From: a virus
Reading direction: 5' to 3' (one strand)
IMG/VR virus record: IMGVR_UViG_3300028829_003842
Location: 1 to 43,258 of that record
Length of the DNA stretch: 43,258 nucleotides
Positions within the stretch are counted from its first letter, which is position 1; each line of letters opens with the position of its first letter. Position numbers and translations under genes: made by a program. Shown here piece by piece: positions 1-43,258 of the stretch. The notes under the pieces are model-generated. The model had not been told where the DNA came from. It did not search any database and was given only the letters and a program-made list of their open reading frames with translations.

Positions 1-880
1 TGAATTAGTAGGAGTTACACTAATAGTTGGTGTTACAGAGTTTGTCGGAGTGACTGAAGAAGTTGGGGTTACCGAATTAGTTGGTGTTACAGAGTTTGTC
101 GGAGTTATTGTATTGGTTGGTGTTACAGAGTTTGTCGGAGTTATTGAATTAGTAGGAGTTACACTAATAGTTGGTGTTACAGAGTTTGTCGGAGTGACTG
201 AAGAAGTTGGGGTTACCGAATTAGTTGGTGTTACAGAATTTGTCGGAGTTATTGAATTAGTAGGAGTTACACTAATAGTTGGTGTAACTGAATTGGTTGG
301 TGTTACAGAGTTTGTCGGAGTTAATGAAGGCGTAACTGAGTTAGTAGGTGTGATAGATGGAGTAGGTGTTGTAGATGAGCCAGGTGTCAGTGATGGTGTT
401 GGTGTTACTGAGTTGGTCGGTGTCAACGATTGTGTCGGAGTTAATGAAGGCGTAACTGAATTGGTAGGAGTTATTGAGATGGTGGGAGTTACAGAATTTG
501 TTGGTGTCACTGATTGTGTCGGAGTTAATGAAGGAGTGACTGAAGAAGTTGGTGTAACTGAATTGGTAGGAGTGACTGAATTAGTTGGTGTAACTGAGTT
601 GGTAGGAGTAACTGAATTGGTAGGAGTAACTGAATTAGTTGGTGTAACTGAATTAGTTGGTGTGAGTGTTGGTGTTGGTGTAACTGAGTTGGTAGGAGTA
701 ACTGAATTAGTTGGTGTGAGTGTTGGTGTTGGTGTAACTGAGTTGGTAGGAGTAACTGAATTAGTTGGTGTGAGTGTTGGTGTTGGTGTTATAGAGTTAG
801 TTGGTGTGAGTGTTGGTGTTATTGTTTGTGTAGGTGTCGGCGTTATGGTAGGTGTAGGTGTTGTCGTCTGAGTTATATTA
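1..880 (-). repeat. 18-bp tandem repeat coding for VTPTNS hexapeptides, with 108/144-bp higher-order copies
   Basis: The basic unit is 18 bp (six codons) and continues from about 880 to the left edge. Larger blocks are also duplicated: the stretch beginning at base 1 recurs almost exactly at 145 (144 bp, eight units) and begins again at 253 (108 bp, six units). Because the unit is a multiple of three and low in T-A-rich stops, the opposite strand is also open, but that frame is only a shadow. Confidence 0.9.
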
Positions 881-1350
881 TTTACAGAAGCCTCAACCAC
901 CAACTCACATCTAATACCTATAGACGAGGTTGGTGTTGGTTGTGGTGTAGGTGAAACTCTAATATTAGGTCGGCAACACATATCAGGGTTAGCGAAAGAG
1001 TCTATTACATTAATTTTAATTTCGTTTTGTATTGGTAATATTTCGGTACCTCTTTGACCTACAATTTTAAATTCACTAATATAACCCCCTAATTTTGAGG
1101 TTTCTTTTTGTGTGAATTGAGTTTCCAAGTAATAACTTTTAATAGGACCTGAATTTGTTGACCTTTTTACTTTTACTGACACAGGCTTATTAATAATAGT
1201 ATAAAAACCAGTCTCCTCACTTTTCATGTTAAACGTAATGGTTGATGCGGAAAAATCATCGTTAGATGACCAAAAAGAATTTTCATCATCTATAAAAACC
1301 TCAACGGTTAGTTTCGGTAGTGTGCTATTTTTTCTAATATAAAAATTCAT
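1..1350 (-). CDS. Tail-fibre-like protein with mucin-like TPTNSV repeats (partial, C-terminus cut by window edge)
   Basis: Reading the minus strand from the ATG at 1350 gives 450 codons with no stop before the left edge, so the C-terminus is missing. Residues 1 to about 125 look like a folded beta-rich domain beginning [19 protein letters not shown]. Residues about 130-141 are a Pro/Thr linker. From about residue 157 to the edge the protein is almost only hexapeptides of the type V-T-P-T-N-S, with variants [12 protein letters not shown] and TPTISV. The start lies 2 nt after the stop of the upstream minus-strand gene, so the two are co-transcribed. Position beside a LamG-like tail gene suggests a virion fibre or adhesin. 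The Thr/Ser/Pro-rich repeat would be extended and is a plausible O-glycosylation substrate (inference). Family not recognised beyond this. Confidence 0.75.
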
Positions 1351-1352
1351 AA

Positions 1353-3275
1353 TTAACTAATACTCCCTACTACGTTTAATCGACAATCTGAGTCAACACA
1401 TTCAATACAGTCTTTACACCAAAAATCATATAGATTGAACTTATCTTTAAGTACCCTAAAATTGTGTTGTATTTCAGGTGCGGTAAGGGGCTCCACATAC
1501 ATTCTAAATTGTGAAATACCCCCCATAAAAGTACCCCCAAAGTCAGGTTCCATAATAATGTCAGTGGTAAGACCTGATAAAGTCGTACCTGATAAAGTTT
1601 CGTTTGGCATTAACTCAGGGTCTTGAATATATGGACCCGTAAGTCCTGAACATCCACTAAATATTAAACTCTCCCTTAATCCTTGTGTTCCACCACCTAT
1701 AGATATGTTAAAAGGTACTCCTAACTGTTTTTCTTTTTCGGTATTAAGTTCATGGGGAATAATTTCTTCAAAATCAGGAATTTCCATAAACAGGTAACCA
1801 TTAATATAAATTTTTAATATACCTAATCTTTTTATCCTATCTTCAAACCATTTTTGTGTTAAATTAATATATGTTCTTTGTTCTTCTTTTGTGGTTCCAG
1901 AATGTGTCTGAGGTGGCATTATTAAGTTTGTGGAGGCGCCATTTAACTCAGACGGGAATAATAATTTTCGAACATCCCCCAATCCTCCCCAATTTAATAA
2001 ATCACAATCCTCCAAAGTAATATACCTTTCAAATACTGTACTTATCATAACCCATGATTCCTCACTTGACGAGGTACATGCAGTGTAAATACAATCCTTA
2101 TAAATCGTATCCGTAGAACAAGTCTCCACTATTGTATATCCTGAACTATAAGTAACTCCTGTATTTTCACAAGTACCTGTAGTTATACAGTCACCGGTAA
2201 ATTTAATGTATTTTACACAAATTTTAGGATTAGATGGGTCTCCTGAAAATCTAACAGAAAACGCGTTAGAAAATAAATCTAAATCGGGGTCGGGTAATTT
2301 TTTAGGTATTTCCTCAGTGTACCCACCACAACTACTTATTCCGTGTGTTTGTGTGACCGCAGTTTGCGGATAAACTAAAAGACAGTCTGAGTTAGTGACT
2401 CCAGTGTCTGAACATGCACAAGTTTTAATACACTCCGTCAACGATGAGGTAACTCTTGTATAACCCGTATCGTTTAATGGGCTTCCTGACGCGGGATGGT
2501 AATATTTATTTTCGGACCTCGTACCCATGAAAAAGAAAGTACCTGAATTTCCTGAGTAGACATCATTTAAATACAAAGAATCTGAATCAGGTGTAAATTT
2601 ATTTTCTAATCTAGGTTTTAATAATAATTCCGATGACCAACCTTTATTAACTCTTTCAGGAAAAACCTCATAATCGTAACCAAATAACTTATAAAACCCC
2701 TGATAAAAACCACCATATAGTTCGTTATAATAACCTACGTCACTATCATTATAAGAAACTATATTATATAAAGTCCTTTTAGTGTTACCCGAAAATCTAT
2801 GATTAGGTGATTCGGTATAACCTGTAACGGGGTGCATCTTAAACCTTCTATCATAATAATGAGGATTAAACTTTTCAAAATCATTTAAGCCCATAGTGAA
2901 TGTCAGGGTTTTACCTGTCATTTTGTCATATAATCCATTATCTGTAGCTGTTAAACCAATATCACATAAGGTAGTGGCAGTTTCACAAAATAAATCGTCA
3001 TTGTTTGGGTTATAATAGTTTTTAGAAACTAAAGTGTTACCTGAGTAATATTTTTCCCACAGTAAGGTTTCTTTTTGATTAGATAAATTAGAGTTTAAAT
3101 CAATATTGATGGGTAATACGTTACCGTTATTTTCGCCTATTAAATTAGGTGAAAATACCACTTCAGAGTTATATCCGTCGATATCCGAAGAAAGTGTAAT
3201 GTCAAAATCGTCAATATTAGACAATTTTGCATCAAATCTATTAAAATAATAATTTTTAATATTTTGCCCGGGCAT
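1353..3275 (-). CDS. Virion structural protein, Cys-rich with LamG/ConA-like C-terminus, probable tail fibre
   Basis: 640 aa. The last 110 residues hold a pattern typical of LamG/concanavalin-like domains: a Gly-rich strand, then [19 protein letters not shown] and an N-x2-V-x-K-D helix. A middle segment is unusually Cys-rich ([11 protein letters not shown], then [11 protein letters not shown] and [12 protein letters not shown]), and a CxxCxxCxxxxC cluster lies near the C-terminus ([13 protein letters not shown]). No signal peptide. The start ATG at 3275 has AAGGAG immediately upstream, one of the few Shine-Dalgarno-like leaders here, and a late-promoter octamer 33 nt further up. It is followed at once by the repeat-fibre gene. 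Sugar binding or host adhesion is likely from the fold, but the exact virion location is inferred. Confidence 0.65.
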
Positions 3276-3288
3276 ACTCCTTTTTTAT

Positions 3289-3296
3289 GATAAATA
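3289..3296 (+). promoter_or_regulatory. Late-promoter-like octamer GATAAATA
   Basis: One mismatch from the T4 late -10 element TATAAATA, followed by C as in the other sites here. It lies 34 nt before the ATG at 3331, the same spacing as the best sites in this window, and is half of a divergent pair with the minus-strand site at 3309. Confidence 0.55.
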
Positions 3297-3308
3297 CTTC
3301 CTTCGATG

Positions 3309-3316
3309 TATTTATA
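3309..3316 (-). promoter_or_regulatory. T4-type late promoter octamer TATAAATA
   Basis: On the minus strand the gap between the divergent genes contains TATAAATAC, ending 33 nt before the start codon at 3275. It matches the T4 late -10 consensus exactly, and the window encodes a gp55-like sigma factor that could recognise it. Confidence 0.65.
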
Positions 3317-3330
3317 GAAAAAAACTAAAT

Positions 3331-4086
3331 ATGAAGTCGTATCTTTTTAGAACAAAAGAAGAAGCGTTAGACGCATCTAAAGAACTGGGTTGTGAAGGAT
3401 TTCACAAACACAAAAGAAAACCTTTTATGCCTTGTAAATCTCATGACACTTTTAAAAATAAAGTGAAAGACTTAGAAGAACCTAAAGGAGAATTAGATGA
3501 GTTAATTGATTTTGACGGAACCATGAATAATTCTAAAGTTCCTTTAATTGACCCAAGAACTAGTGCCCCTGGTCTAAGTACAATGGATAAAAGAGTCGCA
3601 TCAGGACATCAAACCCAAGACCCACTTATGAGAGGATATAGAGTTTATTATGGTGAGTCGTTAGTCAGAGAAGAAGATATATCAGGGGCTTTTGGTCGTG
3701 AAGATACTGAAGATATGAATGCTGAGGAAACTATAAATTACTTTATTAAAACCTTTGAATTTAGTCCTGAGGATGCAAAAAATAGGGCGGCGGAAATGGG
3801 TAAAGATGAAAAGATACCAGTAAATAAAAAAATTGAAAAGGAAGAGGGAGAAGACTTTATTGATACTATGAGGTTAATTGAAAAAGAATTCACTAAAGAA
3901 GATATTATAAAAATGGCTGAGGACTCATTAGTCTTAAAGTCTGACGATAAAGGTTTGAATAAAAAAGAATTGTCTGATGACTCGGTGTCTCCAATCATTA
4001 AAAGAAATTTAAAATCCTTGAAAAATATGGCCGAAACTGAAGGTATATCAATACCTCAGTTAGTTAAGATGTTAAAAAATGAATAA
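3331..4086 (+). CDS. Hypothetical phage protein with N-terminal Cys/His cluster
   Basis: 251 aa. The N-terminus carries Cys21, His25, His27, Cys35 and His38, spaced so that they could bind a metal. I recall a similar GC-x3-H ... MPC-x2-H motif in other marine T4-like phage proteins. The rest is highly charged and mostly helical (Glu/Lys-rich, residues 125-250). It opens a plus-strand run of small genes and overlaps the next gene by 8 nt. Function unknown; virion assembly or a structural accessory role is possible from context only. Confidence 0.7.
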   Translation: MKSYLFRTKEEALDASKELGCEGFHKHKRKPFMPCKSHDTFKNKVKDLEEPKGELDELIDFDGTMNNSKVPLIDPRTSAPGLSTMDKRVASGHQTQDPLMRGYRVYYGESLVREEDISGAFGREDTEDMNAEETINYFIKTFEFSPEDAKNRAAEMGKDEKIPVNKKIEKEEGEDFIDTMRLIEKEFTKEDIIKMAEDSLVLKSDDKGLNKKELSDDSVSPIIKRNLKSLKNMAETEGISIPQLVKMLKNE

Positions 4087-4543
4087 AGATTTGTACCATA
4101 GAAAGGCTAAATTACCTGAATCTTTAAAGACCCATTTACAAAAAAGTTTTGAAATGGTGGAAGGGGACAGTAACGTTGAGGGTTACAATAGAAATAAAGA
4201 TTTAAGGGAAAAAGGCGTTGTTGGATATCCGGTTTTAAAAAGAATTAAAAACTGGTTTGATTCCTATGACGGAGATGGTAAAGATTCGCCTTTTGTTTTA
4301 AACGGGGGTCACAGAATGCATAAATGGTGTGACCACGTACTTAATCATTGGAGGGATAGTATGTCTCAAGGAAAGACTGTTAAGTCTGACACTGGAATGG
4401 ATAATCAATTTATCGACAATCATGAAAAAGAAGGTATAATAGTTAACCCTCATGATAAACATGAAAAAGGAATTAATAAGTTTGATACTTCAATAACTGA
4501 AGAAATTAAAAAAATAAATAAATTATTTAAAACAATAGAATAA
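4079..4543 (+). CDS. Hypothetical phage protein
   Basis: 154 aa, start overlapping the end of the preceding gene by 8 nt. The centre contains a His/Trp-rich patch (NGGHRMHKWCDHVLNHWRDS) that could be structural or metal-binding. The ends are Lys/Asp-rich. No family recognised. Tight coupling to 3331-4086 and 4543-4839 indicates one operon and a related role. Confidence 0.65.
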   Translation: MNKDLYHRKAKLPESLKTHLQKSFEMVEGDSNVEGYNRNKDLREKGVVGYPVLKRIKNWFDSYDGDGKDSPFVLNGGHRMHKWCDHVLNHWRDSMSQGKTVKSDTGMDNQFIDNHEKEGIIVNPHDKHEKGINKFDTSITEEIKKINKLFKTIE

Positions 4544-4839
4544 TGGCAACACAAAATGACAAATTAGATTTTGCACAACCAGAAAATACGTTATCGGCAA
4601 TTGCTGAGGCGGAAAGAGCAAAACTATTCCCAAGGAATGATTACTCACCTAAGTCAGAAAAGTACTCATCTGTACACCCTGATGCGAATGCTGACGGAGA
4701 TGAATTAGGTAGAGGAACTGGTACATTTTTAGACGTTTATAATCAAAATGCTGGTACGTCAACTGATGTATTTGAAAGAAAAGACGAAATAAAAGTTAAT
4801 AAGTACAACTCAAGTCAACCATACAACGTAGAAGGATGA
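4543..4839 (+). CDS. Hypothetical small phage protein
   Basis: 98 aa, polar, low in hydrophobic residues and rich in Asn, Asp and Gly, so probably extended or disordered. The ATG overlaps the TAA of the previous gene by one base (TAATG), and the gene overlaps the next by 4 nt. No motif recognised. Similar Asn-rich short proteins are often minor virion proteins, but nothing in the sequence proves it. Confidence 0.6.
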   Translation: MATQNDKLDFAQPENTLSAIAEAERAKLFPRNDYSPKSEKYSSVHPDANADGDELGRGTGTFLDVYNQNAGTSTDVFERKDEIKVNKYNSSQPYNVEG

Positions 4840-5225
4840 AACTAATAACGACATTTAAATCTTTATTAACTGAAATTGCGTCTTTAGATGATATTAAAGA
4901 TTCGATTAATAAGAAAATTGTCGTTACAATGTACTACGATGGGGACGAACCTGGAGGAAAGGGTTATAGAGTAGTCGAACCCGTTGCGGTAGGTTATAGT
5001 AAGGGAGGTAACAATTTAGTTTTAAGGGCATGGGACTTAGACGGGGCGTCTCATAAAGCAACTATAGGCGAAGAACCATTACCTAGCTGGAGACTCTTTA
5101 GGGTTGATAAAATATTGACTTATCAACCAACTACTGATAGTTTTACAGAAGTGAGACCTAACTACAACCCAACAGGAGATAACAGTATGATAAATATGTT
5201 ATTAAACGCTACGTTTGATACCTGA
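4836..5225 (+). CDS. WYL-like domain protein
   Basis: 129 aa. From residue 22 the order of features is that of a WYL domain (a small SH3-like ligand-binding fold): an I-N-K-K-I-V-V-T-M-Y-Y strand, then KGYRVVEPVAVGYSKGG, then LVLRAWDLDG, then SWRLFRVDKI. WYL domains usually sense nucleotides or single-stranded DNA in transcription regulators. Free-standing versions in phages lack the helix-turn-helix, as here. It starts 4 nt inside the preceding gene. A direct function cannot be assigned. Confidence 0.55.
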   Translation: MKLITTFKSLLTEIASLDDIKDSINKKIVVTMYYDGDEPGGKGYRVVEPVAVGYSKGGNNLVLRAWDLDGASHKATIGEEPLPSWRLFRVDKILTYQPTTDSFTEVRPNYNPTGDNSMINMLLNATFDT

Positions 5226-5258
5226 GAGTTAAATTAAAAAAACTGAACCCCAATACAC

Positions 5259-5828
5259 ATGAGTGATTTAATGCAAAAATTAGCGATGTCCAAAAAAATA
5301 ATGGATAAACACATCGAAGTACCAAGAGGTCAATCACCGGGACTTCCCATGAGTGAGAATGTAAACGCAACATACAACATACCGGAAAATATAGACAGTC
5401 AACTGACTCAACAACCGACACAACCATCAATACAGGAAACGGTTAATGTTCAACCAGTAAGTCAAGATGCAGTTATAAACTCAAAACTACCTGAAGAAAT
5501 TAAAAAATTAATGTTAGAAAATCCGATAGTTCAGCCTCAAATGAATGGACCGTCACTTTCTAATGAAATAATAGAAGGGGCTACAAGACTAATGGGTAAT
5601 AAGGTAACTGAACAGAATACTATTCAACCAACAAATAATGATTCTGACCTAAAGCAAATGATAAGAGATGTTGTTAGAGACACTGTTAGAGATGTGGTTA
5701 AAGAAGAATTAAAAAATTCAGGTTTATTAAGTGAATCTACACAAAAAGCTAATGAAACTCTTTCATTAAGAGTAGGTAAACACATTTTTGAAGGTAAGGT
5801 TACAAAAATTAAAAAAGTAAAACAATAA
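5259..5828 (+). CDS. Hypothetical phage protein with C-terminal helical segment
   Basis: 189 aa. The N-terminal two thirds are Gln/Pro/Asn-rich and low complexity. Residues about 125-155 form an amphipathic helix (DLKQMIRDVVRDTVRDVVKE), followed by a short basic beta-like tail ending GKHIFEGKVTKIKKVKQ. I have seen the same C-terminal arrangement in other marine myovirus genomes, always as hypothetical. No Shine-Dalgarno sequence precedes the ATG. It is the last gene before the glycan cassette. Confidence 0.65.
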   Translation: MSDLMQKLAMSKKIMDKHIEVPRGQSPGLPMSENVNATYNIPENIDSQLTQQPTQPSIQETVNVQPVSQDAVINSKLPEEIKKLMLENPIVQPQMNGPSLSNEIIEGATRLMGNKVTEQNTIQPTNNDSDLKQMIRDVVRDTVRDVVKEELKNSGLLSESTQKANETLSLRVGKHIFEGKVTKIKKVKQ

Positions 5829-5855
5829 CTTTTCTTATTAAGTTTTTTTTCCTAT

Positions 5856-5875
5856 ACTTTTCTAAATAGAAAAGT
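5856..5875 (+). promoter_or_regulatory. Perfect 8-bp hairpin abutting the start codon of the first glycan gene
   Basis: ACTTTTCT (5856-5863), loop AAAT, AGAAAAGT (5868-5875), with the ATG at 5877. A T8 run lies before the hairpin rather than after it, so it is not a normal terminator for the upstream gene. In the mRNA it would cover the initiation region, so it may restrain translation of the first gene of the cassette. The loop region CTAAATA also resembles the late octamer. Confidence 0.4.
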
Positions 5876-5876
5876 C

Positions 5877-7088
5877 ATGTCAAAAATTAATGTGTTAGTA
5901 CTCCCATCAGACAGAACAGGAGTAGGTAAATTTCGTTCTGTCGAACCTCACACGTTTTTACAACAACATTATTCCGATGAATTTCATGTTGATATAGATT
6001 ACGAACCAAAAATAAATGACGAGAACTATTGGAAGAAGTATCAAATAGTACATTTTCATAGAGTTATAGGTTCGAATTATGAGCAGTCCCCTTTAATTAT
6101 TAAACAGTTAAGAGATTGGGGTATTGTTACTATTGGAGATATTGATGATTATTGGCAACCAGGAAAAGAGCATCCTGCATATGAATTAGTAAAAAAACAT
6201 AATTTAAATCAACATATAATGAAAAATTTGAGTTGTGTTGACTATGTTACAACTACTACTGAATTATTTGCTAATGAAATAAGAAAAATAAATAAGAACG
6301 TTTTTGTTTTACCCAACGCGATTAATCCCGACGAACCACAATTCACAGAAAAAACTAAACCTAGTGATAGGTTAAGGTTTGGGTGGTTAGGTGGTTCCTC
6401 ACACTTACATGACTTGAAATTACTTGAAGGTACCACTAATAGGTTAAATGAGTTTAAAAATGATTATCAGATGTACCTATGTGGTTTTGATATTAGAGGT
6501 AATGTAACAGAAATTAATAGGGAGACTGGGGAGGAAAAAAAGAGACCTATCAAACCTGATGAGACCGTATGGAAGAAATATGAGGAGATATTTACGGATG
6601 GTTATAAAACCGTAGATGAAAAACAAATGAAGTACCTGATGGAGTACCAACCAGGAGATTATAGTGAAGAAGATGTTTTTTACCATAGAGTATGGACCCA
6701 ACCGATTAATAGTTACGCAAAAAATTACTCTAAGTTTGACGTGTCTTTAGCACCTATTAAAGACCATATGTTTAACAGGATGAAATCTCAGTTAAAGGTA
6801 ATTGAAGCCGGTTTCTATAAAAAAGCCTTAATAGCTTCTGATGTGGGTCCATACACAATTGACTTAAAACACTCATTAGATAAAGGAAATTTTGTTGACG
6901 GTAACGCACTATTAGTAGATAAAGGTAGGAATGGCAGCGATTGGGCAAAATACATGAAAAAGCTTATTAAAAACCCATCATGGGTGGAAGATTTAGGTGA
7001 GAGACTTTATGAAACTGTAAACGGAACTTACGATTTAAAGAGTGTAACTAAAAATAGAGCGGAATTTTATAAATCTTTAGTAAAATGA
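5877..7088 (+). CDS. Glycosyltransferase, GT-B fold (GT4-like)
   Basis: 403 aa. The protein has two Rossmann-like halves. The N-terminal half includes GDIDDYW and VLPNAINPDEP. The C-terminal half begins near residue 166 with RFGWLGGSSHLHDL and ends with the sugar-nucleotide-binding region QLKVIEAGFYKKALIASDVG near residues 305-325, the usual E-x-G-x-P/A-x-I-A-S pattern of GT4-type enzymes. Expected to transfer a sugar from a nucleotide donor to a glycan or protein acceptor in the cytoplasm; donor and acceptor unknown. It opens the cassette and overlaps the exonuclease gene by an ATGA. Confidence 0.8.
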   Translation: MSKINVLVLPSDRTGVGKFRSVEPHTFLQQHYSDEFHVDIDYEPKINDENYWKKYQIVHFHRVIGSNYEQSPLIIKQLRDWGIVTIGDIDDYWQPGKEHPAYELVKKHNLNQHIMKNLSCVDYVTTTTELFANEIRKINKNVFVLPNAINPDEPQFTEKTKPSDRLRFGWLGGSSHLHDLKLLEGTTNRLNEFKNDYQMYLCGFDIRGNVTEINRETGEEKKRPIKPDETVWKKYEEIFTDGYKTVDEKQMKYLMEYQPGDYSEEDVFYHRVWTQPINSYAKNYSKFDVSLAPIKDHMFNRMKSQLKVIEAGFYKKALIASDVGPYTIDLKHSLDKGNFVDGNALLVDKGRNGSDWAKYMKKLIKNPSWVEDLGERLYETVNGTYDLKSVTKNRAEFYKSLVK

Positions 7089-7786
7089 TAGACGTACCAT
7101 TAAACAAATTATTATTTTTTGATTTAGAGACTGTAGGAATAGAAAAAGACTACACCACTTTAAATGAAAAGAATCCTGAAATGGGTAGACTTTTTGAAAG
7201 TTACCGAAATTGGTTTGAGAAAAGATATCCTGAAGATGTTGATAAACCTTTAGATGAAATATTCACCAATCACGCGGCGTTAATATCAGATTTCGCAAAA
7301 ATTATTGTAGCTTCATTTTCATTCATAACACCAAGTGGAGAAGTACACACCACTACGTTCGCAGAAGATGATGAAAAAAAACTATTACTAGGGGTTAAAG
7401 ATTTATTAAATAAAGTATTAAAACTTGATTTTCACCTATGTGGTCACAACATAAAGGGATTCGATATGCCGATGCTGTCTAAGAGATTTGTTTGTAACGG
7501 TATAAAACCCCCAAGTATTTTACCAAAATTAGGTACAAAACCATGGGAATTAAAAGCGGTAGACACGAAAGAATTATGGCAATTCGGTTCATTTAATTCA
7601 CCAGCCTCTCTTGATTTAATGTGTGTTGCTATGGACGTAAATAGTCCTAAAACAGGTGAAGTTTCGGGAAATATGGTACACGACACGTATTGGAATTCAA
7701 ATGGATTGACTCCAATAGCCGATTATTGTGAAAGGGATGTTCAAGTTTTAGTGGATGTGATGAATAAAATTTATAATTTAAAATAA
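7085..7786 (+). CDS. 3'-5' exonuclease, DnaQ/PolB-exo-like (DEDD family)
   Basis: 233 aa. Exo I is LLFFDLETVG near the N-terminus (catalytic Asp/Glu). Exo II is in LCGHNIKGFDMPML (residues about 119-132). Exo III is YCERDVQVLVDVM near the C-terminus, with Tyr four residues before Asp, as in DEDDy enzymes. This is the RNase H-fold 3'-5' exonuclease related to the proofreading domain of B-family polymerases, but free-standing. It probably trims DNA during replication or repair. It overlaps the preceding glycosyltransferase by 4 nt, so a DNA-metabolism gene is embedded in the glycan operon together with the dUTPase. Confidence 0.8.
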   Translation: MIDVPLNKLLFFDLETVGIEKDYTTLNEKNPEMGRLFESYRNWFEKRYPEDVDKPLDEIFTNHAALISDFAKIIVASFSFITPSGEVHTTTFAEDDEKKLLLGVKDLLNKVLKLDFHLCGHNIKGFDMPMLSKRFVCNGIKPPSILPKLGTKPWELKAVDTKELWQFGSFNSPASLDLMCVAMDVNSPKTGEVSGNMVHDTYWNSNGLTPIADYCERDVQVLVDVMNKIYNLK

Positions 7787-7787
7787 T

Positions 7788-8387
7788 ATGTTTAAAAAAT
7801 TTAACGAACTTAACGAAAGTTTGAGAGCTTTAAAAGATTTAGAAGGTAAATTAAATGAAGTGGATATGAGTAATCCTCAAGAACTATTAAATAGTTTAGG
7901 GGTAAATGTTGACGATGTTGAAGAAAGTTTTAATAACAATTTTACAGGTAAAGTTGAATTAAAATATTTTTTGAATTCAGATAATAAGGAGTTAGAGTAC
8001 GCTTACCCTACCGATTCGGGAATTGATTTAAGGTCTAATGTCGATATTACTTTAGAGCCATTTGGTAGAGCGTTAGTTCCTACGGGTATTCATTTTGATG
8101 TACCCGAAAGATGTGAGATACAAGTTAGACCAAAAAGTGGATTAGCAATTAAACGTGGTTTATCAGTCTTAAATACTCCAGGTACAGTAGACTATGGTTA
8201 TACGGGAGAAATTAAAGTAATCGTCTTTAATATGAGTAATGAGGTACAAAGTATAGTTAAAGGAGATAAGATTGCACAAGCGGTTGTATGTCCTGTGGTT
8301 CAGGGTTCTGAAATTAACCTAAAGAGAGTGGATAAAATTGAGAATAAAGACCGTAATAGTAACGGGTTTGGTTCTACAGGAAATTAA
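7788..8387 (+). CDS. dut: dUTP diphosphatase (dUTPase) with N-terminal extension
   Basis: 199 aa, against about 150 for trimeric dUTPases. The first 60 residues are an extra helical, acidic extension. The five dUTPase motifs follow: I TDSGIDL, II RPKSGLA, III LNTPGTVDYGYTGEI, IV GDKIAQ and V NSNGFGSTG. Motif V has Asn-Ser-Asn where most enzymes have a Gly-rich Arg-Gly-x-Gly, but the FGSTG core is intact. The enzyme hydrolyses dUTP to dUMP, keeping uracil out of phage DNA and feeding dTMP synthesis. It starts 2 nt after the exonuclease stop. Confidence 0.9.
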   Translation: MFKKFNELNESLRALKDLEGKLNEVDMSNPQELLNSLGVNVDDVEESFNNNFTGKVELKYFLNSDNKELEYAYPTDSGIDLRSNVDITLEPFGRALVPTGIHFDVPERCEIQVRPKSGLAIKRGLSVLNTPGTVDYGYTGEIKVIVFNMSNEVQSIVKGDKIAQAVVCPVVQGSEINLKRVDKIENKDRNSNGFGSTGN

Positions 8388-8393
8388 AAAATT

Positions 8394-8822
8394 ATGAAAA
8401 AAGTTATTGAATTAAAAACAAGTACCGATGATGAGGGGTATGCTACAAGTCCTACCTTACCTGACGGTATTAAAAATTATCTAATTGATATAGATGGTAC
8501 TATCACTGATGACGTACCTAATGAAGAATCTGAAAGAATGAGACAGGTTATACCATATGAGGGTTCAGTAGAAACCTTAAACGGATGGTTTAATGAAGGT
8601 CACATAATCACATTTTTTACTTCACGAACTGAAGAGGTAAGAGAAATTACCGAAGAATGGTTGGATAAGTGGGGGTTCAAGTATAGTAATTTATTAATGG
8701 GTAAACCTCGTGGTGGTAATTATCATTGGATTGATAATCATATTGTTAGAGGTACTCGTTACAAAGGTCAGTGGACTGAACTGACTAAGAAAACATTAGA
8801 AATTGAAGTATTTGAAGATTAA
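8394..8822 (+). CDS. HAD-superfamily phosphatase (sugar-phosphate type)
   Basis: 142 aa. HAD motif I is LIDIDGTITDD (nucleophile and acid Asp, residues about 32-36), motif II is ITFFTSRTEE, and a conserved Lys and acidic region is in GKPRGGNYHWIDNHIV. Close relatives sit in bacterial and phage polysaccharide clusters and are sometimes annotated as phosphoheptose-related or KdsC-like phosphatases. The likely job is dephosphorylating a sugar phosphate for glycan synthesis. Its stop and the next start share TAATGA, so the genes are translationally coupled. Substrate not determinable. Confidence 0.75.
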   Translation: MKKVIELKTSTDDEGYATSPTLPDGIKNYLIDIDGTITDDVPNEESERMRQVIPYEGSVETLNGWFNEGHIITFFTSRTEEVREITEEWLDKWGFKYSNLLMGKPRGGNYHWIDNHIVRGTRYKGQWTELTKKTLEIEVFED

Positions 8823-10501
8823 TGATTACAATAGGTTATAGTACAAAAAAAATAGACCCTTCATTTAAAGAGTATATTGAAAAATCTTGCGGGATACACA
8901 AAGTAGAGGTCATATCTTTTGAGAACCCTGGAACCCATTCCTTATCTGAAGCGTATAACATTATCATAGAAAAGTCATCAAATGATATTGTAGTACTTTG
9001 TCACGATGATATTTATTTTGAAAAAAAGGGATGGGGTAGAAAAATAATTAAACATTTTAAAAAATGTCCTAATTATGGTATTCTTGGTGTCGCGGGTAGT
9101 ACTAAACTACCTAAATCCGGCATGTGGTGGGAAAACAAAAAAACCATGAAGGGTATTGTAAACCATGAGCACGAAGGTAAAAAGTGGGAGTCCAAATACT
9201 CAAAAAGTACGGGAAATGATATTGAAGATGTCGTTTTGGTTGACGGGTTATTTATGGTCTTAAATAAGAAGAATCTTAAGAGTAACTTCAATGAAGAGGT
9301 TAAGGGGTTTCATATGTATGATGTTGATTTTTGTTTTAATAACTTTATTGAAGACGTTAAAATAGGTGTTGTATATGATATTCGGATAACCCATTATTCA
9401 ATCGGGCAAACAAATACTGAGTGGGAAAAAAACAGAGCAATATTTTCTGAAAAAAACAAAGATAAATTACCTATAAAAATAGATAGGAATTTAGACCTTA
9501 ATTCCCCTATTAAAGTTTTAATTTCATCTCTATTTTTTAAGACTTTCACTGGTTCTGAAATGTATGTTTATGAACTCTCTAAAGAGTTAATAAAATTAAA
9601 TTGTGATGTAACGGTACTTTCCGACATTAATGGTCCTTTATCTAAAATCGCAAGAATGGACAAAATAAAAACTTTATCTCATAATGAACCACCAGGTTAC
9701 ATTGTTGGGGATGGTGTTATGGGGTTTAAAACACCTAATGGGTTCGTTAAATCTGAAAAAGGTAAGATATATAGAAACGGAAGTTATGACTATGATATTG
9801 TCCACACTCAACATAAACCCATTACGGAAAGATTATTACAATTATATCCCGATTTACCAAAAATATCTACGATTCATTCGGAGGTAATTTCATTAGAAGA
9901 CCCCATTAAAGATGATACAATACTTAAATATATTACGATTAGACCGGAAATATCGGAAAAGATAGAGTTAGTAGATAACATCGAGAAAGAAAAAATAAAT
10001 CTAATCTATAATCCAGTTAGTAGTAAAAGATTTAACACTGATAATATAAAAGATAATGGATATATTCTATTTGTAGGGACTATTGATTATTTGAGAGAAA
10101 AAACAATTAAAGATGTCTCTGAATATGCAAAATCTAAAGAAAAAGAATTGTGGATAGTAGGTGAAAATAAATCTAATTATCTTAACGAGTTACTTAAATT
10201 AAGTCATATTAAACATTTCCCACCGACAAATAAAATAGAAAAATTTGTAAAGGAATGTTCAGAAACTTCAGGTATTTTATTAGGTAGAACCACCATTGAA
10301 AGTTGGATGTGTGGTAAACCATCTTGGATATATGATATTGATAAAGAAGGTAATATAAAGGATAAGGAGTTGACTTACCCTCCTGATAATATACAAAAAT
10401 TTTATTCCTCCGAGGTAGCCAAAAAAATAAAACAACTTTATATCGACACAATAAAAGAGTGGGATGAAAAATTAGACATCGAGGAAGAAAAAAAAATATA
10501 A
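8822..10501 (+). CDS. Fused two-domain glycosyltransferase (GT-A/GT2-like plus GT-B/GT4-like)
   Basis: 559 aa. Residues 1 to about 220 are a GT-A domain: an N-terminal Rossmann start, a DxD-like CHDDIYF near residue 60, VDGLFMVLNKK near 140, and HMYDVDFCF near 165. Residues about 230-559 are a GT-B domain: TFTGSEMYVYELSKEL near 240 (the nucleotide-sugar transferase N-terminal signature) and GRTTIESWMCGKPSWIYD near 487. One polypeptide therefore carries two transferase folds, which could add two successive sugars to the same acceptor. It lies directly after the HAD phosphatase. Confidence 0.8.
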   Translation: MITIGYSTKKIDPSFKEYIEKSCGIHKVEVISFENPGTHSLSEAYNIIIEKSSNDIVVLCHDDIYFEKKGWGRKIIKHFKKCPNYGILGVAGSTKLPKSGMWWENKKTMKGIVNHEHEGKKWESKYSKSTGNDIEDVVLVDGLFMVLNKKNLKSNFNEEVKGFHMYDVDFCFNNFIEDVKIGVVYDIRITHYSIGQTNTEWEKNRAIFSEKNKDKLPIKIDRNLDLNSPIKVLISSLFFKTFTGSEMYVYELSKELIKLNCDVTVLSDINGPLSKIARMDKIKTLSHNEPPGYIVGDGVMGFKTPNGFVKSEKGKIYRNGSYDYDIVHTQHKPITERLLQLYPDLPKISTIHSEVISLEDPIKDDTILKYITIRPEISEKIELVDNIEKEKINLIYNPVSSKRFNTDNIKDNGYILFVGTIDYLREKTIKDVSEYAKSKEKELWIVGENKSNYLNELLKLSHIKHFPPTNKIEKFVKECSETSGILLGRTTIESWMCGKPSWIYDIDKEGNIKDKELTYPPDNIQKFYSSEVAKKIKQLYIDTIKEWDEKLDIEEEKKI

Positions 10502-10516
10502 AGAAATAATAGAATA

Positions 10517-11236
10517 ATGATAATAGTAACAACACTTTATAATTGCGAAAAATACATAGTTAAATGTTTAAGTTCTATCATTGAACAAACATATAAGGAC
10601 TTTAAATGTTACATAACAGATGATTTATCAACAGACAATTCTGTTAGAGAAGTCAAGAATATGATTCAGGGTGATGATAGATTCATTCTTATTGAAAATA
10701 CGGATAAGTTCTACCAACCAGGTAATTATGACCAAGTTATTCGTAATAATCCAAAAATTGACGATAATGAAATAATCGTTGAGATTGATGGGGATGATTG
10801 GTTACCGGATTCAAATACTTTACATAGAATTAATGAAGTTTATAAGGATGAAAACATATGGATTGCTAACGGTTCATTTGTGTATTCAAATGGTGCAAAA
10901 GGATTTGCCTCGCCTCCAAGAAATTTTGACACGTTAAGGTCGGACAGATTTACCGCATCACATCTTAGAACATGGAGAGCTTTTCTTTGGAGGTCAATCG
11001 AACAAGATTATTTAAAGGACGATAACGGTAATTACTGGGAAGTTGCTGGTGATTTATCATTCATGTTCCCGATGCTTGAAATGGCAGGACCAGAACATTA
11101 CTTATTTATGAATGAAGTTAATTATGTGTATAATGAACAAAATCCACTTAATGACCATAAAGTTAATATGGGTAAGGTTAATAATGCGGTTAAAGTATTA
11201 AGAAATAGACCTAAATATAAAAGATTAATTAGATAA
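10517..11236 (+). CDS. Glycosyltransferase family 2
   Basis: 239 aa. Classic GT2 opening IIVTTLYNCEKYIVKCLSSI, then the nucleotide-binding TDDLSTDNS and the metal-binding DxD in EIDGDDWLPD near residue 92. The later part (RTWRAFLWRSIEQD, then WEVAGDLSFMFPMLEMAG) resembles the acceptor half of GT2 enzymes that modify glycans in O-antigen or capsule clusters. No membrane segments. It lies between the fused transferase and the GT11 enzyme. Confidence 0.85.
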   Translation: MIIVTTLYNCEKYIVKCLSSIIEQTYKDFKCYITDDLSTDNSVREVKNMIQGDDRFILIENTDKFYQPGNYDQVIRNNPKIDDNEIIVEIDGDDWLPDSNTLHRINEVYKDENIWIANGSFVYSNGAKGFASPPRNFDTLRSDRFTASHLRTWRAFLWRSIEQDYLKDDNGNYWEVAGDLSFMFPMLEMAGPEHYLFMNEVNYVYNEQNPLNDHKVNMGKVNNAVKVLRNRPKYKRLIR

Positions 11237-11237
11237 T

Positions 11238-12035
11238 ATGATATATTGTCATTTAAAAGGCGGTTTAGGAAATATGATTTTTCAAATTGCAGCAACATTA
11301 TCAATGGCTATCGATAAAGGTGTTGACGCTTCATTCCCTAATTTAATGAGTCAATTAATTAATATTAACAATGATTCTTTTTATAATTCAAAAATAAAAC
11401 ACAGTATAGAGTATCTTTCTTTATTTGATAAGCTACTAACTGAACAACCACCTCAGGGACTTAAAACTTATAGGTATCCTTTTCATTATGACTCCACAAT
11501 ACCTGAAGGCAATGAATTTATTATTGATGGATTTTTTCAATCTGAAAAGTATTTTAAAAAAAATGAAAAAAAGATAAAAGAGATTTTAACGGTACCTAAA
11601 AATGTTTTAGATATTATTAATATTAAATATAAGTTACTTTTAGAATTAAAAACAACCGCGATACATGTTAGGCGAGGTGATTATCTAAAATTCCCAAAAC
11701 ATCATCCTACTCAATCTGTAGACTATTACAAAAAATCAATAGAATTACTTAACAATACTGAAAAATTTATTATCTTTAGTGATGATATCGAATGGTGTAA
11801 ATCAAATTTTATCGGAGATGAGTATTATTTTATTGAAAATGAAAAGGATTACGTTGAATTATATTTGATGTCCATGTGTAATAACGTAATCACCAGTAAC
11901 TCAAGTTTTTCATGGTGGGGAGCATGGTTAAATAATAATAATGATAAAATAATCATTGGTCCTAATATATGGTTTGGCATTAATGTTAATGACACATCAA
12001 AAGATATATTACCTAAAGAATGGATTAAATTATAA
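11238..12035 (+). CDS. Alpha-1,2-fucosyltransferase (GT11)
   Basis: 265 aa, the usual GT11 length. All three hallmark motifs are present: GGLGNMIFQ (residues 8-16), HVRRGDY (about 143-149, binding GDP-fucose) and NSSFSWWGAWL (about 221-231). GT11 enzymes transfer L-fucose from GDP-L-fucose to galactose in an alpha-1,2 bond and are typical of bacterial O-antigens that mimic host glycans. A phage copy implies that fucose is put on a phage or host surface glycan. The gmd gene at 16664 makes the precursor of GDP-fucose. No GDP-fucose synthase (fcl/wcaG) is seen in the window. Confidence 0.88.
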   Translation: MIYCHLKGGLGNMIFQIAATLSMAIDKGVDASFPNLMSQLININNDSFYNSKIKHSIEYLSLFDKLLTEQPPQGLKTYRYPFHYDSTIPEGNEFIIDGFFQSEKYFKKNEKKIKEILTVPKNVLDIINIKYKLLLELKTTAIHVRRGDYLKFPKHHPTQSVDYYKKSIELLNNTEKFIIFSDDIEWCKSNFIGDEYYFIENEKDYVELYLMSMCNNVITSNSSFSWWGAWLNNNNDKIIIGPNIWFGINVNDTSKDILPKEWIKL

Positions 12036-12039
12036 TACT

Positions 12040-12450
12040 ATGGAAAAAATATACTCAAAAATCGAAGAAAATAAGTTACTACATATAATCAATAGATTAG
12101 ATGAAATCGAAGGAAGACATGAAGTTGTTCCTGAAGATAATTTTATACAGTGTGCCACGTTAAAAATGGCTAACGGTAAAACATTTCCACCACATAAACA
12201 CATAACAAAAGATAGACACTATACCGAACAAATTGCTCAGGAATCATGGGTAGTCATTAAGGGTAGTGTTAAATGTAAGTTTTTTGATATTGATGATACG
12301 TTAATTGCTGAACCTATATTGAGACCGGGTGATGCCAGTTTTACCCTTTACGGTGGTCATACGTATGAAATCTTAGAGGACGATACAATTGTATACGAAT
12401 ATAAGACAGGTCCTTATGAGGGTCAAAAATTAGATAAAACTTTTATATGA
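12040..12450 (+). CDS. Cupin-fold protein in glycan cluster
   Basis: 136 aa from the ATG at 12040. The frame is open further upstream to 11956, but that part overlaps the GT11 gene, so the ATG 5 nt after its stop is preferred. The cupin pattern is clear: metal-ligand region FPPHKHIT near residue 49, a Gly-rich turn in VIKGSVKC, and a second motif RPGDASFTLYGGHTYEI. Small cupins of this type sit in many O-antigen clusters (WbuC-like or sugar-modifying) without a settled reaction. It overlaps the acyltransferase gene by ATGA. Confidence 0.7.
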   Translation: MEKIYSKIEENKLLHIINRLDEIEGRHEVVPEDNFIQCATLKMANGKTFPPHKHITKDRHYTEQIAQESWVVIKGSVKCKFFDIDDTLIAEPILRPGDASFTLYGGHTYEILEDDTIVYEYKTGPYEGQKLDKTFI

Positions 12451-12974
12451 TGGATAAATTTAAAACATATGGTGAAGATGTGTTTATTCATGATAGAGTA
12501 ATAATTAAACATCCATCACATTGTGATATAGGTTCACATAATGCAATCGACAATGGTGTAACAATATCAACAGCTATGGAGATGGGTGACTATATTCATA
12601 TTGCTCAAGACGTTACGGTAATTGGTGGTGCGGATTCAAAGTTAATCTTAGAAGACTTTTCATTTGTTGCAGCTGGAACAAAAATAGTCTGTGGTAGTGA
12701 AGATTACACAGGTGCTGGTTTAGTAGGACCAACAATACCGAAGGAGTATAGAGTTATTAATTACTCAACGGTAAAGTTCGGTAAATATGCTGGTTGTGGT
12801 GTTAACTGTTCAATCATGCCTAACGTTACACTAGCAGAAGGTTCTATCCTAGGTGCTAATTCATTATTAACTAAAGATACTGAACCTTGGACTATCTATG
12901 TTGGAAGTCCAGCCAAACCAGTTAAGATTAGAGATAAAGAAAAAATATTAGAATACGCAAAAAAGATTAAATGA
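12447..12974 (+). CDS. Left-handed beta-helix acyltransferase (sugar O- or N-acetyltransferase)
   Basis: 175 aa. It has many hexapeptide-repeat turns (for example IHIAQDVTVIGG, FVAAGTKIVCG, CSIMPNVTLAEGSILGANSLL) and ends in the family-typical YVGSPAKPVKIRDKEKI. Such LbH enzymes form trimers and use acetyl-CoA to acetylate a sugar. Next to a DegT aminotransferase and Gmd it could N-acetylate perosamine; next to the SGNH pair it could O-acetylate the glycan. The start is ATGATGG, so initiation may be at 12447 or 12450. This gene begins a block with a CCA proline preference. Confidence 0.8.
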   Translation: MMDKFKTYGEDVFIHDRVIIKHPSHCDIGSHNAIDNGVTISTAMEMGDYIHIAQDVTVIGGADSKLILEDFSFVAAGTKIVCGSEDYTGAGLVGPTIPKEYRVINYSTVKFGKYAGCGVNCSIMPNVTLAEGSILGANSLLTKDTEPWTIYVGSPAKPVKIRDKEKILEYAKKIK

Positions 12975-13615
12975 TAACATTACATACATACGGAGATAGT
13001 CACTCAACATTTTTTGGTGCTTGGAGTTCTGGTACTGTTGATGGTGTTAAGATTGATGGTGTGGTGATTGAAGGTCTAAATATAAAAACCAATCATATTG
13101 CTGGTAAATTGGCTTATAGTTTTGGTAGAGACCAGATGGAAGTAGTTAAAGATGTTAATGAGCACGATATTGTTGTGTTTTGTTTTGGTGAGATAGATTG
13201 TAGATGTCACATAAACAAATACGAACCAAATTGGGAGAAGTCTATTGATGATTTAGTTGAGAACTACTTTAGAACAATAGATATAAATGTTAAAAGTTTT
13301 CCTAAGTTAAAGGTTTGTGTGTACAATGTAGTACCACCACTAGAACGAGAGAATCCATTAAACTTATGGACAGAGGTTTGGGGTGTTAATAATGGTGTAC
13401 CAGCAACTGGAACTGACGAAGATAGAAAGCGTTACACAATTTACATGAATAAAAAACTAAAAGAATATTGTGTCAAATATGGTTATACCTTTTTTGATGT
13501 ATATGAACAGTATTCTAATGAAGATGGGTTTTTAAAGCGTGAATTATCAGATACTAATTGTCATATTAGGAACCCTATCTATATGGAAGAGTTTATTAAA
13601 AATAATTTATTATGA
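12971..13615 (+). CDS. SGNH/GDSL-like hydrolase (first of tandem pair)
   Basis: 214 aa. Block I is YGDSHSTFF with candidate nucleophile Ser10; the block III equivalent is CFGEIDCRCHI; the C-terminal DTNCHIRN could supply the Asp/His pair. These hydrolases or esterases remove or transfer acyl groups on sugars. It overlaps the acyltransferase gene upstream by 4 nt and its paralogue downstream by 4 nt. The substitution of GEID for the usual GxND makes activity plausible but not certain. Confidence 0.65.
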   Translation: MITLHTYGDSHSTFFGAWSSGTVDGVKIDGVVIEGLNIKTNHIAGKLAYSFGRDQMEVVKDVNEHDIVVFCFGEIDCRCHINKYEPNWEKSIDDLVENYFRTIDINVKSFPKLKVCVYNVVPPLERENPLNLWTEVWGVNNGVPATGTDEDRKRYTIYMNKKLKEYCVKYGYTFFDVYEQYSNEDGFLKRELSDTNCHIRNPIYMEEFIKNNLL

Positions 13616-14307
13616 TTTACATTATTGGTGATAGTCACGTATCAGTATTTTCTGGTACTGACACAAAGGAAGATAATGGTGAGCGACATATACAACCAGA
13701 GTTTGAAACTTGTTATACGTTAAACGATGGTGTATTCCAATCATTAAGACCACATAATAAGTTCGAACAAAGAGTACCATATTTCTTTCCCATAAAGATA
13801 GGGTCAACAACAGCATTCAATTCAATGGATATGGTTCCAACTATAACCAAAGCTATTACGGAATATGAGATGTCCATGGATGATTATTTATTTACTTGTT
13901 ATGGTGAGATAGATATTAGAAATCATATCGGTAGTAATGGCGAAAAACAAAATATAACGACAGATGAAAGTATAAAGGTATGTGTGGAGCAATACATGAA
14001 AACAATATTAACTCTAAAGGATTTAAACGTTGTTAAGATTGGTGTTTACGGTTCACCACCTTCATCCCCAAATTGGGGTTCTAGTGTCAATGAATATAAA
14101 GATGAAGTATTTAGAAATAAGATGACATTAACCTTTAACGAATATCTAAAAGAGATGTGTCTTAAACATGATATTATATTCAAAGAAATAACAACTAAAA
14201 TGTTATTAACTAATGGTAAGACCGATAGTAAATTCATCATGGATGAGTTACACCTATCTCAAGAGGCTATGCCATTGTTAAAAGCAGAATTTAAAGATTT
14301 ACAATAA
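13612..14307 (+). CDS. SGNH/GDSL-like hydrolase (second of tandem pair)
   Basis: 231 aa. It has the same layout as the upstream gene: IIGDSHVSVF with Ser8, CYGEIDIRNHI, and near the C-terminus MDELHLSQEAMPLL, a good Asp-x2-His catalytic pair. The two genes appear to be diverged duplicates. Likely role: deacetylation or acyl transfer on the glycan built by the neighbouring transferases. Its stop and the next ATG overlap (TAATGG). Confidence 0.68.
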   Translation: MIYIIGDSHVSVFSGTDTKEDNGERHIQPEFETCYTLNDGVFQSLRPHNKFEQRVPYFFPIKIGSTTAFNSMDMVPTITKAITEYEMSMDDYLFTCYGEIDIRNHIGSNGEKQNITTDESIKVCVEQYMKTILTLKDLNVVKIGVYGSPPSSPNWGSSVNEYKDEVFRNKMTLTFNEYLKEMCLKHDIIFKEITTKMLLTNGKTDSKFIMDELHLSQEAMPLLKAEFKDLQ

Positions 14308-15104
14308 TGGATTACGTATTAAAATTTGTACCACTAATTAATGGACAACCATTAGCTGGTGTTGGTATGGCTGGAAATATAATGATAATAGTTAATGAAT
14401 TGTTATTATTAACCGATGATGATAATGTCTGGGTTGAAATGGGTACTGATTCTGTTTGTGGTGATGGTTCATGGTATAGTTACTTTACGAGGTTAGATGA
14501 TAATTTACCAACAAGTGATAAAGTATTAATAGAACTTAAACCACCTAGACCACCTATAATCAAATATAACGGTAACTATAAACATTCTGATGGTCTTATG
14601 GTTAAAAGTAGAGAAGTGTTCTTTAAACGCTTTAAATTGATTGATGAACTTAATGATGAGATTGATGCTTTTTACGAATCTAAGATTAAGGGTGTGGAAA
14701 CTTTAGGTTGTCAGATTAGATTAGGTGATATGAAAAATACGGGATTAGAATCACCCATTGAAGATTACATAAATAAAATCAAAGAAATCATTGAGATTAA
14801 CCCGACAATAAAACAAATCTTTATTGCGACTGATGATAACTCAACAATAGAGCACATTAACAATACTAACCCGTTTAATATTCCAGTCATATATCAAAAC
14901 GACATATATAGAACATCTAGTATGGACCCATATGAAAGAATTAAAAATGATAGAAATAATCATAACATAAATCTATGTAATGAAGTGGTTAAAGATGTTT
15001 TCTTACTAACAAAATGTGATTATTTTTTAAGAGCAAAGACATCAGCGGTTTCTATTGTTACTACTATGTTCTCAGAAAGAATAAAAGAAACTTATACCAT
15101 TTAA
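14307..15104 (+). CDS. NodZ/GT23-like glycosyltransferase, probable fucosyltransferase
   Basis: 265 aa. Near residue 134 it has LGCQIRLGDMKNTG, the position and form of the GDP-fucose-binding H/R-x-R-x-D-K motif of NodZ, FUT8 and POFUT-type enzymes. A Rossmann segment follows (KQIFIATDDNSTIEHI), then DVFLLTKCDYFLRAKTSAVS, which matches the D-x4-L-S/T-x-C-D-x-L/F loop of the same clan. Together with GT11 and GT10 neighbours this suggests another GDP-fucose user. The match is by pattern only, and a more general GT-B transferase is possible. Confidence 0.6.
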   Translation: MDYVLKFVPLINGQPLAGVGMAGNIMIIVNELLLLTDDDNVWVEMGTDSVCGDGSWYSYFTRLDDNLPTSDKVLIELKPPRPPIIKYNGNYKHSDGLMVKSREVFFKRFKLIDELNDEIDAFYESKIKGVETLGCQIRLGDMKNTGLESPIEDYINKIKEIIEINPTIKQIFIATDDNSTIEHINNTNPFNIPVIYQNDIYRTSSMDPYERIKNDRNNHNINLCNEVVKDVFLLTKCDYFLRAKTSAVSIVTTMFSERIKETYTI

Positions 15105-15105
15105 T

Positions 15106-15897
15106 ATGACACAAATAAATATGGTCGGTGGTGGATTCCAACATCAAGACTCTTCATCTTACGGACACTCTACGGAGTATATGTCTTGGGTTAAAGATAA
15201 CTCAGCTAATATATCTATTCATATCGACAATGGGTTAAGGTCACCCGTTAATAAAGATAAATTAAACTACGGATGGTTATCAGAATCAAAAACTATAATC
15301 GATGGTTTATATGCTTGGTGTGTTAACAATGTGGAGTACTTGGAAGATAACTTTGAATTAATTTTTACTCATGATGTTTCGTTACTATCATTAAGTGATA
15401 AGTTCAAGTTAGTTATCTGTAGTGCTAAGTACTGGGTTAAGGATGCTGGTATGCATGACAAGACTAAATTAGTGTCAATGATAGCCTCAAATAAGGTTAT
15501 GTGTCCAGAACATAAGTACAGACAACACATAGTCTCTACGTATCGAAATCAAGTAGATTTATTTGGACGTGGTTTTAATGCAATAGAGAACAAAGATGAT
15601 GGGTTAAATGATTACTACTTTTCCATTGCTATGGAGAATGGAACTTACCCACTAATGTATAGTGAGAAACTAACAGATTGTTTCGCTACTGGAACAATAC
15701 CAATATATTACGGTACACCTTCAATTGGAGAGGTGTTCAATACGGATGGTATAATAACTCTAGACGATAACTTCAACATTGGAGATTTAACATCAGAATT
15801 GTATCATAGTAAGTTGGACGCAATAAAAGAGAACTTAGAGTCGGTCATTGAAATGCCAATTGCCGAAGATTACATATATGAAAAATACATAAAATGA
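15106..15897 (+). CDS. GT10-like (alpha-1,3/1,4) fucosyltransferase
   Basis: 263 aa. The C-terminal half carries the GT10 signature: FSIAMENGTYPLMYSEKLTD, then CFATGTIPIYYGTPSIGE (residues about 172-208), then a Phe-x-x-D-G-I-I strand. In the family this binds GDP-fucose, with the E-N and S/T-E-K positions conserved. The N-terminal acceptor domain is divergent. Expected reaction: fucose from GDP-fucose onto GlcNAc or glucose of the growing glycan. It ends in ATGA overlap with the aminotransferase gene. Confidence 0.75.
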   Translation: MTQINMVGGGFQHQDSSSYGHSTEYMSWVKDNSANISIHIDNGLRSPVNKDKLNYGWLSESKTIIDGLYAWCVNNVEYLEDNFELIFTHDVSLLSLSDKFKLVICSAKYWVKDAGMHDKTKLVSMIASNKVMCPEHKYRQHIVSTYRNQVDLFGRGFNAIENKDDGLNDYYFSIAMENGTYPLMYSEKLTDCFATGTIPIYYGTPSIGEVFNTDGIITLDDNFNIGDLTSELYHSKLDAIKENLESVIEMPIAEDYIYEKYIK

Positions 15898-16667
15898 GTT
15901 TTAATAAAATAAAAGATTTCGAAGAAAAAATTGCAGAGTTTTTTGGCTCACCGTACGCGGTTGCTGTTGATTGTTGTACCCACGGGGTTGAGTTGAGTTT
16001 GATACATAAAAAGGTTAGTTCTATTTCCGTACCTAAAAGAACATATATATCTATACCTTTTTTATCTAATAAATTAAATATAGACTTACAGTGGAGGGAT
16101 GAGGAATGGGTTGATTATTACACCCTAAACCATACTGATGACTGTAGGATTATTGACGCAGCAGTTCTATGGAAGAAGGACAGTTACATACCTAAATCAT
16201 TAATGAGTGTGAGCTTTCAATTTCGAAAACATTTAAGTCTAGGTAGAGGTGGTATGATACTGTGTGACAATAAAGACGATTACATTAGTTTAAAAAAAAT
16301 GTCTTATGACGGTAGATTACCTGATATACCATGGAGGGACCAAGATATCTCAACTATGGGGTATCATTATTATATGACTCCTGAGACCGCACAATTAGGG
16401 ATGGATAAAATAGAAGAGGCTATTAATACTAAACCACACCAATGGAGCGTAAATGATTGGCCTGACGTGTCAGAAATGAAAGTATTTAAAAAAATAAAAA
16501 AAGAATACGAATTATGGACTATAGTAAATGATGAGGGTGAAATGATACCTATGTTTTTAGAGGAAAGGGGTGACTTTGATGAGTTATATGTTAAATTTAT
16601 GAAAAGCCCGAATACTATTATAGTTGACGATAAGGGTATTATAAAAAAATCACATTTTAAAATATGA
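15894..16667 (+). CDS. Short DegT/DnrJ/EryC1-type PLP aminotransferase
   Basis: 257 aa, against 360-400 for the family. Recognisable parts: N-terminal EEKIAEFFGSPYAVAVDCCTHGVEL, a PLP ring-contact Asp in IIDAAVLW (Asp88), and the Schiff-base Lys in SFQFRKHLSLGRGG (Lys112). The usual small C-terminal domain is missing or replaced by about 60 unrelated residues. Family members make amino sugars from keto-sugar nucleotides; GDP-perosamine synthase uses exactly the product of the next gene, Gmd. Given the truncation, it may be a reduced active enzyme or a structural relic. Confidence 0.65.
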   Translation: MSFNKIKDFEEKIAEFFGSPYAVAVDCCTHGVELSLIHKKVSSISVPKRTYISIPFLSNKLNIDLQWRDEEWVDYYTLNHTDDCRIIDAAVLWKKDSYIPKSLMSVSFQFRKHLSLGRGGMILCDNKDDYISLKKMSYDGRLPDIPWRDQDISTMGYHYYMTPETAQLGMDKIEEAINTKPHQWSVNDWPDVSEMKVFKKIKKEYELWTIVNDEGEMIPMFLEERGDFDELYVKFMKSPNTIIVDDKGIIKKSHFKI

Positions 16668-17659
16668 ATAAAAAAGCATTTATTACCGGTATAAACGGAC
16701 AGGATGGTTCGTATTTATCGGAATATCTCCTATCCTTAGGGTATGAGGTACATGGTATGGTGAGAAGAAACTCAACAGCAGAAAACCAATCGGCAAGATT
16801 AACCGAAGCGTTTAAAAATGGAAATATACACACACATTATGGAGACTTACTAGACCAAACATCAATTGAAAGATTATTAACTGAAATTATGCCGGATGAA
16901 ATATATAACATCGCAGCTCAAAGTCACGTTAGAATTAGTTTTGATATACCTCAGTTTACAGTACAAACAAACGCGGTAGGAGTAATTAATATATTAGAGG
17001 CTTATAGAAGAATATGTCCAGACGCTAAATTTTACCAAGCGTCGTCATCTGAAATGTTTGGGTTAACTATTGAGGGTGATGGTTTCCAAAGGGAGTCTAC
17101 TGTCATGAATCCAGTATCCCCCTATGGGTGTTCTAAGGTGTTTGGTTACAATGTGGTAAGACACTATAGGAGGGCGTATGGACTACACGCAGTAAACGGT
17201 ATATTATTTAACCATGAATCACCAAGAAGAGGAAGTAATTTTGTTACTAATAAAGTGGTTAAAGCCGCCTGTTCCATTAAATTAGGATTACAGGATAAAT
17301 TAGAATTAGGTAATATGGATTCTTATAGAGATTGGGGACACTCCAAAGACTATGTTAGAGCAATGCATTCGATTATAAATCATGATACCGCAGATGACTT
17401 TGTAGTTTCAACAATGAAGACTCATTCAGTTAGGGAGATGTGTGATTTGGTATTTAATTATTTAGACTTAGACTATAATGATTATATCGTACAAAATCCA
17501 AAATTTATGAGACCTGAAGAATTACCTTATCTTAAAGGTGACTCTACAAAAATTAGAGAAACATTAGGATGGAATCCTGATTATACTTTTGAATCTATGA
17601 TGTATGAACTGTGTGACCATTGGATGGATGTATTACAGGGAATTAGAAGCGTTAGATAA
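16664..17659 (+). CDS. gmd: GDP-mannose 4,6-dehydratase
   Basis: 331 aa SDR enzyme. NAD(P)-binding GINGQDGSYL (from Gly9), Thr/Ser-x-Glu catalytic region in SSSEMFG, catalytic Tyr154 and Lys158 in SPYGCSKVFGYN, the GMD-specific LFNHESPRRG, and the substrate loop KFMRPEELPYLKGD. It converts GDP-D-mannose to GDP-4-keto-6-deoxy-D-mannose, the branch point to GDP-L-fucose, GDP-perosamine, GDP-rhamnose and others. It is the last gene of the cassette, overlapping the aminotransferase by 4 nt. Three fucosyltransferase-like genes upstream favour GDP-fucose; the DegT gene favours an amino sugar. Confidence 0.93.
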   Translation: MNKKAFITGINGQDGSYLSEYLLSLGYEVHGMVRRNSTAENQSARLTEAFKNGNIHTHYGDLLDQTSIERLLTEIMPDEIYNIAAQSHVRISFDIPQFTVQTNAVGVINILEAYRRICPDAKFYQASSSEMFGLTIEGDGFQRESTVMNPVSPYGCSKVFGYNVVRHYRRAYGLHAVNGILFNHESPRRGSNFVTNKVVKAACSIKLGLQDKLELGNMDSYRDWGHSKDYVRAMHSIINHDTADDFVVSTMKTHSVREMCDLVFNYLDLDYNDYIVQNPKFMRPEELPYLKGDSTKIRETLGWNPDYTFESMMYELCDHWMDVLQGIRSVR

Positions 17660-17681
17660 TAAACGATATATATTTATTTTT

Positions 17682-17689
17682 TATAAATA
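17682..17689 (+). promoter_or_regulatory. T4-type late promoter octamer TATAAATA
   Basis: Exact TATAAATAC in the 59-bp gap between gmd and phoH, ending 29 nt before the ATG at 17719. It is followed by CTGAATATT, a sequence shared with the gap before the gene at 26238. Confidence 0.65.
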
Positions 17690-17718
17690 CTGAATATTAT
17701 TATTTAAAATAATATTAT

Positions 17719-18426
17719 ATGTCTACAAAACAAAAAGGTAATGAAAATTCTTTTAGTAACGTTAAGGAATTAATTAATTCTATAGTAAATCGTAAAACAA
17801 GAAAGAAGTTTTTATCAGATAATCAGAAAACTTACTATCAATCATTATTAGATAACGAAATAACAATATGTTCAGGACCCGCGGGAGTGGGTAAATCTTT
17901 TATCGCCATGAGAGCGGCTATAGATTTACTTTTAAATAAGGATAACGCGTATGAAAAAATAATTATAGTTAGACCCGCGGTTGAGGCTGAAGAGAAGTTA
18001 GGTTCATTACCGGGTAATTTAGAAGAGAAATTAGACCCTTATATTTTTCCGTCTTACTATCTATTAAATAAAATCATAGGTAAAGAAGCGAGAGAAAAAT
18101 TAAAACAAAATGATGTTATTGAAGTTTTTGCATTAGCATATATGAGAGGAATGAATATTGATAATTCTATCTTAATCTTTGAGGAGGCTCAAAATTCAAC
18201 CCCATCTCAGATGAAACTACTATTAACTAGAATAGGTTTTAATTCTAAATTTTTAATATCGGGTGATGTAGAACAAACAGACCGTTATAGAGATAAAACA
18301 CAATCAGGGTTATATGACGCTTTAAGAAGGTTTAGAACTATTGAAAATATCGGAGTTTTTGAGTTTGAAAATAAGGATATTATAAGGAATCCTTTAATAA
18401 GTAAAATTTTAGATAAGTACGAATAA
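17719..18426 (+). CDS. phoH: PhoH-like ATPase
   Basis: 235 aa, a complete stand-alone PhoH domain. Walker A is SGPAGVGKSFIA near residue 54, followed by IIIVRPAVEAEEKLG and the PhoH signature LGSLPGNLEEKLDPY. Walker B is ILIFEEAQN near residue 153, and sensor-like ISGDVEQTDR follows. PhoH proteins bind ATP and nucleic acid and are very common in marine phages; their role during infection is not settled. It begins a new transcription unit downstream of a TATAAATA site. Confidence 0.93.
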   Translation: MSTKQKGNENSFSNVKELINSIVNRKTRKKFLSDNQKTYYQSLLDNEITICSGPAGVGKSFIAMRAAIDLLLNKDNAYEKIIIVRPAVEAEEKLGSLPGNLEEKLDPYIFPSYYLLNKIIGKEAREKLKQNDVIEVFALAYMRGMNIDNSILIFEEAQNSTPSQMKLLLTRIGFNSKFLISGDVEQTDRYRDKTQSGLYDALRRFRTIENIGVFEFENKDIIRNPLISKILDKYE

Positions 18427-18427
18427 A

Positions 18428-19075
18428 ATGAAAATCGCAATAGATTTAAATGGTGTGGTTAGGGACGTTTTTAGTAAATCAGCTCAGGTTTACGAAAAAT
18501 TTTATTTAGATGAATTATCTGAATCATCGTCTTCTCACTATAATGAAGAAACAAAAGAATGGGTTAAAGAAGACGAAAATGAAGATTCTTTTAATTATGA
18601 ATTAGACTTACCCGTGACCTCTCTGAACTTAATTGACCATTTTAAGTTTGATAAGTCAGAAGATTTATATAATTTTTTTTATGTTGATTTCCCCATGGAA
18701 ATATTCGGACACAGTCCATCAATGCAGAATAACACATTTAATATTTTAAATGATATATATGTGGATTTTAGAGATTTTAACGAAATAACAATAATCTCAG
18801 ATGAGATAGGTAAATCCAAACCGGCGACTTTATTTTTCCTATCTAAATACGGATGTTTAATTGAAAATATTAAATTCTATTCGAAAGTTACTTTATCAGA
18901 TACTTTCGATTCATTTGATGTTATTATTACATCAAACCCCGATTTATTATCATTAAAAAATAATAATAAAACTATAATAAAAGTAGTAACTACATATAAT
19001 TCTGAGTTTAATGGGGATTACAATATCTCTAGCATTGAAGAACTATCTGAAGTATTAAAAAAAATTAATATATAA
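18428..19075 (+). CDS. HAD-like hydrolase-related phage protein
   Basis: 215 aa. The N-terminus MKIAIDLNGVVRDVF matches HAD motif I with Asn in place of the second Asp (D-x-N-x3-R-D). Later ITIISDEIGKSKPATLFFLS resembles motif II plus the Lys region, and FDVIITSNPDLL resembles motif III. A long acidic insertion fills residues 30-70. The Asn replacement of the general acid makes a phosphatase doubtful; it could be inactive or a nucleotide-binding relative. It starts 2 nt after phoH. Confidence 0.55.
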   Translation: MKIAIDLNGVVRDVFSKSAQVYEKFYLDELSESSSSHYNEETKEWVKEDENEDSFNYELDLPVTSLNLIDHFKFDKSEDLYNFFYVDFPMEIFGHSPSMQNNTFNILNDIYVDFRDFNEITIISDEIGKSKPATLFFLSKYGCLIENIKFYSKVTLSDTFDSFDVIITSNPDLLSLKNNNKTIIKVVTTYNSEFNGDYNISSIEELSEVLKKINI

Positions 19076-19079
19076 TACT

Positions 19080-19349
19080 ATGTTGGAAATTTTAGGAGAA
19101 ATGTATTACATAGATTTAAATGAGTTAAGTGATACGATTGATATGTCTATCCCTACAGTAAGTGGTGAAACTGAACAAACTATAAACTTAGTTTCATTTG
19201 AAGTTTTAAAGATGATGCTTGAGGTTATTATGACTGAACGTGAGGAAGTTGATGAGAATCTAGGTATTCACTCAGTTAAGAATTTAAGTATTCCCTTTAA
19301 AATTGCATTTAATACATTATTAAAACATCAAATACTAAAACATTTATAA
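19080..19349 (+). CDS. Hypothetical small phage protein
   Basis: 89 aa. Begins MLEILGEMYYIDLNELSDTI and ends in a helical, Leu/Lys-rich segment. No motif recognised. It lies 4 nt after the HAD-like gene and 2 nt before a glycosyltransferase, so it is part of the phoH transcription unit. Confidence 0.65.
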   Translation: MLEILGEMYYIDLNELSDTIDMSIPTVSGETEQTINLVSFEVLKMMLEVIMTEREEVDENLGIHSVKNLSIPFKIAFNTLLKHQILKHL

Positions 19350-19351
19350 AA

Positions 19352-20416
19352 ATGAATGAAGAAACGTTACTAAAAGTAGAAAAGTCTATCGAGAACTTAC
19401 GTGATAAGTCCTCTAGAATTTATTTTATGGTACAGGATACTAAAGGTAATCCTAAGGCCGGTGTTAGGATGTCATATCAAATGGCTCAAACACTAAAAGA
19501 AGAAGGTTATAATACCTTTATAATGCATGAAAAAAATGATTATACTGGTGTTTCATCATGGATGGGTGAAAAATATATGGAAATTACACATTCATCGATA
19601 GAAAATCAAAATTTACAAATTTCACCTGAAGATTTTATCATAATACCTGAAGTGTATGGTCATGTTATGGAACAAGTATCAAAAATGACATGTGCCAAAA
19701 TTGTTTTATGTCAGGCTTACGACCATATGTTAGAGACATTACAAGCGGGTACATCTTGGTCACAATACGGATTTTTAAAATGCATCACAACCAGTGAAAC
19801 TCAAAAGAAATATATTTCAGAAATAATGAAAAACATATCTTACGACATAATTAAACCACTGATTACTGAAGAATTTACACCTAAAACATTACCATCTAAA
19901 CCAATTGTCTCTATTCACACAAGAGACCAAAGGGATACTATGAAAATAATAAAAACTTTTTATTTAAAATACCCTCAATATAGATGGATTACTTTTAGGG
20001 ATATGAGAAATTTAGATACTAAAGAATTTGCGGAATATTTAAAAGACGCGTTTGTCTCAGTATGGGTTGACGATATTTCAGGGTTCGGTACTTACCCTAT
20101 CGAATCAATGGCGAGCAATACCCCAGTAATCGGAAAGGTTCCAAATATGAAGCCAGAATGGTTAAATGATAAGAATGGTATATGGACATATGAGTTAAAT
20201 AACATTCATGATATACTTGCGGAGTACATACAGAATTGGTTAGAAGACAATGTTAACATTGAATTGTACGATAAGGGAATTGAAACCTCTGAAGAGTATA
20301 AAAACGACGATTCCTTTAAATCTTCGGTTATTGAATTATTTGAGAGTTACTTTAACTCTCGTAGAGAAATTTTTGAGGTTCAATTAGAAAAAATAAAAGT
20401 AGAAGAAGAAAATTAA
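19352..20416 (+). CDS. Glycosyltransferase, GT-B fold
   Basis: 354 aa. The N-terminal half has IYFMVQDTKGNPKAGVRMSY, an acceptor-domain opening. The C-terminal half has KPIVSIHTRDQRD, then WITFRDMRNL, then the donor-binding GFGTYPIESMASNTPVIGKV near residue 244, with the family Glu in P-x-E-x-M-A. It is outside the main cassette but close to it, behind phoH, and paired with a GT2 gene. Donor unknown. A Glu/Lys-rich tail follows the catalytic domain. Confidence 0.75.
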   Translation: MNEETLLKVEKSIENLRDKSSRIYFMVQDTKGNPKAGVRMSYQMAQTLKEEGYNTFIMHEKNDYTGVSSWMGEKYMEITHSSIENQNLQISPEDFIIIPEVYGHVMEQVSKMTCAKIVLCQAYDHMLETLQAGTSWSQYGFLKCITTSETQKKYISEIMKNISYDIIKPLITEEFTPKTLPSKPIVSIHTRDQRDTMKIIKTFYLKYPQYRWITFRDMRNLDTKEFAEYLKDAFVSVWVDDISGFGTYPIESMASNTPVIGKVPNMKPEWLNDKNGIWTYELNNIHDILAEYIQNWLEDNVNIELYDKGIETSEEYKNDDSFKSSVIELFESYFNSRREIFEVQLEKIKVEEEN

Positions 20417-20421
20417 TTAAA

Positions 20422-21252
20422 ATGGAAAAATTAAATATATCAGTAGTTTTACCTGTAGAATCTTCTAAACATAAAAATTTTACAGACCTGTTTAAATCTT
20501 GTATTGTTTCAGTACAGCAACAAATTAAAGAATCTGTAAGAGGTGAAAATGTTGTAGATGATATTGAGTTGGTTATAGTCCATTCAGGAGAAGAGAGTTT
20601 AGTTGAACAAATTAATAATACGGACTTTAGTGGGTTAACCACTAATGTTATTCATAATGAAGGAGACACGGACTTTAGTACTCAAGTTAATTTAGGTATT
20701 GAAAAGTCATCTCACGAATGGGTGACAGTATTAGAATTTGATGATGAGATATCAAGTATATGGTTTAGAAACGTTTATAAGTATATTAACGCTTACCCAC
20801 ACATAAAAGGGTTTTTACCTATCGTTGTTGATACTGACGAAAATGATACATTTGCTGGATTTACTAATGAAGCTACATTCGCAGCTAACATGAACAGTGA
20901 AATCGGAATACTAACCAACGAGGTATTACTAAACTATCAGAATTTCCAAACGAGTGGAATGGTATTTAAAAAATCAATATTTGACGACTTTGGGGGGTTT
21001 AAGAAATCGTTTAGATTAACCTTTGTGTATGAACTACTATTAAGATTAACTTATAACTCTGTAGAAATTATGACTATACCTAGAATTGGATATAAACACT
21101 CCAATATGAGGGAAGGTTCAATTTTTTGGAATTATAAAAATGGAGATTACCCATTAACTCAAGAAGAAGTTTCTTTTTGGATTGAATCAGCAAAAAAAGA
21201 ACATTTCTTTAAAGATGATAGAGATATAAAATATGAAGTGATTGATATTTAA
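20422..21252 (+). CDS. Glycosyltransferase family 2-like
   Basis: 276 aa. GT2 opening ISVVLPVESSKHKNF, nucleotide-binding strand DDIELVIVHSGEES, and a DxD-like EFDDEISS near residue 103 where the first Asp is replaced by Glu-Phe-Asp-Asp. The acceptor part includes TSGMVFKKSIFDDFGGF and an ending with WNYKNGDYPLTQEE. Likely adds a sugar in the same glycan programme as the upstream GT-B gene. Its stop overlaps the late sigma start (TAATG). Confidence 0.75.
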   Translation: MEKLNISVVLPVESSKHKNFTDLFKSCIVSVQQQIKESVRGENVVDDIELVIVHSGEESLVEQINNTDFSGLTTNVIHNEGDTDFSTQVNLGIEKSSHEWVTVLEFDDEISSIWFRNVYKYINAYPHIKGFLPIVVDTDENDTFAGFTNEATFAANMNSEIGILTNEVLLNYQNFQTSGMVFKKSIFDDFGGFKKSFRLTFVYELLLRLTYNSVEIMTIPRIGYKHSNMREGSIFWNYKNGDYPLTQEEVSFWIESAKKEHFFKDDRDIKYEVIDI

Positions 21253-22004
21253 TGTTATTAAATGAAACGGGAAATACTGTAAATCCTGAAACTAAAGGTA
21301 AGAGGGGACGAAAAGCTAAATCTCAAAATTATTTTGATGTAAGAGAGGAGAAGGCGGTTAGGATGTTCTTGACTGCTTCTACATGGGAGGAAAAAAACAG
21401 CATATATAATGAGTTTTTAAGGGCTCCTTTAGATAAAATGATAGAATCTATCATTAGAAGATATAAGTTATATCGTAAAAATATGGAGTTCAGGGATATT
21501 CATAATGATACCCATTCATTTTTAATGACTAAAGTTGATAAATTTAAACCTGATAAAAATAAAAAGGCTTACTCTTATTTTGGTACTATATGTAAAAACT
21601 ATTTAATGGGTCAAATAATAAAAGACCAAAAAGAACAAAATAGAAAAATATCATATGAGGATATCACGACTAAATTAGAAAGTAGACCTGATATGGTATA
21701 TTATTTAGAGTATGAAAAATTATTACCAGAAAAAATAATAAAAGAGTTCATAAAAGAATTAAATACTTTTATTGATAATACTGATTTAAATAATAATGAA
21801 TTAAAATTAGGATATGCATTAATTGAGTTATTTGAAAATTATGAGGATATTTTTATTGGTACGGATAATAATAAATTTAATAAGAATATCATATTATTAT
21901 CACTTAGAGAAATGACTAATTTAACCACGAAAGAGATAAGAACTTCTATGAAAAAGTTTAAAAATCTATACTTTGATTTGAGTGTTAAATTAAATAATTT
22001 ATAA
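21252..22004 (+). CDS. Late-transcription sigma factor, T4 gp55-like
   Basis: 250 aa. The N-terminus is basic (KGKRGRKAKSQ). The central region resembles sigma region 2: a helix with SIIRRYKLYR, then KVDKFKPDKNKKAYSYFGTI, CKNYLMGQIIKDQKEQNRK, the same order as in gp55-type factors. The C-terminal part is helical and could bind a sliding clamp or co-activator. gp55-type factors direct host RNA polymerase to late promoters with a TATAAATA -10 element, and several such octamers lie in the intergenic gaps here. It sits directly before the tail/baseplate genes. Confidence 0.78.
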   Translation: MLLNETGNTVNPETKGKRGRKAKSQNYFDVREEKAVRMFLTASTWEEKNSIYNEFLRAPLDKMIESIIRRYKLYRKNMEFRDIHNDTHSFLMTKVDKFKPDKNKKAYSYFGTICKNYLMGQIIKDQKEQNRKISYEDITTKLESRPDMVYYLEYEKLLPEKIIKEFIKELNTFIDNTDLNNNELKLGYALIELFENYEDIFIGTDNNKFNKNIILLSLREMTNLTTKEIRTSMKKFKNLYFDLSVKLNNL

Positions 22005-22006
22005 AA

Positions 22007-22027
22007 TATAAATTCAAAATATTTATA
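22007..22027 (+). promoter_or_regulatory. Inverted repeat with paired late-type octamers before the tail operon
   Basis: TATAAAT (22007-22013), a 7-nt spacer, then ATTTATA (22021-22027), 5 nt before the ATG at 22033. It holds a sense TATAAATT, one mismatch from the late octamer, and an exact TATTTATA. It may be a promoter, or an AU-rich hairpin at the initiation site. Confidence 0.45.
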
Positions 22028-22032
22028 TTATT

Positions 22033-22404
22033 ATGGGTAGACCAAAAAAGAAAGAAATTATTTTAAGTAAAGACTCTGTTTTAGGGTTAATGCAAGAAAT
22101 ATATAATGAACTTGTCGAGCAGAGAGCAACTGCGGTGCGTATACAAAATAAAATGTTAAACCTTTTGAAAGGTGCTGAAGATATGGCGGTTATAGGTCCT
22201 GTTATTAAAGAGCAACAAAAAATCATAAACGACACCATAGAAAAAAAATTATCACTATCTAAACTACAGTCGTCAATATGGGAAAAATCAACAAACAATA
22301 GTGAGGATGATTTTAACTTAGCGGAAATGGACGACGATGTGTTACAAGCTTTAATTAATAAAGATACTGAGGATAATAATAAAGATGGTTATAAAATGAG
22401 TTAA
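22033..22404 (+). CDS. Hypothetical phage protein, coiled-coil
   Basis: 123 aa. Starts MGRPKKKEIILSKDSVLGLM; residues 15-90 are predicted helical with heptad-like spacing of Leu/Ile, and the C-terminus is acidic. The GRPKKK start resembles an AT-hook or basic tail but is single. It opens the baseplate/tail run and lies 2 nt before the next gene. No family recognised; a small assembly chaperone is conceivable from position alone. Confidence 0.6.
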   Translation: MGRPKKKEIILSKDSVLGLMQEIYNELVEQRATAVRIQNKMLNLLKGAEDMAVIGPVIKEQQKIINDTIEKKLSLSKLQSSIWEKSTNNSEDDFNLAEMDDDVLQALINKDTEDNNKDGYKMS

Positions 22405-22406
22405 TT

Positions 22407-24368
22407 ATGGCTACAGACGTTAAACAAGGACTTAATGATGCGTCATCAAAAGTAGTTTCTTATGGTGCTACCATTAGCGTACAGGAAACAGAAAAAAAAT
22501 TAAAAAAACTATCTAGTGGTGATAATTTTGAACTGTCTAAAAGTGAGGCAGTAAAACAGCTTAATTCGATGGGTGATGTTAAGCAGAGAGCACAAACACA
22601 AATAAAAAATCAGTTTGAGGAGTTAATAGATTTGTTTAAGTTGTCTATGCCGTCCAATCCCGCTAAAAATTCTAAAAGTATTGATTTTCTTTTAAAGCAA
22701 ATTCTTTTAGCTAGTCAAAACACTAAAAGTAGAATATCAGAAGTGTTAGTTGAGGAGAGTATGAAGGTTGCTGGATGCTCTCAAGAACAAACTTTTGAGG
22801 GTAATGACGATAATAGTGGTCCTAATAAAATATACGTGAGAGTAAATCAAATAGATTTATTTAAACTTTTAAAAAAAGACCCCGAAGAAGGTTTTAATAG
22901 TATTTTATATGAGTTAAATAATCCTGTAAATGGGGCTCAACCGTATTCCATGGATAAGGAGTTATATAATCGACTTCAAAATGAGGGTTTTTCTTTTAGC
23001 GACGAATATGGTAGTGATTATATAGGTTCCGCCAACAACCCCATTATGAATATTAGTTATGTTACCTCATACGTTAAAAATGGTACGACATATTATGGTA
23101 ATTTTTATGAAATAACATTAAGAAATAGACCTAATTTAAATAGAGTTTCCGATTTTTTAAGAGATTATTATGGGTCTATTGATTTTTTAAACTTTGATGG
23201 TCTTTCGGTTAAAATTATGAACTCTCTTACTAATTTTATCGATATATCAGCAAATGTAACAACGAGTGAGAAGGAGGAACAGTCGAAATTTGAAAAGATA
23301 GTACAGAGAATTCTTGGTCTTTGTTTTGATAACAATCAAGAGATTGATGTCTCAGGAAATGCTAAGAATTCGGCTTTAGAAACTTTAGACCAATCTTTTT
23401 TTGAGATGGATTCTATAGACTTAAGGAACATAGAAGATGAAGTAAATAACATGGTAAATGGTGTTACTGAGTTTGAAGATTGTGATAATATTAAAGTTCC
23501 TGTAAACGTAGAGTCTTTATCGAATTCTATAGAAAATATGTCCTTATTACCTGAGAATGAAAAAATTGATTATTTTATTGAAGAAGTTGTGGATAATATG
23601 TCTAAGGACGATAATTGGAAGTTACAACTACCTGACGGTCTTAATATAAACGCATCAATAAAAAGTGGGATATTAAAAATAATACCACAGTCAGTTGTCC
23701 TAACTATTTTATCGCCAAAAGTACTATTAGGTTTAATGGTAATATTAAAATCTTTAGGTAGTGTTATAATTGATGAGATTGAAGGTTTTGAAACATTTAT
23801 GAGAAATATGAAAAGTTTTTTAATTAATTTGGTTAGTCGTATTGGCGCTATTTTTATTGAAGAACTTTTTAAATTATTAAAAGTCAATCTAAGACAGTTA
23901 GTTGAAACACTATTAATTGAGATAGTAAAGGAGTCTAAAAATGCACAGCTAAGCATTATAACTTCTATTATTTACGCATTAATACAAATTGTATCGGGTA
24001 TTGTGGATTGGCGTCAGTGTAAGAGTGTTGTAGATGAAATATTAAACTTATTAAAACTAATACCGACAGGAGGTAGTACAGGTATCCCTAACTTCGCACT
24101 TGCGTCTGCAAATTTATTACCAGGATACTCACCAACCAGAGCTATGGCTAACGTAACTGAAAATTTACAAAAATTAGGTCTCCCTACGGGTGATATGCCT
24201 GACGGTTCACCTAATTTAATGTTACCATCTATATTTCAACAATTAAAAGGTAATAATCAAGAAAGTCTTAACAATAGTAAAACTGAAGTATGGGTACCCC
24301 CAACCGCAGTCGCGGCTTTTGGTGGGGGTGTAACCTTTCCGATAAAAGCGGGTGGAAAAAGTTATTAA
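22407..24368 (+). CDS. Large virion protein of the baseplate/tail region
   Basis: 653 aa. Residues 1-120 are helical and polar. A beta-rich middle (NISYVTSYVKNGTTYYGNFY) is followed by a long helical, hydrophobic stretch at about residues 415-560 (for example SVVLTILSPKVLLGLMVILK, SQLSI-type and IITSIIYALIQIVSGIVDW). The C-terminus is Gly/Pro-rich and ends in KAGGKSY. The hydrophobic helices could be tape-measure-like or membrane-interacting. Its place just before the gp5-like gene suggests a baseplate hub or tail-tip component. No certain family. Confidence 0.55.
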   Translation: MATDVKQGLNDASSKVVSYGATISVQETEKKLKKLSSGDNFELSKSEAVKQLNSMGDVKQRAQTQIKNQFEELIDLFKLSMPSNPAKNSKSIDFLLKQILLASQNTKSRISEVLVEESMKVAGCSQEQTFEGNDDNSGPNKIYVRVNQIDLFKLLKKDPEEGFNSILYELNNPVNGAQPYSMDKELYNRLQNEGFSFSDEYGSDYIGSANNPIMNISYVTSYVKNGTTYYGNFYEITLRNRPNLNRVSDFLRDYYGSIDFLNFDGLSVKIMNSLTNFIDISANVTTSEKEEQSKFEKIVQRILGLCFDNNQEIDVSGNAKNSALETLDQSFFEMDSIDLRNIEDEVNNMVNGVTEFEDCDNIKVPVNVESLSNSIENMSLLPENEKIDYFIEEVVDNMSKDDNWKLQLPDGLNINASIKSGILKIIPQSVVLTILSPKVLLGLMVILKSLGSVIIDEIEGFETFMRNMKSFLINLVSRIGAIFIEELFKLLKVNLRQLVETLLIEIVKESKNAQLSIITSIIYALIQIVSGIVDWRQCKSVVDEILNLLKLIPTGGSTGIPNFALASANLLPGYSPTRAMANVTENLQKLGLPTGDMPDGSPNLMLPSIFQQLKGNNQESLNNSKTEVWVPPTAVAAFGGGVTFPIKAGGKSY

Positions 24369-24370
24369 AC

Positions 24371-24568
24371 ATGGACGATAAATTAAAAAATGTTATTTTA
24401 AATTATAAATCTTTACCTAATAAAGAATTAGAGTTTGGTTTAGGTTTAATAAGTGAAGATTTTGAGGACACTAAAAAACTCTTAGTTAAACTTACTCACC
24501 ATTTAGATTCTTTAGAAAAAAATTATAATAATATATTAGAGGAATACAAAGCTAGAAATAAGTCATGA
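24371..24568 (+). CDS. Hypothetical small coiled-coil protein
   Basis: 65 aa from the ATG at 24371. The frame is open upstream, but that would overlap the preceding gene by 80 nt. The C-terminal half (KLTHHLDSLEKNYNNILEEY) is a clear helical heptad pattern. Its last bases overlap the gp5-like start by 4 nt, so it is probably a small partner or chaperone of the hub protein. No family recognised. Confidence 0.6.
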   Translation: MDDKLKNVILNYKSLPNKELEFGLGLISEDFEDTKKLLVKLTHHLDSLEKNYNNILEEYKARNKS

Positions 24569-26214
24569 GTTTTGAAGGTAAAAGTAATAATAGGGATATA
24601 TTAAATTCACAATTAATATATAAAGGTCAGTGTATTAATAATGACGACCCGATGAGACTTGGTCGGATTAGGGCAATACTAAAGACTGAAAATCAATCTG
24701 ATAGAGAAACTGCTAACGAAAATTTTGGTAAACAAACTTATCGAAATTGGGACGAAAAAGACCCCTTTGTTTTCAAACCTTTGTTACCCTTTTTTATTAA
24801 TACACCTCCTAAAATAAATGAGTATGTACACCTTTTTTATAATAATATAACCAGAAAAGGTAGTAAAGATAAATACTATATCGGAGGGGTATACAGCTCT
24901 CCAACCACATCAAATGTAGAAGTCTATGACTCATCAGTTACTAATTTAGATGAGGGTTCAAGAAATAAACCGTTCCCAAATTTATTAAACGAAGAGGGGG
25001 AGTATTTTATTCAAGACTCTAAAGGTATATATGCCGACCCTAATGATGTAACATTATACGGTAGAGGTTCTTGTGATATAGTAATAAAAGATGATACCGT
25101 ACTTTTAAGGGCTGGTAAAAATAAAAATTTTCAAGTAGGTCAGACTCCAAGAAAAAATGAAAAGCGCGCTTTTTTACAATTAAGTAAATTTGATTCTAGA
25201 ACCGTTTATGGTACACCAGAAAAAAAATTTATATTTAATTCAGAAGATAAAAATTTAAAATCTTTAATAGAATACGATATTATTAACCCTGAAAATCAAG
25301 AGAGTAAGTTTAGAGGTAATATTTATATTTATAATTTATCACAACAGGATGGGTTGAGTGTATCTACTAAATCAATATCGGTAAATTTACCTATACCTGA
25401 ATCCTCTAAATCTTTAATGACTAAAATATCTTTCTCGTCAAAAAGTGTGAATCAAGTAAAGACCCTAATTAATAAAGTTTTAGAAGGTTTCGTAAAAGGA
25501 AGTATCTCGTCGATTTTAGTTAATGAGACAACACCAAGTAGTCTTACTGGAGAATTATTAGAAGGGTTATCAAATTTTGACGACAACGAAAACGTTCTTA
25601 TATCAGGACCTCAGAGATTTGACCAGGGTGGTACCTTTCCATTTTATTTCAGACCTCAAAAAAGTTTATACAAACTTTTAAATGGTGTAAATTCCTCAAC
25701 TAACCCCCAAGTAGTGTTTAATGTGGGTAGTATTATATCTCAAGTTTCTATCAAACCTACCGATGGTCCAAGTAAAGGTTATAGTTTAGTATATGATAAA
25801 AATAAAACAGATTCGGTACCATTTAAACCTACAAAACAAAATGTTGTACCTAAAAAAGTGGTACCTTTTAATAAATCTGTTGGTATTTTAGGTGGTGATG
25901 AAATTTATTTGTTATCCCATAAATCACAAAAATCAGGAATTAAGGGAAAGATTGATTTGTCCGGCACATTATATGGAATAAATGAAAATTTAGTGGCAGA
26001 TGAGATTGAACCTAAAACATCCTCTATGGTTAGAGGTGAGGAGTTAATAGATTTACTTAATCTTATTGTGAGATTTTTAACTGGTCATGTTCACGCATAC
26101 CCTGGATTAGAACCAATAAAACAAAGTTCGGATGGTGTTACTGTAGATAAACTTCTTGAGGAGTTATTAAATGCGCAAGATAAGATTTTAAATAAGAATA
26201 TTCGTATAAACTGA
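24565..26214 (+). CDS. Baseplate hub/spike protein, gp5-like with N-terminal OB domain
   Basis: 549 aa. The gp5/VgrG-type OB domain starts at about residue 19 (YKGQCINNDDPMRLGRIRAI) and continues to YYIGGVYSSPT. A beta segment with DIVIKDDTVLLRAGKNKNF follows, similar to the region leading into the spike helix. The C-terminus ends with LIVRFLTGHVHAYPG and ILNKNIRIN, a conserved ending in gp5-like proteins of marine T4-type phages. I see no T4-lysozyme catalytic E-D-T set, so the cell-wall hydrolase domain of T4 gp5 seems absent. Expected to form the central hub and spike. Confidence 0.75.
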   Translation: MSFEGKSNNRDILNSQLIYKGQCINNDDPMRLGRIRAILKTENQSDRETANENFGKQTYRNWDEKDPFVFKPLLPFFINTPPKINEYVHLFYNNITRKGSKDKYYIGGVYSSPTTSNVEVYDSSVTNLDEGSRNKPFPNLLNEEGEYFIQDSKGIYADPNDVTLYGRGSCDIVIKDDTVLLRAGKNKNFQVGQTPRKNEKRAFLQLSKFDSRTVYGTPEKKFIFNSEDKNLKSLIEYDIINPENQESKFRGNIYIYNLSQQDGLSVSTKSISVNLPIPESSKSLMTKISFSSKSVNQVKTLINKVLEGFVKGSISSILVNETTPSSLTGELLEGLSNFDDNENVLISGPQRFDQGGTFPFYFRPQKSLYKLLNGVNSSTNPQVVFNVGSIISQVSIKPTDGPSKGYSLVYDKNKTDSVPFKPTKQNVVPKKVVPFNKSVGILGGDEIYLLSHKSQKSGIKGKIDLSGTLYGINENLVADEIEPKTSSMVRGEELIDLLNLIVRFLTGHVHAYPGLEPIKQSSDGVTVDKLLEELLNAQDKILNKNIRIN

Positions 26215-26223
26215 ATATTTATA
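26205..26223 (+). promoter_or_regulatory. Inverted repeat TATAAA / TTTATA before a virion gene
   Basis: TATAAA (26205-26210), 7-nt spacer CTGAATA, TTTATA (26218-26223), overlapping the stop of the gp5-like gene and ending 14 nt before the ATG at 26238. Same architecture and spacer length as 22007-22027, and shares CTGAATATT with the gap before phoH. Confidence 0.45.
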
Positions 26224-26237
26224 TAAAAAACTTATCT

Positions 26238-27746
26238 ATGTCACTTCATCGTTCATATTTTAGTAAAAATGACACTATATTATATAATTCATACACTAAT
26301 ACGGGTAGGAACCCTGTTGTGGAGTTATTTTATGGTAATGTAAATAATATTATATCACCTATAGGTTTTACTCGTTTTATATTCGATGTGGATATTGACG
26401 ATTTACAATCAAAAGTCTCGTCAGGTGAAATATCTACTGGTTGTAGTTATAATCTCACACATAAATTAAAAATGACTAATACTTCATCTTTTGATGAAGA
26501 ATTATTAAATGAAAAATGGTCTAACGGTAGAAGAAGGGCAACATCTTTTGACTTAGTCCTATTTAGAATACCCAAAACATCCGGTTCAACTGGAGACCCT
26601 CAAACATGGGACGAAGGTGTAGGAACTGACTATTACGCAGGTCAAGCCCGAAGCAGTACTAATACAGTTTCAGTACAGAACATAATAGAAACGGATAAAT
26701 CATATTCAAGCCGACCTGTTAATTGGTTTCAAAGAAGTACAATTAAAAATTGGTCCGAAGAAGGTTTATATAGTAATACTAATTCGATATCAAATATCTC
26801 AGGTTTAAACTATTCAGGTTTAACGATTATCGATACTCAACATTTTGAGTTTGGTAATGAGGATATTGAATTTGATATGACTAATGAGATAAACGATATA
26901 ATAACAGGTTCCACAACAGGAACTACGGGATGGGGAATATCGTTCGTACCTGATGTTGAAAACATATCAGGTCTTACTGAAAATTATTCTGTTGGGTTTT
27001 TCTCTCGACATACTCAAACCTTTTATGAGCCGTTCTTAGAAACTTCATATGGTGATTTAATCCAAGACGATAGAAATACCTTCTACGAAAAAAGAAATAA
27101 TAAGTTATATTTATACTCATTTAGATATGGTAACCCCCAAAGTTTTGACTCAAACCCAACGGTAGATATCTTAGACTCAACAGGGTCTGTTGTAAGTGGT
27201 TTTAATGACCTTACAACGTGTCAAATATCTAAAGGGGTGTACGAGGTTAATGTTAGTGGTTTAACGTCATCTTCGGTTCCCTGTGTGTTTTATGACACAT
27301 GGAAAGGTATATCTGTTAATGGGGTAACGTTAAATAACGTAGAAAATCAATTTGTTTTACATTCATTATCTGATTTATACCAAATAGGAATGGAAGATAA
27401 TGAACCTAAGATATATGGATTTGATTTTTATGGGATTAAACAAGATGAAAAAATATTAAATACAGATATTAGAAAAGTTAACGTAGTACTAAAAAAGGCA
27501 TATACCACAAAGGAGATATTAACACACGTTGACGCTTACTATAGAATATATGTGAGAGAGGGGATGACTGAAGTACAAGTCCAAGATTGGACATCTATTA
27601 ATAGAACGGCTAGCGGATACTATTTCATATTCGATACCAAAGATAAGATACCTAATGAATATTTCATAGACATAAAAGTCATTACTGACAGAGAGGTTAA
27701 TACCTATAAACGAGAATTACAATTTCAAATAGTTAACAAAAAATGA
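26238..27746 (+). CDS. Virion structural protein, baseplate/tail
   Basis: 502 aa, beta-rich, with many Ser/Thr/Asn-rich loops and no signal peptide. Landmarks: SNISGLNYSGLTIIDTQHFE near residue 185 and two to three beta-sandwich-like modules, for example NVSGLTSSSVPCVFYDTWKG and the last 100 residues (VDAYYRIYVREG ... RELQFQIVNKK), which look Ig-like. It follows the gp5-like protein and precedes a small basic Cys protein by a 4-nt overlap. Role in baseplate wedge or tail fibre attachment is inferred from position. Confidence 0.6.
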   Translation: MSLHRSYFSKNDTILYNSYTNTGRNPVVELFYGNVNNIISPIGFTRFIFDVDIDDLQSKVSSGEISTGCSYNLTHKLKMTNTSSFDEELLNEKWSNGRRRATSFDLVLFRIPKTSGSTGDPQTWDEGVGTDYYAGQARSSTNTVSVQNIIETDKSYSSRPVNWFQRSTIKNWSEEGLYSNTNSISNISGLNYSGLTIIDTQHFEFGNEDIEFDMTNEINDIITGSTTGTTGWGISFVPDVENISGLTENYSVGFFSRHTQTFYEPFLETSYGDLIQDDRNTFYEKRNNKLYLYSFRYGNPQSFDSNPTVDILDSTGSVVSGFNDLTTCQISKGVYEVNVSGLTSSSVPCVFYDTWKGISVNGVTLNNVENQFVLHSLSDLYQIGMEDNEPKIYGFDFYGIKQDEKILNTDIRKVNVVLKKAYTTKEILTHVDAYYRIYVREGMTEVQVQDWTSINRTASGYYFIFDTKDKIPNEYFIDIKVITDREVNTYKRELQFQIVNKK

Positions 27747-27982
27747 AAAGTATTAAATTAACAGAAGGAGATTTAGTTGAAATGGTACAACAAATTATAT
27801 CCGAAAAAAAGAAGAAATCTAAAAAGAAAGATACAACTTTATGTTCTCGCGGTATTAACGCAGCAAAATCCAAGTATGAGGTTTACCCATCAGCATATGC
27901 TAATGGTTATGCCGTACAAGTATGTAAAGGAACGATGCCCGGTTTAGATGGTGAGAAAAAATGTTCAGGAAATTATTGTTAG
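27743..27982 (+). CDS. Small basic Cys-containing protein, DUF5872-like
   Basis: 79 aa. After a Lys-rich linker (EKKKKSKKKDTTLCSRGINA), the segment AAKSKYEVYPSAYANGYAVQ resembles a short motif common in marine phage and bacterial proteins (K-x-K-Y-x-V-x-P-S-A-Y-A-x-G), which I associate with DUF5872. Cysteines in VCKGTMPG and the end CSGNYC suggest a small metal or disulphide site. Function unknown. The gene at 28455 on the other strand carries related basic Cys modules. Confidence 0.6.
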   Translation: MKSIKLTEGDLVEMVQQIISEKKKKSKKKDTTLCSRGINAAKSKYEVYPSAYANGYAVQVCKGTMPGLDGEKKCSGNYC

Positions 27983-27984
27983 TG

Positions 27985-27992
27985 TATAAATA
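27985..27992 (+). promoter_or_regulatory. T4-type late promoter octamer TATAAATA
   Basis: Exact octamer beginning 2 nt after the stop of the preceding gene and ending 29 nt before the ATG at 28022, the same spacing as the phoH site. Confidence 0.6.
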
Positions 27993-28021
27993 AATCTTAT
28001 ATTTGTAAAAACATATTGAAA

Positions 28022-28195
28022 ATGAATCGTGTTAACTACAGAACTTACCAGTTATTAAAAGAAGATAAGTTAATCTTGGAAACTGAAGCCGCCACCTTTG
28101 ATAGGGCTGTTGATTACTTTTGTGATATACATCCTAAAGCATATACAGATAAATCTTATAGTTTTAAAGTCGCCCCCGCTAAATACGGGTTTTAA
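28022..28195 (+). CDS. Hypothetical 57-aa protein
   Basis: ATG at 28022, TAA at 28193-28195. The protein starts MNRVNYRTYQLLKEDKLILE, has a helix with FDRAVDYFCDIHP, and ends KVAPAKYGF. No motif recognised. Support for a real gene: it fills an otherwise empty gap, starts 29 nt behind an exact late octamer, and ends against the stop of the convergent cupin gene with 4 nt overlap. Confidence 0.55.
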   Translation: MNRVNYRTYQLLKEDKLILETEAATFDRAVDYFCDIHPKAYTDKSYSFKVAPAKYGF

Positions 28196-28455
28196 TACTC
28201 CTCTATAAGGATTTTAAGGTCACTAGAACCCTTAATAACTCTGTGGAAGGTCTCCTTAGGTATTTGAAATTTAACTCCTTTTTTAAGGGGTATGGGTAAC
28301 TCGTTGTCCATTTGAAAATACCAATCCGTATCCTCTAATACTTCAACTATACGATTTTCTTTATCTCTATGCCAAACGAGTTCTTTCTCAGAAACTTCTG
28401 AAGAAAAAACTCGTTTGAATTTATTGTCTGTAATGTTTTCTTGTGAGTACACCAT
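28192..28455 (-). CDS. Cupin-fold small protein
   Basis: 87 aa from the ATG at 28455, which shares bases with the stop of the upstream minus-strand gene (TAATG); a TTG at 28461 is a less likely start. A single cupin barrel can be followed: LVWHRDKENRIVEVLEDTDW, then the Gly turn in IPLKKGVKFQIPKETFHRVI with the second-motif His. Similar small cupins occur in other marine phages without a known function. Convergent with the 57-aa gene. Confidence 0.6.
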   Translation of the reverse strand: MVYSQENITDNKFKRVFSSEVSEKELVWHRDKENRIVEVLEDTDWYFQMDNELPIPLKKGVKFQIPKETFHRVIKGSSDLKILIEEY

Positions 28456-29369
28456 TACCAAAATCTACCTGATACATTTTTACCGAAATCTTTGTGAGCC
28501 CTACACGCCCAATACCCCGCCTTTGTTTTATCTTTTTTCTTTTTACATCTGTGTCTAGCGGCAAATGATTTTCTCGCTGCCGGGTCATTCCATTTAGCCG
28601 TCATAACTGGAGAGCCGTAACTTACCTTTTTTATGTTACCTGTTTTAGGGTTTCTTACGTAAACATACCATTTTTTTGAGCCTCCTGACTTAGGTTTGTT
28701 CAAACTTACTTTTTTACCTTTATACTCAGCTTCATTTAAGTTCGCATATTCAAAGGGAAAGTCCAAGGCCACGGTATCCCCATTAATTAATTTAACAAAA
28801 GTACCAACCTCAGACTCTAAAATCTCAGTGTCAAAATCATTAAACCGATATCCATTTTTGTGTAGATGTCTAGCCTCATTTACAATCTCAAAATACTTTT
28901 CACTACCATGTCTAAAAATATTATCGGTTATTGATAAATTATTATTTATGTGATATTTCATTTCTTCTGAAATAATATTTTTTTCTATTATTTTTTTATT
29001 AATAGATTCTTTTATTATATTTTTAAGATACATAGATTCATTTTTTGATTTTTTCTTTTTATGATTCTTAATTTTAATTCTTGTCGGTTTTTGCCCTTTA
29101 CCTGTTTGTGGGTCTTTCTTTTCTTTTTCTCTTTTTCTCTGACAAGCAGAGTCTTTTGCGGATTGTGACATTTTACCGGCAACACCTGCAGCCCTACATA
29201 CGGGATAACCCCCTTTATCAGAATCTTTTCTACCACAAGACGGGTGACCACCCCCCTTCTTTTTTTTGCAGATGTTAACCCAAGGACCTTTTGGTTGTTT
29301 AGAACCTTTCTTCTTTTTCTTTTTTCCGAACCATACGGCTAAATCTTCAGATAAAATATACCTATCCAT
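28455..29369 (-). CDS. Basic, Cys-rich modular phage protein
   Basis: 304 aa in three parts. Residues 1-90: Lys-rich with WFGKKKKKKGSKQPKGPWVN, CGRKDSDKGGYPVCRAAG and DSACQRKREKEK, resembling DUF5872-type modules. Middle: helical, then FDTEILESEVGTFVKLINGD and LDFPFEYA. C-terminal 75: WYVYVRNPKTGNIKKVSYG, then KSFAARHRCKKKKDKTKAGY and a final WACRAHKDFG, a domain I recognise from proteins of T4-like cyanophages and pelagiphages. The protein is very basic, so it may bind nucleic acid or be packaged in the head (inference). Confidence 0.65.
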   Translation of the reverse strand: MDRYILSEDLAVWFGKKKKKKGSKQPKGPWVNICKKKKGGGHPSCGRKDSDKGGYPVCRAAGVAGKMSQSAKDSACQRKREKEKKDPQTGKGQKPTRIKIKNHKKKKSKNESMYLKNIIKESINKKIIEKNIISEEMKYHINNNLSITDNIFRHGSEKYFEIVNEARHLHKNGYRFNDFDTEILESEVGTFVKLINGDTVALDFPFEYANLNEAEYKGKKVSLNKPKSGGSKKWYVYVRNPKTGNIKKVSYGSPVMTAKWNDPAARKSFAARHRCKKKKDKTKAGYWACRAHKDFGKNVSGRFW

Positions 29370-29418
29370 ATTTACTTTATTAAGTTTTTTAATAAATATT
29401 AGTAAAAAAGGAATTAGT

Positions 29419-29679
29419 ATGGAAAATGAAAATCAAAATGTAAATACTCTATTTAATACTATAAATTATAGAGAACCTCATGAGTTAAATAAATTTATAG
29501 ACGAAATGAATTTAGACCAAGCATTATTTTGTTTAGTACATGCCGCAAGATATGCGCACAATAAAGGTATATATGATATAGAGGAGTCTGAAGTAGTGTC
29601 AAAAGCAATTAGAGCATTAACTACTCCACAACCTCTATCAGAGGACGAAAAAAATGACCAAGAACCAATTGTCGAGTAG
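29419..29679 (+). CDS. Hypothetical phage protein
   Basis: 86 aa from the ATG at 29419, preceded by AAGGA with 7-nt spacing, one of the clearest ribosome-binding sites in the window; the frame is open further up but would overlap the divergent gene. AATAAATA at 29391-29398, one mismatch from the late octamer, is 20 nt upstream. The protein is helical (LDQALFCLVHAARYAHNKGI) with an acidic tail. No family recognised. Overlaps the next gene by 26 nt. Confidence 0.65.
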   Translation: MENENQNVNTLFNTINYREPHELNKFIDEMNLDQALFCLVHAARYAHNKGIYDIEESEVVSKAIRALTTPQPLSEDEKNDQEPIVE

Positions 29680-29857
29680 AATTATTGAACTACAATCAGA
29701 GATTACAAGTGCAACTTTAAAAGGTCATAAATCTAATGATGACGATATTTTTAAGTCACACAGAATGGAGTTAATGATATTACGTTGTATGTTATATGGT
29801 GAAGATTCTAAAATTTGTAAGACCGAAAAATCTAATTGTAGAAGTTGTAAGAAATAA
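29654..29857 (+). CDS. Hypothetical small protein with C-terminal CxxC
   Basis: 67 aa, starting inside the preceding gene. An N-terminal helix is followed by Cys residues in LRCMLYGEDSKICKTEKSNC and a terminal CRSCKK, which could bind zinc. It ends immediately before the terminator hairpin. Function unknown. Confidence 0.55.
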   Translation: MTKNQLSSRIIELQSEITSATLKGHKSNDDDIFKSHRMELMILRCMLYGEDSKICKTEKSNCRSCKK

Positions 29858-29885
29858 AAAAGGGAACCGACTTGGTTCCCTTTTT
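29857..29885. terminator. Bidirectional Rho-independent terminator between convergent units
   Basis: AAAAAGGGAACC (29857-29868), loop GACTT, GGTTCCCTTTTT (29874-29885): 12-bp stem with a T-run on both strands. It ends the plus-strand unit at 29857 and the minus-strand capsid unit at 29908. Confidence 0.9.
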
Positions 29886-29907
29886 CTTTTTACTATTAAG
29901 ATAGATA

Positions 29908-31704
29908 TTATCTTAATTCTTTTAAGTCAAATGTTCTAACTCCATCAACTGTAATCTTACCGTAGAAACGGTTGTTCACCATCTTCTTAGCATATCTAGT
30001 CATGATACCCTTGATTGGTGTAAAGTTGAATGGGTTATACATTGTAGGTGTTAACTGAAGCGGTACATACGGTGCATATACATATCCAGTATCAAGTAAT
30101 GATGAACCTTTGTGTCCCAACAACACTGTGTTTGGTGGGAAGTAAGGGTCACGGTAAACTTGATATCTACCTGACAATGTTCCAACTCTTTCAATACCCA
30201 TGTTATACTGGTCCTGGTCAGGAGCAGCGTTTGAAACGTGGAAGTATTCAAGGTCGTCAAAAATAGCTGAAATTTCAGAAGAAACAACAACCCAATTTGC
30301 ACCACCTCTTAAAGTTGACTTATGGATTTGAGCTGAAATCTGATTGATTGCAGTAATCAATGTCTGATTCCAATCCTTTTGGTTATAGTTCACTGAACCG
30401 TTAGAGATTCTTCTCCAACCGTTGTAATCCCATCTTAAACTCCAAGCCGCACCTTTTCTTAAGTCTCTTAAGATTTCACGGTCAATCTCAGCAGCAACCT
30501 GCTCTGACAACAATGCTGTCAATTCAGCTTCCGCATCAATGTTGTGGAATGCTGAGACGTCTTGCGCTAGTTCTGGTGACCATTGTGCTCTTAACTTTCT
30601 TTCTGTAACAGAAACAGTAACAGCGTCAAGGTCAAATGAAACCTCACCAATCTTATCTTCAAACTCAAGACTTTCATAAACTCTGTAATAAGCTGCAAAA
30701 GTATCTCCTGATGCTATAGTGGTTCCTGTATATCCGTCGATTGAACAGTTTGGACATCCTACAACAGGTGTTGAGAAGTCTAACTCTAAATAGATTTTAC
30801 CTGTGACATCACAGATATCGTCGTATCTTCCACCAGGACCAGGATGACTACCTGAATAGAAAGTAGTTTTTTGCTCACTACCATACTGTACAATACCTTT
30901 ACCGTACTTTTGAGTAACTACTCTAAAGTTAAAATATGTATCAGGTGCTCCGTTTTCATAAGTTTCTAATGAAGCTAAGAAATCTTCAGTATCCATTTCA
31001 TTTCCATCAGGTCCGATTAATTTACCAGCTCCTGATGAACTAAATCCTGATAAAACAAAGATTAACGAGCGAACGTTACCGTCAGCAGCTTCTGTACCAG
31101 GTGTACCTGCCGCAGCACCTAAAGCTAACGCCAATGTAGTAGCAACTAATTCACCGTTATTCCATACTGCAGGAACAAGAGTTTTTGTTTGAGCACTCCA
31201 CTGACCTTTTGAATAATCAAATAATCCAGCTGGGTCAGAGTTTGGTGTACTTCCTTCATAAAATCTATCATAAAGGTTAGTTCCTGAGTCATATCCAGCA
31301 GCTGGGTCTGATTCGGTGTTACCGGGTGCACCGAATGGTTGTCTGTGTGAACCTGCACCATCATTACCACTTTGAATTTTTGGTACAAAGTAGAACAACT
31401 TACCGATTGGTAAGTTCATTGCTTGAACTGAAACAATGTCGTTAGCCAACAACTTAGAGAATACTCTTCTGATGATTGGGAAAACAACAGTTTCAAATGA
31501 ACCTGAACTGTCTGAAGCAGATGCTTCGTTTATCAAATGTGACGCTTGGTTTTCATACAATTGCGCCATGTTTTCTTTAATGTGTCCTTTAAGACCGTCG
31601 AGGAACCCTAATTTGTCCCACTTATTGATTGTGTCCTCCTTGATAACTTTTAAGTGCTTAAGACCAATGTTACCAACTAGACCTGATTCTAATAATGCTC
31701 CCAT
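29908..31704 (-). CDS. Major capsid protein, T4 gp23-like
   Basis: 598 aa. The N-terminal half carries the gp23 pattern: LGFLDGLKGHIKENMAQLYE, NQASHLINEAS, then FPIIRRVFSKLLANDIVSVQ and IGKLFYFVPK. The central part is a variable insertion region rich in Gly/Ser. The C-terminal half has DPYFPPNTVLLGHKGSS and TPIKGIMTRYAKKMVNNRFY. This HK97-fold protein builds the hexamers of the capsid; by analogy the N-terminus before about residue 65 may be removed by the prohead protease. It follows the scaffold gene by 27 nt and is the last gene before the terminator. Confidence 0.93.
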   Translation of the reverse strand: MGALLESGLVGNIGLKHLKVIKEDTINKWDKLGFLDGLKGHIKENMAQLYENQASHLINEASASDSSGSFETVVFPIIRRVFSKLLANDIVSVQAMNLPIGKLFYFVPKIQSGNDGAGSHRQPFGAPGNTESDPAAGYDSGTNLYDRFYEGSTPNSDPAGLFDYSKGQWSAQTKTLVPAVWNNGELVATTLALALGAAAGTPGTEAADGNVRSLIFVLSGFSSSGAGKLIGPDGNEMDTEDFLASLETYENGAPDTYFNFRVVTQKYGKGIVQYGSEQKTTFYSGSHPGPGGRYDDICDVTGKIYLELDFSTPVVGCPNCSIDGYTGTTIASGDTFAAYYRVYESLEFEDKIGEVSFDLDAVTVSVTERKLRAQWSPELAQDVSAFHNIDAEAELTALLSEQVAAEIDREILRDLRKGAAWSLRWDYNGWRRISNGSVNYNQKDWNQTLITAINQISAQIHKSTLRGGANWVVVSSEISAIFDDLEYFHVSNAAPDQDQYNMGIERVGTLSGRYQVYRDPYFPPNTVLLGHKGSSLLDTGYVYAPYVPLQLTPTMYNPFNFTPIKGIMTRYAKKMVNNRFYGKITVDGVRTFDLKELR

Positions 31705-31731
31705 TTTAATATTTTTTTGGAATTTTTATTT

Positions 31732-33066
31732 TTATTTTAATTTACCCATTAAATCCTTCATTCTTAAGAACTGTGGATTTTCATAGGTTTTGCTCTCGAT
31801 TAAGTTATTCGCAGAACCATTAGATGGTGATTTTTGAACTTTAGATTGTACTGATTCAGTAACAACCGACTGTCCTTTTCCACCTAAGTCTTCTTTGAGT
31901 GACTTATAAAGAGACTTTGACTCTTTAATAGTTTCGACACCATCGAAACGTCTTAGTATATTTATTTTTTCTTTCTTTGTCGTAGAGTGTTCAGTGAACA
32001 AACGAGTAGCGTAAGCCAAGTTAGAATTAAAAACTGCGACCTCATTAAGTTTTTCTTTAAAGATGTTAAGCGCCTTACGGTACTCTTCATTCTTTTCTCT
32101 TAACTGTGCAATTTCTTTATTAACTGACTCGTTTCTTTGTGCCGGTCTCTTAAGAGATTTAGGAAAGTTATTCGGTTTTTTATTAGTCATTCTACCGTTA
32201 ACATTAGAACGAACTGAACCTTCGTTAGCTTCGTAATCTCTGTGGGACTTAGACTCATCGCCTTTGTTTCCACCATACTTACCTTCGTTAGCTTCGTAAT
32301 CTCTGCGGGACTTAGACTCATCTCCTTTTTTACCACCATACTCTTCGTAATGTTCCTCTTTGTGATGTTCTTCAGCATCGTGGTGTGCGTCCTTTTTCAA
32401 CTTCTCAATTTGTGAGTAGTCGTCTTCAGCTGCGTCACCAAAATAATTTCCGTCATCTTCTCCGAGTTCAATTTCATAAACTACTTCCTCCTCTTCCATT
32501 TCTGCAAGAGCTTCTTCTTTATCTTCAGATTCTAAACGAATCTCATATTCTACATCTGCTTCATCATCTTTTAAATTAATACCCTCTTCGTCTTGCGTGA
32601 CAATGACACCGTCATCCTCACCCATAGCCTTAAAGACCTTTAAAATTTCGTCATCGGAAGCACCTGTTAAATCAAGTGGTAATAGAACTTCTTCTTCATC
32701 ATCGACCTCTAAATCATCACCAGGTAAATCAGTCATTAACATTTCCTCATCACCCAACTCTAACTCTTCGTCGTTATCAGATTCCATATCATCACCCATA
32801 TCAAGACCTAAGTCTTCAAGGGCGTCTTCTATGTCATCCTCTCCATCGTCATCCACATCAATGTCTAAATCAAGAACTTCTTCTTGTTCTGACATTTCTG
32901 TATCAGACATTTCAATCTCTTCTTCTTCGAGAGATTCTTTTACTAATTCACTGATTTCTTCCTTCATAGTAGAAGCAAGTATTCCTTTTGCGTTTTCTGT
33001 AATGGCTTCTTGTAGATTTTCCATCTGCAATAAAGCTTCCTCAACTAGTGTTTTTTTGTCTGCCAT
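31732..33066 (-). CDS. Prohead core/scaffolding protein, gp22-like
   Basis: 444 aa from MADKKTLVEEALLQMENLQE at 33066; the frame is open 51 nt further up but that would swallow the promoter region. Residues 50-200 are extremely acidic (runs of Asp and Glu), as in scaffold proteins. A His-rich stretch (AHHDAEEHHKEEHYEEYGGK) and a 21-aa tandem duplication follow. The C-terminal third has a coiled coil (VNKEIAQLREKNEEYRKALN) and ends LRMKDLMGKLK, like scaffold C-termini that bind capsid protein. Directly upstream of the capsid gene, as gp22 is in T4. Confidence 0.8.
   Translation of the reverse strand: MADKKTLVEEALLQMENLQEAITENAKGILASTMKEEISELVKESLEEEEIEMSDTEMSEQEEVLDLDIDVDDDGEDDIEDALEDLGLDMGDDMESDNDEELELGDEEMLMTDLPGDDLEVDDEEEVLLPLDLTGASDDEILKVFKAMGEDDGVIVTQDEEGINLKDDEADVEYEIRLESEDKEEALAEMEEEEVVYEIELGEDDGNYFGDAAEDDYSQIEKLKKDAHHDAEEHHKEEHYEEYGGKKGDESKSRRDYEANEGKYGGNKGDESKSHRDYEANEGSVRSNVNGRMTNKKPNNFPKSLKRPAQRNESVNKEIAQLREKNEEYRKALNIFKEKLNEVAVFNSNLAYATRLFTEHSTTKKEKINILRRFDGVETIKESKSLYKSLKEDLGGKGQSVVTESVQSKVQKSPSNGSANNLIESKTYENPQFLRMKDLMGKLK
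32218..32343 (-). repeat. Tandem duplication of 63 bp (21 aa) in the scaffold gene
   Basis: Copy 1 is 32218-32280 and copy 2 is 32281-32343, nearly identical. Each encodes the sequence KGDESKSxRDYEANEG with a YGGxK spacer. Confidence 0.9.
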
Positions 33067-33103
33067 TTTATTTTTTTTGCAAAAAAGTTTATTATAGTTT
33101 ACA

Positions 33104-33111
33104 TATAAATA
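33104..33111 (-). promoter_or_regulatory. ATATTTATA-type element before the scaffold/capsid unit
   Basis: Read on the minus strand this is GACATATTTATATG, 37 nt before the ATG at 33066. Since a terminator lies just upstream (33152-33182), a promoter for scaffold and capsid must be in this gap. The later CTATAATAAAC in the same leader is an alternative -10. Confidence 0.45.
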
Positions 33112-33151
33112 TGTCAATTAGTAAAAAAGCGTAATTTTAATAACTAATAGC

Positions 33152-33182
33152 AAAAAAAAATCGGGATTTTAGTCCCGATTTT
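33152..33182 (-). terminator. Rho-independent terminator
   Basis: Minus-strand stem of 10 bp (AAAATCGGGA / TCCCGATTTT, 33157-33182) with a 6-nt loop, followed on the minus strand by nine T. It ends transcription arriving from the portal/protease side and separates it from the scaffold/capsid unit. Confidence 0.88.
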
Positions 33183-33210
33183 AATTTTTAAAATATTATA
33201 TTAAAGTATA

Positions 33211-33420
33211 TTATTCATACACCTCATCGATTTTACTCTCCACACAAGCAGTGATTCTCCAATCATAAACAAAATCTTTAAAGTTTTTAGTGACTTTAGC
33301 CTCAACGTCAGTTACGTTATAACCCTTAACTAATTTTTCCTCTCTGATTTTTTTTACCTTACCCGAATTTTCATCAGGAAGGTCATACTGTACTTTAGCA
33401 ACAAAATATTTTTCGTCCAT
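33211..33420 (-). CDS. Small DUF4494-like protein
   Basis: 69 aa. It resembles DUF4494 in order and spacing: YFVAKVQYDLPDENSGKVKK, then EEKLVKGYNVTDVEAKV and a final ITACVESKIDE strand. DUF4494 is, from memory, found mostly in Bacteroidota and their phages; function unknown. It lies between the protease gene and a terminator, so it is the last gene of the upstream head unit. Confidence 0.6.
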   Translation of the reverse strand: MDEKYFVAKVQYDLPDENSGKVKKIREEKLVKGYNVTDVEAKVTKNFKDFVYDWRITACVESKIDEVYE

Positions 33421-33441
33421 TTTTATTTTTTTTAATAAGGT

Positions 33442-34166
33442 TTAATAACCTAAATAATCGGATAACTTTTTCATTAAGTCAACACTTTTACCTAAACTAC
33501 TATCTACATTTGATTCAGTAGCTCTATTCTGAGTTTCTTCTTCAATATTTTCTTCATACTTACCTCTATCGTCTTTATTCAAGAATAAATAAGCTCCGGG
33601 AGTTGAAGGTGATGAAACTAAATCAAAACATATCAATTCAAAATCCTCTTGGACTTCATTTCTTTCTCCTTTCTTCACTAATGAACCAACACCACGAGAA
33701 GATACTCCCATAGTAACCCCCTGTCTCATTAAGTTAGCTGCTTGGTCACCGGGACAAGACACAACACCTCTTTCATGAAAACCTGGTGAGGTTAGTAATT
33801 TAATCTTACCCATAAGAGTGTTACCTTCCCACCACACATCTGTTATAAGATGTGAAACACGGTCTAAATCAATTAAAGAAGATTCGGGGTGGTTAAGTTC
33901 AGATATCGATAATCCCTTTTCGATTGCCTTTTTATAATTATCGGCTTCACGTCTTAATATTTTTTTTCAGGATATACTCTACCGTTTCTATTTGGCGTAT
34001 CAAATTTCTGTAAAGTCGCATAAAACTCAAAGGGTTTAGAGTGTTCTAACTGACCATAGGATTCTTTAATTACTTTAGAGTTCCTACCGTCATTAGGGTT
34101 TATTGACCCAGCATCCCACTCAACTAAAATACCTTTACCTATATCGTTTGGTCCTAATATTTTCAT
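33442..34166 (-). CDS. Prohead maturation protease, gp21-like, split by a frameshift
   Basis: Two frames together encode one protease. Frame 0 from ATG 34166 gives 70 aa ending FDTPNRNGRVYPEKKY and a stop at 33954. The -1 frame continues from 33960 as ILRREADNYKKAIEKGLSIS, with the catalytic-type His in SELNHPES, then WWEGNTLMGKIKLL and the Ser motif MGVSSRGVGSL, ending at 33442. Joined by a -1 shift on GAAAAAAAA the product is 241 aa, close to T4 gp21 (212). Without the shift neither catalytic residue is made. Either an A-run sequencing error or a real programmed slip on A AAA AAA. Confidence 0.85.
33960..33967 (-). other. A8 slippery run at the frame junction of the prohead protease
   Basis: On the coding strand the codons are GAA AAA AAA TAT TAA. 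The heptamer A AAA AAA is in the correct phase for -1 slippage, and the zero frame stops two codons later. A 7-bp complementary pair (33937-33943 with 33907-33913) lies downstream but starts 17 nt away, further than usual for a stimulatory hairpin. Confidence 0.6.
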
Positions 34167-34177
34167 ACTTTTTTTAT

Positions 34178-34185
34178 TATAAATA
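34178..34185 (-). promoter_or_regulatory. ATATTTATA-type element before the protease gene
   Basis: Coding-strand AACATATTTATAATAAA, 11 nt before the ATG at 34166, in the 21-bp gap behind the preceding gene. Same core as the elements before 22033, 26238, 34731 and 36941. Confidence 0.4.
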
Positions 34186-34187
34186 TG

Positions 34188-34631
34188 TTAGACCAACTCT
34201 TTTGTCGATTTACTCTTATGTACTTTGAAATAATTTATCCCTTTTATGTTGTCTTTGTAGACCGCTCTGAGTATGTCTTTTATTTTTTCCCTCAAGATTA
34301 GGGATTTAAAATCTGTTATCTCTTTAACGAATAAAGTTATTTCTAAGTTCATAAAACTCCTTTTACCTTTTTGAATTCCACTACTCCTTAAGTCTAAATC
34401 CACTATATTAAATTTCTCAAATGTTAAAGGGTCACAAATCTCATGTAATGTCTGTTTTATAGTTTTTTCTAAATAACTTGTTGCTCTTTCCCAATTATCA
34501 AATTCTTTTATGGGTTCTACCCACGTCTGTAATACAATATACAGTGATTTTAAATTTTTTGCATCTACCGTACCATAATGACATTTCACATCACTAAATA
34601 ATTTTAGCTGTGATGTTTTTCCTTTTTTCAT
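34188..34631 (-). CDS. Hypothetical phage protein of the head block
   Basis: 147 aa, mixed alpha/beta, starting MKKGKTSQLKLFSDVKCHYG, with SLYIVLQTWVEPIKEFDNWE and SFMNLEITLFVKEITDFKSL. No signature recognised. In T4 the place between portal and protease holds the small core proteins gp67 and gp68 (gp68 is 141 aa), but I see no sequence evidence for that identity; a neck or tail-completion role is equally possible. Confidence 0.65.
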   Translation of the reverse strand: MKKGKTSQLKLFSDVKCHYGTVDAKNLKSLYIVLQTWVEPIKEFDNWERATSYLEKTIKQTLHEICDPLTFEKFNIVDLDLRSSGIQKGKRSFMNLEITLFVKEITDFKSLILREKIKDILRAVYKDNIKGINYFKVHKSKSTKELV

Positions 34632-34705
34632 ATTATAACATAACTTTAAAAGTTTATTTATTTAAATAAAATATAGTCTAATAATGGTAATATGTCAAAA
34701 ACACA

Positions 34706-34713
34706 TATTTATA
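34706..34713. promoter_or_regulatory. Late-type octamer in the divergent 99-bp gap
   Basis: TATAAATA on the minus strand (75 nt before the ATG at 34631), which reads CATATTTATA on the plus strand (17 nt before the bS21 ATG at 34731). The gap must drive both genes. Another candidate for the minus gene is AAATAAATAAAC nearer its start. Confidence 0.45.
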
Positions 34714-34730
34714 TTATATAAAACCGTATA

Positions 34731-34916
34731 ATGTTAATAGTAAAGGTAAAAAATAAGAATATTGAAGCCGCTTTGAAGAACTATAAATATAAAGTTTATA
34801 GAACTAAACAGATGCAGAAAATCAATGAAAATAAAGAGTATACGAAACCTTCGGTTGAAAGAAGGGAGGAACACAAAAAAGCTATCTACTTAAATAAAAA
34901 AAGAAACGACCTTTAA
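34731..34916 (+). CDS. rpsU: Phage-encoded 30S ribosomal protein bS21
   Basis: 61 aa, against about 65-71 in bacteria. It follows bS21 throughout: MLIVKVKNKNIEAALKNYKY at the N-terminus (compare V-I-K-V-x-E-N-E-x-x-x-x-A-L-R-R-F-K), then EYTKPSVERREEHKKA (compare E-x-Y-x-K-P-T/S-x-x-R-K/R-x-x-K-x-A) and a basic end. Phage bS21 copies are known in pelagiphages and others and are thought to join host ribosomes. It is the only plus-strand gene in the minus-strand head block, in its own divergent unit, with no Shine-Dalgarno sequence in its leader. Its stop overlaps the convergent LamG gene's stop by 4 nt. Confidence 0.8.
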   Translation: MLIVKVKNKNIEAALKNYKYKVYRTKQMQKINENKEYTKPSVERREEHKKAIYLNKKRNDL

Positions 34917-35974
34917 CTGTTAGAGTACCATTGGTCGAAAATATCCAAATTCTTTCTTATCTCAGCATCACTTAAAACTCTATTATATATAAGTAGTGTT
35001 CCCATTCTTATATCACCTCCTCGGTCACCATCCCCACTACCTGTAAATGTAGAACCTAACCTTGGAAAACTGTGTGTGGTTCCGGAACCTAACGCATAAG
35101 TAGTGGCGTTTTCCGCACCGTTATACCAATTACTCGCAGTACCACTGTCAAAAACGGAAACCCAACTATTCCACTCTCCCACATTAAAAACATCCCCATC
35201 CTGCGCCTGCGCAAAGTAATCATGGTTACCCTCAGGTTCACCTAAACCGTTCGTTTCCGCCTCGGGCCAGTACTTTGTAGTACTACCATTTAAAGACCTC
35301 AACGCCATATAGTTAACGAACTTACCCCCGAAAAACGCTTGTGAGTTAGAGTATTGACTACCTCCATTATAATCGCTCCACCAATAGAATAAAAGTGTGG
35401 AGTCTCCGTTTCCGGCTCTTGATATTTCACTATCAAAAGTTAATACTTTTATATTTGATGAGTCATCTGTTTCAACCCTAAAGTAAGCAGGTGAACCTCC
35501 ACCGGGATTAACCCACATAGATGCGTTAGTTAAAGTTCCATCAATATTACTAGTACTACCTGACGGAGCAATGTTGGTCACTGCCGTGCCTGTACCAGGA
35601 TAAGATGAAGTTTTGTTTGGGTCCATATACAGAAGTAATCCGTCTCTTACTACGTCACCATCTAATAGTTGATTGTCGTCCCCTTCAATCGCATCGGCTA
35701 CCTGAGGTACATTCGAGAATGATGTCCCCATTTTGTGATTATAAAATCTTACTAACTCAGTATCATTAGGGGGACAATTTATATGAGGACCATTTCCTGA
35801 CGTATCATATCTATACCATGTATACCCACCTACTGGAGGGTTAATACCGATATACCACCCCTCTAAATCACCATAAGGAACGTTACCGATATTATTTGCA
35901 CTCCATACATTACCATATTGGTCTGCGTCGTTTACGGTCGTATTAGACCATTTAAGATATTTTCTATCCGACAT
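34913..35974 (-). CDS. LamG/ConA-like lectin-fold virion protein in the head operon
   Basis: 353 aa. Residues 1-110 form an N-terminal attachment-type region. From about residue 111 a LamG_3-like jelly roll begins (DGLLLYMDPNKTSSYPGTGT), runs through SDYNGGSQYSNSQAFFGGKF and NWYNGAENATTYALG, and closes with the diagnostic IRMGTLLIYNRVLSDAEIRK. Such domains bind glycans. The gene starts within the stop of the small membrane protein gene (TAATG), so it is in the head unit; a capsid-surface fibre or decoration is a reasonable inference. Confidence 0.7.
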   Translation of the reverse strand: MSDRKYLKWSNTTVNDADQYGNVWSANNIGNVPYGDLEGWYIGINPPVGGYTWYRYDTSGNGPHINCPPNDTELVRFYNHKMGTSFSNVPQVADAIEGDDNQLLDGDVVRDGLLLYMDPNKTSSYPGTGTAVTNIAPSGSTSNIDGTLTNASMWVNPGGGSPAYFRVETDDSSNIKVLTFDSEISRAGNGDSTLLFYWWSDYNGGSQYSNSQAFFGGKFVNYMALRSLNGSTTKYWPEAETNGLGEPEGNHDYFAQAQDGDVFNVGEWNSWVSVFDSGTASNWYNGAENATTYALGSGTTHSFPRLGSTFTGSGDGDRGGDIRMGTLLIYNRVLSDAEIRKNLDIFDQWYSNS

Positions 35975-36204
35975 TACTCTTCAAATCCTTTAGTCCTTGA
36001 AAATTTCTCAAGTGTTGTGAATCCTAACCCAGCACCTACAATATACATCATACCGTCCCAAACGTATTTTTGTAGAGGAATATCCATAAATATATTTGCA
36101 ACAAATGCAACACACATCATGAAAAATGCTACTATAGTAACAAATCTTTTTGATGATTTTTGACCATCAACGTCACCTAATAATGATGTGAAAAATTTTC
36201 TCAT
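35974..36204 (-). CDS. Small two-helix membrane protein, holin candidate
   Basis: 76 aa. Two membrane segments: residues 21-40 (FVTIVAFFMMCVAFVANIFM) and about 46-64 (WDGMMYIVGAGLGFTT), joined by a short polar turn, with a basic SSKR before the first and a charged C-terminus. Size and layout fit a class II-type holin, but no endolysin gene is next to it, so a virion or other membrane role is possible. It overlaps its upstream neighbour by 4 nt. Confidence 0.5.
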   Translation of the reverse strand: MRKFFTSLLGDVDGQKSSKRFVTIVAFFMMCVAFVANIFMDIPLQKYVWDGMMYIVGAGLGFTTLEKFSRTKGFEE

Positions 36205-36941
36205 GAAATAAGTCCACTTTCTAATTTTCTTAATTTATATAAAGACGTTAAACTATTTTCCGACTCATTAATTTTATTAATAGTCTTTTGTAATTTTTCT
36301 TTTAATTCGGTATCGGTAGATTCGTTTAGGTTATTGTTTAACTTTTCTATTACTGAGTCTTTTGTGTTGGATATTTCCTCTTTTAATGATTTATCATCTA
36401 AAGAAATAAAATACTTTAACTCATTCTTATCTGACTCATTTAATGTAACATACTCATCATTAAATGTTTTAGTCGCAACTTTTAACATAGTTGATATAGG
36501 TAGATTAATTGATGTACTTTCTTTAACTACTATTGTTTTTAATAAATTGTTTTTAATCTTTAATTTAGACTCTAAAAGAGACTCTAAATTTTTCACAACG
36601 TTTTTAGTGTAGATTTGATAGTCAATATCGGGATATCTATTATCCACATTTTCTTTTAGTAACCCGTCAATCCATTCACCTAAAGAGTTAATTTTAGTTT
36701 GATTATTATCAATTAAATCTCTTAATTGTTCAAATGATTCTGATATATAATCATCAACTATACTTTCATTTAATCCCTTTTGTGACGATAACTCATCATA
36801 TATGTAATAAGCTTCAGAAATAGATTTATCATCTATAACGTAATGTTTAAATTCTTTTAATCCTTTTTTAAAAATATTTTTTTTGTAATTCTTCTCAAAA
36901 AAAGTTTCGATTTTAGTTTTTATTAATCCGAATGAATTCAT
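36201..36941 (-). CDS. Hypothetical helical protein of the head block
   Basis: 246 aa, almost wholly helical, Lys/Glu/Asn-rich, with several Leu/Ile heptads (KEEISNTKDSVIEKLNNNLN; LKEKLQKTINKINESENSLT). It lies directly after the portal gene, where T4 has the small prohead-core proteins, so an internal core protein is plausible. No sequence signature supports a specific name. Confidence 0.6.
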   Translation of the reverse strand: MNSFGLIKTKIETFFEKNYKKNIFKKGLKEFKHYVIDDKSISEAYYIYDELSSQKGLNESIVDDYISESFEQLRDLIDNNQTKINSLGEWIDGLLKENVDNRYPDIDYQIYTKNVVKNLESLLESKLKIKNNLLKTIVVKESTSINLPISTMLKVATKTFNDEYVTLNESDKNELKYFISLDDKSLKEEISNTKDSVIEKLNNNLNESTDTELKEKLQKTINKINESENSLTSLYKLRKLESGLIS

Positions 36942-36953
36942 GGTATTTTATTT

Positions 36954-36961
36954 TATAAATA
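36954..36961 (-). promoter_or_regulatory. ATATTTATA-type element between portal and next gene
   Basis: Coding-strand GATATTTATAAAAT, beginning right after the portal stop and ending 12 nt before the ATG at 36941. Confidence 0.4.
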
Positions 36962-38872
36962 TCAATCATTTAGTAATGCGTTCAATTTATCTTCAATTTC
37001 ACCTAACGACTGTCTTCCTTTAGATAAGTCTAATGTAGTTTTTCCATTAATAAAATCATCTTCTAATAATATATCTAAATCTTTATTACTAATAAATCTT
37101 TCAGGAGTTATCTCCCCACCGGTATCACCACCGGTATCACCACCTAAGTCACCACCTAAGTCACCACCTAAGTCACCACCTAAGTCACCACCTAAGTCAC
37201 CACCTAAATCACCACCTAAGTCACCACCTAAGTCACCACCTAAGTCACCAGTTGACATTCCTGCCGTATCACCTACTCCGGAGTCTGTTGTTTCGTCACC
37301 CATAGCATCACCACCTTCACCAGGTCTATCACCATATAACTTGTCTATATTAGCAAATATACCTGTCTTACTTATTACTTCAGATGTCTTTTCTAATTCA
37401 GCGGCAACTGCCTTTTCCATTCTTTGTTGTTGAATATCCAACTTAATTTCATCATCACTAAATCCAAGAATGTGTTTCTTAGCCCAAGACGATGAAACAG
37501 GTAGAATACCATTACCTGGGTCAGTAACCGCATCTCTATAAAGTTGTATTTTTTGTGTCCATTGCTCCATCTTTAATAAGTCTGCCTGTGCAGACGGATT
37601 AGTTAATCCTAAAGTAAAGTTACCCAATTCATCTTCAAAACCTAAAAGATATAGATGAACTATAGCAATTTTGTTAAGTTCTTGAACCATAGATTTCTGT
37701 ATTCTATTTATAGTTCTAGCAAACCTAATATCTTGTAAAGATAAGCTTTTACCATCTCCAACTACCTCTTCAAAACCTAAGAAAGCTTTAGGCACCCTCA
37801 AAGAAGTTAATAATTTTTTTTGTATATACTCAATATCGGCAATTTCAGATAGGTTTTGAGCCCCTGGTAATGTATCTATAGGATTAGGTGCGTTAGGGTC
37901 CCTAACGGGAATAAAATAGTCTTGGTCGACAGCCATTTGATTATATCTTAAGTCCACATTTCCATTGTTTGAATCGACTACCTGGTCTCTTTTGAACTTA
38001 TTAGCCACTCGTTGTACGTAAGGTTCGACATCCTTATCATCCATATTACCTACAAATATCTTAAATACTCTTCTTTCGGGAGCTCTAGACGTTCTGTAAA
38101 TTAACATAGCATCTTCTGATAGTATCAACTGTTTCCAAATTCTTCTACCTTTTTCCAACATAGATGTTCCGTATGGTAGTTTTCTATCATCACCTAACAA
38201 TCTGAAGTGAGCAACTTCCCACGTATTAAAAGTAATATCTTTATTCTGCCACAAAAATTTTAATGAGTCATTTTCACTTTCAGTTGAGTTCCTTTCGGGT
38301 TTAATCTTCATACCTCTCTCCTGTCTAGTAATCTCAATATTAGGTAGTTGTTGTGCCCCCATAATACCTTTTTCAGGGTCTAATTTTAAATACACAAAAT
38401 TATCACCGTACTTACATGTGTTACGTGTCCACATGGGTAAGTTAGTATTAATATCTAATCTATTATTAAATAAATCGGCTAAAACTGATTTTATTCTTTT
38501 ACTTTCAGAATAAATTTGTAATATATACCCATCTTCGTCGGGAGTGGTAGACTCTTCAGAATAAATGTCTAAAGCGGCTGAAATTTCAGGAGTATATTCC
38601 ATACTTTCATAGTCATAAAAAGATGCTAAACGTGTGGGTTCATAATAAACGGCTTGAGTATATAAATTGTTTTCGATTTTTTGCCATTGCTGACCTAAAT
38701 ATAATGTTTGTTGAGCTTGTAATTTCTCTCTCTCGTATTCTTTTTTGTCGGTAGTTTTTAATATTTGTTTTTTATCAAAATTATAAACTGGGGCTTGTTG
38801 GTCTAAGGTAGAGTCCGGTCCAAATACCTTAGTCAACCTTTGCCATATAGTAAAATTGTTATTATCAGCCAT
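36962..38872 (-). CDS. Portal protein, T4 gp20-like
   Basis: 636 aa. gp20-type landmarks: LASFYDYESMEYTPEISAAL, LDIYSEESTTPDEDGYILQI, WTRNTCKYGDNFVYLKLDPE, then APERRVFKIFVGNMDDKD and the clip/stem region ADIEYIQKKLLTSLRVPKAF with GKSLSLQDIRFARTINRIQK. It forms the dodecameric DNA gate of the head. The C-terminal tail after residue 530 is not gp20-like: it holds nine GGDL and two GGDT units, followed by a conserved-looking 45-aa end (ITPERFISNKDLDILLEDDF). It lies between terminase and the helical core candidate. An ATATTTATT sequence lies 9 nt before the start. Confidence 0.92.
   Translation of the reverse strand: MADNNNFTIWQRLTKVFGPDSTLDQQAPVYNFDKKQILKTTDKKEYEREKLQAQQTLYLGQQWQKIENNLYTQAVYYEPTRLASFYDYESMEYTPEISAALDIYSEESTTPDEDGYILQIYSESKRIKSVLADLFNNRLDINTNLPMWTRNTCKYGDNFVYLKLDPEKGIMGAQQLPNIEITRQERGMKIKPERNSTESENDSLKFLWQNKDITFNTWEVAHFRLLGDDRKLPYGTSMLEKGRRIWKQLILSEDAMLIYRTSRAPERRVFKIFVGNMDDKDVEPYVQRVANKFKRDQVVDSNNGNVDLRYNQMAVDQDYFIPVRDPNAPNPIDTLPGAQNLSEIADIEYIQKKLLTSLRVPKAFLGFEEVVGDGKSLSLQDIRFARTINRIQKSMVQELNKIAIVHLYLLGFEDELGNFTLGLTNPSAQADLLKMEQWTQKIQLYRDAVTDPGNGILPVSSSWAKKHILGFSDDEIKLDIQQQRMEKAVAAELEKTSEVISKTGIFANIDKLYGDRPGEGGDAMGDETTDSGVGDTAGMSTGDLGGDLGGDLGGDLGGDLGGDLGGDLGGDLGGDLGGDTGGDTGGEITPERFISNKDLDILLEDDFINGKTTLDLSKGRQSLGEIEDKLNALLND
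37116..37250 (-). repeat. 12-bp tandem repeat (GGDL/GGDT) in the portal gene
   Basis: Eleven near-identical 12-bp units, differing at the Leu/Thr codon and one silent change. They encode an acidic, flexible Gly-Gly-Asp-Leu linker between the portal core and its last 50 residues. Confidence 0.93.
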
Positions 38873-38915
38873 CTTTTTTTAAATAAATATAAACTTTACT
38901 TAATTTAATTAAAGG

Positions 38916-40697
38916 TTATCTACGATTACCTCCAAATAACCAACCGTAATCCTCATAATCTTTTTTAGTGTAACCATCAATTCGTCTATGATGATTGTGT
39001 TGATTGGCTGGCATTACAGGTAAACCTGGATTGAATTCCTTAGATGAGTTTTTTACTGGAGTCTCATTAACCAACCAACTTTCCATCATAGCCTTTGTTT
39101 GGTCTGTCACCTTTTCAAGTTTAGTGAAAGAATTTTCGCCGACATATATTGCCATGGCCATAGCCATAATAAGGTCGTCGTGTTGACCTTTAATATGGTC
39201 AGGTCTTCCGTTTACATAAACAAAAGTATTTAGTTCATTCATAAGACGTGTAGAACGAACAATAAAATTATGTCTTAAAGCCTCCTCAAAAGAAGCCACA
39301 ATTTGAACTCTCTTCGAATTAAAGTTTAGACCAGGTATTTTCTCTATAGTGGAGGGGTTATACTTCCATTTATCGGCAACATTAGTACCTTCAACATATA
39401 AATCTTTATAATTCATTTCTTGCAATTTTCTTGCGGTAGAAACTCCCATACCGCCAGTAATATCGATAACTACAAATGCTGAATACATTGTCGCCCATTT
39501 GAATGCAACCTCAGCCGCGACATCAGGAGGTATTTTACCTAAATACTCTAAAACCTGTTCCCTCTCATCAAAATCTATAATACAAAAGGTAGTAAAGTCT
39601 TCACTGTCACCACGAGATACGTCAATACCCATAATATATTTGTGACCAACAACAGGTTCTTTCCATTGCCATAACGCACCACCCATAAACTTGTTTTCTG
39701 GTTCAACAATAAAGTTTTCCTTTATTTTTTCCACAGTATCATTAGGTATTACGTTATCACCTGAACCCAAGAAATTACACTCTAATTCCTGAGCAATTTT
39801 ACGTCTATCAAACTTAAGTTTCTTAGCCATACCCTCAAACCACGTAGAATACGGTTTGTACCCTTCAAGAAATTTAGATTTAATTTCTTCAAAATTTCTT
39901 TCCATAGGAGATATATGACCATACTCAATAATAATTTCGTCGTCATTGTAATCCTCCCTATTTAACATATAATGAACAATATCATTACATTTAATAAGTT
40001 TTAAATCTTTAGCGTACCGAGGGTCACGATACCAAAACATTTCAGTAATTTTAAAGTCATTCATACCCCTTAAACACTGGTCGTAAATAGAGTAATATAT
40101 TGGGTCGAATCCATTAGGTGTGGATATTACAATTACCTTACCTCCTGTAGATAGGGATGCCATACACGCAGACCAAAAGTCATTATCAGCCTCAATAAAT
40201 GCCGCTTCGTCAAACACAAGAATCGTAGGGGTATATCCACGAAGTGCGTCTTTTGATGTTGCGACTGACTTTACTTCACACCCATTAGTTAATTTATAAT
40301 GTCTTTGAGAGTTTTTCTCGTTGGAGAAGTCTACACCGAACCAAGAAGGCCACTGGTCCATAAAAGCCCTGATTTTACTTGCCATCTCAACAGACGTATC
40401 AAGTTTATTGGCAATTATAAGAATTTTTTCTGGCTTAGTTTTAGAGGCTGTGACTAACTTTTTAGATATCCAAGCGGATGTTACGGTAGATACTCCTGCC
40501 TGTCTATATTTAAGAGCTATATTTTCTTCAAAGGTATCATAATCATTTATTAAATACTCCTGGTCAGGAAATAATTTTAAAGGAACATATTTAGACTGAG
40601 TATTATCATAAGTCTGTAAATATGTTTTTAATGCATACGAGGTGTCTTTTACACACCTCGCATATTCTAATAATACCTTTTCTTTTGTTAACGCCAT
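38916..40697 (-). CDS. Terminase large subunit, gp17-like
   Basis: 593 aa. ATPase domain: the deviant P-loop KYRQAGVSTVTSAW (residues 64-76, with Arg and Gln rather than a Lys before the Ser/Thr), Walker B ILVFDEAAF near residue 160, and coupling motif VISTPNG. Nuclease domain: MGIDVSRGDSEDFTTF near residue 355 (first catalytic Asp), VVIDITGGMG, and the last Asp in GQHDDLIMAMAMA. The enzyme cuts concatemers and pumps DNA into the prohead through the portal. No small terminase was recognised in the window. Confidence 0.93.
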   Translation of the reverse strand: MALTKEKVLLEYARCVKDTSYALKTYLQTYDNTQSKYVPLKLFPDQEYLINDYDTFEENIALKYRQAGVSTVTSAWISKKLVTASKTKPEKILIIANKLDTSVEMASKIRAFMDQWPSWFGVDFSNEKNSQRHYKLTNGCEVKSVATSKDALRGYTPTILVFDEAAFIEADNDFWSACMASLSTGGKVIVISTPNGFDPIYYSIYDQCLRGMNDFKITEMFWYRDPRYAKDLKLIKCNDIVHYMLNREDYNDDEIIIEYGHISPMERNFEEIKSKFLEGYKPYSTWFEGMAKKLKFDRRKIAQELECNFLGSGDNVIPNDTVEKIKENFIVEPENKFMGGALWQWKEPVVGHKYIMGIDVSRGDSEDFTTFCIIDFDEREQVLEYLGKIPPDVAAEVAFKWATMYSAFVVIDITGGMGVSTARKLQEMNYKDLYVEGTNVADKWKYNPSTIEKIPGLNFNSKRVQIVASFEEALRHNFIVRSTRLMNELNTFVYVNGRPDHIKGQHDDLIMAMAMAIYVGENSFTKLEKVTDQTKAMMESWLVNETPVKNSSKEFNPGLPVMPANQHNHHRRIDGYTKKDYEDYGWLFGGNRR

Positions 40698-40717
40698 ATA
40701 GACATTTTAAATAACTT

Positions 40718-42019
40718 TTATGTTAAGGAAATACCTAAGTCACCCAATAGGTCAGAAAGTCCATCATCGCTATCGTCATCGTCATCATCATCAGTATACT
40801 GTGACATTGCATCTTCATACTCATACCCTTTAAGTTCTTCAATAATTTCATTAACCATTTTTGAAACAATTTGTTTTCCTTCGTCTGAACCTGAAATAAT
40901 TAAACGAGCCACTTCAAAAAATTCGTCTGTAGATAAAGCTGAAAAACGTGAGAATAGATAATTTTGTATTTCTCTCATGTCGTCTTCATATAGTTTGTCG
41001 GGATATGATGCTTTAAATTTGTCCCAAATAACGGGACCTAATCTTAAATCCCATATTTCATATGGTAGTGTGTCAGTTTGACCCATAACCATATCAGCGG
41101 CCTTAGGGTCATCGGGTAATCCTGACGTACCTAGCACCTCATAAACACCTTTAATTAATTCATGTACTAATACAGGAAAGAATAGACCTTTAGCTTTAAT
41201 AGTGGGTGGGTCTGTCGTATCATCGACTTCTTCAGAACCCTGTACCCCATCACCACTTTCGGCCGCGGACATAATCATTTGGTCTGGCATTATCCAATAA
41301 AGTAAATCATTAATAGACATTAGAACACCATAAAGATTTAGTAATCTAGGGTTAATGTTATTTAACTGTTCCTCAACAAGGTGAAACATGTAATGACCCT
41401 TTTTTGACGCTCCCTGTATTAATGAGTTAATGAATCTTCTTTTGGCTTTCTCTAAATCAAACTTTTCAAAAGCCACCATAAAGTTTTCTAAATCGTCTTC
41501 AGCCTCGTCTGAACTAACCCCAAATTGTTGTTGTACTTCCTCGTCATCAATCTCTTCTGGTTCAGAAATCATATTAGACGTATCTATTTGACCTGGCATT
41601 GACTGTAACTCTACATCATATTGAAACGCATCATCGGGAAGTGATAACTCTTGTTTAACTAAGTCCACCGATAATTGTTCTAAATAACCCTCATTATTAG
41701 ATTCTATAGATTTAACTTCCTGTACCGCCTGCATTAACATCATTTGCAATTGCATAAATGCATTTTGACCTGACACTTCTTCCATACCAGTGTAGTTTTT
41801 TACTCTATCAACTACTTCTTTAAATCTCGTAGAAGCAATTAATTCAGCAAAAGAATTGTCAAACTCATCGTTTTCTTTACCAGGTAGTGCAGGGTTATCG
41901 GAAATAGGTGTTTCACCACCAGAAATTTTTCTCTCGATTTCTCTATCCATTCTTTCAGGACCATCGTATTCGATTTGCTCTTTCACAGCCTTTCGTATTT
42001 TGTTAGTTAAATCACTCAT
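40718..42019 (-). CDS. Conserved phage protein upstream of terminase
   Basis: 433 aa. Acidic, with a helical N-terminal half (for example AFMQLQMMLMQAVQEVKSIE) and a more globular C-terminal half (FFPVLVHELIKGVYEVLGTS; YEIWDLRLGPVIWDKF) ending in a run of Asp (DDDDDDDSDDG). I recall similar proteins beside terminase genes in uncultured marine phages, always unnamed. Overlaps its upstream neighbour by 8 nt. A head-assembly or packaging accessory role is inferred from position. Confidence 0.65.
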   Translation of the reverse strand: MSDLTNKIRKAVKEQIEYDGPERMDREIERKISGGETPISDNPALPGKENDEFDNSFAELIASTRFKEVVDRVKNYTGMEEVSGQNAFMQLQMMLMQAVQEVKSIESNNEGYLEQLSVDLVKQELSLPDDAFQYDVELQSMPGQIDTSNMISEPEEIDDEEVQQQFGVSSDEAEDDLENFMVAFEKFDLEKAKRRFINSLIQGASKKGHYMFHLVEEQLNNINPRLLNLYGVLMSINDLLYWIMPDQMIMSAAESGDGVQGSEEVDDTTDPPTIKAKGLFFPVLVHELIKGVYEVLGTSGLPDDPKAADMVMGQTDTLPYEIWDLRLGPVIWDKFKASYPDKLYEDDMREIQNYLFSRFSALSTDEFFEVARLIISGSDEGKQIVSKMVNEIIEELKGYEYEDAMSQYTDDDDDDDSDDGLSDLLGDLGISLT

Positions 42020-43001
42020 CTCTAAATTTTATATTTAAGTTATTAAATTTTAAGAACTCAGGTACTCCTGTATCTTCACCCGCCTTAGGTTTTGGACTAT
42101 GTTTCGGTTTGTAAGGATTACCTCTTTCAGGTTTAACACCTGGTTTTACCGTAGGTTTTGCTGGTTTAACTTCTGTTCCAGCCTTAGGTTTTGGGCTATG
42201 TTTTGGTTTATAAGGGTTACCTCTCTCAGGTTTCACCCCTGGCTTTATTGAAGGTTTAACAGGAGCAACATTAGGCTGTTCCTCTAAAATATCTTTCTTA
42301 GTTATCACTTTCCCTTTAGTTTTCTTAATCAAAGATACAATATTTTCTTCAATCTGTCTAACTTTTTCTTCTTTTTGTGTTTTTTTCTTCTTTTTAACAC
42401 AGTTTGGGTATTCTTTACCGAACATCGTCTTCATACCCTTTTTTTCATACCCTTTCCAACACTTTTCAGATAATTCTTGTTGTTCAAACATACCTAAAGT
42501 AGTTAAAGTTCCGATAGGTTTTTTCATCTTTTTCTTGGGTTTACCAAATAAGGCTTCTATCACTTCTTCTTCATTAATTTCTTCTTCTGCAATCCCCATT
42601 CCGTCTCCCCCTGCGTTGGGGTTGACTCCGTAGTTACTAGGTCCGTCATCATTACCTACACTATTACCATCATAAGGATTAAATCCCGACTCTTTTTCTA
42701 AAGATTTATCAGAGTTACTATCTTCAGAAACTTCACTACTTTTGGTTGTTAAAGTATCATCACCTGTCTCAGTTGTACCTACTTGACCTTTTTTACCTGA
42801 TTGAATTATGTTGTTAACATCCTTTTTAAACTCTTCTTGGTCACTGTCTCCGTAAACTTTTGTGGTTGTACTAACGGTGTCGACGGCCTCATCCAAACTT
42901 TCCCATATTTTATTAATATGTAAATTAGACATCTTTTTAATAGTCTCATATGAGAAACCTTCTTCAAGAAGTCTTACGATTTTTTGTTCTTTATTCTTCA
43001 T
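42012..43001 (-). CDS. Modular basic/acidic phage protein with CWKGYEKKG motif and repeats
   Basis: 329 aa. Residues 1-40 resemble a small helical domain (RLLEEGFSYETIKKMSNLHI). An acidic Ser/Gly linker follows. Residues about 180-205 hold CWKGYEKKGMKTMFGKEYPN and CVKKKKK, a short motif widespread in marine T4-like phage proteins. The C-terminal third has two copies of a 33-aa Pro/Lys-rich unit with KPGVKPERGNPYKPKHSPKP. Probably a structural or core protein that binds DNA or another head protein; no function proven. Confidence 0.65.
   Translation of the reverse strand: MKNKEQKIVRLLEEGFSYETIKKMSNLHINKIWESLDEAVDTVSTTTKVYGDSDQEEFKKDVNNIIQSGKKGQVGTTETGDDTLTTKSSEVSEDSNSDKSLEKESGFNPYDGNSVGNDDGPSNYGVNPNAGGDGMGIAEEEINEEEVIEALFGKPKKKMKKPIGTLTTLGMFEQQELSEKCWKGYEKKGMKTMFGKEYPNCVKKKKKTQKEEKVRQIEENIVSLIKKTKGKVITKKDILEEQPNVAPVKPSIKPGVKPERGNPYKPKHSPKPKAGTEVKPAKPTVKPGVKPERGNPYKPKHSPKPKAGEDTGVPEFLKFNNLNIKFRDE
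42076..42250 (-). repeat. 99-bp imperfect tandem repeat (33 aa, Pro/Lys-rich)
   Basis: The same sequence starts at 42082 and 42181, 99 bp apart, with scattered silent changes. Both copies encode the KPGVKPERGNPYKPKHSPKP unit. Confidence 0.88.
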
Positions 43002-43258
43002 GATTTACAAAACTTTTTTCATATGAAAGGACAACATCCCTTTCGTATAATTTATCTTCAACGGACTTTACCGTATCTCCGTATCTGAAGACTAATCTTT
43101 TATAGTTACTATCAACTACAAACTCAGAATCAGATTTTTCCCATCCTAAAGATATAACATCCTCAACTGCGTCATAAACAGAAAAAAAGTCAGAGTTTTG
43201 AACTAACTCTAATTCAATATCTGAGTTTCTCAAAACACCAACTTTTTTAATATATTCA
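42991..43258 (-). CDS. Hypothetical phage protein (5' end cut by window edge)
   Basis: The frame is open to the right edge with no ATG inside the window; the first internal start-like codon is a TTG at 43233, so the true start lies outside. At least 88 residues are visible: EYIKKVGVLRNSDIELELVQ, then FFSVYDAVEDVISLGW and a beta segment KRLVFRYGDTVKS. It overlaps the following gene by 11 nt. No family recognised. Confidence 0.6.
   Translation of the reverse strand, partial: EYIKKVGVLRNSDIELELVQNSDFFSVYDAVEDVISLGWEKSDSEFVVDSNYKRLVFRYGDTVKSVEDKLYERDVVLSYEKSFVNHEE

Follow-up and report, generated by a model that had tools for sequence, protein, structure and literature searches.

Why does a phage carry a gene for the ribosomal protein bS21 in the midst of its head genes, and what would the product do to the ribosomes of its host? 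In Bacteroidia a pocket made up of bS21, bS18 and bS6 hides the anti-Shine-Dalgarno (anti-SD) sequence, and most mRNAs are SD-less; in Flavobacteriales the rpsU gene is autoregulated. Ribosomes lacking bS21 initiate faster on the extended-SD rpsU mRNA and slower on SD-less mRNAs (McNutt et al. 2023, PMC9976891). We analysed a linear IMG/VR virus record of 43 kb (43,258 nucleotides; the window), which is itself a fragment. A first-pass annotation of this sequence had pointed to a 61-aa bS21 on the plus strand among minus-strand head genes, and had suggested that the phage copy may escape the autoregulation of the host and shift ribosomes towards AU-rich, SD-less phage leaders.

The ATG-initiated open reading frame at 34731-34916 (+) encodes 61 aa (MLIVKVKNKNIEAALKNYKYKVYRTKQMQKINENKEYTKPSVERREEHKKAIYLNKKRNDL), and family searches, matches to bS21 chains in the PDB and alignments all bear on its identity. 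It matched the Ribosomal_S21 family (PF01165) with E=4.3e-10 and 39.6 bits, above the cut-off of 27. The stricter equivalog model TIGR00030 gave 25 bits, narrowly below its cut-off of 28.95, and this was counted against our main reading of the protein. By sequence, the closest solved relatives were the bS21 chains of 9i5v and 7jil (F. johnsoniae), and since these are Bacteroidota bS21 proteins this result was counted in favour of a phage bS21. The AlphaFold model (pLDDT 80, pTM 0.36) contained helices at residues 11-25, 27-34 and 40-60. A Foldseek search with this model returned a single weak and uninformative match, which is unsurprising, since the protein is extended and the model did not include rRNA.

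The gene is the only one on the plus strand between minus-strand genes of a T4-like head module, as the earlier annotation had it. These encode the gp23-type major capsid protein (29908-31704; PF07068, E=1.5e-72), the head maturation protease (33442-34166; phrog_207, E=2.2e-22), the gp20-type portal protein (36962-38872; PF07230, E=3.2e-78) and the terminase large subunit, TerL (38916-40697; phrog_2, E=4.3e-39). The window thus has the layout described by Chen et al., with bS21 on the strand opposite to the TerL, portal, protease and capsid genes. The protease gene, which is one 240-aa frame in relatives, is broken in the window into pieces at 33442-33837 and 33954-34166 (-), with two extra bases at 33960-33961 compared with the relative L003; the split may reflect either a genuine frameshift or faulty assembly. 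The protease gene adjoins a 69-aa gene (33211-33420, -) that matches the C-terminal half of DUF4494 (E=3e-9). On the other side, a gene for a LamG-like protein of 353 aa (34913-35974, -) converges on bS21 with an overlap of 4 bp. Few relatives carry it (L002, L022, L023, L036 and L042), and it is missing even from L003, the bS21 of which is identical to that of the window. It is a variable insertion: a cassette, swapped or mobile, that occupies a set position.

A plus-strand block elsewhere in the window carries dUTPase, exonuclease, PhoH and sugar genes, a repertoire resembling that of published bS21 phages. The nearest named isolates by TerL were the Flavobacterium phages immuto, at 26%; a nucleotide search of phage records with the window gave no match, and neither did an Rfam search of the window. 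One relative (L010) lies in a contig of 270 kb, in which 12 tRNA genes are clustered in one region (L198:3842-16421); the window has none. The source phage is probably a jumbo T4-like myophage of Bacteroidota, with a host placed to phylum only.

That 34731-34916 is a genuine phage bS21 gene, standing alone on the plus strand among minus-strand head genes, was confirmed by comparison with relatives. The same divergent layout recurred in 35 close and 153 wider relatives (80 of the 153 were kept), and dN/dS ranged from 0.05 to 0.33 where computable, indicating purifying selection; together these place the gene beyond chance. Each of six long relatives had one bS21 copy. A tree built from 145 bS21 proteins placed the 68 phage sequences on one side of a branch with an SH-aLRT of 87, which for this short alignment is moderate support. 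The phages studied by Chen et al. (2022, PMC9723584) likewise carry bS21 proteins that separate from the chromosomal ones.

Which parts of the protein have been kept and which have changed? Alignment placed Tyr53 of the window protein at Tyr54 of F. johnsoniae bS21, the aromatic residue involved in hiding the anti-SD. All 67 phage proteins that cover this position have an aromatic-type residue there (Y in 60, H in 5 and F in 2), so the proposed alignment of residues contacting the anti-SD came out in favour of a working bS21. Much of the C-terminal half is also conserved in phage copies. The N-terminal helix differs: at window positions 17, 20, 22 and 23 the host has R, R, F and D, and the phage proteins mostly N/Q, Y/F, V and Y.

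These patterns bear on three alternative explanations. That the protein is a bS21-derived regulator or a virion component rather than a working ribosomal protein would fit its place in the head block and the impairment of E. coli translation in vitro by a viral bS21 (PMC6375957). We regard this as highly improbable, given the conservation of the stacking aromatic and of residues in the C-terminal half, and given that a phage homologue does enter 70S ribosomes (PMC6375957). A second explanation is plain supply: the phage would top up a loosely held, late-assembling protein and so keep 30S subunits complete when host synthesis fails, with no selectivity, no meaningful escape and an SD-less leader that is simply the phage default. 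Conservation of Tyr53 and of much of the C-terminal half would allow such host-like working, but pure supply needs neither the consistent differences in the N-terminal helix nor the split between phage and chromosomal proteins in the tree, and we consider it rather unlikely. The third, put forward by Chen et al. (PMC9723584), is that the diverged N-terminal helix, near the mRNA path, confers a preference for phage messages late in infection. It agrees with the consistency of the N-terminal differences, with the reported co-expression with structural genes (PMC9723584) and with the linkage to a conserved partner gene described below. Against it, no recognisable feature of phage mRNAs was found on which such a preference could act: an AU-rich start without an SD is typical of phage genes, and the majority of host mRNAs lack an SD too (PMC9976891). 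We consider this third explanation improbable.

The partner is a 147-aa gene at 34188-34631 (-), conserved beside bS21. In relatives with enough flanking sequence it encodes about 141-165 aa and starts divergently about 90-114 nt from the bS21 start; conversely, a search with the partner-gene alignment found a divergent bS21 alongside in 76 of the 79 loci having enough flank. L252, L273 and L276 keep the partner gene and the TTTTGACA box (see below), with bS21 undetectable within the fetched flank, and may represent either natural losses or ancestral states. Chen et al. described a bS21_CN gene (fam498) that is co-transcribed with bS21 and has a similar phylogeny, and the partner gene probably corresponds to it. 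AlphaFold predicted a confident alpha/beta fold (pLDDT 87) for the partner; a fold search yielded no solved relative and no function, and the only clear structural match was an uncharacterised Myoviridae protein.

Between the two start codons lies a 99-bp intergenic region (34632-34730; about 89-114 nt in relatives) with putative promoters in both directions, which agrees with the earlier description of bS21 as a divergent unit with its own leader. On the bS21 side, a TATTTAT element (34706-34712, +) is located 25 nt upstream of the start codon. This element occurred in 67 of 71 bS21 leaders, against 4.2 expected from shuffles. In the 270-kb relative it was present 13-32 nt upstream of 31 of the 128 genes with a free upstream stretch, against 3.5 expected (200 shuffles, maximum 9), which points to a phage-wide promoter-like motif. 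If TATTTAT acts as a -10 box, the bS21 mRNA would have a leader of only about 10-12 nt. Toward the partner gene, a predicted TTGACA-N17-TATATT promoter (34670-34698, -) was recognised, the TTTTGACA box of which reads TGTCAAAA on the plus strand. The corresponding TTGACA-N17-TA..TT pattern was found in 50 of 71 leaders, compared with 0.7 in shuffles, and the spacer was 17 in 49 of the 50. Judged by these motif statistics, both promoter motifs are deeply conserved.

Several other readings of the gap were dropped. Conserved bases that might have marked a hairpin or a mini-ORF (ATG TCA AAA ...) in the leaders of near relatives belong to the opposite promoter's box, which is kept in lineages without the mini-ORF, and a 1-nt deletion in L023 and L036 shifts the mini-ORF frame; this reading was rejected. 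A host-type TAnnTTTG promoter for bS21, seen as TATATTTG in some relatives, is degenerate in the window and was not relied on. The idea that TATTTAT marks strictly late promoters was also abandoned, since the motif precedes units with non-structural genes too and most genes carrying it are unannotated. The 270-kb relative encodes a sigma-70 region 2 protein (G012:C1:246879-247088; locus L304), and a 250-aa protein of the window (21252-22004, +) gave a weak Sigma70_r2 match of 15.4 bits, below the cut-off; these two proteins are candidate sigma factors for TATTTAT promoters.

How strongly would the bS21 leader pair with the ribosome? We computed the duplex dG between the last 25 nt before the start codon and the 16S tail AUCACCUCCUUUCU, and took pairing below -13 kcal/mol as the extended SD of an autoregulated rpsU. 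The window leader gave +0.5 kcal/mol, so the earlier statement that it has no SD was correct and an extended SD is likewise absent. Across 71 distinct phage bS21 leaders the median was -1.0 and the minimum -12.2 kcal/mol, with 11 below -5. Thus none of the 71 fell below -13 kcal/mol, whereas 34 did among the 72 canonical chromosomal rpsU leaders that could be read. The chromosomal sample was picked for resemblance to phage bS21 and does not represent the phylum at large; the 72 exclude seven divergent copies as well as L161, the leader of which is masked. The strong leaders ranged from about -17 to -23 kcal/mol and came nearly all from Flavobacteriaceae. The rpsU genes of Prolixibacteraceae and Crocinitomicaceae-like bacteria mostly showed weak pairing without an extended SD. 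The strong SD that the first-pass annotation had ascribed to cellular rpsU was seen here almost exclusively in Flavobacteriaceae, and half of the sampled chromosomal genes do not share it.

A missing SD on bS21 is, on the other hand, nothing special to this gene. As a control we examined 279 translation starts of the 270-kb relative, 9.7% of which paired better than -5 kcal/mol, versus 26% of control stretches; phage starts are AU-rich and SD-less, and SD-lessness is a genome-wide rule of the phage. The notion of an SD-less leader peculiar to bS21 was rejected on these grounds, and since the missing SD is the phage default, selection on bS21 is not required to explain it. Moreover, five sister lineages (L034, L038, L043, L054 and L063) have a moderate SD before bS21 (GGAG or AGGAG, -7.3 to -9.5 kcal/mol), often with one before the partner gene as well (-6.7), and the distant phage L257 has one of -12.2. 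These SDs, from -7.3 to -12.2, were counted against an escape from host feedback, and together with the genome-wide SD-lessness they favour the supply explanation.

The explanation that we prefer, with slightly better than even confidence, is that a working phage bS21, expressed from its own phage promoter, replaces host bS21 on the 30S subunit and that the swap is driven by asymmetric feedback. It starts from features that can be read directly in the sequences (family membership, purifying selection, the aromatic residue, the missing extended SD, the promoter motifs and the partner gene), and from these we infer incorporation into ribosomes, repression of host rpsU and escape of the phage copy. 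During infection the phage protein would take the place of host bS21. With the stacking aromatic kept (Tyr53), ribosomes carrying it should keep the anti-SD hidden, and this would lower host rpsU synthesis wherever rpsU is autoregulated through an extended SD. The phage bS21 mRNA, having no extended SD, would stay on and be favoured by bS21-replete ribosomes. Any preference for phage mRNAs would more likely reside in the diverged N-terminal helix: SD-lessness alone cannot favour phage messages, as phage and host mRNAs are both mostly SD-less (PMC9976891), and the suggested shift of ribosomes towards SD-less phage leaders is not upheld.

Escape from autoregulation fares better. It fits the anatomy, a strong SD on rpsU of Flavobacteriaceae and none on the phage gene, and is plausible; the phage-wide lack of SDs and the SDs of sister lineages weaken it, and it depends on the rpsU of a host that is placed no further than phylum. 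Given such a host, the rpsU genes of Prolixibacteraceae and Crocinitomicaceae-like bacteria were also counted against it. Against asymmetric feedback as a whole we counted the near inactivity of ribosomes with viral bS21 in E. coli in vitro (PMC6375957). In its favour we counted the entry of a viral bS21 into E. coli 70S ribosomes (PMC6375957), the transcription of phage bS21 with structural genes (PMC9723584), the phage-wide promoter motif before bS21 and the extra chromosomal copies described next. Should the feedback reading be right, the single SD-dependent circuit known in Bacteroidota would be what phages use to exchange a ribosomal protein, and phage takeover would be tied to specialised ribosomes.

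Chromosomes, too, hold bS21 copies that lack an extended SD. Six Flavobacteriaceae genomes (several Muricauda/Allomuricauda, Croceivirga and Planktosalinus) have two to four bS21 genes, and second copies occur in further genomes (multi-copy loci L162-L183 in genomes G002-G007, and L286, L296 and L298, with second copies at L296 and L298). In all six the canonical copy has an extended SD (-17.5 to -22.3 kcal/mol), which is missing from each of the ten additional copies (-0.4 to -9.1). We know of no earlier report of such extra copies without an extended SD in Bacteroidota. Paralogues of bS21 have been listed for other phyla by McNutt et al. (PMC9976891). The chromosomal paralogues suggest that bacteria may also keep bS21 variants outside the SD circuit, and ribosome heterogeneity in Bacteroidota is possible. 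More tentatively still, and with more doubt than belief, the extra viral and chromosomal copies might form a class uncoupled from extended-SD feedback, with the phage version serving as a takeover switch: by hiding the anti-SD and having no SD of its own, it would turn host bS21 synthesis off and keep its own supply on, and the divergent 147-aa protein might act as a helper, for instance by removing host bS21.

The closest known systems are the Bacteroidetes myophages of Chen et al. (2022, PMC9723584), in which bS21 lies reversed within the structural gene block and is transcribed with the structural genes. The window shares with them the strand of bS21 relative to TerL, portal, prohead protease and capsid genes, the kept Tyr54 equivalent with a changed N-terminal helix, a conserved hypothetical neighbour, and PhoH, dUTPase and sugar genes. 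Those phages are from freshwater, with AT-rich genomes of about 290-330 kb; our data come from a 43-kb fragment and the 270-kb contig of L010. The divergent bS21 among head genes is thus already published. Promoters, leaders and autoregulation did not come up when the text of Chen et al. was searched; the missing strong SD and the possible escape are a new and testable part, beside the genome-wide SD-lessness, the conserved promoter motifs and the extra chromosomal copies.

Pelagiphage HTVC008M also has a viral bS21 in a myovirus, but of an alphaproteobacterial lineage with no tie to anti-SD sequestration; viral bS21 was incorporated into E. coli 70S ribosomes, and the in vitro activity of such ribosomes, measured in an E. 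coli system, was about 5% (Mizuno et al. 2019, PMC6375957). The bS21 paralogues of, for example, Francisella (PMC9578407, cited in PMC9976891) resemble the phage gene in that alternative copies may change ribosome behaviour, although they are chromosomal and belong to another phylum. Finally, rpsU of Flavobacteriales (PMC9976891) is of the same family, is transcribed alone and encodes the aromatic residue that sequesters the 16S tail; unlike the phage gene, with its +0.5 kcal/mol, it carries an extended SD below -13 kcal/mol.
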